Part shown: piece by piece, positions 1 to 64,000 of the stretch
Layout of the letters: the number at the start of each line of letters is the position of its first letter
Numbering within the stretch: position 1 is the stretch's first letter
Origin: Bacteroidales bacterium
Lineage (GTDB): Bacteria > Bacteroidota > Bacteroidia > Bacteroidales > UBA932
DNA length: 64,000 nt
NCBI GenBank assembly: GCA_024691765.1
Contig: JAILNI010000006.1
Location: 79,993 to 143,992, forward strand
Reading direction: 5' to 3'
Translations under genes and position numbers: made by a program
The notes under the pieces: generated by a model
The model's input: only the letters and a program-made list of their open reading frames with translations
Told to the model about the DNA's origin: nothing
The model's database searches: none

Positions 1-10
1 GGCCGGCTGC

Positions 11-1186
11 ATGGTGTTCGGGCTGGGTTCCGAGATAGCCGGCGTGGCGGTGACGCGCAGCATAGCCAAGTGGTTCAAGGGGCGCAACATGGCGTTCGCA
101 ATGGGCCTCCAGCTCGCGATAGCCCGCCTCGGAACGGCTACGGCCTTCCTGCTGTCGCCGGTCCTGATACAGCAGAAGGCTGCAGCGGTTGCTTCGGGTG
201 CCGATGTTGTCGCTGCTGCTGCGAGCGGCGTCGCATCGGCGGCCCCGGCCGTCTACACCCTGGCCGAAACCGCCCGCCCGGCTTTTTTCGGCCTCGCCCT
301 GCTGCTTATCGGCGCCATCTTCTGGGCTGTGTTCGTCGCCATGGACGCCCGCTTCGACCGCGCGCGGCATGGCACACTTTTCGGGGGAGCACCCACTTCC
401 GGGGAGACCACTGGGAAGGGTGGCACACCTCTCGGGGACAGTACCTCCCAGCAAGTTGCCGACCAGTCAACTTCCGACAACGAACAGTTCAGGTTCAGGG
501 ATGTGTTGAAAGTTCTGGGCAACCCGAACTGGTGGCTGCTGGCGCTGCTGTGCGTGTTCTTCTACAGCAGTATCGTCGCGTTCAAAAAGTTCACGGGCGC
601 CATACTGGTTCCGCGCTTCGGCGTCTCTTCCGGAGTGGCGGGTTTCATGGCCACCATACTGCCTTTCTCCACAGTGGTGTTCGCCCCGCTCTTCGGCCTG
701 ATGGTCGACCGCCGAGGCCACGGCACCCGCTGGATGGTTTTCGGCGCCGTACTGGCCCTGGCCGCTCACATGGTCCTGGCTTTCGCTCCCTCGGGTTCGC
801 CGTTCTGGGGATATGCCGCCATGGTGTTGCTCGGCTTCAGCTATTCGCTTGTGCCGGCCGCCCTGTGGCCCAGCGTTCCCAAGGTCATCCCCGACAAGAT
901 GCTCGGAACGGCATTCGCTCTCATCTACTGGGTGCAGAATCTCGGTCTCTGGGCTTTCAAGCGTTTCGCCGGAAGGATACTGGAGGCGACGCACGGCTCG
1001 GTGAGCGCCGCCGACGCTGCCGCAGCTCTTGAGTTTGCCACCGCTGGCCAGCTCGGCAACACTCCAATCTTTAACGTCGAACTGATGTTCCTCGCTGTGT
1101 GTGTGGCGGCACTTGTGCTTGCAGCCCTCTTCGCAGCATCTTCCCGCCGCCACCCTGAACTCGCCCTCGACAAGGCGAATAAATAG
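11..1186 (+). CDS. MFS transporter (5' end probably outside or at the window edge)
   Basis: Multiple hydrophobic TM segments, MFS-like layout with a long variable central loop; ORF starts at the window edge. Confidence 0.8.
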   Translation: MVFGLGSEIAGVAVTRSIAKWFKGRNMAFAMGLQLAIARLGTATAFLLSPVLIQQKAAAVASGADVVAAAASGVASAAPAVYTLAETARPAFFGLALLLIGAIFWAVFVAMDARFDRARHGTLFGGAPTSGETTGKGGTPLGDSTSQQVADQSTSDNEQFRFRDVLKVLGNPNWWLLALLCVFFYSSIVAFKKFTGAILVPRFGVSSGVAGFMATILPFSTVVFAPLFGLMVDRRGHGTRWMVFGAVLALAAHMVLAFAPSGSPFWGYAAMVLLGFSYSLVPAALWPSVPKVIPDKMLGTAFALIYWVQNLGLWAFKRFAGRILEATHGSVSAADAAAALEFATAGQLGNTPIFNVELMFLAVCVAALVLAALFAASSRRHPELALDKANK

Positions 1187-1190
1187 AACG

Positions 1191-1344
1191 GTTTTCCGAA
1201 AGGTTTGCAACGAAATCGGGCTTATACGTCACAGAAGGCCGATTCTCTTGCAAAGACCATGGCTTTTTGCCTGGGAGTTTGCAAGACAAACTGCCACAGG
1301 AGTTACTGAGAGGCCGAAATGCTTGCAAAGCTTTCGGAAAAAAC
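1191..1344 (+). repeat. Dispersed intergenic element copy A: four TTGCAA boxes and terminal inverted repeats
   Basis: GTTTTCCGAAAGGTTTGCAA ... TTGCAAAGCTTTCGGAAAAAAC ends; TTGCAA starts at 1205, 1248, 1279, 1323 (43/31/44). Second copy at 17816-17970 in opposite orientation. Confidence 0.8.
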
Positions 1345-1391
1345 CTGTGGAAACTATGCGTTTTACCTATTGCTTTGTCTGAGCAATTGTT

Positions 1392-1399
1392 TATATTTG
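1392..1399 (+). promoter_or_regulatory. Bacteroidota -7 box (TATATTTG) upstream of ssb
   Basis: Matches TAnnTTTG, ~20 nt before the ssb start at 1421; TTG at 1370-1372 gives a plausible -33 spacing of 19 nt. Confidence 0.55.
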
Positions 1400-1420
1400 C
1401 CGAACTAAATATTTACTGTT

Positions 1421-1984
1421 ATGAGTTTGAACAAAGTCATGTTAATCGGTAACGTTGGCAGAGATCCCGAAGTACGTTACCTTGATGGAAACGGCGCGAA
1501 CGGCGCCGGCACTAAAGTCGCAACATTCACACTCGCCACCTCCGAGCGCTACAGGGACCGCAACGGAGAACTCCGCGAAAACACGGAGTGGCACAATATC
1601 GTTGCCTGGAGGCAGTCGGCCGACGTCGCCGAAAAGTTTGTCCGCAAAGGCACGCAGCTTTACATCGAAGGACGCCTCCGCACCCGTTCGTTCACCGGCC
1701 AGGACGGCGTGAAGAAGTACACCACCGAAATCACTGTCGACAATCTCCAGCTTCTCGGGAAGCGTGACGGCGCTCCGGAAGACGGCGAAGCATACGGCGC
1801 TCCCGCAGGCCAGAACTATGGCGGCCAGCAGAGTGGCTACAACCGCGGCGCCGGCTACGGCCAGGGCGGTTACAACGCCGGAGCAAGCGCCGGCTACAGC
1901 CAGCCCGCCGCTCCCGCTGCAGCTCCCCAGCCAGAGGCTCCCGTGGCGGACAACCCGGCGGAGAGTGACGACCTCCCGTTCTAG
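1421..1984 (+). CDS. ssb: Single-stranded DNA-binding protein
   Basis: N-terminal MSLNKVMLIGNVGRDPEVRY OB fold, Gly-rich linker, acidic C-terminal tail ESDDLPF. Confidence 0.97.
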   Translation: MSLNKVMLIGNVGRDPEVRYLDGNGANGAGTKVATFTLATSERYRDRNGELRENTEWHNIVAWRQSADVAEKFVRKGTQLYIEGRLRTRSFTGQDGVKKYTTEITVDNLQLLGKRDGAPEDGEAYGAPAGQNYGGQQSGYNRGAGYGQGGYNAGASAGYSQPAAPAAAPQPEAPVADNPAESDDLPF

Positions 1985-1998
1985 CAGCGTGAAGACAT

Positions 1999-2033
1999 AA
2001 AAAAAGCCTCGGCCGAAGCCGAGGCTTTTTTTG
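1999..2033. terminator. Bidirectional intrinsic terminator between convergent ssb and nagB
   Basis: AAAAAAAGCCTCGGCCGAAGCCGAGGCTTTTTTT: 8-bp GC stem, CGAA loop, A/T tracts on both sides. Confidence 0.9.
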
Positions 2034-2044
2034 TCAGATAATCT

Positions 2045-2845
2045 TTACTTCACTTTATTCTCGGCCGCTTCCACCGCCTTGAAGTAGTTGTAGCTGTTCA
2101 CCTTGAGTTCGCCTGCAGCGTCGTCGTCCACGACGATGATGCCGTCTGGATGGTTCTGCAGTGCGCTTACGGTAACCATGTGGGTCATCGGACCCTCTAT
2201 GCTCTGCTGTATGGCGCGGGCTTTCTTGGGTCCGGTGGCGAGCACTATCACCTCGGCGGCGCTGAGCACGGTGGCCACGCCTACGGAAAGGGCCTGCTTC
2301 GGAACCTTGTTCATGTCGTTATCGAAGAAGCGGCTGTTCACGCGGAGGGTGTCCTCAGTGAGGGTAACCACGCGAGTGCGGCTCTGCAGGCTGCTGAAGG
2401 GCTCGTTGAACGCGATGTGCCCGTCTTCGCCTATTCCTCCGAAGAAGAGGTCGAATCCGCCGGCGGCTACGATGGCCTTCTCATAGGCCGCGCACTCTGC
2501 ATCGAGATCGGCGGCAAGGCCGTTGAGGATGTGGATGTTCTCCTTGGGCTCGTCGATATGGTCGAAGAGGTAGCGGAACATGAAGGAGTGATAGCTTTCG
2601 GGATGCTCCACGGGGAGTCCCACGTATTCGTCCATGTTGAAGGAAACGACGTTCTTGAAAGAGAGTTCGCCCGCCTTCACCATGCGTATCAGTTCGGCGT
2701 AGGTTTCGATGGGGGTTGACCCGGTGCAGAGACCGAGTACGAAGGGCTTGTTGCTGACTGCAGCCTTGGCCTTGATGGCGGCTGCGATGCGGTGAGCCAC
2801 CCACAGGGAGGCTTCGTGCGCATTTTTACGAATAATAACTTTCAT
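2045..2845 (-). CDS. nagB: Glucosamine-6-phosphate deaminase
   Basis: Motifs LGLCTGSTPIETY, NMDEYVGL, GGIGEDGHIAFNEP. Confidence 0.95.
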   Translation of the reverse strand: MKVIIRKNAHEASLWVAHRIAAAIKAKAAVSNKPFVLGLCTGSTPIETYAELIRMVKAGELSFKNVVSFNMDEYVGLPVEHPESYHSFMFRYLFDHIDEPKENIHILNGLAADLDAECAAYEKAIVAAGGFDLFFGGIGEDGHIAFNEPFSSLQSRTRVVTLTEDTLRVNSRFFDNDMNKVPKQALSVGVATVLSAAEVIVLATGPKKARAIQQSIEGPMTHMVTVSALQNHPDGIIVVDDDAAGELKVNSYNYFKAVEAAENKVK

Positions 2846-2857
2846 ATCTGTAATGAT

Positions 2858-3586
2858 TTAAAGCTTCGGTTTCTCTCCGGTCATGAGCGCATATCCGGAG
2901 CGTGCCTGCTCCAGCAGCCAGCGCCGGCCGGAAATATATCTGGGAGCCGCACCTTCCAGGCAGGGGGTGCGGTAGTTGGCTTCGAGTATCGCGGGAACGG
3001 ACAGGGCCCCGAGTTCCGGAACCGCTACCGGCAGGGTATAGACAAGTATGTCGGCGACGGCGCACAGCATCGGCAGTTCTTCCAGAGGACGGGTCCTGGC
3101 CGTAGCCTTGCCGGCGCTGTCAGGAATCTCCCGTCGGCTGCGGTTGCACACCGTTACGTCCATCCCGAGCGAACGGGCGGCTGCGGCAGCGGCCTTCCCG
3201 GCACCTCCGAATCCCGCCACGACGGCAACGTCGCCCTTGCCGAAACCTTCGGAAGAAAGGATATCCCTGACGGCAGCGACATCGGAGTTGCAGCCCGCCA
3301 GCCGGACCCTTTCGCCCCCGGTCTTCACCACGATGTTCACAGCACCCGTCGCGGCGGCATCTTCCGAAACGCTCCCGCCTTCGGAGAGTACCCTCGCATA
3401 TGCCTCCTCCTTGAAGGGAGCGGTGACGTTGACCGCCCTGTACCCGGAAACGAAACGCTCCCATGCCTCGTCGAAGGAAGGAGTCTCGATGAGGTCGTAG
3501 GGCCAGCGGCCGCCGTAGGCTTGCAGGAACAGCGCCGGGCTCCCTGAGCCGGTGAGGGGATTTCCTATTAAGCCGAAGCGTATCAT
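2858..3586 (-). CDS. aroE: Shikimate dehydrogenase
   Basis: FGLIGNPLTGSGSPALF, NVTAPFKEEAY, VAGFGGAGKAAAAAARSLG, GYALMTGEK. Confidence 0.9.
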   Translation of the reverse strand: MIRFGLIGNPLTGSGSPALFLQAYGGRWPYDLIETPSFDEAWERFVSGYRAVNVTAPFKEEAYARVLSEGGSVSEDAAATGAVNIVVKTGGERVRLAGCNSDVAAVRDILSSEGFGKGDVAVVAGFGGAGKAAAAAARSLGMDVTVCNRSRREIPDSAGKATARTRPLEELPMLCAVADILVYTLPVAVPELGALSVPAILEANYRTPCLEGAAPRYISGRRWLLEQARSGYALMTGEKPKL

Positions 3587-3599
3587 TGCAGGGGACTGC

Positions 3600-5336
3600 T
3601 TAGAGATCCATGTCGTTGCGCTTGCGTATGTCGCGCAGGCGCAGTTGCAAACTTGAGCTGCCTTTGTAGTAGTTTTCGACTATGCTGTAGCAGACGTCCA
3701 TGGCGTTGCCTTCGCGTATGTAGTCGTAGTATTCGCTCATATTGAAGCCTATGGCCGGAATGCGATGGTAGGGCTGGCTTTCGAGTATTAGGTCGAGTTT
3801 GAGATGAACCCCTCCGGCGCCCACCTTGCGGCCGTTTCCGGCGTCGTAGACGTTCTCGGTAATGAACACGGGGTTGGTGTTGCCCGGTCCGAAGGGTTGG
3901 AACTGCTTGAGTATGCGGGAGAACTTCGGGGTGATGTTCTCGAAGCCGAGTCGGGCGTCGATGTCCACGTTGGGAACCATCATCTCTTCGGACACCTTGC
4001 CCCGCACGAACTCGTCCATGCGGCGGGCGAATTCGGGCAGGTTCTCCTCCTTGAGGGTGAGACCGGCAGCGTACATGTGGCCGCCGAAGTTAACCAGGAG
4101 ATCGGCGCAGCTCTCAATGGCTGAGTAGAGATCGAAGCCCTGGACGCTGCGGGCCGAGCCGGTAATGTAGCCGTTGCTGCGGGTAAGCACCACCGTGGGT
4201 TTGTAGAAGGCCTCCACCAGCCTCGAAGCCACGATACCCACCACGCCCTTGTTCCACTTGGGATTGTAGACTATGGTGGCGTTCTCGCTGGCGAGGGCGC
4301 CGCCGTTCTCGACCATGTCGAGCGCTTCGGCGGTGATTTCGCGGTCGATGTTCTTGCGGTTGTTGTTGTTCTCGTTGATGCGCTGGGCGATAATCATCGC
4401 CTGCCCCTGCTCTTCGGCGGTAAGCAGTTCAACCGCAAGCCTGCCGCTTTCCATGCGTCCGGCGGCGTTGATGCGCGGTCCGAGCTTGAACACTATGTCG
4501 TCGATTCCCACATGGCCCGGTTCCAGGTTGCTCAGGTTCATGAGCGCACGGAATCCATTGCGCGGGTTTTCGTTGAGGGTCTTGAGGCCGTAGTGGGCCA
4601 GGATGCGGTTTTCCCCGGTCATGAGGACCAGGTCGGAGGCTATACTCACGGCGCAGAGGTCCAGCAGCGGTTCGAGGGTGTCGAAGGGGATGCCGTACTT
4701 CTGGGAGTAGCCCTGCACCAGCTTGAAGCCCACCCCGCAGCCGCAGAGGTCGTTGAAAGGATAGCTGTCGTCCTCGCGTTTGGGGTCGAGCACGGCCACC
4801 GCAGCGGGCAGTTCTTCTTCGGGAAGATGGTGGTCGCAGACGATGACGTCGATGCCCTTCTCCTTGGCGAGCTGCACTTTCTGTATGGCCTTGATGCCGC
4901 AGTCCAGGGTGATGATGAGGGTGTAGCCTCCCTTTTCGGCGGTCTCGATGCCCTTTAGCGAGAGGCCGTAGCCTTCGTCGTAGCGGTCGGGTATGTAGAA
5001 GCCGACGGAGTCGGAGTAGCGCTTGATGAACGAATACACCAGCGCGACCGCCGTGGTGCCGTCGACGTCGTAGTCGCCGTAGACGAGTATCTTTTCACCG
5101 GAAGTGATGGCCTTGTGGAGCCTTTCAACGGCGGCGGCCATGTCTTTCATGAGGAAGGGGTCGTGAAGGTCTTCGAGGCTGGGCCTGAAGAAGGACCGCG
5201 CCTGCTCGAAGGTCTCGATGCCGCGCTGGACAAGCAGTCCGGCCAGCACCCGGTCGATACCGAGGGCCAGTGCGAGGGCGTCCACCTTTTCGGGATCCGC
5301 CTCCGGTGCGATTATCCATTTCGCGTCCTTGCTCAT
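3600..5336 (-). CDS. recJ: Single-stranded-DNA-specific exonuclease RecJ
   Basis: DHH phosphoesterase motifs VYGDYDVDGTTA and DHHLPEEELP, plus GRINAAGRMESG-like segment (GPRINAAGRMESG). Confidence 0.95.
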   Translation of the reverse strand: MSKDAKWIIAPEADPEKVDALALALGIDRVLAGLLVQRGIETFEQARSFFRPSLEDLHDPFLMKDMAAAVERLHKAITSGEKILVYGDYDVDGTTAVALVYSFIKRYSDSVGFYIPDRYDEGYGLSLKGIETAEKGGYTLIITLDCGIKAIQKVQLAKEKGIDVIVCDHHLPEEELPAAVAVLDPKREDDSYPFNDLCGCGVGFKLVQGYSQKYGIPFDTLEPLLDLCAVSIASDLVLMTGENRILAHYGLKTLNENPRNGFRALMNLSNLEPGHVGIDDIVFKLGPRINAAGRMESGRLAVELLTAEEQGQAMIIAQRINENNNNRKNIDREITAEALDMVENGGALASENATIVYNPKWNKGVVGIVASRLVEAFYKPTVVLTRSNGYITGSARSVQGFDLYSAIESCADLLVNFGGHMYAAGLTLKEENLPEFARRMDEFVRGKVSEEMMVPNVDIDARLGFENITPKFSRILKQFQPFGPGNTNPVFITENVYDAGNGRKVGAGGVHLKLDLILESQPYHRIPAIGFNMSEYYDYIREGNAMDVCYSIVENYYKGSSSLQLRLRDIRKRNDMDL

Positions 5337-5352
5337 AAAAAATGCTATCCTA

Positions 5353-5384
5353 CAAAGATACCAATAAATCGGGTAAAAAACAAA
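5353..5384 (-). promoter_or_regulatory. Promoter for recJ (TTTG-N20-TATCTTTG on the minus strand)
   Basis: CAAAGATA at 5353-5360 and CAAA at 5381-5384 on the plus strand, directly upstream of the recJ start at 5336. Confidence 0.6.
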
Positions 5385-5394
5385 CGGGCTTCCG

Positions 5395-6198
5395 CTAACG
5401 CAGATGCCGCTGCCGCACCGCCTCGTAGAGGAGTATGGCTGCCGAGACGCTCACGTTCAGGGAATCCCCGACGCCAAGCATGGGTATGCGGATATGGGCG
5501 TCGGCCGCCTTACGCCAGGCGTCGGTAAGCCCGGTGGCCTCGGTTCCCATCACTATTGCGGTGGGGCCGGTCATGTCGCGGTCGTAGTAAAGGGACGAGT
5601 CCTGAAGCTGGGCCGTAAGTATCCGGATGTCCTTGTCTTTCAGCCAGGCAATCGCCTCTTCCGAGGAGCAGCATACAACCGGAACGGTGAAGACCGCTCC
5701 GACGCTGGCCCGGATGAGATTGGGGTTCCAGAGGTCCGTCAGCGGGTCGCACACTATTACGGCGTCGGCCCCGGCCGCATCGGCGCTTCGGAGCACGGCC
5801 CCGAGGTTGCCCGGCTTCTCCACGGACTCCAGCACCATTATGAGAGGTGACTTGCCGACCTCCATATCCTGCAGTTTAAGCTCGCGGCTGCGGACAATGG
5901 CAAGAACCCCTTCCGTTCCTTCGCGGCAAGCTGCCTTTGCGTAAAGGTCTTTGCTCAGTTCGAATACGTTGCGGGAGCCGCGGGTGGCACGTCCCTCAGG
6001 GGCTGCACCACAGCAGTCGGCAATCTCAGGACAGACGAAAAGCGACTCCAGCTCGAACCCGGCTGCCACGCACCTTTCGAGCTCGCGGCGGCCCTCCACC
6101 ACGAAGACGCCCTCCTCGCGGCGCATGCGGGATTTCTCCCGGAGCGCGAGCAGGCGCTTCAGTTTGGGGTTGGAAGTCGAGGTCAGCAGTTCCGCCAT
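5395..6198 (-). CDS. TrmH/SpoU-family RNA 2'-O-methyltransferase
   Basis: SPOUT motifs MVLESVEKPGNLGAVLRSADAAGADAVIVCDP, IVMGTEATGLTDAW, IRIPMLGVGDSLNVSVSAAILLYEA. Confidence 0.93.
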   Translation of the reverse strand: MAELLTSTSNPKLKRLLALREKSRMRREEGVFVVEGRRELERCVAAGFELESLFVCPEIADCCGAAPEGRATRGSRNVFELSKDLYAKAACREGTEGVLAIVRSRELKLQDMEVGKSPLIMVLESVEKPGNLGAVLRSADAAGADAVIVCDPLTDLWNPNLIRASVGAVFTVPVVCCSSEEAIAWLKDKDIRILTAQLQDSSLYYDRDMTGPTAIVMGTEATGLTDAWRKAADAHIRIPMLGVGDSLNVSVSAAILLYEAVRQRHLR

Positions 6199-6214
6199 AG
6201 GGGAAACCGTGCTT

Positions 6215-6412
6215 TTAGTCCATCGGCAGGATTTCCTCCGAAGGAGCTATGATCCAGAGGATTACATAGAGCCAGAATCCGGAGGAAAGGCAGAGGAGAG
6301 CGAACACGAACGCGGCGCGGATGAGCGTGACGTCGAGTCCGAAATACTTGGCGAGACCGGCGCATACGCCGCCGATCTTCGCGTTCTGCTTGTCAAGTCT
6401 GAACTGTGTCAT
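6215..6412 (-). CDS. PspC domain-containing small membrane protein
   Basis: FRLDKQNAKIGGVCAGLAKYFGLDVTLIRAAFVFALL is a typical PspC domain. Confidence 0.88.
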   Translation of the reverse strand: MTQFRLDKQNAKIGGVCAGLAKYFGLDVTLIRAAFVFALLCLSSGFWLYVILWIIAPSEEILPMD

Positions 6413-6416
6413 ATCG

Positions 6417-7961
6417 TTAAATCTTTTCAGGTCTCATCTGGGGGAAGAAGAGCACGTCCTGGATGCTGGTCTGACCGAGCATCAGCATGGCAAGGCGGTC
6501 AATGCCTATGCCTATGCCGGAGGTCGGGGGCATGCCGTACTCGAGGGCGCGCACGAAGTCGTAGTCCACGAACATCGCCTCGTCGTCGCCCTTGGTCTTG
6601 AGAGCGGCCTCTTCCTTGAAGCGCTCCAGCTGGTCGATGGGGTCGTTCAGCTCGGAGTATGCGTTGGCAAGTTCGTGTCCGTTCACGAAGAGCTCGAAGC
6701 GCTCGGTGAGGGTGTCATCGTAGCGGCAGCGCTTCGTCAGCGGCGACATCTCCACGGGATAGTCGGTGACGAAGGTCGGCTGTATGAAATGCTCCTCGCA
6801 GAAGGCTCCGAAGATGGCGTCGATGAGCTTGCCGCGGCCCATGGATGGCGTAGTCTCCACCTTCAGCTTCTTGCAGGTGGCGCGCAGCTCAGCTTCGTCG
6901 GAGTCATGAACGTCCACACCGGCGTACTCCTTGATGGCATCGAGTATCCTTACTCGTCTCCAGCCCGCCTTGAAGTCTATCTTGTTGCCGTCTACCTCAA
7001 CCACGGTGGTTCCGTGCAGGTCGAGGGCTATCTTCTCGAGCATGCGCTCGGTGAAATCCATCATCCAGATATAATCCTTGTACGCGGCGTAGAGCTCCAT
7101 CTGGGTGAACTCCGGATTGTGGGTCTTGTCCATACCCTCGTTGCGGAAGTCCTTCGCGAACTCGAACACTCCATCGTAGCCGCCCACTATGAGGCGCTTG
7201 AGGTAAAGCTCGTCGGCGATACGCATGTACAGCGGGATGTCCAGTGCGTTGTGATGGGTGATGAACGGACGCGCTGTCGCTCCGCCGGGGATGCTCTGCA
7301 GGATGGGAGTCTCCACTTCGAGGTAGCCGGCGTCGGAGCAGAACTTGCGCATGGTGTTCATTATCTGCGTGCGCTTCACGAACACCTCGCGGACCTGCGG
7401 GTTCACGATAAGGTCGACATAGCGCTGACGGTAGCGCAGTTCGGGGTCGGTGACTGCGTCGTGCACCACTCCGTCGGCCTCCTTGACTATGGGAAGCACG
7501 CGCAGCGACTTGCTCAGAAGCGTCAGTTCCTTTGCATGGACGCTCAGCTGTCCGGTCTGGGTGAGAAAGGCGAAGCCCTTGATACCCACGATGTCGCCTA
7601 TGTCGAGGAGCTTCTTCCATACGGTGTTGTACATGGTCTTGTCCTCACCGGGGCAGATCTCGTCGCGCTTGACATAAATCTGGATACGGCCGGTGGAGTC
7701 CTGAAGCTCACCGAAGGAGGCCGCTCCCATGATGCGGCGGCTCATGATGCGTCCGGCTATGCACACGTCGGCGAAAGGCCCGACGGTGGGGTCGAAGCCT
7801 TCCTGCGCGGCGGCCTCGCGGTCGAAACCGGCGGCAATGTCCGCTGCGGTGGCGTTCACCGGATAAAGCGGCGCGGGATAGGGATTGATGCCCAGCTCGC
7901 GGAGCGCCGTAAGGGCGTTTCTTCGATTCTGTTCCTGCTCGTTAAACTGTTCGTTTGCCAT
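6417..7961 (-). CDS. lysS: Lysyl-tRNA synthetase (class II)
   Basis: Class II aaRS motifs ([31 protein letters not shown]) and an N-terminal OB fold. Confidence 0.96.
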
Positions 7962-7962
7962 T

Positions 7963-8499
7963 TTATAACTTTTTTATTTCATTTTCAATCATTTGCGCCG
8001 TCTCTTCGGGGGAGAGTCCGTCCACCTCGACCGTAATGCCGGCGTATTTCCGGTAGCCGCTTTCCCTTTCGGAGAGAAGTGTGCTGATGCTGCCGCGGAG
8101 TTCGTCGCCCGCCAGCAGCGGTCTGCCGCCGGCCTGCCCTGAAAGGCGCCTGCAAAGCTCATCCGCCGAAGGCTTCAGCCAGACGCAGACGCAGTGCCGC
8201 CGGACCAGTTCCGCCGATTCAGGGCGAAGCAGGGTGCCTCCGCCGAGGGCCAGCACCAGTCCGGACTGCCGTTCCGGGGCCGTTCCGGGGGCCTCCTGAA
8301 GCACCGTCTTCAGCGCCTCCGTCTCCATCTTCCTGAAGGCCGCCTCTCCTTCCGATTCAAAGATCTGCGGGACCGGGAGTCCCGTCATCGTCTCTATCTT
8401 CCCGTCGAGGTCTGCGAAATCCCACCCGAGCCGGGCCGCAAGGGCGCGTCCCGCAGTGGTCTTTCCGGACCCCATGAACCCTGTGAGCGCTATGGTCAA
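7963..8499 (-). CDS. aroK: Shikimate kinase
   Basis: [35 protein letters not shown]. Confidence 0.94.
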
Positions 8500-11363
8500 A
8501 ACAGCGTGGGTTCTTCGATTACCAAATCAATCGGCTCCTCCTTCGGGGCCTTTTTCTTTGCTGCTTTCGGGGCCGGTTCCGGCGTCGGACCCGCGGCCTG
8601 CACTGGTTCTGACGGGGCGGGTTCTGCCTCCCTGGCCGGCTCATCGACCGGCTCTGCCTGGGCCTCTTCCGCGACGGGCTCCTCTACCACCAGTTCAATC
8701 GGCTCTGCCGCCTGCGTTTCCACCGGGGCCTCGTCGACCTCTTCCGGGAAGACCTCCGTCTGCATGGCGGCCTCGTCTTCCGGAACCTGCAGCGGGTCAG
8801 TGAATTCCACCTTGCGCACCTTGTAGCGGTCGTGGCACTTCTTGCCCTTGGCTGTGTAGCCCTTCTTGCCTATCCAGTCCTCGGCCGAAATGGTCTCGGG
8901 GGCGTGGGTGCCGTCGCTGCCGCCGAAGGTCACGATGTACTGCGGGCGCGGGTCTTCCGAAAGCGCCACCAGATACGACTTCGGTCCGTCGGCTATGAAG
9001 CTCTGCGGGTTGTTCTCGCTGGGCACGAAGCTGAAGCGCTTCACGTAGAAGGTCTTCGCGGCGCCGTCGTAGTAAAGGGCGGTGAAGGTCTTCTCGGGGT
9101 CGAACTTCTGTATCAGCAGCACGTCGCCCTGGTACTTGTTCACCAGCTCGAAGCCGGTGGTGTAGAAGGTTCCGTTGCGGAATACCGCCAGCACCTTGTC
9201 TTCGGTGTCGAACTGGCCAAGGTACTCGCCGCGGCCCTCGTCGTTGAGCTTCTGGATGTCGGTGTCGTACCAGATATCCTTGCCCGCGATGGTGGAGACG
9301 CCGCGCGACTTGAGCCCTATGTTGCGTATCGGGTTCTTCGAAACGAGGTTGCCACGGGTGGCCTTGCCCTTGATGGCGAGGGTGGCGAAATCGTATTCGA
9401 AGCTGGTCTTCTTGAGTTTGGCCTTGGGCCTGAGGTTGATGCGCACGGTTTCGGCTTCGCCGTTGTGGTTGGCCGAGAAGTACTCTATGCGGCTGCCCTC
9501 GGTGCCCTGGGTGATGTCGTATTCCTTGTCGCGGGTGATGCTCGTCACCGGGAAGCGCTTGGCATAGTACACACCGTTCTTCCCGTCACGGTAGATGACG
9601 TTGTAGATGGTGCGCTCGTCGCCGCGGTGGAATACGTTCACGTAGAGGAGGTCCTTGCCGAAGAAGGCCTTGTCTTCCACCTTGGCTATGCGGTACTTGC
9701 CGTCGCGGCTGATGACTATTATCTCGCTGAGGTCGGAGCAGTCGCAGATGTACTCTCCGCGGTCGTCGCGCTTGAGGCCTATTCCCACGAAGCCCTCTTC
9801 GAGGTTGGCGGAGAGCTTGGCGTTGTTGTTCACCACCTTGTTGGCGGCTATGGTCTCGAAGCCCGTGAGCTCGGTGAGCCTCGGGAAGTCCTTTCCGTAC
9901 TTCGCCTTGAGGCCCTTGAACCAGGCTATGGCGAAATCGGTTATGTTGTCGATATTGTTCTGCACCTCAGCCATCTCGGCCTCGATGCGAAGTATCTTCT
10001 CGTCGTTGGCCTTCGTGTCGAAGCGGGAAATCTTGCGCACGGGCTTCTCCACCAGCTTGAGGATGTCGTCCATGGTGATTTCCCTCTTGAGGAGGTCCTG
10101 GTACTGCCTCATCTGTTCGAAGATGTCCTGCAGCTGGTCTTCCCATGTGCGCTGGTCCTGTTCGAGCACCTTGTAGATGCGGTTCTCGAAGAAGATTTTT
10201 TCCAGCGAGCACCAGTGCCACTCGTTCTCGAGTTTGCCGAGCTTCACGCGGAGCTGGGCTTCCAGCAGGTCGCGGGTGTGCAGGGTGTCGTACTCGAGTA
10301 TGTCGTTCACGCTCAGGAACTCCGGCTTGTCGTTGCGGATGACGCAGGCGTTGGGCGCTATGTTGCACTCGCAGTCGGTGAAGGCGTAGAGAGCGTCGAT
10401 GGTCTTGTCGGGCGACACGTCGCCTGGAAGGTGGATGAGGATGTTCACCTTGTCGGTGGTCATGTCCTCTATCTTCTTGATTTTGATCTTGCCCTTGTCC
10501 TTGGCCTTGAGTATGGAGTCGATGAGGATGTGGGTGGTCTTGCCGTAGGGGATTTCGGTGATGGCGACGGTGCTCTTGTCGATTTTCTCAATGCGGGCGC
10601 GCACCTTCACTGCGCCTCCGCGGCGGCCCGCCTGATACTTGCTGCAGTCCGCGAAGCCTCCGGTGGGGAAGTCGGGATAGAGTTCGTAGGGCTTGCCCTC
10701 GAGTATCTTCACCGATGCGTCCAGCAGTTCGTTGAAGTTGTGGGGGAGTATCTTGCTGGCCATGCCGACGGCTATGCCCTCGGTGCCCTGGGCGAGCAGC
10801 AGCGGGAAACGGACCGGGAGTTCGGTTGGCTCCTGGTTGCGGCCGTCGTAGGAATTCATCCAGTTGGTGATTTCCGGGTCGAAGACAACCTCCTTCGCGA
10901 ATTTGCTCAGGCGTGCCTCGATGTACCTCGGGGCGGCGTTGGAGTCGCCGGTGAGGATGTTGCCCCAGTTGCCCTGGCAGTCGATGAGCAGGCCCTTCTG
11001 GCCGAGCTGTACAAGCGCGCCGAGTATGGATGCGTCTCCGTGCGGATGGTACTGCATGGCCTGGCCCACTATGTTGGCCACCTTGGTGTAGGCGCCGTCG
11101 TCCATGCGGTTCATCGCATGCAGGACGCGCCTCTGCACCGGCTTGAGTCCGTCTACTATATGGGGTACGGCTCTCTGCAGTATGACGTAAGAGGAATAGT
11201 CCAGGAACCAGTCCTTGAACATGCCGGACAGTTTGAAGCGGCTCGCGTCGCTTCCCAGCAGGCGGTCGAATTTGCCCGACGGGGCGGCATCTTCGCTTAC
11301 GGGAGCTTCGAGGGCATCGGCGTCCAGCTCTTCTTCCTGGGTCATCATATCATCTTCTTCCAT
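8496..11363 (-). CDS. Type IIA topoisomerase subunit A (ParC/GyrA type), acidic C-terminal tail
   Basis: GLKPVQRRVLHAMNRMDDG, NIVGQAMQYHPHGDASI, TGDSNAAPRYIEARLSKF; overlaps the aroK start by 4 nt. Confidence 0.93.
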   Translation of the reverse strand: MEEDDMMTQEEELDADALEAPVSEDAAPSGKFDRLLGSDASRFKLSGMFKDWFLDYSSYVILQRAVPHIVDGLKPVQRRVLHAMNRMDDGAYTKVANIVGQAMQYHPHGDASILGALVQLGQKGLLIDCQGNWGNILTGDSNAAPRYIEARLSKFAKEVVFDPEITNWMNSYDGRNQEPTELPVRFPLLLAQGTEGIAVGMASKILPHNFNELLDASVKILEGKPYELYPDFPTGGFADCSKYQAGRRGGAVKVRARIEKIDKSTVAITEIPYGKTTHILIDSILKAKDKGKIKIKKIEDMTTDKVNILIHLPGDVSPDKTIDALYAFTDCECNIAPNACVIRNDKPEFLSVNDILEYDTLHTRDLLEAQLRVKLGKLENEWHWCSLEKIFFENRIYKVLEQDQRTWEDQLQDIFEQMRQYQDLLKREITMDDILKLVEKPVRKISRFDTKANDEKILRIEAEMAEVQNNIDNITDFAIAWFKGLKAKYGKDFPRLTELTGFETIAANKVVNNNAKLSANLEEGFVGIGLKRDDRGEYICDCSDLSEIIVISRDGKYRIAKVEDKAFFGKDLLYVNVFHRGDERTIYNVIYRDGKNGVYYAKRFPVTSITRDKEYDITQGTEGSRIEYFSANHNGEAETVRINLRPKAKLKKTSFEYDFATLAIKGKATRGNLVSKNPIRNIGLKSRGVSTIAGKDIWYDTDIQKLNDEGRGEYLGQFDTEDKVLAVFRNGTFYTTGFELVNKYQGDVLLIQKFDPEKTFTALYYDGAAKTFYVKRFSFVPSENNPQSFIADGPKSYLVALSEDPRPQYIVTFGGSDGTHAPETISAEDWIGKKGYTAKGKKCHDRYKVRKVEFTDPLQVPEDEAAMQTEVFPEEVDEAPVETQAAEPIELVVEEPVAEEAQAEPVDEPAREAEPAPSEPVQAAGPTPEPAPKAAKKKAPKEEPIDLVIEEPTLF

Positions 11364-11369
11364 ATTCTT

Positions 11370-12251
11370 CTAAACTTCGTATCCGAATTTTCGTAATTCC
11401 TTGCGGTTCTCCCTCCAGTCGGGATCCACCTTCACCAGCAGCTGCAGGAAGACCTTCTTCTGGAAGAAGTCCTCCATGTCTATGCGGGCCTGGGTGCCGA
11501 CCTTCTTGAGGGCGCTCCCGCCCTTGCCTATCACTATTCCCTTCTGGGTGTCGCGCATCACGTAGATGATTGCGCTTATCTCGTAGCGCTCCTCGCTCTC
11601 GCGGAAGCTCTCTATCTCCACCTGGCAGGAGTAGGGAATCTCCTCGCGGTAGTTCAGGAGTATCTTCTCGCGTATGATTTCGCTGGCGAAGAAGCGAAGG
11701 TTGCGGTCGGTAAAGGTGTCGCGGTCGTACCAGGCCGGCGCCTCCGGGAGCAGGCCCACGACAGTGTCGAGGAAGTTCTCGAGCCCGAACTTCTCCTTTG
11801 CCGATACCGGTATGACGGTGGCCTTCGGAAGCTGCGAATGCCAGTACTCGATGAGCTGCTCCACGGACGCCTGGTCGCTGATGTCTATTTTGTTCACCAC
11901 CACTACCACCGGGCAGGCCAGTTCGGAGAGTTTGTAGATGTACTCGCCGTACTTGTCGGCCTTCTCCACGGTGTCGGTCACGTAAACGATGACGTCGGCG
12001 TCGCCTATGGCACTGCGAACCGCCCCCATCATGTCTTCCTGGAGGCGGTACACCGGCTTGAGTATGCCCGGCGTATCGGAGAAGACAGCCTGATAGTCGT
12101 CACCGTTGAGGATTCCCATTATGCGGTGGCGTGTGGTCTGGGCCTTGGCCGTGACTATGCTGAGTTTCTCGCCCATGACGGCGTTCATCAGCGTGCTCTT
12201 GCCGACGTTGGGATTTCCTATGATGTTGATGAAACCTGAACGGAAAGCCAT
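11370..12251 (-). CDS. era: GTPase Era
   Basis: GNPNVGKSTLMNAVMGEKLSIVT, DTPGI, NKID, C-terminal KH domain GIVIGKGGSALKKVG. Confidence 0.96.
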   Translation of the reverse strand: MAFRSGFINIIGNPNVGKSTLMNAVMGEKLSIVTAKAQTTRHRIMGILNGDDYQAVFSDTPGILKPVYRLQEDMMGAVRSAIGDADVIVYVTDTVEKADKYGEYIYKLSELACPVVVVVNKIDISDQASVEQLIEYWHSQLPKATVIPVSAKEKFGLENFLDTVVGLLPEAPAWYDRDTFTDRNLRFFASEIIREKILLNYREEIPYSCQVEIESFRESEERYEISAIIYVMRDTQKGIVIGKGGSALKKVGTQARIDMEDFFQKKVFLQLLVKVDPDWRENRKELRKFGYEV

Positions 12252-13396
12252 TATACGTACGCCCCCATCTTAAGGATGTTCACTTCGCTTTCTGAAAGGT
12301 AGCGCCACTCGCCCTTCTTCAGGCCCTTCTTCGTCAGGCCTGCGAAGTACACTCGGTCGAGGGTGCGCACATCGTAGCCCACAGCCTCGAAGATGCGGCG
12401 TACCACGCGGTTCTTGCCCGAATGTATCTCGATTCCGAGCTTGCGCTTGTCGGACTCGTCGATGAATTCGAGGGCGTCGGCCGCTATGGGACCGTCGGAG
12501 AGCTCTATGCCGTCCAGGATCTTCTGCCTGTCCTCGTCGGAGAGAGGCTTGTTGAGGATAACCTGGTAGATTTTCTTCTTGTCGTACGACGGATGGGTGA
12601 GCCTCTCGGCTATCTCGCCGTCGTTCGTGAACATGAGCACGCCCGTGGTGGCCTTGTCCAGCCTGCCTACGGGATAAACCCTTGCCGCACAGCCGCGCAG
12701 AAGGTCCATGACCGTCTTTTCTGCGTGCGGGTCGCTCGCGGTGGTCACGTAGCCGCGGGGCTTGTTCATAACCAGGTAGACCTTTTCTTCGCCGCGAAGG
12801 GTCTCGCCGTTGAACTTCACCACATCGTTGAAGATGTTCACCTTGGTGCCGAGTTCGGTCACCACCTCGCCGTTCACCGTAACCACTCCGGCCTGTATCA
12901 TGGTGTCGGCCTCGCGGCGTGAGCATACGCCGGAATTGGCGATGAACTTGTTGAGGCGCATCTCTTCCTTTACGGGAGCGTCTGCGAAATCGTCGGAATA
13001 TCTGGGTGCCGGGCGCGGGGATTTCTCTATCATCCTCTTGATGCCCTCGTGGGATTCTTTGTTGAAGCCGCCCTTGCCCCCGGGTTTGCGGGAGAAGCCG
13101 TGGGCGCCGCCGTAGTTCTTGTGCTGGGAGCCGTAGCCCTTGTGGTAGCCGCCTTCGGAACGGTTCTGCCCGTAGGAGCCGTGCTGGCCCTCGGAACGAT
13201 GTCCGTAGCCTTTGTGGTAACCGCCCTGGCGGTGGTCGCCGTAGCTGCGGTTACCGTAGCCGCCCTCGGAGTTGTGACCGTAGCCTGCCTGGTGCCCTTC
13301 GCCGTGGCCCTCGTGGCGGTATTCTACCTTTTCGTTTGTCGTGGAGACCTTTTTACGGGGTCTTAATTTCCTGCCGTCTTTGGAAAACTGATCCAT
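12251..13396 (-). CDS. Pseudouridine synthase (RluB/RsuA family) with Gly/Tyr/His-rich N-terminal extension
   Basis: S4 domain MRLNKFIANSGVCSRREADTMIQAGVVTVNG, catalytic VYPVGRLDKATTGVLMFTNDG; N-terminal low-complexity YGHRSEG/GGYHKGYG repeats. Confidence 0.92.
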   Translation of the reverse strand: MDQFSKDGRKLRPRKKVSTTNEKVEYRHEGHGEGHQAGYGHNSEGGYGNRSYGDHRQGGYHKGYGHRSEGQHGSYGQNRSEGGYHKGYGSQHKNYGGAHGFSRKPGGKGGFNKESHEGIKRMIEKSPRPAPRYSDDFADAPVKEEMRLNKFIANSGVCSRREADTMIQAGVVTVNGEVVTELGTKVNIFNDVVKFNGETLRGEEKVYLVMNKPRGYVTTASDPHAEKTVMDLLRGCAARVYPVGRLDKATTGVLMFTNDGEIAERLTHPSYDKKKIYQVILNKPLSDEDRQKILDGIELSDGPIAADALEFIDESDKRKLGIEIHSGKNRVVRRIFEAVGYDVRTLDRVYFAGLTKKGLKKGEWRYLSESEVNILKMGAYV

Positions 13397-13445
13397 TGTT
13401 TAGGTTTTGAGTCCGGTGCGCGACTCACGTCGCACAGGGACAGTG

Positions 13446-14231
13446 TTACTTGAGTTTGAAAATGTATGTAATAGTGCCTTCCTGCAGTGCAGGGGCGTTA
13501 ACGTTCATGTCGAAACAGGCGTCCATTGCCGCCGCGCGGGCTGCCGCCCAGAGCTTGGAGTTGGTGACCGTGGTGCCGTCGGCTCCCGGTTCGGCGCGTT
13601 TCACGTGGCCGTACTGGTCTACCCACACCTTCACCACCACGGTGCCGCTCTCCTGCAGGTTGTAGGCGGGCTTTTTCAGGGTGCTCTTGTTTACCTTGCG
13701 GCCTTCCACATGTGCGTTGGGTGCGCCTTCGGTCGTAGCTTCGGCGCTGTTGCCGCGCGCCTGTCCGGCCCTGTAAGTCTCGGAGGCCTCCTCCGCGCCG
13801 TGCGGAACGGTGGCGGAAGTATCCTTCTTCGCCATTCCGGGGAAAGACGCCCTCGGGTCTAGTTTCGGTTCTTCGGGATGTTCAGGTTCCTGGATGGGCA
13901 CGTCGCCGAAATCATCGGGCTTCGTCTCAGGGGTGATGTTCTGCGCCGTACTCTCGAAAGGACTCTCGCTGCGCTGCACTATGTTCACGGGCGCCTCGAT
14001 GTCCACATCCTCCCCCTGGGGTTCGCGGCCGTAAACCGGCTTGAAGTCCGGCTGCTCGTCTTCCGTGAAGTCGATGAGCATGGCGGTCTCTTCCGGCGGG
14101 GGCCAGAGATACTTGATGCCTGTGAAGGACACCAGGGCCAGGGCCCCCGCATGGAGGCCTATCGTTAGGAGCAGTCCCACCACTACGGCGTTGTGCTCCC
14201 TCTCGGCGCGTGTCCTCTGGTACTCTTTCAT
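13446..14231 (-). CDS. TonB-like energy transducer
   Basis: N-terminal TM, Pro/Glu-rich linker, TonB-type C-terminus; followed by exbD and exbB. Confidence 0.8.
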   Translation of the reverse strand: MKEYQRTRAEREHNAVVVGLLLTIGLHAGALALVSFTGIKYLWPPPEETAMLIDFTEDEQPDFKPVYGREPQGEDVDIEAPVNIVQRSESPFESTAQNITPETKPDDFGDVPIQEPEHPEEPKLDPRASFPGMAKKDTSATVPHGAEEASETYRAGQARGNSAEATTEGAPNAHVEGRKVNKSTLKKPAYNLQESGTVVVKVWVDQYGHVKRAEPGADGTTVTNSKLWAAARAAAMDACFDMNVNAPALQEGTITYIFKLK

Positions 14232-14638
14232 TCGGGTTGCGTTGCCAGGATTACCTTGTAGTGGTTGCGTTTGGCGATGTTCATCACCTGCACGATCTCA
14301 CCTATGGGAACCGACTCGTCGGAGTAGATGCTGAAGGTGGGGTCTTCCTCGTTCTGGAGAAGGCCCACCAGGTCGTCCTCTACCTGGGCTATGTCCTCGG
14401 CGATCTCATTGCCGTTGATGTGGTAGGTATACTGCTCGCCGCCCCAGTCCTTGATGCTCACGCTCACGGTGGGCTTCGCGCTCACCTGGCCCGTGCTCTT
14501 GGGGAGCAGGAGCTTCAGCGCATTGGGGTTGACCAGCGTGGATGTGACCAGGAAGAAGATGAGGAGCAGGAAGACGATGTCCGTCATGCTTCCCATAGAG
14601 ATTTCCGGGCTCGCTTTGGTTCTACGCCTGATTGCCAT
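14228..14638 (-). CDS. exbD: ExbD/TolR-family biopolymer transporter
   Basis: ISMGSMTDIVFLLLIFFLVTSTL; 4-nt overlap with tonB-like gene. Confidence 0.9.
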   Translation of the reverse strand: MAIRRRTKASPEISMGSMTDIVFLLLIFFLVTSTLVNPNALKLLLPKSTGQVSAKPTVSVSIKDWGGEQYTYHINGNEIAEDIAQVEDDLVGLLQNEEDPTFSIYSDESVPIGEIVQVMNIAKRNHYKVILATQPE

Positions 14639-14641
14639 GGC

Positions 14642-15331
14642 TTATTCCTCTGATTTTTCTTCCTTGGGTTCGCTCAGGGCGTCCATGAATTCGATGGTCG
14701 CGTTCTCGATTTCATAGACCACGCTGTCGATGCGGTTCGTAAGGTAGTTGTAGCCGAAGTAGGCCAGGATACCGACGATGAGGCCGCCCACGGTGGTGAT
14801 CATGGCCTCGTAGATGCCGCTGGAGAGCAGGGTGATGTCGATGTTGTTGCCCGCATTGGCCATGTTGAAGAAGGCGCGCACCATACCGGTGACGGTTCCG
14901 AGGAATCCTATCATGGGGGCGCCGCCTGCTATGGTAGCCAGAAGAGGAAGACCCTTTTCGAGCCTCGCCACCTCGAGGTTGCCTACGTTCTCGACCGCGC
15001 TCTGGATGTCGGCCAGGGGCCTGCCGATGCGCTCGACGCCCTTTTCGACCAGACGGGCCACGGGAGTGTCGAACTTGCCGCAGTAGGTGATGGCGCTCTT
15101 GGTCTTGCCGTCGTGGATGTAGTCCTTGACGTCGTCGAGGAAGTGCTTGTCCACCTTGGCCGCACGGTTGATTACCCAGAGTTTCTTGCCGAAGATGTAG
15201 ATGGCTATCACGCTGAGGAGCAGCAGCACTATCATGAGCCAGCCGCCCTTGGTTGCCATGTCGATCAGGGAGTAGGACATTTCCTGCGGAACGGGAGCGA
15301 CTTCCGCTGCCTGAAGAAGTGAGAATAACAT
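14642..15331 (-). CDS. exbB: MotA/TolQ/ExbB proton channel family protein
   Basis: LLATIAGGAPMIGFLGTVTGMVRAF and three TM segments. Confidence 0.92.
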   Translation of the reverse strand: MLFSLLQAAEVAPVPQEMSYSLIDMATKGGWLMIVLLLLSVIAIYIFGKKLWVINRAAKVDKHFLDDVKDYIHDGKTKSAITYCGKFDTPVARLVEKGVERIGRPLADIQSAVENVGNLEVARLEKGLPLLATIAGGAPMIGFLGTVTGMVRAFFNMANAGNNIDITLLSSGIYEAMITTVGGLIVGILAYFGYNYLTNRIDSVVYEIENATIEFMDALSEPKEEKSEE

Positions 15332-15395
15332 ATTTTTTGACTTTAAATTATTTCATAATTTCGGCGGTTTCGCCATTAACCTGCAAAAGTAAACA

Positions 15396-15425
15396 AAAAT
15401 CGGGACACTGCAATGCCCCGATTTT
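15396..15425 (-). terminator. Intrinsic terminator downstream of the zinc-finger gene
   Basis: AAAATCGGG ... CCCGATTTT inverted repeat with flanking A/T tracts. Confidence 0.6.
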
Positions 15426-15453
15426 GAAAAAATCGCCTTCCGGTGCGTCTCAC

Positions 15454-17232
15454 CTAAAAGATGAGGCCCCAGATCCACTTGAACAGTTTGACCATGAGGG
15501 CTATAATCACTATGACTATTATCAGCACCAGGCGTATCACGCGCCATGCGCACCAGCCCACAAAAGTGGTTATCGCGCTGAGGCCCAGATAGTTGAGTGC
15601 GAGCAGCACGAGCAGGATTGCGAGCCCTCCAGCGAGGTAGACCCCCATGCCCGCCAGCATGAACCCGAACACGCTCTTGAAGCGGTGTTTGCTATGGTCC
15701 TGTTCCCTGAGGACACTGCGCAGGAACAACAGGGCGGCAAGGAAGATTATGCACTGCATGAGAGGCAGCATGCTTCCAGGCTTCCAGAGCTCCTGGTTGG
15801 TGAAATAGGCATAGCCCATCACCGGGTTGACGGCCCGGTAGAAATTCATCAGGAACGGTGTCACGAACAGGGCCATCAGCCAGAATATCAGGTCGATGCC
15901 GGTGTTGTAGAGGGTGTTGAGATGCTTCTCCACATAAGCCTTTAGCCGGGAGATGTCCGTCCCCTGGCCATACACTTTCATCTTCTCGGCCTGCTCCAGC
16001 ATCTTGCGTGCGGATACCGTTCCGAGTCCGCCTATCCTCTTGTCCGCCTTCTTCATGAGGGCGACGGCATATTCGGTGATGGGGGAGAAGCCTGCGTAGA
16101 ACCTGCCGTCGGCTATGGCTCCGTAGTACTTCTTCCCGTTCAACTCGTATTCGAGGTACCAGGCGTCCACCTTCTGAACCTTGACGTTCTGGAAAAGTAT
16201 GTGAAGGTTGTAATTCTCCTTGCCTGAGTGCTCGGAAATCCAGGAATCTATCTGGCGGCCGATTTCGGTGTCTTCGGAGAAGACTCCGGCGGAGAGGTGG
16301 CCGTCCTGCCGCTCGAAAAGCTGGGTCACCTGATGCTTGGCGTTGCTGTCGACCAGCTCTTCGATTTTGAGGAGGCGTTTGTCGTGGAACTGCGCGTAGC
16401 GGTACTCGGGATAGAGTTTCTGGTCGACTCCTATGTAATGAAGGTGCCGTCCCCTTCCCGCGCAGTCGCCGCAGGTCTCGATTCCCGATCCGTTGCAGGT
16501 CGGACAGGTAACCTTTCCCCTTCCGCCGCATTTGGAGCAGGTTACCGTACCGCTCCCGCGGCAGTTGGAACAGGTTGTCTTGCCGTTTCCGTTGCAGGAG
16601 GAACAGCTTTTGGTCGTATAAACTGTGCGCGAGCCCCATTGGGTGTCCGGCACGACGCTTCCCTCCCTGTAGGTCTGGCTCACTATGTACTGCTCCTGGT
16701 GGCTTTCCTGCCATTTTCCCTTACCGTTGCAGGAGGGACATGTCTTTGTCCTGGATCCTCCGCAGGACGGGCAGGTCTCCACCTTGTCGCCGCCGCAGCG
16801 CGAACAGGTTATCTCCCTGCTGCCTCCGCAGGTGCGGCAGGTCCATTTGCCCTTTCCTCCGCAGGACGGGCATGTCTCCACATGGGCCGACCCCGGGGCT
16901 ATGAAGCTCTGGTCCTGCCTGGTAAAGCCGCTTGTGGTGAGCAGATGAAGTTTCCAGAGGTCCACGTCGGACGGGCGGTAGACCGTCCTCGGCTCCACCT
17001 GTTCGTTGTTGTAAGGCCTCTTGCGCTCTTCGGTCTGGCGTGAGTCGAATTCCGAAGCGAAACGGGCTATGAAAATCGGGGTCTTGTCGTAGGTCTTGAT
17101 TTTGACCTTGTCGCCGTAATTCGCAAAGGGATGCCCTTCGGATGAGTTGGAATAGTCGTTAAGGCAATCGCGTATGGCGCGTTCGTCCTTCTCCGTGAGT
17201 TCTATGCTCCGTGTTCTTACGTAGTCTGCCAT
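15454..17232 (-). CDS. Membrane protein with a long array of DnaJ-type CxxCxGxG zinc-finger repeats
   Basis: About ten CxxC(G/N)G repeats (CPSCGGKGKW TCRTCGGSREI TCSRCGGDKVE ...), C-terminal TM helices. Confidence 0.8.
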   Translation of the reverse strand: MADYVRTRSIELTEKDERAIRDCLNDYSNSSEGHPFANYGDKVKIKTYDKTPIFIARFASEFDSRQTEERKRPYNNEQVEPRTVYRPSDVDLWKLHLLTTSGFTRQDQSFIAPGSAHVETCPSCGGKGKWTCRTCGGSREITCSRCGGDKVETCPSCGGSRTKTCPSCNGKGKWQESHQEQYIVSQTYREGSVVPDTQWGSRTVYTTKSCSSCNGNGKTTCSNCRGSGTVTCSKCGGRGKVTCPTCNGSGIETCGDCAGRGRHLHYIGVDQKLYPEYRYAQFHDKRLLKIEELVDSNAKHQVTQLFERQDGHLSAGVFSEDTEIGRQIDSWISEHSGKENYNLHILFQNVKVQKVDAWYLEYELNGKKYYGAIADGRFYAGFSPITEYAVALMKKADKRIGGLGTVSARKMLEQAEKMKVYGQGTDISRLKAYVEKHLNTLYNTGIDLIFWLMALFVTPFLMNFYRAVNPVMGYAYFTNQELWKPGSMLPLMQCIIFLAALLFLRSVLREQDHSKHRFKSVFGFMLAGMGVYLAGGLAILLVLLALNYLGLSAITTFVGWCAWRVIRLVLIIVIVIIALMVKLFKWIWGLIF

Positions 17233-17236
17233 GGCC

Positions 17237-17716
17237 CTAACGTTTTGGTGAGATGAAGAAGGTAGCGATTATCTTCCAAAGCAGCACGCCGGCAAAGACC
17301 AGCAGCATGAAATAGAAGTAGACGGTGAGCGAAGTGCTGTAGCGGTCGCCGGCCTTTTTGGAGATGTTGTCCGATGCGTATTCGAACTTGTCCCAGCCGC
17401 TGACATTGAGCTTCTTGCCCTCTTCCCCATTCTTGATTTTCTCCTCGAGAACCTTGGCCGGGGCTTCGGCCGTGAGCTCCTTCCAGTCGGCGCGGAACTG
17501 CTTCCACGAGATGCGGCTGAACGGGGAAAGGACCTCCTTGCGGGCCTTCTCGCCGAAGATTTCCTTCACCGGAATCTCCTTGTCCCGGGTGCGGAACTCC
17601 TCCCTGAGGGCCGGGTCCTTTATCTTCTCCCGCTTCTTCATTCCGCTCGAGCAGCTCTGCATCGAGCCTGCCAGCATCAGCGCCAGCGCGGCCATAAATA
17701 TGAGTTTCGATTTCAT
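17237..17716 (-). CDS. Putative lipoprotein with C-terminal TM segment
   Basis: Signal peptide/lipobox MKSKLIFMAALALMLAGSMQSCSS; promoter-like CAAATATA at 17725-17732. Confidence 0.65.
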   Translation of the reverse strand: MKSKLIFMAALALMLAGSMQSCSSGMKKREKIKDPALREEFRTRDKEIPVKEIFGEKARKEVLSPFSRISWKQFRADWKELTAEAPAKVLEEKIKNGEEGKKLNVSGWDKFEYASDNISKKAGDRYSTSLTVYFYFMLLVFAGVLLWKIIATFFISPKR

Positions 17717-17815
17717 AAGACCTACAAATATAACAAAATAAGCGGAATACGCTCTGCGTCCGGGTGTGGCTTAGGCCTTTTTTGATAGGAATCCTCCTCT
17801 AATGCACACTGATAA

Positions 17816-17970
17816 CACTTTTCCGAACACTTTGCAAGCAAAAGTGCCTTCCAGTGCCCCCAGGGCCGGATTGCCTTGCAAACACACAGAGTTTTTCGGG
17901 GGGTGTTTGCAACGAAAACGGGCATATATGCAGTATAATGCAGATTCTGTTGCAAACCTTTCGGGAAAAC
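17816..17970 (-). repeat. Dispersed intergenic element copy B: four TTGCAA boxes
   Basis: TTGCAA starts at 17832, 17876, 17907, 17950 (44/31/43), the exact mirror of copy A; ends GTTTTCCCGAAAGGTTTGCAA and GCTTGCAAAGTGTTCGGAAAA on the minus strand. Confidence 0.8.
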
Positions 17971-18022
17971 CCAAGTTTTGGCCCGGGTGCCTGACACGTT
18001 TTGTGCTGTTTTCGTAAGAGGA

Positions 18023-18922
18023 CTAATACTCTATCCCGGTAAGGAACAGGGCGTGGCCGGAGACGGATTCGCCGGCAAGGCTGCGGCGGGGAATGCCATT
18101 CGCGGCGCCTTGGGCAATCCGGGAGTCTTGAGACGGGGGCAGAATCAGCCCGGCGAACTCATCCAGGCTGCGGCGGCCGCGGCCTACCTCCAGCAGCGTT
18201 CCCACGATGGCCCGTACCATATTCCGCAAGAACCTGTCGGCTGAAATGCGGAAGTACCAGTACTGCGGGGCCCTGGAGGCGGAACCCTCCGAAACCCTTG
18301 CCACCCTCGGCACGCTAAGAGGGGGGACCGCGTCAGCGGTGGGGTCAAGCGAAGCGAGACGATTTCGGAGGGTTGCTGCCTCCAGGGCTGGAGTATACGG
18401 CCGCCACTCCGCCTCAAACACCGTGCAGACACTGGTCCTGGCATCGGAACCCACTTTCTGGAAGCAGGAAAAATCGTGTGTGCCAGGCAGCATCGCTGCG
18501 GCCTTGTTCATGAGTTCGAAATCCACCTCCGGATAGCCGTAAAAGAAAGACCTCCCGGCCATAAACGGGTCTTTGCAGCGGTGAAGGTAATAGGTGTAGC
18601 TACGCTTCTTCGCATCGAATCTCGCGTGAAAATCAGGCGAAGCCGGCTCGACTGAAAGAACCGCCACTGCGGGCGGCAGGATGGCATTTAATTTGCAGGC
18701 AAGAAAGGATGCGTCGGGCTCTCCCGAAGCGTCGAAATGCGCCACGTAACCCACGGCACTCACTCCAGTGTCGGTACGTCCTGCGCCGGTAACGCTTACC
18801 GGCTCGCCCAGAAGGGTTTGGAGGGCGGTTTCGAGGGCTTCCTGGACGCTCGGCGCATCGGGCTGCCTCTGCCAGCCGCAGAAGGGGGCTCCGTCGTAGG
18901 AAAGAGTGATTTTGTAGCGCAT
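18023..18922 (-). CDS. truA: tRNA pseudouridine synthase A with internal insertion
   Basis: LSYDGAPFCGWQRQP, VTGAGRTDTGVSAVGYVAHFD, YWYFRISADRFLRNMVRAIVGTLLEVGRG; ~40 extra residues before YWYFRIS. Confidence 0.95.
   Translation of the reverse strand: MRYKITLSYDGAPFCGWQRQPDAPSVQEALETALQTLLGEPVSVTGAGRTDTGVSAVGYVAHFDASGEPDASFLACKLNAILPPAVAVLSVEPASPDFHARFDAKKRSYTYYLHRCKDPFMAGRSFFYGYPEVDFELMNKAAAMLPGTHDFSCFQKVGSDARTSVCTVFEAEWRPYTPALEAATLRNRLASLDPTADAVPPLSVPRVARVSEGSASRAPQYWYFRISADRFLRNMVRAIVGTLLEVGRGRRSLDEFAGLILPPSQDSRIAQGAANGIPRRSLAGESVSGHALFLTGIEY
18270..18389. repeat. 120-bp palindromic element inside truA
   Basis: Arms GCCCTGGAGGCGGAACCCTCCGAAA (18270-18294) and TTTCGGAGGGTTGCTGCCTCCAGGGCT (18363-18389) are near-perfect inverted repeats. 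Confidence 0.75.
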
Positions 18923-18929
18923 ACGAATG

Positions 18930-18937
18930 CAAATGTA
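18930..18937 (-). promoter_or_regulatory. -7 box (TACATTTG) for truA
   Basis: CAAATGTA on the plus strand just upstream of the truA start at 18922. Confidence 0.45.
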
Positions 18938-18945
18938 ACAAAAAT

Positions 18946-19941
18946 ATGGACCAAAACGTAAACATCAAGGAACTCAACGAACGCATCCAGAAGGAGAGCG
19001 GTTTCGTGGACCTTCTGAGTCTCGAAATGGGTAAGGTCATCGTGGGCCAGAAGCATCTGGTCGAAAACCTCATGATTGCCCTGCTGGCAAACGGCCACAT
19101 CCTCCTGGAGGGCGTGCCCGGCCTCGCCAAGACCCTTGCCATCAGCACCCTGGCCAAAGCCATCGACGCAAAATTCAGCCGCATACAGTTCACCCCGGAC
19201 CTGCTTCCGGCGGATGTCACCGGCACCCTCATCTACTCCCAGAAGAAAGAGGCTTTCGAAGTGCACAAGGGCCCCGTCTTCGCCAATTTCGTGCTTGCCG
19301 ATGAAATCAACCGCGCGCCTGCCAAGGTGCAGTCGGCGCTGCTCGAGGCCATGCAGGAAAGGCAGGTCACCCTGGGCGACGACACCTATCCGCTTCCGGA
19401 GCCTTTCCTGGTGATGGCAACCCAGAACCCCATCGAGCAGGAGGGCACATATCCTCTTCCTGAAGCCCAGGTGGACCGATTCATGCTCAAGGTGCTTGTG
19501 GGCTATCCCAAGAAGGAAGAGGAGAAGCAGATACTCCGGATGAACACCACCGGCGAGTTCCCGAAACCGAACGCAGTCGTTACTCCTGCCGACATCGTGC
19601 GCGCCCGCGAGGTTGTGCGCGAAGTGTATATGGATGAGAAAATCGAGCGCTACATAGTCGATATAGTTTACGCCACCCGCACTCCGGGAGATTACGGCCT
19701 GAAGGAGCTCGAAGGCCTCATCGGATTCGGAGCCTCCCCCCGCGCAAGCATCTCCCTTGCCGCCGCGGCGAGGGCATACGCCTTCATCAAGAGGCGCGGC
19801 TACGTTATTCCGGAAGACGTCCGCGCGGTCTGTCCCGAGGTGCTCCGTCACCGTATCGGACTCACCTACGAGGCCGAGGCCGAGAATGTAACTGCCGACC
19901 AGATAATCGAAAAGGTAATCAACGCCGTCATCGTTCCGTAA
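18946..19941 (+). CDS. MoxR-family AAA+ ATPase
   Basis: GHILLEGVPGLAKTLAISTLA, ADEINRAPAKVQSALLEAMQERQVTLG, MATQNPIEQEGTYPLPEAQ. Confidence 0.96.
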   Translation: MDQNVNIKELNERIQKESGFVDLLSLEMGKVIVGQKHLVENLMIALLANGHILLEGVPGLAKTLAISTLAKAIDAKFSRIQFTPDLLPADVTGTLIYSQKKEAFEVHKGPVFANFVLADEINRAPAKVQSALLEAMQERQVTLGDDTYPLPEPFLVMATQNPIEQEGTYPLPEAQVDRFMLKVLVGYPKKEEEKQILRMNTTGEFPKPNAVVTPADIVRAREVVREVYMDEKIERYIVDIVYATRTPGDYGLKELEGLIGFGASPRASISLAAAARAYAFIKRRGYVIPEDVRAVCPEVLRHRIGLTYEAEAENVTADQIIEKVINAVIVP

Positions 19942-20834
19942 TGCCAGCCCAGGGTTCAGCCACCGATCTCCTCAAGAAGGTGCGGAAGATAGAAATCCGC
20001 ACCAAGGCGCTTTCGCACCAGATCTTCGCCGGAGAGTACCATTCAGCCTTCAAGGGTAGGGGAATGGCCTTCAGCGAGGTGCGGGAGTATCAGTACGGAG
20101 ACGACGTGCGCAACATGGACTGGAATGTAACCGCACGTCTGAGAGCGCCTTACGTAAAGGTGTTCGAGGAGGAGCGGGAACTAACGGTGGTGCTCATGGT
20201 GGACGTAAGCCGCAGCGGTCTTTTCGGAACGAGGGTGCAGAACAAAAGGGAACTTCTTACCGAGATAGCGGCGGTGCTCAGCTTCAGCGCCATCCTCAAC
20301 AACGACAAGGTAGGCGCCCTCTTCTTCAGCGACCGCATCGAAAAGTTCATCCCCCCGGCCAAGGGCCGTACCCATCTGCTGCACATCATAAGGGAGATGC
20401 TTGAACTTCAGCCGGAGGGGAACGGCACCGACATCGGCGGGGCCCTTCGCTACCTGACCGGCGCCATCAAGAAAAAGTGTACGGTGTTCCTTCTGAGCGA
20501 CCTGCTCGACACCGACGCCGCCGGCGTCCCCCGTTACGAGGACGCACTCAAGGTGGCAGTGAACAGGCACGACCTCTCGGTGATAAAGGTGCACGACCCA
20601 GTGGATTATGCGCTTCCCGACGTAGGCCTCGTGAACATCAAAGACAGCGAGACCGGCAGCACGGCCTGGGTGGACACTTCGCTCAGTCAGGTACGCAGCA
20701 GCTATTCCCGATGGATGGAAGGCGTCCGCTCGCAGGAAAACCACCTCTTCAATCTCTATAATGTCGACCACGTGGACATCTCCACCGACGACGATTATGT
20801 AAAGGGGCTCATGGCCCTGTTCGCAAGAAGATGA
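19941..20834 (+). CDS. DUF58 domain protein
   Basis: GEYHSAFKGRGMAFSEVREYQYGDDVRNMDWNVTARL; downstream of moxR. Confidence 0.93.
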   Translation: MPAQGSATDLLKKVRKIEIRTKALSHQIFAGEYHSAFKGRGMAFSEVREYQYGDDVRNMDWNVTARLRAPYVKVFEEERELTVVLMVDVSRSGLFGTRVQNKRELLTEIAAVLSFSAILNNDKVGALFFSDRIEKFIPPAKGRTHLLHIIREMLELQPEGNGTDIGGALRYLTGAIKKKCTVFLLSDLLDTDAAGVPRYEDALKVAVNRHDLSVIKVHDPVDYALPDVGLVNIKDSETGSTAWVDTSLSQVRSSYSRWMEGVRSQENHLFNLYNVDHVDISTDDDYVKGLMALFARR

Positions 20835-21775
20835 AGGCTCTGATTCTAATAATCCTGGCGGCTCTCGCTGAGCCCGTTCCCTCAGGCAAGGCTTTCCTTA
20901 AACAGCTTCAGCCCCGGGACTCCATCCTCATAGCCGACCAGCTTGAATACGGATTTACCCTCGAGGGCGTTGAGGACGGCACCTCCATAGCGCTGCCCGA
21001 CTACGGCGAGGCCTCCAACGACACGCTGACCCTTGTCCGCGGCTGGCAGGTCGATACGCTCAAATACAATAAGAAGGCCCGCACCCGCGATATCCGGGCG
21101 GCGGTGGTCCTGGCTCCTTTCGAGGAGGGGCAGTACATCCTTCCGCCCATCTATGCCCTGAGAATCAAAGGGGAAAAGACGGACACCCTCATGTTCGAGG
21201 TGCCGGAGCTGAAAGTCACTTCCATCCAGATAGATACGGCATCCTTCACTCCCCACGACATCAAGGGGCAGATAAGGTATCCGGTGACCTTCGCAGAGGT
21301 GCTTCCCTGGGGTCTGGGCGCCCTCGGGCTGGCGGCCCTGATACTTCTGGCCGTCTACCTTATCCGCCGTTATTCCGGAAAGGACGAGGCCGGCAGACCG
21401 AAAGATCCGCCCTACGTGGTCGCCCTCCGCAGCCTTGACCGCTACCGCGGCGACAGGTTCTGGGCGCCCGACAAACAGAAAGCTTTCTATTCGGGGGTTA
21501 CCGATACCCTCAAGGAGTATATGGACGCCGAATTCGGGGTGGACGCCCCGGAGATGACGACGGCCGAGCTGTTCGAAGCGCTGAAAGGGCGTGAAGACAT
21601 TACCCCGGAGATGTTCGGACGCCTGAAAGGCCTTTTCGAAACGGCCGATTTCGTGAAGTTCGCCAAGATGACGGTTCCTCCGGAAGACAATGCCGGAGTG
21701 CTGCCCACGGCGGTGAAGTTCGTAACCGATACATACCAGCGGCAGCTGGAGGGAGAGGAGGCCCCGCAGAAGTAG
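20831..21775 (+). CDS. Bat-operon hypothetical membrane protein
   Basis: Signal peptide, one central TM (LGALGLAALILLAVYLI), 4-nt overlap with the DUF58 gene. Confidence 0.75.
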   Translation: MKALILIILAALAEPVPSGKAFLKQLQPRDSILIADQLEYGFTLEGVEDGTSIALPDYGEASNDTLTLVRGWQVDTLKYNKKARTRDIRAAVVLAPFEEGQYILPPIYALRIKGEKTDTLMFEVPELKVTSIQIDTASFTPHDIKGQIRYPVTFAEVLPWGLGALGLAALILLAVYLIRRYSGKDEAGRPKDPPYVVALRSLDRYRGDRFWAPDKQKAFYSGVTDTLKEYMDAEFGVDAPEMTTAELFEALKGREDITPEMFGRLKGLFETADFVKFAKMTVPPEDNAGVLPTAVKFVTDTYQRQLEGEEAPQK

Positions 21776-22759
21776 ATGTTCTTCGAGTATCCTCGTCTTC
21801 TCTGGCTCCTCGCGGTTCCCGCGCTGCTGCTGGCGGTTTACGTCCTGCGCCTGGTCGGCAAGCGCCCGCCACATCTCCGCGTAAGCGCCGCCGCACCGTG
21901 GCTGCAGCGCAAAAGCATACTCCTGCAGATATTCAGCCATCTGCCCATGGCCCTCTTCACCGCGGCGATGTCGCTGCTGGTGATAGCCATAGCGCGTCCG
22001 CGCTCGTCTTCCCAGGTGGAGAAGATAGACTCCGAAGGCATCGACATAGTCTTCGCGATAGACGTATCCACTTCCATGCTGGCCCGGGACTTCACCCCCG
22101 ACCGCATCAGCGCGGCAAAGGACATTGCGATCGAGTTTATCGCCCAGAGGCCGTCCGACCGCATGGGGATAGTGGTGTTCGCGGGCGAGAGTTACACGCA
22201 GTGCCCTCTCACCACCGACCGCGCCACCCTCATCAACCTCATGAAGGAGGTGCAGACGGACCTTATAGAAGACGGCACCGCGATAGGCAACGGACTCGCG
22301 ACGGCCGTGGCCCGCATGATGGATTCCGACGCGCCGAGCAGGGTGATTATCCTGCTTACCGACGGTGTGAACAACTCCGGCGAAATAGCCCCGGAAACTG
22401 CCGCGGAGATAGCGAAATCCTACAATGTGCGCGTGTATACGATAGGCGTAGGCGCGAACGGCGAGGCCCCGTATCCGGTGATGACCCCATGGGGAGTCGA
22501 GGTCCGGAAGATTCCCGTCGAGATCGACGAGGCCCTGCTGCAGAAGATTGCGGAGGCGACGGGTGGAAAGTACTTCCGTGCCACCGACAATACCAAACTC
22601 AGTGAAATCTATTCCGAGATCGGCAAGATGGAGAAGGTCCGCACCACTGTGGACAGCTTCCCCGTCTACAAGGAGCTCTACCTCGACTACGCGCTTGCCG
22701 CGATGGCGTGCCTGCTGCTCCTGCTGGCCCTGGAAATGTTTATAAGGAGGTTGCCGTAA
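21776..22759 (+). CDS. batA: VWA domain protein BatA
   Basis: VFAIDVSTSMLARDF MIDAS motif, N-terminal TMs; operon context. Confidence 0.88.
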   Translation: MFFEYPRLLWLLAVPALLLAVYVLRLVGKRPPHLRVSAAAPWLQRKSILLQIFSHLPMALFTAAMSLLVIAIARPRSSSQVEKIDSEGIDIVFAIDVSTSMLARDFTPDRISAAKDIAIEFIAQRPSDRMGIVVFAGESYTQCPLTTDRATLINLMKEVQTDLIEDGTAIGNGLATAVARMMDSDAPSRVIILLTDGVNNSGEIAPETAAEIAKSYNVRVYTIGVGANGEAPYPVMTPWGVEVRKIPVEIDEALLQKIAEATGGKYFRATDNTKLSEIYSEIGKMEKVRTTVDSFPVYKELYLDYALAAMACLLLLLALEMFIRRLP

Positions 22760-23760
22760 TGCTCTATTTCGCCAATCCGGATTATCTCTGGCTGCTTTTG
22801 CTGGTGCCGCTGCTGCCTCTGCTCTTCGCATTTGCGCTCTGGCTCCGCCGCCGCCGTGTCCGCAAGCTGGGAGATGCAGCCTCGGTAGCCCGCCTGATGC
22901 CGCATTACTCCCCGGCCAAAGCATGGATAAGGCTGATTCTGGCCGACCTGGCCGTGATGTCGCTGACGCTCGCGCTGGCCCGTCCCCAGATAGGTGCAAA
23001 GCTGGCCGAAAGGGAGACGAAGGGAGCCGAAATTATGATATGTCTCGACGTGTCGAACTCGATGCTCGCCGAGGACTATTCCCCCAACCGCATGGAGAGG
23101 GCGAAACTGGCCATCAGCCGCCTTGTGGACCGTCTCCGCGACGACCGCATCGGCCTTATTATCTTTGCCGGGAAGTCCTTCGTGCAGCTGCCTGTAACGA
23201 CCGATTACGTCTCGGCAAAGATGTTCCTCGGCAGCATAGGGCCCGACAGCGTGCCGGTGCAGGGAACGGCGATAGGCGAGGCCGTGCTGACGGCGATAAA
23301 GAGTTTCAGCACCCAGAGTGAGAAGAGCCGCGCAATCATAGTGATCACCGACGGTGAGAACCATGAAGACGACCCGGTGGCCGCCGCGAAACAGGCTGCT
23401 GAAGCTGGAATAAAGGTTTATACGATTGGTGTCGGTACGCCGGAAGGGCAGCCGATATCCATAAACGGAGAACTGCTCAAGGACAAGTCCGGCAACATAG
23501 TTGTGACGCGCCTGGACGAGGGCGTTCTCAGAAAGATGGCACAAGCCGGAGGCGGGGCATACGTCCGTGCCGGCAACGAAGAGTTCGGGCTGAATCCTAT
23601 TATAGACGACCTTCGCAGGCTCGAGGCCGAGCATTTCAAAAGCGTGGTGTTCGAGGAGTACGACGAGCAGTACATGTATTTCGCCGCTGCGGCTTTCATC
23701 CTGCTTGCGGTGGCATTCCTGATTGGCGACAGGCGCGCGGAAAGGAGGCTTTTCGAATGA
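22759..23760 (+). CDS. batB: VWA domain protein BatB (ATG at 22759; provided ORF starts at 22708)
   Basis: MICLDVSNSMLAEDYSPNRMERAK MIDAS; overlaps the batA stop by one base. Confidence 0.88.
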   Translation: MLYFANPDYLWLLLLVPLLPLLFAFALWLRRRRVRKLGDAASVARLMPHYSPAKAWIRLILADLAVMSLTLALARPQIGAKLAERETKGAEIMICLDVSNSMLAEDYSPNRMERAKLAISRLVDRLRDDRIGLIIFAGKSFVQLPVTTDYVSAKMFLGSIGPDSVPVQGTAIGEAVLTAIKSFSTQSEKSRAIIVITDGENHEDDPVAAAKQAAEAGIKVYTIGVGTPEGQPISINGELLKDKSGNIVVTRLDEGVLRKMAQAGGGAYVRAGNEEFGLNPIIDDLRRLEAEHFKSVVFEEYDEQYMYFAAAAFILLAVAFLIGDRRAERRLFE

Positions 23761-24470
23761 GACGACTGCTTTGCATATTATTGATATTCAGCGCACTGCC
23801 CCTTGCCGCCCAGGTGGACAGGAAAGAGGTGCGCGCCGGCAACCGCAAGTTCCGCAAGGGAGAATGGCAGGAGGCCGAACTGGACTACCGCAAGGCGGTG
23901 CTGAAGGATTCCCTCTCGGTGGCGGGTGAGTACAATCTTGCATCGTCCCTTTACAGGCAGGGAAGCTACGACGAGGCGGCGCAGGCCCTTGGTCGAGCTG
24001 ACGCCGAAGTGGCTGAAACCCCTCATGCCGCGTCTTACTACTACAACGAAGGCGACGTGGCCCTTCAGCGCAAGGACTACGGCGCGGCCGTGAAGGCTTT
24101 CCGTCAGAGCCTGCTGCTGAATCCCGGCGACATGGACGCCAAGGAGAACTACATCTACGCGAAGGAGATGCTGAAAAACCAGCAGGGCGGCGGCCAGGGC
24201 GACGGTCAGCAGAACCAGGACCAGCAGGACCAGAACCAGGACCAGGATCAGCAGAATCAGGACAGCAACGACAATCAGCAGAACCAGCAGCAACCCGACC
24301 AGCAGAATCAGGACAGGCAGGAGCAGCAGGATCAACCCCAGCAGATATCGCAGCAGCAGGCCCGCCAGATGCTGAAGGCGGTGCAGGCGAAAGAGAAGGA
24401 AACCCAGGACAAGGTGAAGAAGGAAAAGGCCGCCCTGCTTAAGAGCAGCCAGAAAGAAAAGAATTGGTAA
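23757..24470 (+). CDS. batC: TPR protein BatC with Gln/Asn/Asp-rich C-terminal region
   Basis: TPR-like N-terminus, then QQNQDQQDQNQDQDQQNQDS low complexity; operon context. Confidence 0.82.
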   Translation: MRRLLCILLIFSALPLAAQVDRKEVRAGNRKFRKGEWQEAELDYRKAVLKDSLSVAGEYNLASSLYRQGSYDEAAQALGRADAEVAETPHAASYYYNEGDVALQRKDYGAAVKAFRQSLLLNPGDMDAKENYIYAKEMLKNQQGGGQGDGQQNQDQQDQNQDQDQQNQDSNDNQQNQQQPDQQNQDRQEQQDQPQQISQQQARQMLKAVQAKEKETQDKVKKEKAALLKSSQKEKNW

Positions 24471-27088
24471 TGAGACGATTACTCGGCATATTGGCAGCAC
24501 TGGCGTTCGCCCTTCCGGCGGCCGCTCAGGGCTTCGAGATGACGGCCCCGAACCTCGTGGCCGCGGATGAACAGTTCAATGTCACCTTCAAGATCGACGG
24601 CGACAAGGCGCCGAGCGATTTCGAGTGGAGTCCGGGCGACGACTTCAAGCTCGTCTGGGGCCCCCAGAAGGGCAGTTCCTCGTCCATCAGCATCATAAAC
24701 GGAAAGACCACACGCACATCGACTACAACCTATACCTACGTGCTCATGCCGCGTTCCACCGGCACTTTCACCCTTCCTCCGGCAAGCGCCACCATCAAGG
24801 GGAAGAAGGTCTCGTCCGCTTCCAGGACCATCCAGGTGGTGGGAGGAGGACAGCAGCAGGGGAGCCAGGGCGGCCAGGCCAGGCAGCAGGGAACGCAGTC
24901 GCAGGATGCCGCCGGAGAACTGAGCGGCGACGACATCTTCATGCGCATGAGCATTTCGAAGTCGTCCGTGGTGGTGGGCGAAGGCCTCACGGCGACCCTC
25001 AAACTCTATACGAGGGTGCCTGTCGCGGGCTTTGAAGACGCCCGCTTCCCCACCTTCGACGGCTTCTGGAGCCAGCAGCTGCAGGCCCCGCAGAACATAC
25101 AGTTCCAACGCGAAAACGTGGGCGGACGCATCTACGACGCCGCCGTGTTGCGTTCGTGGAACCTCATCCCCCAGAAATCCGGCGAGATTAGCGTCGATCC
25201 GGCCGAACTCATCTGCCTTGTGAACGTCCGCAAGCCGTCCACGGGCGGAAGCATCTTCGACTCCTTCTTCCAGGACGACTACCGCACGATACGCAAGAGG
25301 GTGCATACCCCGGCAATTGCCATACGGGTGTCCGCCCTTCCCGCGGGTGCACCGGCTTCCTTCGGCGGCGGCGTCGGCCAGTTCGCCATAAAAGCCTCGC
25401 TCACAAGGGATTCCCTCAAGACCCACGATGCCGCATCGTTGAAACTGACGGTCACCGGAAGCGGCAATACAGCCCTCCTGGAGGCCCCGCGCATCAGTTT
25501 CCCGCCAGACTTCGAGGTCTACGACGTCAAGATAACCGACGTCCGCGGCGGCAAGACCTTCGAGTATCCCTTCATTCCGCGCAGCCACGGCGACTTCGTG
25601 ATAGGACCTGTGGAATACAGCTACTACGACATCGCCAAGGGCCGTTACGTCACCCTGCAGACCCAGGCGCTGCCGCTTTCCGTCGAACGCTCGGCTTCGG
25701 CCCAGGCGCAGGCAGACCGCCAGCAGGGCACCCTTTCGGTGGAAAAGAAGGATGTGAAGGACCTCGGAAGCGATATACGCTACATCTCTACCAGGAAACC
25801 GTCCTTCTCGTCGCCCGGCAGGTTCTTCCTTTGGTCGCCGCTGTTTTTCGGCCTTCTCGGCGGGCTCCTCCTGCTGGCTGCCGGCCTGTACTTCGGCCTG
25901 CGTAAGAGGGCGGAACTCCGTGCCGACGTAGCCCGGACCCGCAACCGCGGCGCAGTGAAGATGGCGCGCAAGCGCCTTGCCGCTGCCGGGAAGTTCCTGC
26001 AGCAGAATCTCGATGCTGCTTTCTGGGAAGAGCTTCACCGCACCCTTCTGGGCTTCGTGTCCGACAAACTGGGAATGGACGCGGCTGAAATGAGCAGGGA
26101 AAACATCCTGGAAAGGCTTCAGGCCGCAGGCGCTTCCGATTCCGTCGCGCAGGAGTTCTGTTCCCTTCTGGACGAGTGCGAATATGCCCGCTATGCCCCT
26201 GCGGCGGGCCAGGAGGCCATGTCAGCCCAGTATGAAAAGGCAGTTTCGGTAATCTCTGAAATCGATTCCTGCATGAAGAAGAAAGCGTCTTTCAAAGCCG
26301 GAGCGGTGCTGCTGGCTCTGCTGATTTTCTGCGCTCCCGCGCTGTCGTCCCAGGCCGCCCCTGCGTCAGCCGGACCTGCAGGTGAAGCCTACCTTGACTC
26401 GCTCTGGACAGCCGGTGTAAACGCCTATACTGTAGGAGATTACGTCGCGGCGCGCGATGCCTGGCTCGCGATTTCCGAGCTCGGGCTGGCATCTCCTGAG
26501 CTGTACACCAATACAGGCAATGCTTTCTTCAAGACAGACGATTATGCCAGGGCCGTACTCTGGTACGAACGCGCCCTGCGCCTCGACCCCTCTTTCGCTG
26601 ATGCCCGACACAATCTGGCTCTCGCCCAGGGCATGGTACAGGACCGCATCGAGCAGGTGCCGGAATTCTTCCTGGTGAGCTGGCTGCGCTCGCTCGGATG
26701 GAAGCTATCTTCCGACGCCTGGGCCGTGCTGTTCCTGGTTCTGCTGGCCGGAGCGCTGGCGCTGGCACTCCTCTTCCTTCTTGGCAGGAGCCAGTCGGCG
26801 CGAAGGACGGGCTTCTTCCTCGGAATCGCCCTTCTACTGCTGTCTATGGCCTCTCTGGGCTTCTCTTCCTGGCAGCGAAGGGAGAACCTCAAGGCCGACT
26901 CAGCCATAGTCATAAGCCCCGTTGTTGCAGTGAAGAGCACCCCCGGAGCCGGCGTCGGACGCGACCTTTTCATTCTTCATGAAGGCACGAAAGTGCGCAT
27001 CAACGACTCCGTTTCAGGCTGGGTGAACATCGAGCTTTCCGACGGCAGGCAGGGATGGATGAGGGAAGATAATTTGGAAAAAGTTTGA
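24470..27088 (+). CDS. BatD-BatE fusion (BatD beta domains, TM, then TPR and SH3-like BatE region)
   Basis: TAATG overlap with batC; BatD-like N-terminus; internal signal-peptide-like MKKKASFKAGAVLLALLIFCAPALSSQA from codon 26273, TPR, two TMs, SH3-like C-terminus. Confidence 0.8.
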   Translation: MRRLLGILAALAFALPAAAQGFEMTAPNLVAADEQFNVTFKIDGDKAPSDFEWSPGDDFKLVWGPQKGSSSSISIINGKTTRTSTTTYTYVLMPRSTGTFTLPPASATIKGKKVSSASRTIQVVGGGQQQGSQGGQARQQGTQSQDAAGELSGDDIFMRMSISKSSVVVGEGLTATLKLYTRVPVAGFEDARFPTFDGFWSQQLQAPQNIQFQRENVGGRIYDAAVLRSWNLIPQKSGEISVDPAELICLVNVRKPSTGGSIFDSFFQDDYRTIRKRVHTPAIAIRVSALPAGAPASFGGGVGQFAIKASLTRDSLKTHDAASLKLTVTGSGNTALLEAPRISFPPDFEVYDVKITDVRGGKTFEYPFIPRSHGDFVIGPVEYSYYDIAKGRYVTLQTQALPLSVERSASAQAQADRQQGTLSVEKKDVKDLGSDIRYISTRKPSFSSPGRFFLWSPLFFGLLGGLLLLAAGLYFGLRKRAELRADVARTRNRGAVKMARKRLAAAGKFLQQNLDAAFWEELHRTLLGFVSDKLGMDAAEMSRENILERLQAAGASDSVAQEFCSLLDECEYARYAPAAGQEAMSAQYEKAVSVISEIDSCMKKKASFKAGAVLLALLIFCAPALSSQAAPASAGPAGEAYLDSLWTAGVNAYTVGDYVAARDAWLAISELGLASPELYTNTGNAFFKTDDYARAVLWYERALRLDPSFADARHNLALAQGMVQDRIEQVPEFFLVSWLRSLGWKLSSDAWAVLFLVLLAGALALALLFLLGRSQSARRTGFFLGIALLLLSMASLGFSSWQRRENLKADSAIVISPVVAVKSTPGAGVGRDLFILHEGTKVRINDSVSGWVNIELSDGRQGWMREDNLEKV

Positions 27089-27115
27089 TTTTGTAAAAAA
27101 AAAGCCATACATTTG
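27084..27115 (+). promoter_or_regulatory. Promoter upstream of the OmpA-family gene (TTTG-N20-TACATTTG)
   Basis: TTTG 27084-27087 and TACATTTG 27108-27115. Confidence 0.65.
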
Positions 27116-27170
27116 CAGTTCAAAGGCATTATGCCGCGAGTTGAATATAATTCAAAGATTTATAAAAGAC

Positions 27171-28334
27171 ATGAAAAAACTTATCGTTTTTGTAGCAGCT
27201 CTCCTCGTAAGCGTAGCAGCTTTCGCACAGGAGACTAACAAGGATGCCAACGGCAACACGCAGTATGGCCCTTATGAGACCAACGGTTTCTGGGACAACT
27301 GGGTAGTGGGTCTCGGCTGGAACTTCCCTTCCACCACCACCGGTCTTATCTGGATTCCCAGTTATACCCAGTGCGGAAAGCCCTTCGTCAACGGCTTCGC
27401 CATCGGTACCGAGCTCTTCGCCCTCAAGTGGATTGAACCCTGCTACGGCGTTCGTTTCGGCTGGACCGGCATGCAGACCTACCGTGCACCCGAGGATGAC
27501 GTTGTGAATCTCAACTACGCCCACGCCGACATTCTCTGGAATATCAGCAACCAGTTCTGGGGCTACAAGGAAGACAGGAAGTTCGAAGTATCTCCCTATC
27601 TCTCCCTCGCTCCCGTGCTGAGGAGTGGCAAGAGCCTCTCCGCAGGTGCAGGCGCAGGTGTCTTTGCGACCTATGCATTCAACAAGAAGTGGGGCCTCTT
27701 CGGTGAACTCGGCGGAATCCTCGCCGACGCCCACGTCATTGGCCACCCCGCCGATACCTACAACTTCTGGAAAGCTGAAATCGGTGTTACCTATTCCTTC
27801 GAGCGCAGCAACTGGACCCGCAAGGCCACTACCGTAGCCGCCTACACCGCCGCCGTTGCCGCCGCCAAGGCCGCTGCCGATCAGGCCGCTGCCGACAAGG
27901 ATGCAGCCGAAGCCGCCAAGGCCGCCGCTCAGGACAGCGAGAAGGCACTTGCCGACGAGAACCAGAAGCTCAAGGACGAGCTCGCCAACAGCCACAACTA
28001 CGGCGACCTCTTCGACGAGCCCATCGTTGCTTACTTCGAGATTGGCCAGGCCAAGCTCACCGCAAAGGAGAAGGAGCACGTGAAGTATGTTGCCAAGAAC
28101 ATCATTGCCCGCGGCGAGAACGTGAAGTTCACCCTCAGCGGAAACGCCGACAGCAAGACCGGCAGCAAGAAGCGCAACCAGCAGCTCTCCGAGCAGCGCG
28201 CCGACTATGTTTACAAGATGATGACCGAGGAACTCGGAATCGACGGCAGCCGCTTCACCGTGAAGGCCAACGGCGCCAACGACATCTTCGACAGCCCGGA
28301 ACTCAACCGTGCCGTTATCATCGAGAAGCAGTAA
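27171..28334 (+). CDS. OmpA-family outer membrane protein with Ala-rich coiled-coil linker (ATG at 27171)
   Basis: Signal peptide MKKLIVFVAALLVSVAAFAQ, beta-barrel-like N-terminus, OmpA motif YFEIGQAKLTAKEKEHV ... LSGNADSKTGSKKRNQQLSEQRADYV. Confidence 0.9.
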   Translation: MKKLIVFVAALLVSVAAFAQETNKDANGNTQYGPYETNGFWDNWVVGLGWNFPSTTTGLIWIPSYTQCGKPFVNGFAIGTELFALKWIEPCYGVRFGWTGMQTYRAPEDDVVNLNYAHADILWNISNQFWGYKEDRKFEVSPYLSLAPVLRSGKSLSAGAGAGVFATYAFNKKWGLFGELGGILADAHVIGHPADTYNFWKAEIGVTYSFERSNWTRKATTVAAYTAAVAAAKAAADQAAADKDAAEAAKAAAQDSEKALADENQKLKDELANSHNYGDLFDEPIVAYFEIGQAKLTAKEKEHVKYVAKNIIARGENVKFTLSGNADSKTGSKKRNQQLSEQRADYVYKMMTEELGIDGSRFTVKANGANDIFDSPELNRAVIIEKQ

Positions 28335-28358
28335 TATGGGCGTCAGCCTTAAGAATAA

Positions 28359-28385
28359 AGAGCGGTCGAACGGCCGCTCTTTTTC
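28359..28385 (+). terminator. Intrinsic terminator after the OmpA-family gene
   Basis: AGAGCGG TCGAACGG CCGCTCT TTTTC. Confidence 0.8.
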
Positions 28386-28507
28386 GTGTGCCCGGCCGCA
28401 ATCGACACCGGGCTCTATCCGCTGAGCGACCGCATGCGAAGGAACCTGAGGCGCTTCGGTATCCTGAAAAGCCCGCAGTGGCTCGTCCACAAAGCCCTTA
28501 AGGCCAC

Positions 28508-28534
28508 GAAAAAAGGGCGGAGAATTCTCCGCCC
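28508..28534 (-). terminator. Intrinsic terminator for the minus-strand operon
   Basis: Perfect 20-bp palindrome GGGCGGAGAATTCTCCGCCC (28515-28534) followed by TTTTTT on the minus strand. Confidence 0.85.
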
Positions 28535-28658
28535 TTGTCGTAATTGCCCTCGCCGTCGGTGTTGTAGCCATACCACTTGCCTACCTCGGAGGTGGAAGCG
28601 GGTTCGTTACTGCTGCAGCCGCTGAATAAGGGCTGCCGCCATGATTGCATAAAATAAT

Positions 28659-30977
28659 CTATTTCCCAATCGCCGCGTCGGCGAAGTCCAGAAGCCAGCG
28701 CCAGTCCTCGGCCGCTATGCCGTGGCCGCCGGAGCGGCGGACGTAGCCGAGGTCGCGACCGATGGCGGAGGTGTCGAGGTCGGCCGGCCACGGCACTTCC
28801 GGGAGGCCCGAGCCTCCCAGAAATCGCCATACCGGCGATGCGGCCTGCAGTGCCAGAAACTCCCCGCGGGTGTCGAACCAGGGGTTGTTGAAGCCCTCCA
28901 CCAGGAGAGGCCTCGGGGCTATGCAGGCGAGAAGCATGTGCTGGTCGAAGGGAAGCTTCCATTCGCTTGCGGCATATTTGGAGAATTCGGGGCACCACCA
29001 GTGGGGGAACATTTCCACCTGGGAACCCACGTACTCGCCGAAGTTCCTCTTCGCGAGAGGAACCCCTCCGCCGCCGGTCTGGTTCACCACGACCGCGGCG
29101 AAGCGTTCGTCGAACGCTCCGGCAAGAAGGGCCGCCTTCCCAAGGCGGGAACAGCCGGTTACCACTACTTTCGAGGCATCTATGCGAGGATCGCCTTCCA
29201 GCATGTCGAGCCCGCGGCAAAGTCCCCAGGCCCACTTCATCAGCGCGCAGGAAAGTCCTGCCTGTTTGTCAGCCTCCTCCGGATCGGGATAGACCTCCTC
29301 GTAGCAGGCGGTGGCGAAAGCGTAGCCTCGAGAGAAAAGCTCCCTGAACGGGAAAACGGTAACAGAGTTGTCGGAAGCCTTGTCCAGGACTTTCCCGTTG
29401 CCGTAGTAATTCATCATGAGAACAGCGGGCAACGGACCGGTAGCGCCTGAGGGGTAGAGCACCATCCAGTCGATATGAGGGCAGAGGGCGCCGTCTGCGA
29501 AATTCATGCGCACGAGCCTTCGCACGGCAGTACCGTCAAGCGCCGGACCCTCTTCGAGAACCTCGGTGGAGAAAGGCTGAGCAGGAGGCATCTGCCCGTA
29601 CATCTCACGCTCGAAGAGCGAAAGTATCTCCTTCCTGCGAGCAGGCCACTGCTCAGGGGAGGCTACCGGCATGCCGTCGGCGAAGCTAAGCGGATCCGGC
29701 AGCTCGTAGGGCGACACATTGCTCTCGTCACTGTTGTAGATATAGCGGAACTTGTTTCCCTTGAAAACCAGTCCGGAAACCTCATACTGGTCGGGCATCT
29801 CTACTATCCGCTTCGCCTGCCTGAGCTTCAGGTTGCAATAGCGGAAAACTATGTCCGAAGCATACGAACGGGGGATATCCTCCCTTCCCTTAAGGTCGAA
29901 AAACTGGGTCCAGGGCTTCACATATATGCCGTATTTGGCCTTGCCTTCGACGTTCTGGAGCATGATATGGCTGTAATGCTGCGGGGTGTCGGGCCTCATC
30001 TTCAGCCACAGCACCCTTTCTGTGCCGTCCACCTTGGAGTCGCGGAGAATGATGTTCTCGGCCTTCACGCATTCGCTGCCCAGCACCAGAGCCCCCGGGC
30101 CGTGCCCGAAGTTGCATTTGTCTATCAGAATGCGTTCGTCGGGGCCGTTGTCGGGGTCGTTGTCCGCCCACGGGCCCTTTCCTCCCTTGAGGGAGATATG
30201 GTCGTCGCCGCAGGCTATGCTGCAGTGCTTGATGAGTACGTCGCTGCAGGCGTCGATGTCGATGCCGTCGGAGCTGGGAGCCTTCACCGGCTTGATCGGA
30301 GCGTAGATGTCAACCCTCTTTATCTTCACGCGCGCGCACTTATAGAGATGTATGTTCCAGAAGGCGGAGTTGCGAAGGGTCACGCCACTTATGGAGACGT
30401 CGCGGCTGCCGGAGATTCCGATCAGCCGGGGGCGCCGGACTTCCAGGTTGGTGCAGGCGGGATTGGCCTTTCGCGTAGCCCAGAAAGCCTCCCAGAAAGG
30501 TTGGCCGTTGCCGTCGAGGGAGCCATCACCGTCAATGGTAAAGCCGTCGCAGCCGGAAGCATTGACAAGGGCGGACACATAGGGCTGCAGCACGCCTTCG
30601 ATATGCACGGGGATGTCGGGATAGTCGGCAAGGTCGGTACTGCCCTTGAGCACGGCATCCTCTTCCAGGAGAAGATGGGTGCCGGGTTTGAAGAAGAGGG
30701 CGCCCGAGAGCCATACCCCCTTGGGGATGACAACCGTGCCTCCCTTTACCGCAGCCGCGTCGATGGCTTTCTGGACGGCCTCCGTCTGCACTTTGGAACT
30801 GTCGCGAACGGCCCCGTAGCGGGTAATCACGAAGCGTTTGGCCTGCTGCCCCTGTACACCCTCGATGTCCTTCAGTAACCATTGGTCGATGACGCTTCCG
30901 TCGGGCCATTTGGCCGCCTGGCTCCATCCCGGAACGGACAGTGCCAGCAAAGCGAGTGACAGGATGAATCTTCTCAT
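28659..30977 (-). CDS. GH28-like polygalacturonase fused to a CE15-like glucuronoyl esterase domain
   Basis: GH28 motifs SSDGIDIDACSDVLIKHCSIACGDD, FGHGPGALVLGSE; C-terminal esterase motif VVTGCSRLGKAALLAGAFDERF and APRPLLVEG. Confidence 0.82.
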   Translation of the reverse strand: MRRFILSLALLALSVPGWSQAAKWPDGSVIDQWLLKDIEGVQGQQAKRFVITRYGAVRDSSKVQTEAVQKAIDAAAVKGGTVVIPKGVWLSGALFFKPGTHLLLEEDAVLKGSTDLADYPDIPVHIEGVLQPYVSALVNASGCDGFTIDGDGSLDGNGQPFWEAFWATRKANPACTNLEVRRPRLIGISGSRDVSISGVTLRNSAFWNIHLYKCARVKIKRVDIYAPIKPVKAPSSDGIDIDACSDVLIKHCSIACGDDHISLKGGKGPWADNDPDNGPDERILIDKCNFGHGPGALVLGSECVKAENIILRDSKVDGTERVLWLKMRPDTPQHYSHIMLQNVEGKAKYGIYVKPWTQFFDLKGREDIPRSYASDIVFRYCNLKLRQAKRIVEMPDQYEVSGLVFKGNKFRYIYNSDESNVSPYELPDPLSFADGMPVASPEQWPARRKEILSLFEREMYGQMPPAQPFSTEVLEEGPALDGTAVRRLVRMNFADGALCPHIDWMVLYPSGATGPLPAVLMMNYYGNGKVLDKASDNSVTVFPFRELFSRGYAFATACYEEVYPDPEEADKQAGLSCALMKWAWGLCRGLDMLEGDPRIDASKVVVTGCSRLGKAALLAGAFDERFAAVVVNQTGGGGVPLAKRNFGEYVGSQVEMFPHWWCPEFSKYAASEWKLPFDQHMLLACIAPRPLLVEGFNNPWFDTRGEFLALQAASPVWRFLGGSGLPEVPWPADLDTSAIGRDLGYVRRSGGHGIAAEDWRWLLDFADAAIGK

Positions 30978-33559
30978 AAGAGAACGGTCAGGTGATAGTC
31001 GCCGGAAGTATACTCTTTAGCTTCAGTTTCTCCGGGAAGGGTGACGGACGCGGTGGCTCCTTCGGGGATGGAGAAGTCCCACAGCCACTCGTCGCCGTCG
31101 TACTCCCAACTGCTGGTGATAAGGCCTGCGGCCGAGTGGAAGGATGCGTCTATGCTGCCGAGGCGCCTGTCGGGAACGGGCTTCATGATGATGTGCCTGA
31201 ATCCCGGCTGCGCCGGATCCGCGGCTATGCCGGCGACGGTCTCCCATAACCACTGGCAGACGCAGCCGTAGGCGTAGTGGTTGAAGCTGTTCATACCCTT
31301 CGGGCCCATGCCGGACTCTATCGTGTAGCTGTTCCAGCGCTCCCATATGGTAGTGGCGCCGTTGTCCACGCTGTAAAGCCAGCTGGGATTCCTGTGTTGC
31401 AGGAGCAGTTCCCAGGCTATGTCGGCCATGTCGTTGTCGCTAAGGGTCTGCATGAGTATGGATGTGCCGAGGAACCCGGTCTGAAGGCAGTTTTCGTGCT
31501 CTTCGAAGTTGGCGCGAAGACGCTCGATGATGCCCCCGCGTGCATCCCCCTCGAAGAGTTTGCACCGCAGGGCGAAGAGGGCGGGAGTCTGCATGGTGTT
31601 GAGAATATCCGTGCGGAACAGCCCGTCGGGGGTGAAGAAGCGGCCTCGCATGTACTCCCTCGTTTCATCGGCAAGTGCGAGATACTCCGAGGCGTCGCGA
31701 CCGGTGGCTGCGGCCATGTCGGCCATCATCCATGCGTCGGTCACAAGATAGCAGGCGCTCAGGAAGCTCCAGTATTCGATGGATTCAGGCAGGGGCTGCC
31801 ATTTGCCCGCCGCGTCCTTGTACTGGGCCCTGTGGCTGGCTGTCTCCAGCGGCTCGTAGCTGAGCCAGTCGGCATACTGGCTGTTGCCGTTTTCATAGGC
31901 GAGCGCCTGGTGGTCGTATTTCATTGGAGCAATATGGTCCATCCAGAGCTTCATGGATTCCCAGTTCTCTTCCACAATTGCGGTATCACCGAACTGCTTC
32001 CATACAGTCCAGGGCACTATCACTCCGGCATCCGCCCAGCCGAGGCGCGTGAGGCTGCCTCCGTACTGGGCTGTAGGGGCCACGCCGGGGAAGGAGCCTT
32101 CGGGAGTCTGGCTGTCGCGCATGTCGCGCATCCATTTATGGAAGAAACTGCGGGTGTCGGCGAAGAAGGTGCCGGTCTCGGTGAACACCTGGGTGTCAGC
32201 CGTCCATCCGAGACGCTCGTTGCGCTGCGGGCAGTCGGTGGGAACCGAAAGGTAGTTGGAGCGCTGTCCCCAGAGGGTGTTGCTGATGAGGCGGTTGACG
32301 TCGTCGCTGCCGGTGATGATGCTTCCTGTTTCGAGGGCTTCGGAGATCGAGCTGACGGGTACGGACTTCAGGCCGCTTATGCGAACGTCTCCCGTGGCCT
32401 CGACCGAAATATAACGGTAGCCGAAGAAGGTGCAGTGCGGACGGTAGTGCTCCCTGCCCCTGCCTGAGAAGGTGTACTGCAGTATCATGCCGTCGGCGGG
32501 GATGCGCAGGTTGGTCCTGTGGCAACTGCCTTCGGGGCCGTCCATTCCGCGGCTGAGGGCTCCGTTGCCGTCGTTCAGCAGTTCTGCGGGAAGACAGGAG
32601 AGGACAGTTCCTTCGGCGGCGCTGAAAACGAAGTCGGGCACTGCCGCGGCGTTCTGGCCGAAGTCCACCACCAGCACTTCGCCGGGATGCAGCCTTATGG
32701 TTCCGCCGCGGGAGTAGTCGCGCAGTTTGACCACCGTCCCGTAAGCCTCCTCGCTGTCTCCTTCAACGTCTCTCCAGACATATGCTTCAACAGGCTTCAT
32801 GGCAAGGTCTTCACGGAAATAAATCTCCGCCCCGGCAGTGGGTACTATTTCCCCATTGAATTCCTCGTTCAGTTCGGGAACTCCCAGATTGGAGCCGTCG
32901 GCCGGAACGGGTATGCGGGCGTCGTATTCCTCGCCGTCGAATATGGCAGCATGGGTGACGGGTCCGGCCACTCCGGCCCTCCAGGAGAGAGTGTCGGTGC
33001 CTATGAGTTCGGTGCTGCCGTCGCTGTAGCTGAGCTTGAGCACGCCGCGGAAGGCAGGCTTGCGCCCTATCATACCCCTGTGCCTTTTCGGGGTGACTAT
33101 CTTGTCGGCCCACCAGCCGGGAGTTACCTGCACCGAGAGCAGGTTCTCGGCCCCTGCGACTTTGCGCATGGCGTCGGTAACGTCGTAAGTGAAGGCGATC
33201 TTGGTCTTCGCGTAATGGGTGAAGCCGGGCTTGAGTATCTCTTCGCCTACGGGCTTTCCGTTGACGAACAGCTGATAGACTCCAAGGCCGGATGTCATCC
33301 ACACCGCGGATTCCAGCCTGGAAGCGTTGGGCACGCTGCGGATGAACCAGCTGGCGCCGTCGGCCGCGCGGCAGTCGGTCTTTTCCATCACCCTGCCGGT
33401 TACAACCGGGGCGTCGGCCGCCGAAATCCATACTGAGGAATCCCATGCGCTGCTCTCAAGCGCATCTGTAAGCTGCCCGACTCCGCGACCGGAGGGGCAG
33501 CAGGAAACCAGGTACAAAACTCCTGCAAGGAGCAGGACCGTTACTGAACGTCTATCCAT
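30974..33559 (-). CDS. GH78-like alpha-L-rhamnosidase (lipoprotein)
   Basis: LSVPTDCPQRNERLGWTADTQVFTETGTFFADTRSFFHKWMRDMRDSQ, WADAGVIVPWTVW; lipobox LYLVSCC. Confidence 0.9.
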   Translation of the reverse strand: MDRRSVTVLLLAGVLYLVSCCPSGRGVGQLTDALESSAWDSSVWISAADAPVVTGRVMEKTDCRAADGASWFIRSVPNASRLESAVWMTSGLGVYQLFVNGKPVGEEILKPGFTHYAKTKIAFTYDVTDAMRKVAGAENLLSVQVTPGWWADKIVTPKRHRGMIGRKPAFRGVLKLSYSDGSTELIGTDTLSWRAGVAGPVTHAAIFDGEEYDARIPVPADGSNLGVPELNEEFNGEIVPTAGAEIYFREDLAMKPVEAYVWRDVEGDSEEAYGTVVKLRDYSRGGTIRLHPGEVLVVDFGQNAAAVPDFVFSAAEGTVLSCLPAELLNDGNGALSRGMDGPEGSCHRTNLRIPADGMILQYTFSGRGREHYRPHCTFFGYRYISVEATGDVRISGLKSVPVSSISEALETGSIITGSDDVNRLISNTLWGQRSNYLSVPTDCPQRNERLGWTADTQVFTETGTFFADTRSFFHKWMRDMRDSQTPEGSFPGVAPTAQYGGSLTRLGWADAGVIVPWTVWKQFGDTAIVEENWESMKLWMDHIAPMKYDHQALAYENGNSQYADWLSYEPLETASHRAQYKDAAGKWQPLPESIEYWSFLSACYLVTDAWMMADMAAATGRDASEYLALADETREYMRGRFFTPDGLFRTDILNTMQTPALFALRCKLFEGDARGGIIERLRANFEEHENCLQTGFLGTSILMQTLSDNDMADIAWELLLQHRNPSWLYSVDNGATTIWERWNSYTIESGMGPKGMNSFNHYAYGCVCQWLWETVAGIAADPAQPGFRHIIMKPVPDRRLGSIDASFHSAAGLITSSWEYDGDEWLWDFSIPEGATASVTLPGETEAKEYTSGDYHLTVLL

Positions 33560-36414
33560 GATCCAACCTGACTGTAGATATAATTAGCCATCACACTCAT
33601 ACCGGCGGCATTGGGATGCGCATAGTCGAATTTGGGAATACCCGTGGAGGAATTGGCGTGGAAGCCGTATTCACCCAGCAGGTCTGCGACGCGCACATAG
33701 TCGTAGTGGTCAGCGATGAGGCGTATTGCCTCACCCATACCGAGTTGTACGTAATCGCCTATCACACAGACTATTTTGACCGAAGGATAGCGAGTCTTGA
33801 GCATCCTTATCAGGCGTATGTATGCCGATGCGAACGTCTTGCCGTCGAGTGCGTCGGCTTCGTCCACGCTGGTGGCGAGGTCGCCTTCTTCAAGCAGGTC
33901 GGCCAGATCCGATTTGAACGAATCGGGGAAGGTTTTGGAACTCATGGCAAGCCCATCGATCAGTTCTTCGCTTGCGTTGTTGTAGAGGGTGTGGCCGTAG
34001 TCGTTGGTGCCGCCGTGGATGAACACTACGTCGGGATCGCCAAGGCCTTTCTGCTGCAACCTGGTGCCGAAGTCCCAGCCGTACCAGTAGGCGCCCGAGT
34101 CGCCGGTAGTGTTCTGCACCACGGTGGTGTTGCCGGCGGAGATGTTCTTCTCGAACTTGCCGTAGCTCATCTTGTCGTAAATGAGCCTGTACCACCAGGT
34201 TTTGGAAACATCGTCCACGTCGCAGCCGCTCTTCGGATAGTATGCGCCGCCCTTGGTGGTGTCGCACCAGCCAGCGTAAGTGGAGATGGAGTCGCCCAGG
34301 ATACTCACCTTGACGGTGCGGTTGGGATCCTCCATGGCGATAATCTTTACAACGATGTCGGCTATATTGAAACGGTTTTTCGAAGACACGTTATTCAGAG
34401 AGCCTATAATGAGGTGGTCCTGATTGCTTACTCCTTCAATCGTTACTGTCTTGGTGTACCATTTCTTCTGCGTGGTGTTCGCAAGACCGAGGGCGTGGCC
34501 ATTGGAAAGAGAAGCACCAGTATACTTGCAGTAGGACGCGTTTGTTACATCCGCCGTGGAATTCATCGTCAGCCCGGATTCGGCGAATACCGCAACATCT
34601 ACATTGCTTGCTTTCTCGTGCAACAGGGCTGTGACGGTTATGCTGAGTGTGGCTTTATGCCCATTAGGAATACCGGAAAGCTTTGGCGTAACGATGTGTG
34701 TGCGGCCGCTGGTGGTGGCAACACGAAAATAACCGGTCCTGGAATAGACCGCGCTGTTGCCAAAGAAACCCCAGCCGTTTGCCAGGCGCCTTCCCGGGGT
34801 CATCTGGACAGAGTTTCCCCAGAAGCGTGTGCCGGTGCTGGTATAGTTCTCTATGAAGCCTTCCGGATCCTCTCCGGAGGGAGGATTCAGATTGCGGGTA
34901 CTCGAGGAAGGCATAAATCCTGCAGCCTTGTCCCACTCATCAGGGCCATAGGTCTCGGAGAAGTCTTCGGCCAAGATGATGTCGCCAACCGCTGCATCGG
35001 AAACTGTGGAAGCGTCCACCCTGGTAAATGATGTGGTAGTCGCCTTGATAACATCGGAGCTCTTCTCGGCCCCTTCGGTAGTGTCAGTAGCCTTGAACCA
35101 GTAATCGGTAGCTGGATCCAGACCGCCGAAGATAAAGCGGGGCTGCAGGTCGCTCCATTTTCCACTGTCGGCATCTATGTTATGGGAAACCACCAGGTCG
35201 GTGCAGGCAGCGTCCCTGTAAAGAGCGATAGTCCAGGGCTTTGCGATGTCGTCGGCCGCCGATACTCCTTCCGTCCATGTAAAGGTGAGGGAGCAGGAAG
35301 TGGCTTTGCCCAGCGAGGCCTGAACATCGGGAAGCTCAGGAGTCTCCTCAATAGAAACTATCTTTACCGTAACATCGGACAGATAGAAACGGTTCTTTGA
35401 GGTACCACTTACAACATTGTCTTCGAGCGATCCGATAAGAAGCTGGCATTCTGAATCTACATTCTCAAGGATGGCCGTCTCGGTAACGAAGTCCTTAGTC
35501 GTGGAAATGTCGAAGGCAACGCCGTTTGCCAGCGAGGCTCCGGTGTATTTCTTATAGCTTGAATTGCCTGGGTCGGTGGTGTAGTCCATCGTAAGACCCT
35601 TCTCGGCAAAGACGGCCAGTTGTATGCCGCTGTCGTATTTGGTGGCTGTTACAGTCACTTCTACGGTGGCAAGCTTGCCCTCGGGGATGCCGGAGAGCGG
35701 AGGCGTTACCATGTGCGTGCGGCCGCCGGATTCTCCGACGCGAAGATAGGCGTTCCTGAGGAAAGTGGAGCTGTTGCCGAAGAAGCCCCAGCCTTTGGAA
35801 AGACGGCTGTCGTCCAGATGGACGTTGGTGCCGAAAATTCGGTTATCGGTGTTGTCGTAGGATGTGAACGAGCCAGTAGGATTCTCCCCAGAGGGAACAT
35901 TCAGATTCTTTGGGCTGGGCACAAAGCCTGCAGCGCTGGAGAGTTCGTCCGGACCCCAGCTGATTTCGGAGAAGTCTTCGGCCAGAATTACATCGCCTGC
36001 GGCGGCATTGCTTACGGTAGTAGGATCCACCACTGTAAAGGCCGTGGTCTGGCCTGAAACCACGTTCGAGACCTCACCGGTTTCGGTATTGGTGACCCTG
36101 AACCAGTAGCTGGTCTCGGGCTGCAGACCGCCAAAGACGAACCTCAGCGGCTTGCTGGCCCAGCAGTCATGTCCCTTTTCTATCTCGAACGACACCTGCA
36201 GGTCGGTGCAGGCTGCGTCCCTGAAGAGCTCGATCCTGTAAGGCACTTCGGCATCTTCGGCCGCAGTGCCGCCCGTTGTCCAGCCGAATACGAGCGTTGA
36301 CGAACTGCCGTGCACGAATTCCGGATCAGGTTTGGGCTCGGGTTTTTCTTCTTCCTTGCATGCCGTCAGCAGAAGGGCGGGCAGCAGGAGCAGATAAAGC
36401 AGCTTTTTCAACAT
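33541..36414 (-). CDS. Multidomain lipoprotein: two repeated AEDFSE/Fn3-like modules plus C-terminal SGNH/GDSL hydrolase
   Basis: Lipobox LLLPALLLTACKEE; repeated DVILAEDFSE...GPDE...AAGF.PS module; SGNH blocks SILGDSISTYAGW, HGGTNDYG, FDYAHPNAAG. Confidence 0.85.
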   Translation of the reverse strand: MLKKLLYLLLLPALLLTACKEEEKPEPKPDPEFVHGSSSTLVFGWTTGGTAAEDAEVPYRIELFRDAACTDLQVSFEIEKGHDCWASKPLRFVFGGLQPETSYWFRVTNTETGEVSNVVSGQTTAFTVVDPTTVSNAAAGDVILAEDFSEISWGPDELSSAAGFVPSPKNLNVPSGENPTGSFTSYDNTDNRIFGTNVHLDDSRLSKGWGFFGNSSTFLRNAYLRVGESGGRTHMVTPPLSGIPEGKLATVEVTVTATKYDSGIQLAVFAEKGLTMDYTTDPGNSSYKKYTGASLANGVAFDISTTKDFVTETAILENVDSECQLLIGSLEDNVVSGTSKNRFYLSDVTVKIVSIEETPELPDVQASLGKATSCSLTFTWTEGVSAADDIAKPWTIALYRDAACTDLVVSHNIDADSGKWSDLQPRFIFGGLDPATDYWFKATDTTEGAEKSSDVIKATTTSFTRVDASTVSDAAVGDIILAEDFSETYGPDEWDKAAGFMPSSSTRNLNPPSGEDPEGFIENYTSTGTRFWGNSVQMTPGRRLANGWGFFGNSAVYSRTGYFRVATTSGRTHIVTPKLSGIPNGHKATLSITVTALLHEKASNVDVAVFAESGLTMNSTADVTNASYCKYTGASLSNGHALGLANTTQKKWYTKTVTIEGVSNQDHLIIGSLNNVSSKNRFNIADIVVKIIAMEDPNRTVKVSILGDSISTYAGWCDTTKGGAYYPKSGCDVDDVSKTWWYRLIYDKMSYGKFEKNISAGNTTVVQNTTGDSGAYWYGWDFGTRLQQKGLGDPDVVFIHGGTNDYGHTLYNNASEELIDGLAMSSKTFPDSFKSDLADLLEEGDLATSVDEADALDGKTFASAYIRLIRMLKTRYPSVKIVCVIGDYVQLGMGEAIRLIADHYDYVRVADLLGEYGFHANSSTGIPKFDYAHPNAAGMSVMANYIYSQVGSWIDVQ

Positions 36415-36418
36415 ATCC

Positions 36419-37399
36419 TTATTCTATCGTTATCGTTGCGGTTACCGGCAGGTGGTCCGACGGACACCATTCCTTGCCATCATGGCTGTATGTAAACACC
36501 ACGGTGCGGTAGTCGCTCGCGGAGCACCCGCGTGTGAGTATGTGGTCGATACGGCGGTCAGGCCGGTTCTTTGTGAAAGTATCAACATCATAATAATAAT
36601 CGTGAGAACTGCCGCTCAGCGTTCCCCATGTGGCAGTATTCGAGTCGGTCCACCATTGTGTAAGTATACTGTAAGTTTCCTTGCCCGGCCCGAAGTTCAT
36701 GTCGCCCGCGAGTATGGCAGGAAGAGTTCGCGCCTTTTCGGCGGCGAAACGGTTGACCACGGCCGCCATGTTGGGAGCGCCTCCCTGGTCTTTCGTAGGC
36801 ATGTGCGACACGAAAAAGTAGAAGCGCTTGCTGCTGGCCTTGTGCCTGAAGCGAATCCAGATGCATGTACGTTCCGGGCTGCCGACTTTCTCGTAGGCCT
36901 TTTCGGGGTCGGTGTACCATGTGTCGGTGCTTTTGGCGAGCCATACGTAGCCGCTCGCTTCATGGTCGAGAACGGCCGAATCGTAGGCATAACCGTTGGA
37001 GTAGGAGTATGCCAATGTGCCGGCGGAGGTGATGTCGTTGGGCCAATCCAGCTTCCATCGCCACGAGGGGCGTATGCCGCCGCACATGACCTTGAGGTCG
37101 TTGGTGCCTCCCGGGAGGAAGGTCGCGTCAAGCTCATTGAAAGCTATCAGGCTGGCTCCGGTGCCTATTATCGAATAAGCGAGCGCATTGCGGACCTTAT
37201 CCATCGTGAGAGACATCTCGTCGCAGCGGCCGGAGGGCTTGAGAAGGTTGCAGGTGGCTACCTGTATCACTGCAGGTTCTTCCACCTCCGGCACCGTCTC
37301 CTTCTCTTCGGGCTCGTCTCCGTTCTGCTCCATGCTTCCCCCGCAGGCGCTCAGCAGCACCTGCAGCAGGACAAGCAGGAGAACACTCAGCCTTCTCAT
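36419..37399 (-). CDS. Endonuclease/exonuclease/phosphatase (EEP) family lipoprotein
   Basis: LLQVLLSACGG lipobox; EEP motifs FNELDA, AGDMNFGPGKET, RRIDHILT, CPSDHLPVTATI. Confidence 0.88.
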   Translation of the reverse strand: MRRLSVLLLVLLQVLLSACGGSMEQNGDEPEEKETVPEVEEPAVIQVATCNLLKPSGRCDEMSLTMDKVRNALAYSIIGTGASLIAFNELDATFLPGGTNDLKVMCGGIRPSWRWKLDWPNDITSAGTLAYSYSNGYAYDSAVLDHEASGYVWLAKSTDTWYTDPEKAYEKVGSPERTCIWIRFRHKASSKRFYFFVSHMPTKDQGGAPNMAAVVNRFAAEKARTLPAILAGDMNFGPGKETYSILTQWWTDSNTATWGTLSGSSHDYYYDVDTFTKNRPDRRIDHILTRGCSASDYRTVVFTYSHDGKEWCPSDHLPVTATITIE

Positions 37400-37404
37400 A
37401 GATG

Positions 37405-37442
37405 GGACCCCGGGCGCCGGTCAGGGCGCCTGGGGCAAAAAG
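37405..37442. repeat. Intergenic GC-rich hairpin, copy 1
   Basis: GGACCCCGGGCGCCGGTCAGGGCGCCTGGGGCAAAAAGG; stem CCCCGGGCGCC/GGCGCCTGGGG, 6-nt loop; same sequence at 41870-41907. Confidence 0.8.
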
Positions 37443-37447
37443 GATGA

Positions 37448-40400
37448 TTACCAAGTACTGACAGAGACTCCGCTGACAGCCGAGCTACTGCCCTGGTATC
37501 CGCATATGATATCCATGGTCAGGTCTTCATCAGTGTTGACAGTGTCAGTATGGTCGGTGTACTGTCTGGACGAACCGGGAGCAATGTAGCAAGTGCCCTT
37601 GAAGGTAGCTGTAGTGCTAGCATTCCTACTGTTGCAAAGGAGACCGGCCTTGGTCTTGTTGCCGATAACGGTACCGTCGAACCTTAGGCCATTGAACAGG
37701 TACGTAGCCTTGTTCGTGCTGGAGTGGGCACCGAACAGACCGGCGGTATAGTTCTCGCCGCTTACCGTTGCAAGATGGGTGTCAATCGTAGCAACGAACC
37801 ATAGATTATACTTATCCGTTGTGTGATTGACATGGTACAGACCGACAATACCGCCCGCAAACAGATCGCCAGTTATGGTGGCGGAAACGGTAATATCACC
37901 GTAATTCCTGCAGTTATTCACATTTAAAGCATTATTGTTCAGGAATCCGCCAATACCGCCAATTTCTACGTCGGTATCGCGCGTGCCGCCAAGGACCTGT
38001 ACGGCACCGGTGTTTCTGGCATACTGCAGTTTGATACCGGTTGTAGTGTAGCCCACGATACCGCCGATGGAAAGGTCGTCGGCGTCGGTGGATGAGCTAT
38101 CACTTATTGTGCCGCTGTTCGACAGATAATTGCTGGAAGTTCCGGTTGCATTCAGGTAACCAGAGCTGTTCCTTCCAAGAATACCGCCGATAGATACCAT
38201 TTTACCTGAGCCGGTATTGGAAACGTCGCCGGAGTTGGTTGCCTTGGTCTCTGTCAGGGTGCAAGTCTTATCAACAAAGCCAAGCAGACCGCCGACGCAG
38301 ACGTTCGACGCTGCTACGCCGGAGTTGCTGATGGTGCCGCTGTTGGAGAGTGAGGTCATGGTGGCAAAACGCACGAATCCTGCTATGCCGCCAACCTGGA
38401 TTGAGTTCTCCGTTGCTCCGGAATTGCTGATTGCACCACTGTTGGAGCAGGAAGCAATGGTGAAAGTAGATGAACTACTTGTGCCGTTGCCGCCCTGTCC
38501 GATGATACCGCCTATGGCGGGAGTCTTGTTCCAGTGCGCCGTGTTGGTGATGGCACCGGTATTCTCGCAATCTGTGATGGAGAATTTCGTGCCCCAGAAC
38601 GAACCAACAACACCGCCGATTATGAGTTCTCCGTCTTCGGTATCGTTAGCTGTTGCATTGGTAACTGAAGCCTCATTGGTGCAATCCTTTATAACTGCGT
38701 CGCTGGCAGCAACCGATCCTGCGAGACCGCCAATCCTGTGTTCCTTGGTCACTCCTCCGGCCACATTGAAGGTTACGCTTCCCTTGGAAGTGCAGCCGCT
38801 CACGGTGCCGGAAACTATATTAGCAAGGATACCAATATCTTCGCGGTCGGTGGTGATGTCCAGGGTGGAGTTGACGGTAAGGTTGGAGACTGTACCCTTA
38901 AGATCGTTGAACAGGCTCTTGGTGAGACCGTTGATGCTATTGCGGTTGCCGTTGAAGTTGCCGGCATAGTCCTCGATAGTCTCGAAGGCTTCGACCGTCG
39001 CGGCGGAGAGATTAAGCGAAGCAGTGAGCTTGGCATCGAGAGTCTTGTCGCCAGCGGCCACTGCGCTCACGAATTCCAGGAAGGAAGCCTCGTCCTTGAT
39101 CCTGAACACCGGATTCGGGTCATCGGTAAGTTCGGCAATGGTAACCTTGACATCGCTGATATAGAAACGGTTCTTGCCATCAATATCTTCAAGAGAACCT
39201 ATTACGAGCTGGTTGTCGCAATCCACGTTTTCAATGGTTACCGACTTGGTCTCCCATTCCTTAACTGCAGTAATATTTAAGGAATGACCATTTTCAAGAG
39301 CGACTCCAGAGTATTTCCTATAAGAAGAGCTTGACTGATCTGTTTCGGAACTCAGGGAAAGATCCTTATCCACAAAGACTGCAATCTCATTATCGCTCGA
39401 CTCATACCTCGCGGCGGTCACAGTCACTTCTATGGTTGCCAGCTTGCCTTCAGGAATGCCGGCAAGAGCAGGCGTTACTATATGGGTGCGGCCAGTGGAT
39501 GTAGCGACGCGGAGATATGCGTTCCTCAGATAAGTGGCACTGTTACCGTGGAAGCCCCAGCCGTGAGAGAGCCTGCTGTCGCCAAGGTCGATACCGGTAC
39601 CGAAGATCCTGTGGCCCTGATTGTCGAAAACGGTATACGAGCCGTCGGGATTCACTCCTGAGGGAGCATTCAGGTTCTTCGGACTCGGTATGAAACCGGC
39701 AGCCCCTGCGAATTCGTCGGGACCCCAGCCAATCTCGGAGAAGTCTTCCGCGAGAATCACGTCGCCCACAGCGGCATTGCTCACTTTACTGGCATCCACC
39801 GGGGTGAATGCGGCCGTGGTTACCTCCACAACGTTGGAAGTGATGTTGCCGGCGGTGTCCGTAACGCGGAAATAGTAAGTGCTTGCAGGGGCCAGGCCTC
39901 CGAAGGAGAAGCATGGGCTCTTGCTGTCCCAGCAGCTTTCGCTTGCCTCGAAATCGTGGGAGACCACAAGGTTGTTGCAGCCGGAATCGCTGTAGATGGC
40001 GGCGGTATAGGGAGCGGCGGTGTCTTCACCGGGGTCGTCGTTACCGAAGGTCCATGCGAATGCGGCTGCGCTGGAAGAAACGCTCTTGAGGCTGGCTGTA
40101 ATAGTTGCTGACGGTGCGTCTTCGAGGGCCTTGATGGTGACCTTGATGTCGCTGAGGTTCATTCGGGCGTCGTTTTCGGACACGTCGCCGGCGGCGCCGA
40201 AGGCAATGCGGTTGCCCTTGCGTACACCATTGAGGGTAACCTTATATGTGTTCCATGCGCTTTCTTCCTTGAGGGTGACGGGAGCGACGTTGGTCGAGAG
40301 GTTGAGGGTGTTGGTCTTGGTCTCGGCCGTCATTTCGTTAAGCGAACCGGTCTGCACGGCCACGATTGCGCTGGTAGTGCAGAACGACTCGCTGCTGGCG

Positions 40401-41854
40401 CTGTAGTATGCGCTGGCGGTCAGTTCCACCTCGACCGATGCTATCTTTCCTTCGGGAATATTGTCGAGGGCCGGAGTCACGATGTGGGTAACCTTCTTCT
40501 GGCCAACAAGTTTGAGATAACCCGGGTGGATGTAAAGATGGGGGTTCTCTCCCTGTGCCCAGTGGGCCAGACGGCTCTGGGCTATGGCGCTTGCCTGAGC
40601 CGACAGCTGCTTCTCGCTGGAGGTTTCCGCGTCCTGGAAGGAGCCTACTTCAACGGTGGAGAAGGAAGCCTGTGCTGCTTCGGTGGGGAACCAGCCTGCG
40701 CCGTTGCCTATCATGTCGCAGTCCCAGCGGAGCTCGCCGAAGTCTTCGGCAAGAATCACATCGCCAACTGCCGCAGCCGTGGAAGAAGCCTCCACCACGG
40801 TGAACTCGGAAGTGGTGACCTCGAGAACGTTGCTGTGCATGTCCTGGGCCTCGTTGTCCACCTTTACATAATAAGGTGTGCCCGGGGCGAGGCCGCTGAT
40901 GCAGAACCTGGGGGATTTTTCGCCCCAGCAGGCGTTGCCGGCATCCACGGCATAGCTGTCTACCAGAGTGGCGCAGCCTGCATCGGAGAAGACGCTGATG
41001 GTGTACGCCGCGGTGGGAGAGTTGTCCCAGCAGATGACGGCCGTGGAGCTCGTGATGCCCTCGGCCGAGATCTCGATGTCGTAGGTGGCTCCGGAGGGCT
41101 CATACTCGAAGGCCGGAACGTCATGCACGCCGCCTGCCGCGAGGTTGGTCTGGATGGTCTCTTCCATACCCATCGCTCCGCCGTCGGCGTCGAAGACGTT
41201 GATGGTGAGATCGCCCTTGAGGCCCGCGGGCACGCAGATGAAGAATTGTGCCGGAAGCGCAACCGCCTCAGTCGGATTCAACTCCACAATGCGGGAGGCT
41301 GAGTTTCCGGTGAGCTTCACGAAGTTGGTGGTGAAAGCTCCGCTGAGGGCAGCCCCTTCCGCACCGCTGACCTTGATCTTGCTCACGGATGCGGATCCGG
41401 TGATGTTGAGGTGTATCAGGCTCACCAGGGGTGTCAGGGCAGCCTTGCCCCTCTCAGTACTCTTTGCGCCCATTACGAATGCGGCGGAATCGTAGGAACC
41501 GGCCACGTACTTCTGGCTGGAAGGCAGGGTTACAGTGGCGCTGCCTGCCTGGTAATCCGAGAAAGCACTTACCGGGTATGCGGCATAGTGGGGAGTGCCC
41601 AGCTGGCCGGGGAATACGAAGCTGGCGGTCTTTTTGCCGGTGGCTTTCGAGTCAAGGGCTTCGGAAGTGACGCCGTTGACGAGGACCTTGTCGCCTGCCT
41701 TCCATGCGGGAACCATGCTGGCCTCGGGGAGACTGACGCTGATGGTAGTAGTTACCTTTCCGGTTTCTTCTTCCGGATTCTTGGCTTCCTTTTCACAGGA
41801 AAACGCTGCGAGCATGCAGAGCACTGCAGCGGGAATAAGTAATATCTTTTTCAT
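37448..41854 (-). CDS. Giant surface lipoprotein: fimbrillin-like N-terminus, AEDFGE/AEDFSE Fn3-like modules, C-terminal GLUG-like repeats
   Basis: Lipobox LCMLAAFSCEK; WKAGDKVLVNG; repeated DVILAEDF modules; many GGIVG/GGLLGF repeats. Confidence 0.82.
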   Translation of the reverse strand: MKKILLIPAAVLCMLAAFSCEKEAKNPEEETGKVTTTISVSLPEASMVPAWKAGDKVLVNGVTSEALDSKATGKKTASFVFPGQLGTPHYAAYPVSAFSDYQAGSATVTLPSSQKYVAGSYDSAAFVMGAKSTERGKAALTPLVSLIHLNITGSASVSKIKVSGAEGAALSGAFTTNFVKLTGNSASRIVELNPTEAVALPAQFFICVPAGLKGDLTINVFDADGGAMGMEETIQTNLAAGGVHDVPAFEYEPSGATYDIEISAEGITSSTAVICWDNSPTAAYTISVFSDAGCATLVDSYAVDAGNACWGEKSPRFCISGLAPGTPYYVKVDNEAQDMHSNVLEVTTSEFTVVEASSTAAAVGDVILAEDFGELRWDCDMIGNGAGWFPTEAAQASFSTVEVGSFQDAETSSEKQLSAQASAIAQSRLAHWAQGENPHLYIHPGYLKLVGQKKVTHIVTPALDNIPEGKIASVEVELTASAYYSASSESFCTTSAIVAVQTGSLNEMTAETKTNTLNLSTNVAPVTLKEESAWNTYKVTLNGVRKGNRIAFGAAGDVSENDARMNLSDIKVTIKALEDAPSATITASLKSVSSSAAAFAWTFGNDDPGEDTAAPYTAAIYSDSGCNNLVVSHDFEASESCWDSKSPCFSFGGLAPASTYYFRVTDTAGNITSNVVEVTTAAFTPVDASKVSNAAVGDVILAEDFSEIGWGPDEFAGAAGFIPSPKNLNAPSGVNPDGSYTVFDNQGHRIFGTGIDLGDSRLSHGWGFHGNSATYLRNAYLRVATSTGRTHIVTPALAGIPEGKLATIEVTVTAARYESSDNEIAVFVDKDLSLSSETDQSSSSYRKYSGVALENGHSLNITAVKEWETKSVTIENVDCDNQLVIGSLEDIDGKNRFYISDVKVTIAELTDDPNPVFRIKDEASFLEFVSAVAAGDKTLDAKLTASLNLSAATVEAFETIEDYAGNFNGNRNSINGLTKSLFNDLKGTVSNLTVNSTLDITTDREDIGILANIVSGTVSGCTSKGSVTFNVAGGVTKEHRIGGLAGSVAASDAVIKDCTNEASVTNATANDTEDGELIIGGVVGSFWGTKFSITDCENTGAITNTAHWNKTPAIGGIIGQGGNGTSSSSTFTIASCSNSGAISNSGATENSIQVGGIAGFVRFATMTSLSNSGTISNSGVAASNVCVGGLLGFVDKTCTLTETKATNSGDVSNTGSGKMVSIGGILGRNSSGYLNATGTSSNYLSNSGTISDSSSTDADDLSIGGIVGYTTTGIKLQYARNTGAVQVLGGTRDTDVEIGGIGGFLNNNALNVNNCRNYGDITVSATITGDLFAGGIVGLYHVNHTTDKYNLWFVATIDTHLATVSGENYTAGLFGAHSSTNKATYLFNGLRFDGTVIGNKTKAGLLCNSRNASTTATFKGTCYIAPGSSRQYTDHTDTVNTDEDLTMDIICGYQGSSSAVSGVSVSTW

Positions 41855-41869
41855 AATAATTCGATTATC

Positions 41870-41907
41870 GGACCCCGGGCGCCGGTCAGGGCGCCTGGGG
41901 TAAAAAG
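41870..41907. repeat. Intergenic GC-rich hairpin, copy 2
   Basis: GGACCCCGGGCGCCGGTCAGGGCGCCTGGGGTAAAAAGA; identical to copy 1 except at the 3' edge. Confidence 0.8.
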
Positions 41908-41913
41908 AGTCAA

Positions 41914-44900
41914 TTAAATGGAGTTTGCAACGGTAGGAAGGACGTCGCCAGTAATGGTGTAATTACTTGCTCCACCACCCATGCACTGCGCAGCCGAAAC
42001 ATTCGAATCACTGCTGATAGTTACCTTTGAACCGGTTGCGTAAGAGACGGTACTCTTCTTAATCACACAATCCGTAAAGGTATAAGTCACCTCGTTGGAG
42101 CTATTGTTCACCATAAGGGCACATCGGCCCTGACCGCTGCCTGCGCCACGGAAGGTACCGCCACCAACCTTGCAGCCACTCAACGTAATGGAAGTTCCTT
42201 CGTTATTATACTTGTAAGTATAGCCAATGATGCCGCCGTCAAAAGCGAACGGGGAAGATCCGTAGCTGTTGAGCGTTCCTTGGAACTTAGATGAAGAAAT
42301 CGTAGAGCCCATAAACAAGCCCACTACACCGCCGATAATGTTTCTGTAATAGTTGCTATCAGAAGCGATGTTCTTTGTACCACCATTGGTATAGCCATAA
42401 ATATCTGCTGTACAGGTACAATTTGAAATATTGTTTTCACTATAGGCCACAACGCCTCCGATGCAGAAACGATTCCTGCAGTAAATACGGATACGACCGG
42501 TGTTCGTACAGTTAGTGAAAGTCTTTCCGGTTATGGAGCACCACCCGCCGTTCAAACCTGTACTACTTGAACTTGCACCCATACCGGCAATACCGCCGTA
42601 GCAGGACCAGTACGGAGTTACGGTTTCTCCGACATTGATGTCATCCAGATCACCGGTGCTACTGCTCGCAGTATAAACCCAGCCCTTGTTCTCGCATCCG
42701 GTTATTGTCTGTGTGCCAGAAGCTGTCCAGCCGCCAATAATACCGCCGGCGAATATCTGACCCGTTGCTGACATCGTAAGATCAGAGAACCAGATATCAC
42801 TTTCACTATAGGTATAGTCTATGGATGAAGCGACAGCGCTCATACCCAGAATACCGCCCACGTAGATCTTGTCCTTGGTTTGATTCTGGATGATAATATC
42901 ATCAACATCATCTCCGTCCGGGACCTGGCTTTGGCAATAGTTAAAGTTGGAAGCGGCATTGTCGGAATATCCACAGACACCTCCAAGGGCAACCTTCAGG
43001 GTTGCAGAGTCATCACGGAGGAGTCCTTTGTTATAATTATACACAGAGGCCGTTCCGGTGAGCGTATTGGCGCCGCGGGCAACGCCCAGAAGGCCACCCA
43101 TACACAAACCAGGGGTTGAATTGCCGGTACCGGTATTGGTCAGCGTACCCATGTTGTAGCAAGTAGTCTCATATGTGGTAGAGGCGCTGGACCAGCCGGC
43201 AAGACCGCCCATGGAAATCTTGGCACCGTCACCAGAGTTGGTTATGTCGCCAGTGTTGTAGCAGGAGGTAATGGTATTGCCGCCCTTGTTGTTGCCAATG
43301 ACGCCACCTATCTGCATGTCCTGAATGGTGTTGGTTCCAGAAGTAGCGGTGTTGGAGATGGTTCCTTCATTGGAGCAGGAGGTGACGTCTCCTTCGCTGA
43401 TACCCACGACACCGGAAACGTTGATTTCACTCTTGTAAGTGGAACCGCTGTTGGTGACATTACCTGTGTTGGTGCAGGAAGTAAGCGTAGCTACACTGTG
43501 TGCCGCCACACCGGCAATGTTCATGTGGTAAGAAGTACCGTTTGAACCGGAGCCCTGGCTATAGTTGTTTACGACATTACCCGTATTGGAAGCATTGCTT
43601 ACGTCGTTGCCAGCATAACCGATAATGCCGCCCACGTAGTTGTTCCTGGGGATGGTGCAACCGGCAGCAACGGTAACGTCACCGGCATTGGAAGCGCCGG
43701 TAATGGTGCCGCCGCCAGCTGCAATGGAGCTGCCGCTGGAGGCCATGCCGACGATACCGCCAACATAGGAATGGTAACCGGAAATAAAGCCATTGACTGC
43801 GATGTCGCCGTTTGCGGTATTGGTGCCGTTAGATACAGTTCCGCCGGCAAGATAACCGACAATGCCGCCGAGAGCCATCATTGCTTCGTGGAGTTCAGTA
43901 ACGTTGATAGGGGCGTTGTTGGTGCCATAGATGTTGCCGCCAAGATGCTGACCCACAAGACCACCCGCATACATATACTGGGAGCTGCTTACAGTAGAAT
44001 TAAAGACGATGGAACCGCTGTTGGTAACATTGTTATTCAATGAATATCCGCTGCCGGTTGTATTCGAGAACACACGGCCAACAATACCGCCCACGGACGG
44101 CGGACGCTTGGTGTTCTGTCCGGAGAATGTGATAGTGCCGGAATTGCTGCCGCCATAAATCTCTGCACCGGTCACAGCACCGGCAACACCGCCAATATAT
44201 AGCTGTCCCTCAGAAGACTGAGACTGGCCAAAGTTGATAGCGCCGCTGTTGGTGCAATTGGTGGCAAGCACAGCACCTGACATGTACCCGATAACACCGC
44301 CAAAGCAGAGGTATGAGTTAGAACCCTGTGTCATGCTGCCGCTTGTGGCTATGGTCATGGCATTGGAGCAGGAAGTCACGGCTTTCGTGGAATAACCGAC
44401 CACGCCGCCTACATAAAGGCCGCCGCTGTGGCTTGCGTTGGAGACGGTCAGAGTGCCGCCGGTGGAGCTGCAGTTTTCGAGGATGATATCATTCTGAACA
44501 TTATGGGCAACTACACCACCAATATATGTATCATTTGTAGCTTCAGCGGTATAGTTGATGTTGCCGGAATTCGTGACGCCATCAAGTGTGGCTCCCTCGT
44601 TGCAACGTCCCACGACACCGCCGATGAGCCTGCCGGAAGAGCCGCCAAGGGCAGCAACGTTCAGTGTGCCGGCGTTGGTGAGAGTTGAATAGGTAGCCGT
44701 ACCGTTGAGACGACCGACAACACCGCCCTGGCAGAGATAAGAGCTCACTGAGCAGGCCTCGGATGTTACGACGCCGTCGCTTGCGTTGGTGCAGTTTTCA
44801 ATAGCGCCCTTTGCCAGACCGGCAATGCCGCCAAGATGAAGGGCACCGCTGGTGGAGAAGGTGGAGGCAGCCTTGACGAGACCGTGGTTCACGCAGCCGC

Positions 44901-46461
44901 TCAAGGTTTCGGCTTTCTCAACCTGATAACCAAGAATACCGCCGATATAGGCACCCTGGCTGAACTGCGCGGCGCAAATAACCGTACCGTAGTTGTTGCA
45001 GCTGGAGATTTCGCCCTGGGTCTTGAGGTCGCCACCCTTCTGGGTACGGCCTACGACACCACCTACCGAAGGCTGGTTGGAGTGGGTAACACCGCCGTCG
45101 GCAAAGGTGACGGCAGCATTGTTGGTGCAGCCAGTGATGGTACCGCCTTTGTTGTTGCCTACCAGGCCGCCGAGAGCCATATAGCTGGAGATGGCAGAAG
45201 CCGGAGTCCAGGTAATGGAGCCGCTGGCGGTGCAGTTCTGAAGGCCGGGAACGTCGTCAACCTCGAGGGAAGGGATAATCTGCTTGGCGAAGATGCCCCA
45301 GTAGTTCTCGTCATCCGCAGTCGTGCTGATGGTGGAATTCAGGGTAAGGTTCTTCACTACGCCCTGCAGGTCGTCGAACATGGGCTTCGTGAGGCCGCTC
45401 AACGTCTTGCCGTTGCCGTCGAAGGTACCCTTGTAGCCTTCAATGGAGGAGAAACTTCCTGCGATGCCGGAAAGGTCGATGGAAGCTGCCCCAGGAGTCA
45501 GACGAGCGTTGAGAGTCTTGTTGCCACCCGCAACTGCGGTGACGAACTCCTGGAAGGTCGTGGCATTCCAAATCTGCTTGAGGTTGTTCTCCTTTTCGGG
45601 TATGTACGTGACATTGTCGAACTCGCGGACCTTGCCGGCGGCAAGTGTCTTGGTGCCATCGCTGTCCAACACGGTGACATCCATGTGCCCGGAATCGTTA
45701 TCCAGTATGGTGAGAGTTATACCGCCCTCATAGGTGCCCGCCGGGATGGCGATGTAGAACACGAAGGGAGTCTCGCTGAGCTGCATGTGACCACCGAAGC
45801 TATATGTCAGGGTAGCTCCGCCGGATGCGGGAGTGAGCGTGCCGTTGAGTATGCCTGCCGAGGCGCCGATAGTGAAGTTGCCGGAAAGCGACATATTTAC
45901 GTCTGCTGCGGTAAGGGTAACCGAATCAATCTTCTTTTCACCGGTGAAGGAGAACTTCAGAAGCGAAGCCACATGGGAGAAGGTTACATTGTCGGTCCTG
46001 GCGGCAATAGATGCGTACATCGGCATGGCAGCCGGGTCGAAACCACCGGCCACGTAGTTCTGTGTGGCGGGGAAACTTACCTGGTTGGACTGGCCGGACA
46101 CGCCTCGGTACAGGAAGTTGTACGGCGGGGTGATGCCGCCGGTGAGCCTGAAGGTGGCGGTTGCCGATGCGTTGCCGACTGCAGGAGCGAACTCGGTCGC
46201 TGCAGTACCGTTAAGGGTAATGACATCACCTGCGCTCCATAGAATCGGGTAGGTGGAACCGTCTTTGGTTCCGAGGGTAGTCCTGGTGTCGGGACTGTCG
46301 GGAACGGAGAGATTGAAGGTGAGAATGCTCTCGCCTGCAGCCTCTTCCGCGGCGGCCTGTTCTTCGGGGGTCTGGATTTCCTTGGCGCATCCCGCAGAGA
46401 GAACCGTCAGTGCGATAACTGATAATATTGTATATATCTTTTTCATAAGGCAATTAGTCAA
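41914..46461 (-). CDS. Giant GLUG-like repeat surface lipoprotein with fimbrillin-like N-terminal domain
   Basis: Lipobox LTVLSAGCAK; ~20 repeats of the type (I/V)GG(I/V)(V/I/A)G ... C.N.G.(I/V). Confidence 0.85.
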   Translation of the reverse strand: MTNCLMKKIYTILSVIALTVLSAGCAKEIQTPEEQAAAEEAAGESILTFNLSVPDSPDTRTTLGTKDGSTYPILWSAGDVITLNGTAATEFAPAVGNASATATFRLTGGITPPYNFLYRGVSGQSNQVSFPATQNYVAGGFDPAAMPMYASIAARTDNVTFSHVASLLKFSFTGEKKIDSVTLTAADVNMSLSGNFTIGASAGILNGTLTPASGGATLTYSFGGHMQLSETPFVFYIAIPAGTYEGGITLTILDNDSGHMDVTVLDSDGTKTLAAGKVREFDNVTYIPEKENNLKQIWNATTFQEFVTAVAGGNKTLNARLTPGAASIDLSGIAGSFSSIEGYKGTFDGNGKTLSGLTKPMFDDLQGVVKNLTLNSTISTTADDENYWGIFAKQIIPSLEVDDVPGLQNCTASGSITWTPASAISSYMALGGLVGNNKGGTITGCTNNAAVTFADGGVTHSNQPSVGGVVGRTQKGGDLKTQGEISSCNNYGTVICAAQFSQGAYIGGILGYQVEKAETLSGCVNHGLVKAASTFSTSGALHLGGIAGLAKGAIENCTNASDGVVTSEACSVSSYLCQGGVVGRLNGTATYSTLTNAGTLNVAALGGSSGRLIGGVVGRCNEGATLDGVTNSGNINYTAEATNDTYIGGVVAHNVQNDIILENCSSTGGTLTVSNASHSGGLYVGGVVGYSTKAVTSCSNAMTIATSGSMTQGSNSYLCFGGVIGYMSGAVLATNCTNSGAINFGQSQSSEGQLYIGGVAGAVTGAEIYGGSNSGTITFSGQNTKRPPSVGGIVGRVFSNTTGSGYSLNNNVTNSGSIVFNSTVSSSQYMYAGGLVGQHLGGNIYGTNNAPINVTELHEAMMALGGIVGYLAGGTVSNGTNTANGDIAVNGFISGYHSYVGGIVGMASSGSSIAAGGGTITGASNAGDVTVAAGCTIPRNNYVGGIIGYAGNDVSNASNTGNVVNNYSQGSGSNGTSYHMNIAGVAAHSVATLTSCTNTGNVTNSGSTYKSEINVSGVVGISEGDVTSCSNEGTISNTATSGTNTIQDMQIGGVIGNNKGGNTITSCYNTGDITNSGDGAKISMGGLAGWSSASTTYETTCYNMGTLTNTGTGNSTPGLCMGGLLGVARGANTLTGTASVYNYNKGLLRDDSATLKVALGGVCGYSDNAASNFNYCQSQVPDGDDVDDIIIQNQTKDKIYVGGILGMSAVASSIDYTYSESDIWFSDLTMSATGQIFAGGIIGGWTASGTQTITGCENKGWVYTASSSTGDLDDINVGETVTPYWSCYGGIAGMGASSSSTGLNGGWCSITGKTFTNCTNTGRIRIYCRNRFCIGGVVAYSENNISNCTCTADIYGYTNGGTKNIASDSNYYRNIIGGVVGLFMGSTISSSKFQGTLNSYGSSPFAFDGGIIGYTYKYNNEGTSITLSGCKVGGGTFRGAGSGQGRCALMVNNSSNEVTYTFTDCVIKKSTVSYATGSKVTISSDSNVSAAQCMGGGASNYTITGDVLPTVANSI

Positions 46462-48334
46462 GGGTTATGTAGGAGACAACGGGAAGGTGGTCGGAGGGAG
46501 AGCAAACAACCTCGTCATCCTCGGCTTCCGCATCAGGATCGAACACATAGGTATTACGAATCGTCCTGTAAGACGTTGCGGTGCAGTCGCCGTGGGTCAT
46601 GATATGGTCGATGCGACGCTCTCCATGATTCTTGGTAAACTGTAGCATCGAATAGTGGAAGGTGTCGCCTGTACCGGACTGTGTTCCTGAATAGGTGGTG
46701 TAGTACGAGGCCAGGTTGCCGGCGGCACTGACAGCCTCGTAAGCATCCGTCCAATAGAGCTTGAGTTTGTTGTAGCCAGCCTCGCTGCTATGCCCTGGTG
46801 CGGAGTTCATATCTCCTACCAGAATCTGCGGATAAGCTCCTGCCTTAGCAGCTGCAAAAGCATTGACGCCGCCCGACATGTTGGTGTTGCTGGTTCCGGA
46901 ACCGCCGTCCTGTCCGTAGGTGGGAAGCTGGGTCACGAAGAAATAGAACACCTTACTCGAGACCTTGTGGGTGAACTTTGCCCAGACGACAAAGCGGTTG
47001 GGGTCACCTGAGTCGGACGCGCTGTTAGCAGAATAAGACTCGCTGTTGTACCTCAGCCATACTTTGCCGGACTCATTGAGGGTGAGGACGGAAGACTTGT
47101 AAGCAAAACCGTTGCAATAGTGATAGTTGCCGGATTCAGAGCCGGGGAAGTTGAGCTTCCAGGTATATGAAGCGCCCTGGGCAGCAGCTATATCCTCCAG
47201 GGAATAGGTCTGGCCGGACTCATACATGTCGTCACCGATTTCATTGAAGCCGATGAGGTCTGCAGCTGTATTGTAGATAGCCTTTCCAAGGGCTTCCTGC
47301 ATATCAGCACAGTTCTTGACAATGGCATTTGCCGGACGGGCTATTTTACCATTACTATCTCCAGCGGTTGCGGCTGCAGGACGGTTGTCGTCGTCCAGAC
47401 GCATGACATTGAACGTGGCGACCGTGATTCCCGGAGGGGTAGCGGTGGGTTCGCCGCCGGCCTCGGCGGTGAGACCACCTATTTCGAAGATGTTCTCAGT
47501 GCGCTTGGCGATGTATTCCTTGGCGGGGAACTCGACTACATTCTTGCCGAGAGTCTTTCCACTGGTCCAGAACAGGAGAGTCATGAAAGCTCCGGTATTG
47601 TCGTAGATTCGGGCTTCCATTCCCTGGTCGGAATAGGTCTGTGCAGGAACCGCGATGTATACCTGGGTGTTCGCTCCGGTAAGGGTAAGGCCGTCTCCGA
47701 AGCTGTAGGTAAGGGTACCTGCGGTGCCGCCGGTGAACGCGCCGGTAAAGCCTGAACCGTTGGTGGTCATGGTAAAGCTGCCGTAGAGCTTCTCTCCACC
47801 GAGGGCGTCGAGCTCAATCTTCGTGAGCGTGGCGCTTCCGTTGAGCTGGAAGTTGATGATGCCGCAGAAGTTGTCGAGACTCACGCTGTAAACCCCGCCA
47901 TTCTCCACGGCGTTGCCATAGGAAGCTGCGGCTGCCGGGTCGAAGGAACCGGCGACATAGGTCTGTGTTGCGGGGAGCACAATCACGTTTTCGGAAGCCG
48001 TTCCGGGGTAGAGAACCTTGAAGACTGATCCGGAGGGAGTGCTCGGGAAAGTGAAGTCCACGAGTTTCTCGCCGTCATCACCCGCGGCCACGGCATTGGA
48101 GAGGGTTCCGTTCACGGAAACCTTGTCTCCCTGTTTCCAGACAACGGGATAGGCGTCGCCGTTCTTGGCGCCGAGAGCCGTCCTGGTGGAGGCATCGGGC
48201 ATCTCGGCCCTGAGAACGAAGCCGTCCTTGCCGGGCTGGGCTTTCTCTGCGGACTCGATGTCTGATTTACATGCGAAGAGGAGGCAGCCCGTAAGTACGG
48301 GGAGCGTCCAGAGTAACAAATGTTTCAGTGTCAT
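46454..48334 (-). CDS. EEP-family lipoprotein with fimbrillin-like N-terminal domain (paralog 1)
   Basis: Lipobox LTGCLLFACKS; EEP motifs FNEIGDD, VGDMNSAPGHS, RRIDHIMTHGD, CSPSDHLPVVSYI. Confidence 0.86.
   Translation of the reverse strand: MTLKHLLLWTLPVLTGCLLFACKSDIESAEKAQPGKDGFVLRAEMPDASTRTALGAKNGDAYPVVWKQGDKVSVNGTLSNAVAAGDDGEKLVDFTFPSTPSGSVFKVLYPGTASENVIVLPATQTYVAGSFDPAAAASYGNAVENGGVYSVSLDNFCGIINFQLNGSATLTKIELDALGGEKLYGSFTMTTNGSGFTGAFTGGTAGTLTYSFGDGLTLTGANTQVYIAVPAQTYSDQGMEARIYDNTGAFMTLLFWTSGKTLGKNVVEFPAKEYIAKRTENIFEIGGLTAEAGGEPTATPPGITVATFNVMRLDDDNRPAAATAGDSNGKIARPANAIVKNCADMQEALGKAIYNTAADLIGFNEIGDDMYESGQTYSLEDIAAAQGASYTWKLNFPGSESGNYHYCNGFAYKSSVLTLNESGKVWLRYNSESYSANSASDSGDPNRFVVWAKFTHKVSSKVFYFFVTQLPTYGQDGGSGTSNTNMSGGVNAFAAAKAGAYPQILVGDMNSAPGHSSEAGYNKLKLYWTDAYEAVSAAGNLASYYTTYSGTQSGTGDTFHYSMLQFTKNHGERRIDHIMTHGDCTATSYRTIRNTYVFDPDAEAEDDEVVCSPSDHLPVVSYITLD
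47424..48334 (-). repeat. 911-bp near-identical direct repeat, copy 1 (5' half of EEP paralog 1)
   Basis: Begins at gtgattcccggaggggt; paired with 49484-50394, same length. Confidence 0.85.
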
Positions 48335-48351
48335 GTCTGATTCCTCCTCAA

Positions 48352-48474
48352 TTAATCGGAATTGGGGTCAAACTGGCCCTCTTCCGAACCAAAATCCTTG
48401 TTGGATGAGCAGAGGCACTGTTCCATACCTAATGGAACGGGCACTGCAATTGGTGTTAAATACTCTTTTTTCAT
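48352..48474 (-). CDS. Small ORF (40 aa), MKKEYLTPIAVPVPLGMEQCLCSSNKDFGSEEGQFDPNSD
   Basis: ATG-to-TAA frame in the gap between the two EEP genes, 17 nt upstream of the 48334 start; below the ORF-track length cutoff; resembles short MKK.Y..P leader-like proteins common in Bacteroidales surface operons. Confidence 0.6.
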   Translation of the reverse strand: MKKEYLTPIAVPVPLGMEQCLCSSNKDFGSEEGQFDPNSD

Positions 48475-48504
48475 AATTGATTATTGAAATTAATTAGTTT
48501 GATT

Positions 48505-50394
48505 TCAGTCGAATGTGATGTACGACACCACCGGGAAGTGGTCGGACGGGCACCAGGTGTTTTCATCCTCGGCCTCATAGGTCCTGCGGATGGTCTTGTA
48601 TGAGATCGGCGTCACGGTATGCGAAGCGCTGTTCTTGGTAGCTATGTGATCCAGACGCCTGTGGGGTTGGTTCTTTGTGAACGTAATGAAGGGGTAGTAA
48701 TAACTGTGCTGACTGCCGGTCTGTGTGCCGTCGTACTTCTTGTAGTAATCGGTCATGTTACCGTCTGCCTTTACCTTGTCGTACGCATCGGTCCAGTAGG
48801 AAATAAGCTCTGAGTAGTTGGGACAGTCGGTGGTCTTGTCTTCTTCCTTCGGGCCGAAGTTGAAGTCACCCACCGCAATGATCGGCAGATCTTCCACGTC
48901 GTTTTTAAGATGCTGGGCAAAAATCTTGAAACTCTTGACGTTATGGAGATTGTCTCCGTCATCGTTGTCGTAGTAAGTGTCGAAATGAGTCACGATGAAC
49001 CAGAAGCGCTTTCCGGAGACTTTGTGCCGGCAAAGAGCATATACTGCCGTGTGGCGGCCTGCGCTGTGTTCGTAGGCATTCTTCATGGACGACCAGTAAT
49101 CGTCATCGTCGTTGCAGAGCCACACGTAACCGTCGTCTTCGACTGCAATGACGTTTTTATTGTAGGCGAAAACGTTGGCGTAATACATTTCAGCCGAATA
49201 TGTATAGTTTAAAATAGTGCCGTCTCTGCTAACCTTGTTGGGATAATCCATCTTCCAGGTGTAGTCGCTGCTGGAGAGCCCCTGCGCGATGGCCCAGGCT
49301 TTGATGTCGTGCGTTTCTCCTGGCATGTTGTCCTCGCCCATCTCATTGATTCCGAAGATATCCGCTGCCATGCCGGCAATACTGGATCCAAGGCCGGCCT
49401 GGACATCGGCGCGGTCCATGCTTATATAAGAGGAGTTCGTGCCGGTACGGTTCTCAGCCATCTTGATATTGTAAACTCCTACGGTGATTCCCGGAGGGGT
49501 GGCGGTGGGTTCGCCGCCATTCTCGGCAGTGAGACCACTGATTTCGAAAATATTCTCAGTGCGCTTTGCGGCGTAGGTCTTGGCCGGGAACTCGACTACA
49601 TTCTTGCCGAGAGTCTTTCCGCTGGTCCAGAACAGGAGAGTCATGAAAGTACCGTTTGCGTCGTAGATTCGGGCTTCCATTCCCTGGTCGGAATAGGTCT
49701 GTGCGGGAACCGCGATGTAGACCTGAGTATTCGCTCCGGTAAGGGTAAGGCCGTCTCCGAAGCTGTAGGTAAGGGTGCCTGCGGTGCCGCCGGTGAACGC
49801 GCCGGTAAAGCCTGAGCCATTGGTGGCCATGGTAAAGCTGCCGTAGAGCTTCTCACCACCGAGGGCGTCGAGCTCAATCCTCTTGAGAGTTGCGCTGCCG
49901 TTTAGCTGGAAGTTGATGATTCCGCAGAAGTTGTCGAGGCTCACGCTGTAAACCCCGCCATTCTCCACGGCGTTGCCGTAGGAAGCTGCGGCGGCCGGAT
50001 TGAAGGAACCGGCGACATAGGTCTGTGTTGCGGGGAGCACAATCATGTTTTCGGAAGCCGTTCCGGGGTAGAGAACCTTGAAGACGGATCCGGAGGGAGT
50101 GCTCGGGAAGGTGAAGTCCACGAGCTTCTCGCCGTCATCCCCCGCGGCCACGGCATTGGAGAGGGTTCCGTTCACGGAAACCATGTCTCCCTGTTTCCAG
50201 ACAACGGGATAGGCGGAGCCGTTCTTGGCGCCGAGAGCCGTCCTGGTGGAGGCATCGGGCATCCCGGCCCTGAGAACGAAGCCGTCCTTGCCGGGCTGGG
50301 CTTTCTCTGCGGACTCGATGTCTGATTTACATGCGAAGAGGAGGCAGCCCGCAAGTACGGGGAGCGTCCAGATTATGAAATGTTTTGGTGTCAT
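48505..50394 (-). CDS. EEP-family lipoprotein with fimbrillin-like N-terminal domain (paralog 2)
   Basis: N-terminal ~300 aa nearly identical to 46454-48334; EEP motifs INEMGED, VGDFNFGPKE, RRLDHIATKN, CPSDHFPVVSYI. Confidence 0.86.
   Translation of the reverse strand: MTPKHFIIWTLPVLAGCLLFACKSDIESAEKAQPGKDGFVLRAGMPDASTRTALGAKNGSAYPVVWKQGDMVSVNGTLSNAVAAGDDGEKLVDFTFPSTPSGSVFKVLYPGTASENMIVLPATQTYVAGSFNPAAAASYGNAVENGGVYSVSLDNFCGIINFQLNGSATLKRIELDALGGEKLYGSFTMATNGSGFTGAFTGGTAGTLTYSFGDGLTLTGANTQVYIAVPAQTYSDQGMEARIYDANGTFMTLLFWTSGKTLGKNVVEFPAKTYAAKRTENIFEISGLTAENGGEPTATPPGITVGVYNIKMAENRTGTNSSYISMDRADVQAGLGSSIAGMAADIFGINEMGEDNMPGETHDIKAWAIAQGLSSSDYTWKMDYPNKVSRDGTILNYTYSAEMYYANVFAYNKNVIAVEDDGYVWLCNDDDDYWSSMKNAYEHSAGRHTAVYALCRHKVSGKRFWFIVTHFDTYYDNDDGDNLHNVKSFKIFAQHLKNDVEDLPIIAVGDFNFGPKEEDKTTDCPNYSELISYWTDAYDKVKADGNMTDYYKKYDGTQTGSQHSYYYPFITFTKNQPHRRLDHIATKNSASHTVTPISYKTIRRTYEAEDENTWCPSDHFPVVSYITFD
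49484..50394 (-). repeat. 911-bp near-identical direct repeat, copy 2 (5' half of EEP paralog 2)
   Basis: Paired with 47424-48334, same length and orientation. Confidence 0.85.
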
Positions 50395-50426
50395 ATCGGT
50401 TATTACGTGCGTGTGTAGAAAGCGTA

Positions 50427-50457
50427 CAAAACTACGTTTTTCGGTATACTAAAACAA
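50427..50457 (-). promoter_or_regulatory. Promoter of the surface-protein operon (minus-strand TTG-N20-TAGTTTTG)
   Basis: CAAAACTA at 50427-50434 and CAA at 50455-50457, ~33 nt upstream of the 50394 start. Confidence 0.55.
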
Positions 50458-50459
50458 CT

Positions 50460-50511
50460 CGCGCGCGAATTAAAGGAAATCCGCGCGCGTATAAGGGAAA
50501 GCTAATTAGCT
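50460..50511. promoter_or_regulatory. Two dyad elements upstream of the operon promoter
   Basis: CGCGCGCGAATT...AAATCCGCGCGCG (50460-50489) and perfect palindrome AGCTAATTAGCT (50500-50511). Confidence 0.45.
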
Positions 50512-50603
50512 GTTATTTAGCTTATTAAATTATTTTTATAATGAAAATCGGGAAATGGGATTTTTTGCTTTTCGGCAAAAATTGTTGAAAAACCAAAAAC
50601 CCG

Positions 50604-51935
50604 CTATTTCGTTTCTTCATGCAGGTATCCGTCGGCCTTGATGTTCCAGAGGAAGGCGCAGAGAACGCCTCCGAGTAGGGAGAAACCGGCCATCAGGATG
50701 AACAGGTGGTCCCATCCGAAATGGTCGGAGAACCAGCCGAGCCCAGCGCCCGTAATGAGCACGGAAACATAGCTCATGAGACCTATCAGGCCCACTGCGG
50801 AGGAGGCGGCCTTCTTGGTGGCGTTCTTCGACGCGGTGACTCCCAGAAGGGCCTGCGGGCCGTAGAGGAAGAAGCCAGCGAGGGCAAGGATGCAGAGTAC
50901 CAGCACAGGCGAAGCGGTAGGCGGCAGCAGCTGCAGCACCACAAGGCACACCGCCACTATGCCCATCTCAACCGCGCACACGCGCTGTTCCTTTCCTTTG
51001 AAAACATGGTCGGATATCCATCCGGCGGCAAGCATACCGGCGCATCCGGCTATCTCGAAGATGCCTATGGTCCAGCCGGCCAGTTGCGGCGAGAGCTGCA
51101 CCGACATCTTCCCGAGGAAGGTCGGCCCCCAGTCGAGTACGGCAAAGCGCACAACGTAGACGAAAAGGTCGGTAAGGGCCAGCAGCCAGATGACGGGATT
51201 CAGGAAGACCTTCTTCTTCACGAAGGCCCTGTAGGCTTCGGGGGTGTCGTTGTCGTCGAGTTCGGTCTTGGTGTCGGGCAGTTCCGGCAGGCCTACCGAC
51301 TTAGGCGTGTCGCGAAGGGTGATAATCACGAAGAGTATGCCCACTGCCGCAATGGCTCCAGGAATCCAGAAGCAAAGCCTCCAGTCGCCGCTGCGGCTCA
51401 CTATGTATCCGCAGAGCACGGCAAGAATACCCGCACCTATCGAGTGCGAGGTATTCCAGATGGACATCTTGGTAGCCAGTTCCTTTGGCGGCACCCAATG
51501 GTTTATAAGGCGGTTGCACGGCGGGAAGCCGCAGCCCTGGAAGACGTTGTTGAGCACCAGCAGTATGCCCATCACCAGCACCATCGTGCCTATGAAGTCG
51601 GGCCCTCCCGTCTGCCCCGTGATCATGGTGGAAATCCTGTCGCTCCAGCCGAAGAGGAAGTTCAGCAGCACGCAGGCGCTCAGGCCTATGACCATGTGCC
51701 AGCGGGCGTTGAATCGGTCGCCTATGAACCCGTTGAGGAACTTCGAGACTCCGTAGATTATGCCTACGAGCGAAAGGATAATGCCGAAGTCGGTGTTGGT
51801 TATTCCGTACTGGGCACTCAGCACCGGCATGGCGAAGGAAAAGTTCTTCCGCACGAAATAGAACATGGAATAGCCTATCATCGAGCAGATGATCACCCTC
51901 CACTGCCAGTAACTGAAACTCTTCTTGGTCTTCAT
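50604..51935 (-). CDS. MFS transporter, GlpT/UhpC-like organophosphate:phosphate antiporter family
   Basis: YSMFYFVRKNFSFAMPVL, GISKFLNGFIGDRFNAR-like (GVSKFLNGFIGDRFNARW), FQGCGFPPCNRLINHWVPPKE. Confidence 0.87.
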   Translation of the reverse strand: MKTKKSFSYWQWRVIICSMIGYSMFYFVRKNFSFAMPVLSAQYGITNTDFGIILSLVGIIYGVSKFLNGFIGDRFNARWHMVIGLSACVLLNFLFGWSDRISTMITGQTGGPDFIGTMVLVMGILLVLNNVFQGCGFPPCNRLINHWVPPKELATKMSIWNTSHSIGAGILAVLCGYIVSRSGDWRLCFWIPGAIAAVGILFVIITLRDTPKSVGLPELPDTKTELDDNDTPEAYRAFVKKKVFLNPVIWLLALTDLFVYVVRFAVLDWGPTFLGKMSVQLSPQLAGWTIGIFEIAGCAGMLAAGWISDHVFKGKEQRVCAVEMGIVAVCLVVLQLLPPTASPVLVLCILALAGFFLYGPQALLGVTASKNATKKAASSAVGLIGLMSYVSVLITGAGLGWFSDHFGWDHLFILMAGFSLLGGVLCAFLWNIKADGYLHEETK

Positions 51936-51947
51936 CTGTTTAAACGT

Positions 51948-52850
51948 TTATTTTTTCGAAGCCTTGAGGGATTTGAGCACGAAAAGGCCCTCCTGGCTCT
52001 GCACAATGAAGTGCCCACGGTAGCGGGAGATGTCCTCGAGCTCGCCGGCCGTGCAGCGCGTAAGGTCCACCACTTCCATGCTCTTGTGCACCAGATCCCA
52101 AACATAGAGTATCGACGGTTTCCCCGGCTTGCCTACCCCCGTGGGCATGTAGAGCTTGTCCTTCCACACGTAGAGGCCCTGGCCTATGGGATTGAAGCTG
52201 AAGCCGGACACGTCCTCGATAAGGTAGTTCTCAAGGGCGTCTTCCGGAGTGAGCACAACCGTGGAGCCTTCCTCGAAGGCGGGGAGGCGGAACTTTATCA
52301 CCCTGTGCCGGTTGGCGGGGTCGGTGTTGTTGACGGTGTTGCCGTAGCCGTAAAGGAGGCGGTTCTTTTGGTCTATCACCCACTGAAGCGCGTAGCCGAA
52401 GTCGCCGTTGCGGTCGTCGTAGCGGATAATCTGAACGAGCGAAGACGACTTGAAGTCGGGGGCTATGCGCTCCACGAACAGTATGTCCTTGAGCCCGTTA
52501 TACGTCTTTTTGTGGCACTGGCTGATGTATGCGAGAGGCAGCGGGTCGCCGCCATCGTACTTCTCGCAGCCGAAGCTGAGCACGTTGGAATGGTTCACCT
52601 CGTCGTAAGACGCAAGATGGAACTGCCCCAGCATCCTGTAATCCTTTCCGGAGAGCCTGTAAACGGTGGCCACGCCCCTGTCCTGCAGGCTGACGAGCAG
52701 CTTGCCGCAGACGTCCATCCCCTGGTAGGAACTGCCTTTCTGCCTGTGGTTCTCCCCGCACAGCTGTCCGAGGTACTCGGCCTTCTGGCCCGCGAGGGGC
52801 AGGGAAAGCAGGAGCGCCGCAGCAATCAAAAAGTACCGCAAAGTCTTCAT
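51948..52850 (-). CDS. Secreted hypothetical protein, possible beta-propeller
   Basis: Signal peptide LRYFLIAAALLLSLPLAGQ; repetitive beta-rich composition. Confidence 0.6.
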   Translation of the reverse strand: MKTLRYFLIAAALLLSLPLAGQKAEYLGQLCGENHRQKGSSYQGMDVCGKLLVSLQDRGVATVYRLSGKDYRMLGQFHLASYDEVNHSNVLSFGCEKYDGGDPLPLAYISQCHKKTYNGLKDILFVERIAPDFKSSSLVQIIRYDDRNGDFGYALQWVIDQKNRLLYGYGNTVNNTDPANRHRVIKFRLPAFEEGSTVVLTPEDALENYLIEDVSGFSFNPIGQGLYVWKDKLYMPTGVGKPGKPSILYVWDLVHKSMEVVDLTRCTAGELEDISRYRGHFIVQSQEGLFVLKSLKASKK

Positions 52851-53671
52851 AACTTATAATCTTCAATCATTTTTCCGAACTCGGAAAGGTCGTTCACCAC
52901 AAGATCCCCTTCTTCGCACGCCCGGGCGGCAAGCTCGGGCGTCGTTTCTCCGGAGAGCACCAGCACCGGCAGGGCGCCTGCGTTGCGGGCCATGGCGATG
53001 TCGGTGTACACCCTGTCGCCTATCATGGCCACCTCGTCCTTCTGCAGTCCGAGCCTGGCCTCGAGGTCGAACAGCATGGTGGGGTCGGGCTTGCCTAGCA
53101 CCACGTCGGCCCGGCGGCCGGTCGCATGCTCTATGCACTTCTGTATTGAGCCGCAGTCCACGAGCACCGTCTGCTCCTCGGTGGGGCACACACGGTCGGG
53201 ATTGGTTGCGAGGTAGGGCACTCCGTGCGAAGCCCACCACGCGGCCTTGCAGAGCCTCGGGTAGACGAGCGTCGTGTCGAAGGACACCACCAGAAGGTCG
53301 GGCGCGGCAGAGTCGTTCTCATCGGTGACGACAAAACCGTGGCTGCGGAAAAGCTCCTGCAGGCTTGCGGTTCCGAGCACGTACACGCGCTTCACCCCCG
53401 GCATATGCATCTGCACATACTCCACCGCCGCCTGGGAAGTCGTGAGCATCTGCTCCGGAGTGCAGGGTATGCCCATGCCGGAGAGTTTCCTCAGGTAGTC
53501 CTGCGGGGAACGGGTGGGGTTGTTCGTAAGGAAGGAATAGCCAATGCCCTTTTTCTTAAGCATTTCCAGGAACGGCAGGGTGAAGGGGAAGACCTTCGAC
53601 CCCAGGTAGATGGTGCCGTCCATGTCCATCACAATGTGGCGGATGCGGCTTATGCGCTGCTGCATGCTCAT
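52847..53671 (-). CDS. HAD-superfamily (NagD/AraL-like) phosphatase; start revised to 53671
   Basis: HIVMDMDGTIYLGSKVFP, SFLTNNPTRSPQDY, GKPDPTMLFDL, MIGDRVYTDIAMARNAG; ATGA overlap with the upstream gene supports the later start. Confidence 0.9.
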   Translation of the reverse strand: MSMQQRISRIRHIVMDMDGTIYLGSKVFPFTLPFLEMLKKKGIGYSFLTNNPTRSPQDYLRKLSGMGIPCTPEQMLTTSQAAVEYVQMHMPGVKRVYVLGTASLQELFRSHGFVVTDENDSAAPDLLVVSFDTTLVYPRLCKAAWWASHGVPYLATNPDRVCPTEEQTVLVDCGSIQKCIEHATGRRADVVLGKPDPTMLFDLEARLGLQKDEVAMIGDRVYTDIAMARNAGALPVLVLSGETTPELAARACEEGDLVVNDLSEFGKMIEDYKL

Positions 53672-55011
53672 AGGGCGAAGGGTCCTCCGGGTGCGAAGAG
53701 GGGCTCCACGATGGAGTCGTAGAAGCCTCCGCGTTTGGCGAGGTCGAGAAGGTTGAAACGGAAGCGCATGAGCTGCACCTTTGCGAACATGTCGTGCAGC
53801 TGCTGCCTCGAGACGCCTATCTGTTCGGGCTCGTAAGGGGCTCCGGAGGCCTTGAGCATGGCCTTCATCTTTTCGTAGGAGTACACCTGGCCCTGGAGCT
53901 TCGCCTTGAGCTGCGGCCACTCGGCCTTGAGCTTCTCAAGCTGTGCGCGCACCTCTTCTGCCGGCTGGTATTTCTTGGTAATTTCGTCGTATCCGAGCTT
54001 CGGGGCTGGGAAGCCCTCGAAGATCCTGAGCGCCCGCTGCTGCTCATGCTCGAGCGTCGGCCATGCCTTCACGCATGCGTCCACGTCAATCTTGGTGAGG
54101 TCGAGCTTGAAAAGCTGGTCGAACACGGCGCACATGGTGAGCGTGCCTATGGCCACCTGGAAGCCGTGACTCTGGAGCTTGCCCTTGTAGCGGTGCTCCG
54201 TCATGTCGAGTATGTGGCTGAAGAGATGGTCGCAGCAGGAGGCGGGGCGCGAAGAACGGGCGGCCTGCATGGCGACCCCGCTCAGCGTGAGCCCTTCGAA
54301 TACGTCGGCTATGGCGTCGGGGTCGCCGGCGGCAACGTCTTCCGGCCTCGAAAGGAAGCCGTCGAGATGGTCCTGAAGCACCTTCCATGCATCCTCATGT
54401 ATGGGAGCGGTGCCCACGAAATCGGCCACCATCCACTCGGCGCCGGCGGGCACCTTGGCCGCGAGGTCGGCGTAACCGGCGGCGGTCATGTGTTTGGGGG
54501 CTGCTGCAATCACGTCGATATCTGCCACTATCGCCACCGGAGCGGGGCAGGAGAAGGTCTGCTTCGAACTCTCAAAGGTGATGGAAGCCCCGAAGGAGGA
54601 GTAGCCGTCGACCGAAGCCGCAGTGGGCAGGGTGAGATAGGACTGTCCGTGGTGGTGCGAGCAGAGTTTGCAGAGGTCGTTGATGACCCCGGAGCCCACC
54701 GAGACGAGCACCGCATCGGGGGCCGCGTCGAGCAGGGCGTCCACCATCTCCACATACTTCCACTCCGCGTGGAATTCCTCTTCCATTATTATATGCCTGT
54801 CCACGGAGATGCCTGCCGCTTCGAAGAGGCCGAAAACCTTTTCTCCGAGGGCGGGCCAGGTGTGGACGTCGGCCAGGATGAGGGCCTTGCGGCCCGGGAA
54901 AAACTGCTTGAATACCTCAGGAGCCTTCTCCGAGGCTCCGCGCCCCATCTCGAACAGCTTGGTGTCGGTCGAGATGGACATCGCGAAATCGATTCTGTCT
55001 TTTTTGCTCAT
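53668..55011 (-). CDS. sn-glycerol-1-phosphate dehydrogenase-like protein (AraM/EgsA family)
   Basis: VGSGVINDLCKL, LPTAASVDGYSSFGASI, APVAIVADIDVIAAAPKHMTAAGYADLAAK. Confidence 0.85.
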   Translation of the reverse strand: MSKKDRIDFAMSISTDTKLFEMGRGASEKAPEVFKQFFPGRKALILADVHTWPALGEKVFGLFEAAGISVDRHIIMEEEFHAEWKYVEMVDALLDAAPDAVLVSVGSGVINDLCKLCSHHHGQSYLTLPTAASVDGYSSFGASITFESSKQTFSCPAPVAIVADIDVIAAAPKHMTAAGYADLAAKVPAGAEWMVADFVGTAPIHEDAWKVLQDHLDGFLSRPEDVAAGDPDAIADVFEGLTLSGVAMQAARSSRPASCCDHLFSHILDMTEHRYKGKLQSHGFQVAIGTLTMCAVFDQLFKLDLTKIDVDACVKAWPTLEHEQQRALRIFEGFPAPKLGYDEITKKYQPAEEVRAQLEKLKAEWPQLKAKLQGQVYSYEKMKAMLKASGAPYEPEQIGVSRQQLHDMFAKVQLMRFRFNLLDLAKRGGFYDSIVEPLFAPGGPFAL

Positions 55012-56067
55012 CTATTTGAATTGTTCGAAGGTGAAGGCCTCCCAGGGGAGGTCGGCGTCGGCCTTGCCCTTGTCGAGTATGTCCACTATGTGCATGAGCA
55101 GCGGGAAGTTCTTAAGGTCGACGAGACCCAGTTCCGCCTTCCTGCGTACGGCTATTCCCATTACCCGCGTGATGACCAGCGACTCGAGGGTGATGCCGGC
55201 GAGCGCTTCAGTCACCTGGTCGTAGTCGAGACCCTTTCCCATCAGCACTCCGCAACGGCGGGTGCGTCCGCTGAAGATGGTGACGTACAGGTCGCCCAGC
55301 CCTATAGCCTCCGATTCGAAGGTGCCGCCCTGCATCTGCATGAGGGCGTGCGTCTCACGGACGGCCTGGGTGAAGGTGCCGGCCTGCGAGTTGTAATGCT
55401 GGGGCTCGTCTTCGCCGTGCCAGCGTATGTTGAGGCCGACCGCAAGGGTGACGGCCATCGCGTAAGCGTTCTTGAGGGCTACGGCGCTCTCGAGACCTAT
55501 CACGTCGTCGGTAAGGGAGATGTGGTAGTATGGGCGCTGCATGGCCTCTTTCATCATGCGGAGAGCTTCCCGGTCGCGGCCGCAGAATCCAACTTCAGAG
55601 GGATCCATGAACACCAGTTCGTAGCTGGTGCAGGGTCCGCCGATGGCGCAGATCTCGCGCTTGATGCCCACCTTCGCGAGTTCGCTCTCCCAGTAGCCGG
55701 GATAGGAGATGAGGGTGCCGTCGGGAAGGCCCCTCAGGCCCTTGGTGACGCTGAGCACCGGCATCTTCGGGTCGAGTTTCTTGAGTATCTCTTCGAGGAA
55801 CCAGTCCACTCCGAAGGATGAAACGCCGCCTATCATGAAATCGGACCCTTCGGCCACCTTCTGCCAGTCCTTGAAATAGTGGAACTGCACGTTGTCGGGG
55901 AAGGGTCGGCAGAACTTCTCGTGCTTGCGGGTTTTGATGTATCCGTCTATGATTTCATCGTCAAGGCAGGTGCCCACGATGTGTACTTCATTGCCGTTTT
56001 CTGCTGCGGGGAAAGCGAGGGCCGAGCCCATCATTCCCGCTCCTAGGATAGTAATTTTGCGTTTCAT
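55012..56067 (-). CDS. GpsA-like NAD(P)-dependent glycerol-3-phosphate dehydrogenase (divergent); start revised to 56067
   Basis: MKRKITILGAGMMGSALAFPAAENGNEV Rossmann, LSVTKGL, GGPC, ALKNAYAMAVTLAVGL. Confidence 0.82.
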   Translation of the reverse strand: MKRKITILGAGMMGSALAFPAAENGNEVHIVGTCLDDEIIDGYIKTRKHEKFCRPFPDNVQFHYFKDWQKVAEGSDFMIGGVSSFGVDWFLEEILKKLDPKMPVLSVTKGLRGLPDGTLISYPGYWESELAKVGIKREICAIGGPCTSYELVFMDPSEVGFCGRDREALRMMKEAMQRPYYHISLTDDVIGLESAVALKNAYAMAVTLAVGLNIRWHGEDEPQHYNSQAGTFTQAVRETHALMQMQGGTFESEAIGLGDLYVTIFSGRTRRCGVLMGKGLDYDQVTEALAGITLESLVITRVMGIAVRRKAELGLVDLKNFPLLMHIVDILDKGKADADLPWEAFTFEQFK

Positions 56068-56069
56068 CG

Positions 56070-57332
56070 TTATTGTAGTTTTTTGTTCATTGCATATGCC
56101 TTGGCGTCTTCCCACCTGTAATAAGGTCCGGAGTATGCCTGAAGCTCGGGGATGGGAGTCTCCCTTTCGTTGGTGAGGAACTTCACCAGCACTTCGCCTT
56201 TGCGGTTACTGTAGAAGATTATCTGAAGGTTCGCGGCGAACGGGCAGTGAAGGGTTCCGTTCCAGCTGCGATAGGCTTCTTCCGCGGTCAGCCTGGGGTA
56301 CCCGTAGCCCTCCAGCCCGAAACGGGAGCAAAGGGCAAGCAGGGGCATGTCGTGACCGAAGATGAGATTGGCGGCGACAGGCGCTCCGGCTATGGCTTCA
56401 TCGGCCTTGCTGACTATGTCGCCGACCAGCGGATCCGTCCACTTCAGGTTCTCCTCGCCGTAGGGCTCGGAGTTGCAGCGTCCTATATAGAAAGTCAGGG
56501 CGTGACGGGCGTATGCAGTCGTGACGGCATCCCACGGAAGGAAGGTGAAGCGGTTCTCGTCTATATCGTAAGCCTCGGCGAACTGGGCGAGGGAGAAGAT
56601 GGCGGAAACGAATTTTCGCGGCTTCCCGGCCAGGGCTTTCCCGCGGACCGGGTCTTTGAAGAACCTTGAGAATATGGCCATGGTGTCGACGGGAACGTCC
56701 GTAAGCGGCCCGTGGGCAATCCCGGAGGCTTTCCTCATTATGTCTTTGGGAAAGTGCGGGGAAATGATGCGCTGGAACTTCGGTCCGCAATCCCATGTTA
56801 TGGGAAGCCTCCTCCTGCAGGATTTGAGTGCAGACGTGAACGCCGCCATGCTCACAAGGCAGCGGGGCACGGTTGACGAGATGGCATGGACTTCCCCGTG
56901 GCGGAACACCCTCCGGTAGCGCTTGTACATCCTTCTGGCAAGCTGCTCGTGCTCACGGGCTCCCCTTGGGGTGAGGCGTCCTTCCATGCCGTCGTGCAGC
57001 GCGACCATCTGCTTTGCGCAGGCAAGGAGGGAATCTCCCGCGGGCGTTATGATTCCTTCTTCGGAGGCAGCCTGGAGGCAGTCCTGCAGCAGCAGATAAG
57101 GCTCGTCCGTCAGGTGAGCGCGCGAACCGTGCCTGCCGTAGTGGCTGATATAGAAGGGCTTGAACCCGCGCGGGGCGGGCGTGTCCTCAAGCGGAAGGAA
57201 CTCGTATGAATGGATGTTGAAAGACGCCCTCTGCGGGAAGGCGCGGAGGTAGGCGTCCATCTCCGGCGACAGCTGGGCGTAAGCCGCCAGCGTCGAAGCA
57301 AGCAGAAGCGCGAGAGTGAGGAATCGTTTCAC
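56070..57332 (-). CDS. Histidine-type acid phosphatase (MINPP/phytase-like)
   Basis: Signal peptide; catalytic YISHYGRHGSRAHLT, proton donor region LIFGHDMPLL. Confidence 0.82.
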   Translation of the reverse strand: MKRFLTLALLLASTLAAYAQLSPEMDAYLRAFPQRASFNIHSYEFLPLEDTPAPRGFKPFYISHYGRHGSRAHLTDEPYLLLQDCLQAASEEGIITPAGDSLLACAKQMVALHDGMEGRLTPRGAREHEQLARRMYKRYRRVFRHGEVHAISSTVPRCLVSMAAFTSALKSCRRRLPITWDCGPKFQRIISPHFPKDIMRKASGIAHGPLTDVPVDTMAIFSRFFKDPVRGKALAGKPRKFVSAIFSLAQFAEAYDIDENRFTFLPWDAVTTAYARHALTFYIGRCNSEPYGEENLKWTDPLVGDIVSKADEAIAGAPVAANLIFGHDMPLLALCSRFGLEGYGYPRLTAEEAYRSWNGTLHCPFAANLQIIFYSNRKGEVLVKFLTNERETPIPELQAYSGPYYRWEDAKAYAMNKKLQ

Positions 57333-57333
57333 G

Positions 57334-58518
57334 TTATTGTTTCCTTTTTCTTGATGAACTCCAGGCGACTGCAGCGATGAGCAGCAGGAGGAGGGCGGAA
57401 AACAGCCTGTAGCCCCAGTTGGGGATGCTGAAAGTGTGCTCGTAGTTGATTACTTCGTCCAGCAGGCACGAAATATCCCATACGGCCGAGAGCGACGCCA
57501 GGCAGGTGAGGAAAAGCAGGAATTTCTCCCTTCTGCCCGAGGACTCCTCCTCCCTTGCCGACACTTCCTGGGAGACGATTTTGGCCAGCGACTTCTCTTC
57601 CCTTTCAAGGTCAAGGCCTCGCATTATGGCCTGGTCCACTTCGACCGGAAGGAAATTGTAGGAAACCGCGGTGAAGGTGTAGCGGCGTTCGAATTCGGTG
57701 AGTTCTTCCTGCAGCACGGCGGGCTTCCTGGCTCCGGAACGGAAAAGCTGGTTGTGGCGGTAGAGGAAGCATTTCCGGAAGAGTTCATAAATGTATATCA
57801 TTCCGAAGTAGTCGTCCGTCCAAATGCCCTTCTGGAAGTCGGAGACGTCTTTCCCGAGGAAGGTGACGGTGTCCAGCAGGGCAAGGGCAGTCCATGAGGA
57901 AAATACTCCCAGGCGATGCTTTTCCATGAGGCGGCGGAAGTACTGGGGATCGGTGGAGAAGGGCTCTCCGGGCTCGTAGCGCGACACCGTGCCGGCGGCG
58001 TAGAGGAGACGGTCCCGCAGGGCGTAGTCGTCGGGGCATTCCGGCGAGGTGATTATCTGGAAAACCTTGAACTTGTTGCCGTTCTCCACAAGCTGCGGAC
58101 AGGGGCCCAGGGGCTGGATTGCGGCTTCCAGGAACTCTCCCACCGCTGCGCTGTCGTAGAAGGAACAGTTGCGGAGCACCCCCAGGGCTTCCGTGAGTTC
58201 GTTGATGTCGGTGCCGGTGAAAACCGTTTTCACGGCGAAGATCACGAGCGACGCCGGCATGGTCCAGATGCGTATCTCGTCTACCACGAACGGGAGCCTC
58301 TTTCCGGAGCGGAGGGGAATCCCCACCTCTTTTCCGACAGCCTGCACATAGCGTTTCACCTCCCTGGTCTGGAAATCCACGAATTCAGGGAAATAGAAGT
58401 CCCTGAGTGTGGCCTCGTGTTCAGCGGTTTCCTCCAGTGCCTGCCATGCGGCGCCCGGCTCGAAGGGGCGTTCCGGGGTGAAATAGCCGCACAGGAATGC
58501 AGTATCGTCTACTTTCAT
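57334..58518 (-). CDS. Hypothetical protein with C-terminal two-TM anchor, divergent to the STAND NTPase
   Basis: Soluble N-terminus, coiled region, then two TMs (FLLFLTCLASLSAVWDI; LFSALLLLLIAAVAW). Confidence 0.65.
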   Translation of the reverse strand: MKVDDTAFLCGYFTPERPFEPGAAWQALEETAEHEATLRDFYFPEFVDFQTREVKRYVQAVGKEVGIPLRSGKRLPFVVDEIRIWTMPASLVIFAVKTVFTGTDINELTEALGVLRNCSFYDSAAVGEFLEAAIQPLGPCPQLVENGNKFKVFQIITSPECPDDYALRDRLLYAAGTVSRYEPGEPFSTDPQYFRRLMEKHRLGVFSSWTALALLDTVTFLGKDVSDFQKGIWTDDYFGMIYIYELFRKCFLYRHNQLFRSGARKPAVLQEELTEFERRYTFTAVSYNFLPVEVDQAIMRGLDLEREEKSLAKIVSQEVSAREEESSGRREKFLLFLTCLASLSAVWDISCLLDEVINYEHTFSIPNWGYRLFSALLLLLIAAVAWSSSRKRKQ

Positions 58519-58574
58519 GCCTATCTCTTTTGTACAACCACAAAGATATAAAAAGAATTCGTACCTTTACGCTT

Positions 58575-61500
58575 ATGAAAACCCCCATGCCGTTTACCCT
58601 GTCACATCCGTTGGAACAGGCGCACAGAAACATCGCGGAAGGAAACTGGTTCCGGGCGATGAACTACCTGCTGGATTTTATGGAAACCGGTGCCTCGTAC
58701 TGCTCGGCCGTGCTTCTTGCGATGTTCCGTGCCCGGGTGCAGGAGAGCGGGGCCCCGGCTCCGGACGGAGTGGTGAAGGCGGTGCGCAGAATAGATGCTA
58801 AGCGGCCCCTTAGCTTCGGCGACTGGGTGAACGACATCCTGGCCCCACTGGCCGACGAGGCGCAGAGGCAGTTCCCGGAGAACCCGTTCGCCTGCGCTCT
58901 GGCAGCCGTGGCGGGGCGGAAAAAGAACATCTTCCTGCCCTCAAAGGGCGACGCCGGCGTGGTGCAGATACGCAACCGCTACAAGGGTCACGGAACCGTG
59001 CTCTCGGACAGCCATTACGAAGAAGTGGTGAACCAGCTGTCGCCCAAGGCCGAGAGCTTCGCGGGTGCGCTGTCGGCAATAGGGGAGTGCGGCGTGGATA
59101 TGGAGAAGGACCTCTATCCCCTCGTGCACCGTTCCGAAGAAGGTTACGAATATGTGTTCCAGACCCTCAACGACGAGAGCGTGGCCTTCGTCTCCACCGA
59201 CGAAAACGCCCTCAGCCTTCTCACGGCTAACCTGAACCCGCAGTTCGACGCATGGATGCAAACGATCCTGCCCTCTTTCGACATAGCGAAGGACCTGAAC
59301 TGGGACGAGACCGTGGCTGCAATGCAGGAAGCCTCGCAGGCATACATGAGGGACATCTATTCCCAGAAGAAGTACAACAGGGAGCAGTTCGTGGAAAGGG
59401 AGCTGCTCAGCGCCGCCTACAAGTCGTTCATCGGCTCCGACAGGATTATCTTCCCGCTTCCCGGCGAGGCGGGGCAGGGCAAGACCAACCAGCTCTGCCA
59501 CTGGACGGAGACCCTTTCGGAGAGCGGCGAGGGCGTGCTCATCTTCGCGGGTACCGGTTTTGCCGACATCGCCCTGGAGGATAAACTCCGGGAGGTGTTC
59601 GGCCTGTCGCCAAGGAAGAACATCGCTGCATACATGGAAAGGATAAACCGCCTGGCGGAAGACGCAGGCAGGCTTGTTTACGTCTTCTTCGACGCGGTTA
59701 ACGAGGCCATCGCCTATCCCGGCATCACGGAAGGGAGCACCGGGCCCCTCATGCTCTACAAGGACATCTACCGCCTGTTCGGCCGCAGGGAGCTGAACCG
59801 CTTCCGCGTGCTTTTCACCGTCCGCAACTATACCTGGCGCACCGAGCTCGTGCCTGAGCAGGCCAGGCAAGACGCATCCCTTTTCTTCACTCCGGACAAC
59901 GAGGCCGGGGCTTCTGTGAAGGGCTTCACGGACAGCGAAGTGCGTAAGGCCTATGCCGTCTACGGCGAGCTCTTCCAGATGGAAACCCCCTTCGACAGTC
60001 TGCGGCGAGGCTGCGTGCTCCGCCTCAAGGATCCCCTGATGCTCAAGATCGCCTGTACGAACTTCCTCGGGAAGGAGCTCCCTGAAGAACAGGGGGAATA
60101 CACGTCCCTGTCGCTCTTCTCAAGGATGCTGGAGGATATTTCCCATTCCTACGCAGGCAGGAACCAGGTAAAGATACTCAGGGAGATAGCGGCCTACATG
60201 CTGGAGATGTATTCCCGCGGCGAGGCGGTGGATTCCATCATGGTGGACGATCTCAAGGCTGCGCTCACGGATGCGGGCTCCCCTCTGCACCGCGCTGCCG
60301 GCCTCATGTTCAAGAAAGACGGCATCACGGTGGCGTTCGCCGAACTGCTGAACCGTCCCGAGCGCCCCGTGCTCAGGATGGTGGAAGGTTCCAAGGTGCA
60401 GTTCATATACGAAAGGTTCCTGGAGTACCTGCTCTCACTTGCATACATGGACAAGGCCGGGAGCGCTACTCCCGAAATGATATACGGCAGCTTCAGGACC
60501 GCCGCCGTGAACGAAGTGTTCATGGGCGCGATGCGCGACGTGCTGCTGCTTGCCTATCTTCGCGACGGCACTCCCGTCACGGCGACCGGCCTCCTGAGTC
60601 GCTACGGCGACGATTTTGAAGTGTTCTCGCTCGTGAGCGGCATGATGGACGTTCTGGTGAGGGAACTGTACGTGAAGGAAACCTTCAGCATGGAGCGCAG
60701 CCTCCTGGAGTGGAAGGAAGAGGGGATGGATGCCGCCATTGGGGAGTTCAACACCGTATGCCGCGCCATCGATTCCAACAAGGCCACCGACGCCACCATC
60801 GCGCGCCACAAGGAACTCTCCGCCCTGCTCACCCCCATGATACGCCTGCGCAACCTCGCATGCAGCACCCTCATAGGCGGAATTCTCCCATCCGAGGCCT
60901 ATGCCGACGGCCTTTACGAAGAAGACCCGTACCAGCTGCTATGGACCCTGCTCGACGACCCTCTCACCGAAGTGAAGAACAACGCCTGCATGCAGGCCTA
61001 CTACGTTTCGCGCCAGGGCATCACCGAGCAGATAATCAGCCGCATGTTCGGTTACATCAAGAGCCGTCCGCTGGTCTCGCTGCTGGCACGCAAGGGTGCG
61101 AGGAACCGCACCGTAACCCTGCTGGAGGCCGGCGTCCGCCTGGACGTGATGCTCATCATCGACCTCCTGCTGGACGGAAAGGAAGAGGACAGGGCCCGCG
61201 TGACGGAACTGCTGGACGAAATCCGGGGGCTGTTCCGGCATCTGACCCTGAATTATTCCCTGGTGCGCATCCTGATGCCGTTCTTCGCGTGGATACTGCG
61301 CCGGCAGGTCACGTTCCAGTCGGCCTATGTGAACAACCTCACGGAGTACGGCACTTTCTGGAAAGACGAGATCGTGGCACCCTCTCCCGCATCCGACGGC
61401 AGGTGGAACCGAACCGACGTCACCGACATCGCACCCATGGTCTTCCTGCATTCCCGCGGGGAGGCTCCGCGCACAGTGGACTCGTTCCGCAGCCGCATAG

Positions 61501-62447
61501 CGGCCGCCTACCGTACCGGCGATTCGCTGAGCTACTTCCTGCTGGAAAGGCTGCTGGTGATTTTCGGCCTCTCCGACTGGAAGAACACCCTGCCTATCCT
61601 TCAGGAAATCGACCGCACCGTTCCCGGTACCGAATGGTTCGACTATAGCCAGATGTCGTTCATCTACGTGCTCTACCAGCTGGGCCTCAAGATGGAAAAC
61701 CTTTCCCCCGAGGTGGAGGAGATGCTGGAGCGCAACTGCGAGGACTGGACTCGGCGCTGCCGGGGCTATTTCAAGGGGCACAACAGCAGCGTGGCCAATC
61801 CGCTGCAGCTCTACAAGCGCAACGTGATGTCGTGGTACGCCATGGTGTGGTGCGCCAGGCACGGCGATACGGGAACTCCCGAAAGCGCGCCCCTGCTCCG
61901 GAAGATGATAGGCGAGGCGATTGCCTCCCGCGACAAGGAACTGCTGGTGCACCTCATCAACAACATTTCCGAACTGGTTACTGATTCTGGCGACATACTC
62001 ACGGCCCTGGAACTGCTTCGCGTGGTATTCGAGGGCATCCCTTCGGAAGCGGTGCTGAAAGAGTTCGAGACCGGCGCTTCCACCCGCTATCCCGATACGT
62101 CCATGGACATCGTCGCGCTGGTTGGCAACATCCTCGGCACGGCCAAGAACTATTTCCCGGCCCAGGTGAACGATTTCCTTTCCCGCGGAATCATAGGTCT
62201 CACCTTCCCCGGGATACCCAAATACAAAGACGATATCCTCAGTTACAATCCTTCCGGAGAGAACCTTTCCGACCTCATGACCCACAAGTTCGGCAACTTC
62301 ATCATCTGGGCCCTCATACACGAAGAGAGTGTGGATGCGGTGGTGTGCGACTGTCTCAGGGAAGCGGCGGCTTCGGCCGACAGCGCCGCCTGGTTCGACA
62401 AGAGCGTGAGGATAGTGCTGCGGGCGTTACTAAGAATCAAGATATGA
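58575..62447 (+). CDS. Large STAND/NACHT-like P-loop NTPase with long alpha-helical C-terminal region (start revised to 58575)
   Basis: Walker A FPLPGEAGQGKTNQL, Walker B-like LVYVFFDAVNEAIAYP, followed by ~800 aa helical region. Confidence 0.75.
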   Translation: MKTPMPFTLSHPLEQAHRNIAEGNWFRAMNYLLDFMETGASYCSAVLLAMFRARVQESGAPAPDGVVKAVRRIDAKRPLSFGDWVNDILAPLADEAQRQFPENPFACALAAVAGRKKNIFLPSKGDAGVVQIRNRYKGHGTVLSDSHYEEVVNQLSPKAESFAGALSAIGECGVDMEKDLYPLVHRSEEGYEYVFQTLNDESVAFVSTDENALSLLTANLNPQFDAWMQTILPSFDIAKDLNWDETVAAMQEASQAYMRDIYSQKKYNREQFVERELLSAAYKSFIGSDRIIFPLPGEAGQGKTNQLCHWTETLSESGEGVLIFAGTGFADIALEDKLREVFGLSPRKNIAAYMERINRLAEDAGRLVYVFFDAVNEAIAYPGITEGSTGPLMLYKDIYRLFGRRELNRFRVLFTVRNYTWRTELVPEQARQDASLFFTPDNEAGASVKGFTDSEVRKAYAVYGELFQMETPFDSLRRGCVLRLKDPLMLKIACTNFLGKELPEEQGEYTSLSLFSRMLEDISHSYAGRNQVKILREIAAYMLEMYSRGEAVDSIMVDDLKAALTDAGSPLHRAAGLMFKKDGITVAFAELLNRPERPVLRMVEGSKVQFIYERFLEYLLSLAYMDKAGSATPEMIYGSFRTAAVNEVFMGAMRDVLLLAYLRDGTPVTATGLLSRYGDDFEVFSLVSGMMDVLVRELYVKETFSMERSLLEWKEEGMDAAIGEFNTVCRAIDSNKATDATIARHKELSALLTPMIRLRNLACSTLIGGILPSEAYADGLYEEDPYQLLWTLLDDPLTEVKNNACMQAYYVSRQGITEQIISRMFGYIKSRPLVSLLARKGARNRTVTLLEAGVRLDVMLIIDLLLDGKEEDRARVTELLDEIRGLFRHLTLNYSLVRILMPFFAWILRRQVTFQSAYVNNLTEYGTFWKDEIVAPSPASDGRWNRTDVTDIAPMVFLHSRGEAPRTVDSFRSRIAAAYRTGDSLSYFLLERLLVIFGLSDWKNTLPILQEIDRTVPGTEWFDYSQMSFIYVLYQLGLKMENLSPEVEEMLERNCEDWTRRCRGYFKGHNSSVANPLQLYKRNVMSWYAMVWCARHGDTGTPESAPLLRKMIGEAIASRDKELLVHLINNISELVTDSGDILTALELLRVVFEGIPSEAVLKEFETGASTRYPDTSMDIVALVGNILGTAKNYFPAQVNDFLSRGIIGLTFPGIPKYKDDILSYNPSGENLSDLMTHKFGNFIIWALIHEESVDAVVCDCLREAAASADSAAWFDKSVRIVLRALLRIKI

Positions 62448-63226
62448 AAAAGATAATGGTTTTGCTCTTTGCGGCATGCGCCGTCCTGGCGTGCCGGGGG
62501 CAGGAAACAAATGACGGTATGAAAGTAATAGCACACAGGGGCGGCGCCTCCCTCGGCGCCGAGAACAGCATCAGCTGCATAAGGAAAGGCCTGCTCGCCG
62601 GGCCCTATGCAGTTGAGGTGGACGTCCATCTCACTTCCGACGGGGCCGTGGTGGTATGCCACGACGAAACCCTCGACCGCACCACCGACGGCAGCGGCAG
62701 GATAGAGAACCTCACGCTCAGCCAGGTGCGCAGCGTCCGGCTCAAGGGCGGCGAAGACGGGGAGACCGTGCCCACCCTTGAAGAGGTGCTTGCAGAACTG
62801 AAGGGCAAATGCATCCTTCTGCTGGAAGTGAAGAAAACGAGGGAAGGCCAGTATGCCGGCATAGAAGAAAAGATAATCGAGCTTCTGGATGCCGCCGGAA
62901 TGCGGGAGCACGTGATCCTGCAGTCCTTCAACGATTCCGTGCTGGAGCGCTTCCATTCGCTCGCTCCCGACATCCCCGTGGAAAAGCTCCTCGTGTGCCG
63001 CCTTCCCTTCGGGCTGGCGTTCGACATAAAACTGCACCGTTTCTCCCTGGACCGCTACCCTTACGTGCAGTCCTTCAACTCATACAATGCTCTTACTTCG
63101 GAGCGTTTTATCAGGGATGTGCACCGCAGTGGCCGCATGGTGCGGGTCTGGACTGTTGACAAGCCCTCAAGGGTGCGCCGCGGAGCCGATGCCGTAATCA
63201 CCAACCGGCCCCAGGATTTTTTGTAG
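62444..63226 (+). CDS. Glycerophosphodiester phosphodiesterase family lipoprotein
   Basis: Lipobox CAVLACRG; GDPD motifs VIAHRGGASLGAENS, VEVDVHLTSDGAVVVCHDETLDRTT; ATGA overlap with the NTPase gene. Confidence 0.92.
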   Translation: MKKIMVLLFAACAVLACRGQETNDGMKVIAHRGGASLGAENSISCIRKGLLAGPYAVEVDVHLTSDGAVVVCHDETLDRTTDGSGRIENLTLSQVRSVRLKGGEDGETVPTLEEVLAELKGKCILLLEVKKTREGQYAGIEEKIIELLDAAGMREHVILQSFNDSVLERFHSLAPDIPVEKLLVCRLPFGLAFDIKLHRFSLDRYPYVQSFNSYNALTSERFIRDVHRSGRMVRVWTVDKPSRVRRGADAVITNRPQDFL

Positions 63227-63284
63227 CCCCAAGTGAGTAATCTCGCGGAAGGGACGATTATTACGGATGTGGCATAACTTGCTC

Positions 63285-63314
63285 TTGTGTTTTCGATAAT
63301 AATTACTACCTTTG
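63285..63314 (+). promoter_or_regulatory. Promoter TTG-N19-TACCTTTG
   Basis: TTG 63285-63287, TACCTTTG 63307-63314; no adjacent long + ORF. Confidence 0.65.
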
Positions 63315-63319
63315 CAATG

Positions 63320-63452
63320 AGATAATAAACCGTGATACGGATGGACAAAGGGTAGCGCGAAGTCCCCGCCAGCTTAATCCTCGCTCTTGAAGTAATTCCG
63401 CCACGTAGTCTTGGGGCAAAGTTAACAGGAGGTCAATCGGCCTCCTGTTTTA
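63320..63452 (+). ncRNA. Candidate small RNA (~130 nt) between a promoter and an intrinsic terminator
   Basis: Promoter at 63285-63314; terminator hairpin ACAGGAGG/CCTCCTGT plus TTTTATT; no ORF track entry on + strand in this span. Confidence 0.4.
63425..63452 (+). terminator. Intrinsic terminator
   Basis: ACAGGAGG TCAATCGG CCTCCTGT TTTATT. Confidence 0.7.
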
Positions 63453-63972
63453 TTCTCTTGGCAGTATCAATAGCAGTGATACAATACTGGACTTTCGTCT
63501 TATCGCTTTGTTTAACCCCAACCATCATTTTGACCAAACCAATTCCCGGGCAATTGTATGACATTCGTAACATACTCTTAAATCCTTTCTGGTTTTTCTT
63601 TTTCGGATTTGCCGGCGTGGTTTCTACTAATACGGCATTTGTTAAGATTGCGTCCAATTGAAGCACGGCCAGAGTAGACAGGTATGTCATAGATGCCTGA
63701 CCTGACGTCTCCTCTAATGAAACATAACGGATATTAATATCATCTTTGAGGTTAAAGTTGTATTTCTTCGCCTCCGGATTACGCTTCTTCCAATCGTGGT
63801 AGAATGATAGAATAATCTTTTGCCGGCATCGACGTTCTTCTGTCGAATCTCCTGTAGGAATATCATCTTCGGTAAACATACCTTCCTCCTCTTCAAACGG
63901 AACAAGAGGAATCTCAGTCAAGTCAGGCTCTTCTATGTAACCGATGAGCATTTCAAACGGCACGTCCATCAC
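63433..63972 (-). CDS. Hypothetical mobile-element-associated protein (possibly extends past the window)
   Basis: AT-richer coding; resembles proteins I recall from Bacteroidales conjugative/integrative elements (RCRQKIILSFYHDWKKRNP, YLSTLAVLQLDAILTNA, QYCITAIDTAKRI). Confidence 0.5.
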   Translation of the reverse strand: MMDVPFEMLIGYIEEPDLTEIPLVPFEEEEGMFTEDDIPTGDSTEERRCRQKIILSFYHDWKKRNPEAKKYNFNLKDDINIRYVSLEETSGQASMTYLSTLAVLQLDAILTNAVLVETTPANPKKKNQKGFKSMLRMSYNCPGIGLVKMMVGVKQSDKTKVQYCITAIDTAKRIKQEAD

Positions 63973-64000
63973 GCCAGCCGCCTTATAGATCGTCTCAAGG

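Follow-up and report, generated by a model that had tools for sequence, protein, structure and literature searches.

A Palindromic Segment Within TruA

How a palindrome comes to lie, in frame, within the gene of a conserved tRNA-modifying enzyme is the question raised by this locus. In the window, i.e., the whole 64,000-nucleotide stretch of DNA analyzed, to which all coordinates refer, positions 18023–18922 of the minus strand are predicted to encode a 299-residue tRNA pseudouridine(38–40) synthase, TruA, as judged by a match to TIGR00071 above the cutoff of that profile (162 bits; cutoff 142.85), by a match to PF01416 and by an AlphaFold2 model that superposes on the TruA crystal structures 2nqp, 1dj0 and 1vs3 with a TM-score of up to 0.89. 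The palindromic element (18270–18389), comprising a core and both arms, falls in frame within this minus-strand reading. The left arm (18270–18294, plus strand) is complementary to the right arm (18363–18389, plus strand), which contains one extra base; when 18270–18294 and 18363–18388 were aligned, 24 of 26 columns paired, with one gap. The single-stranded fold of the element yielded a z of −6.4, with none of 200 shuffled sequences folding equally well. An earlier, sequence-only reading of the window had described a 120-bp palindrome with near-perfect arms of some 25 bp, which proved exact, and had stated that its length is a multiple of three and keeps the frame open; indeed, the element measures 120 bp and the truA ORF is continuous.

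At the protein level, the insert, including the deduced peptide LASLDPTADAVPPLSVPR, lies in the loop between ..EAEWRPYTP and YWYFRISADRF. This loop reads AFWMQYSPTLSPGSPLPGCNYWYF in G009 (locus L100), the closest relative found, which lacks the element, and AEWRPYTPALEAATLRN...SRAPQYWYF in the source genome, where it is some 30 residues longer than in G009 and some 40 longer than in the species of the genus with the shortest loop. The reported gain of about 40 residues thus holds relative to the latter, and the protein segment quoted was correct, but the gain relative to G009 is smaller, and because loop length varies across the genus, the edges of the putative insertion cannot be fixed to a single base. 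Both the length and the sequence of the loop vary widely in the genus, most of the other TruA proteins presenting a short or unrelated loop and close relatives short, unrelated ones. Alignment with relatives, as had been suggested, revealed no homologous segment common to related TruA proteins. In the AlphaFold2 model, the insert residues form low-confidence blocks (pLDDT 62, 56, 44, and 62) between the strands at residues 165–175 and 221–228, pointing to insertion in a turn; a structural model had been suggested earlier to see whether the insert is a surface loop.

In two more distant relatives, G005 and G069, copies of the same family, with unrelated arms, occupy the same TruA loop. In G054 (L098), a short GTCATTCCCGG-type repeat encoding VIPGLTGNP (GATTCCCGGTCAAGCCGGGAATGACGG) is present twice in tandem in this loop and looks like a CGTC-type REP. 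The TruA loop is thus a repeated landing place.

A Dispersed Repeat Family

When 131 bp spanning the element were used as a blastn query against the source metagenome-assembled genome (MAG), copies sharing 85–91% identity were detected in unrelated genes. A covariance model of the core identified at least eight copies in this MAG at E ≤ 0.01, namely, in truA, trmB, a SpoU-type methylase gene, truB, a partial second truB, rsgA, hutI, and lnt. The sequence-only reading had named a lack of other copies, or a homologous non-palindromic segment in all related TruA proteins, as refuting an insertion; neither condition held. All eight copies detected in the source genome lie inside genes. Intergenic copies also exist, such as L068 and L084, found between genes.

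In other genomes of the genus, the core model detected at least 36 copies in G042, at least 35 in G189, at least 31 in G097, at least 16 in G063 and at least 6 in G074; given that 150 candidates per genome were scored, these counts are lower bounds. DNA matches to the element were found in 56 of 101 genomes of the genus, and an order-wide search with the model gave matches in 4 of 295 genomes, these being the source genome, one from another genus of the family and two from other families. Named records containing the exact core were, among the matches listed, Bacteroidales MAGs, many from ruminants and one from a horse, with one labelled Prevotellaceae. All of the genomic data used here come from MAGs. 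A phage origin was considered and rejected, as the exact core pattern had no match in IMG/VR; likewise, assignment to a known RNA family was rejected, with the truA copy matching no Rfam covariance model at E ≤ 5.

As such, the truA segment is confirmed, as far as sequence comparison without translation data allows, to be an insertion, lying in frame in TruA, that belongs to a dispersed family of repeats. The same comparisons show that members of this family are insertions not shared by close relatives and that they sit in frame in many conserved genes, in both orientations.

Several individual loci merit description. A single trmB gene in G058 (L087) holds two copies at two different places. 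In rsmF of G146 (L357/L216), a second copy is nested within an older, degraded copy, still in frame. A recent burst of 105-nt copies is seen in G063 (L376–L390; G063 and G074). In sister species, the same purH and miaA loops are occupied by other structured, GC-rich repeats with no apparent relation to the element core (L201–L204, L161, L122, and L125).

A Conserved, Folded Core

Each copy contains a conserved core of about 70 nt, predicted to form three hairpins and closed by arms of 20–30 bp. As the arms do not align, RNAalifold was uninformative with full copies, and the fold was assessed from an alignment of 39 cores with a named structure. In the truA copy, hairpin 1 (18297–18315, plus strand) has the form NNNGCC-ACCCTC-GGCN(N)NN, with columns 4–22, 5–21, and 6–19 covarying across the 39 aligned copies. 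The CCCTC (18304–18308) of its plus-strand loop, ACCCTC, can pair with the GAGGG found after TAA (18319–18323), creating a putative pseudoknot (18304–18323, plus strand) that is near-invariant in the 39-core set and co-changes elsewhere, to CCCGC/GCGGG in a second source-genome subfamily (L392–L394) and to CCCCC/GGGGG in L387. Hairpin 2 (18327–18340, plus strand; ACCGC-GTCA-GCGGT) varies in length between copies. Hairpin 3 (18344–18360, plus strand; GTC..GC-GAA-GC..GAC) presents a GNA loop and, in most copies, two G-A mismatch pairs, replaced by standard pairs in some; its outer pairs covary (U-A/C-G, columns 69–84). Across the 39 aligned cores, 87.1% of cells were paired, as compared to 32–52% when the structure was slid along the alignment, while changes on both sides of core pairs numbered 77, as opposed to 25.5 in shuffles. 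The alignment thus shows the core to have a conserved predicted fold supported by covariation, with the pseudoknot supported by co-change.

Since the G-A mismatches of hairpin 3 would be T-C on the opposite strand, the plus strand is likely the folded one. GNA loops closed by GC are unusually stable in DNA, suggesting single-stranded DNA, rather than RNA, as the folded form. From these considerations, it is inferred that the relevant folded form is single-stranded DNA of the plus strand.

Arms Changing in Concert and Cores Inverted in Place

In 75 complete copies, duplexes formed by the left and right arms of the same copy had a median energy of −58.5 kcal/mol, as compared to −29.9 kcal/mol for arms taken from different copies. 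Copies L068, L084, and L086, from a single clade, have near-identical cores and unrelated arms, while some subfamilies do share arms, e.g., CCAGTCTGGATGGCGAGACC. Between the orthologous copies of G189 and G162 (L409 and L433), the core and inner arm are identical, the outer arm has changed from GCCGTCATGAGG to CGGCGAAGGTGG, and the partner arm has changed to match. In the assemblies compared, the arms are thus shown to differ between copies yet to stay complementary, changing in concert. Two copies, L380 and L382, contain hybrid, non-complementary arms, reflecting recombination or misassembly; such chimeric arms could be assembly errors.

The core of the rsmF copy is in the plus orientation in G212 and in the minus orientation in G162, G189, G042, G090, and G049, with matching arms. 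At miaA, the left arm in G162 is the reverse complement of the right arm in G042 and the core is reversed; at an intergenic site (L405 versus L422), the core is likewise inverted, together with the arms. Comparison of assembled orthologous sites shows, therefore, a core inverted in place between related species. In these genes, both core orientations are open in register, reading TATLGTLRGG.. and ASLRSAPPLA..VPPLTVPRVA. Neither the copy-specific arms nor the in-place inversion of the core had been noticed in the sequence-only reading.

Template switching between inverted repeats is reported to produce just these outcomes, arm homogenization and spacer inversion, in coding DNA (PMC8604942), and to create and maintain stems (PMC8794818). 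The mechanism proposed here is that DNA polymerase, switching templates at the inverted arms, would write and rewrite the arms and flip the core, acting after insertion.

Empty Sites and the Source of the Arms

Empty and filled sites were compared at truA, rsmF, miaA, purH, and an intergenic site, with the in-frame insertion being absent from orthologues of these genes. The empty rsmF loop is 10–13 residues long. Empty sites at rsmF, purH, L068, L083, L084, and L085 lack both arms, while at miaA, G090 contains one arm only and G146 contains both. In the cleanest pair, with 95% identical flanks, L406 (G189) reads CCTTTGGTGGCGACCAAGAG and L424 (G042) presents the same flanks plus the element, which sits in the loop of a small host palindrome, TTGGT-GGCG-ACCAA, with the loop copied inverted. 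This is the only nearly clean empty site at high identity, and deletion between the 4-bp TGGT repeats explains it equally well.

Inverted duplication of host flanks as the source of the arms would fit miaA in G090 and G146 but was rejected, given that neither arm is present at the empty rsmF and intergenic sites. Insertion into pre-existing long palindromes was also rejected, as no coding empty site has one, apart from possible scars (miaA in G033 and G090; L420). It is conceivable, although we would not count on it, that this is a class of mobile element whose folded core alone is inherited, the terminal inverted repeats being formed afresh from host DNA wherever it lands, either by template switching or by insertion at a small host palindrome. 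Such an element would construct its ends out of the target and could flip within a gene while leaving that gene intact.

Host Genes

A conservative codon-usage test was applied to 71 exact-core copies with enough context: 29 (about 40%) are intragenic, with coding sequence on either side, another 26 sit in an open frame whose flanks are unclear, and the remaining 16 lack an open frame. Host genes were named using Pfam and NCBIfam, giving 41 distinct genes, counted before the second source-genome subfamily was added. RNA-modification genes account for 11 of these, namely, truA, truB, trmB, two SpoU types, rsmF, miaA, an RluA-family synthase gene, rsmA, mtaB, and an Rlm-like methylase gene. The last (L231) is a weak assignment, below cutoff; for truB, L005 falls below and L392 above the cutoff. 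In the source genome, six of the eight copies are in genes for RNA modification or rRNA binding, the latter being rsgA. Against a background of 3%, an assumption drawn from general knowledge, 11 of 41 corresponds to a p of about 2e-8, a value that is indicative only, since inherited copies are not independent.

Origin of the TruA Insert

The explanation considered probable is that the segment belongs to a strand-folding DNA repeat, dispersed and non-autonomous, of rumen-type Bacteroidales, one copy of which entered a tolerant turn of TruA and was retained because its length and open frame spare the enzyme; neither translation nor activity data are available. Such repeats would spread as selfish elements, with intragenic copies surviving because the frame is open in either of the two states related by inversion and additional residues are tolerated in the host loops, as inferred from the comparisons above. 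No transposition event was observed and no mobilizing gene was found. This explanation leaves the strong preference for RNA-modification genes unexplained. That TruA merely has a variable loop containing a chance palindrome can be virtually dismissed: wide variation of that loop in the genus would allow it, but it is refuted by the 85–91% identical copies in unrelated genes of the same genome and by the fold z of −6.4.

Movement as a REP/REPIN-type element by a RAYT (Y1/HUH) transposase whose gene lies at another genomic site draws on the resemblance of the hairpin architecture to REP doublets and on the distribution of Y1_Tnp genes, present in 78 of the 101 genomes of the genus; 51 of these 78 contain the element, as do 5 of the 23 without Y1_Tnp (Fisher p = 2.8e-4). 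That association, however, is confounded by relatedness and completeness, and Y1_Tnp has no match in three genomes from beyond the genus that contain the element (G374, G426, and G456; 96–99% complete). Moreover, none of 10 RAYT loci examined (L220–L229) is flanked by an element copy, only L034 having a copy near a RAYT gene. Mobilization by RAYT, while a good fit within the genus, fails in the outlying genomes, is not supported and is deemed unlikely. The RAYT-like Y1 proteins of L220–L229 themselves, of about 300–370 residues, are common in the genus, with those of G000 and G009 being encoded upstream of the same neighboring gene. Inversion by a site-specific recombinase, which would make the core an inverton for protein phase variation, would account for in-place inversion at three sites and for both orientations being open in register, but copy-specific arms leave no common recombinase site in the arms, the inversions were seen between species and not within a population, and arm rewriting would still need explaining; little credence is given to this possibility. 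It is similarly hard to credit that the copies are domesticated regulatory structures, i.e., mRNA hairpins bound by RNA-modifying enzymes that control their own synthesis. While the excess of RNA-modification genes (11 of 41) and the conserved core fold speak for such a role, the transcribed strand is not constant, a single site being occupied in either orientation, no role in RNA modification is known for the other thirty host genes, many copies lie outside genes by the conservative test, and element-free orthologues are common. A selfish, strand-folding repeat remains the preferred explanation.

Comparison With Known Systems

Most descriptions of protein-coding palindromes concern Rickettsia, Wolbachia, and some Proteobacteria. 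Rickettsia palindromic elements (RPEs), of about 105–146 bp, are found both in intergenic regions and in frame in conserved genes, where they contribute segments to the encoded proteins (PMC2229807); RPE-1 is also present in truB of R. conorii (PMC3733652). RPEs and the protein-coding palindromic repeats of Wolbachia resemble the Bacteroidales element in size, palindromic nature, intergenic and in-frame intragenic copies, and contribution of protein segments. The parallel with RPEs drawn in the sequence-only reading thus stands with respect to the way of working, but the element is not a Rickettsia element, differing in core sequence, structure, and host range, albeit with no RPE sequence having been compared. 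Unlike RPEs, the Bacteroidales element, found in a different phylum, has copy-specific yet complementary arms, a core that inverts in place, and copies concentrated in RNA-modification genes. It also has a conserved, putatively pseudoknotted core, none being described in the accounts of RPEs cited here (PMC2229807; PMC3733652).

In Proteobacteria, structured intragenic REPs occur in truA, truB, polA, uvrA, and genes of other nucleic-acid enzymes (Di Nocera et al., 2013; PMC3733652). These GTAG/CGTC-tagged REPs share truA, truB, polA, and uvrA as hosts with the present element, yet are units of 20–40 bp that are conserved in sequence and bear a tetranucleotide tag, whereas here a conserved core is flanked by variable arms over about 120 bp. 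The recurrence of these four hosts across phyla points to a general rule as to which proteins accept such inserts. REPINs, too, comprise inverted repeats around a short center, folding as one hairpin, but their arms are conserved, whereas here the center is conserved and the arms are copy-specific; with RAYT linkage and conserved arms both tested and not met, the element is not classified as a REPIN. In template-switch palindromes (quasipalindrome correction), arm homogenization and spacer inversion in coding DNA are as seen here (PMC8604942), but the spacer is random host sequence, whereas here it is a repeated, conserved element.

The element thus appears to work like RPEs and intragenic REPs, with a core and predicted structure of its own that are absent from Rfam. 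As it is abundant in an uncultured gut lineage, whose many species allow one site to be compared in its empty, filled, inverted, and rewritten states, the entry and change of repeats in conserved genes become directly testable. Set beside the known systems, it represents a new case, and an unusually dynamic one, of the incorporation of parasitic DNA into proteins.
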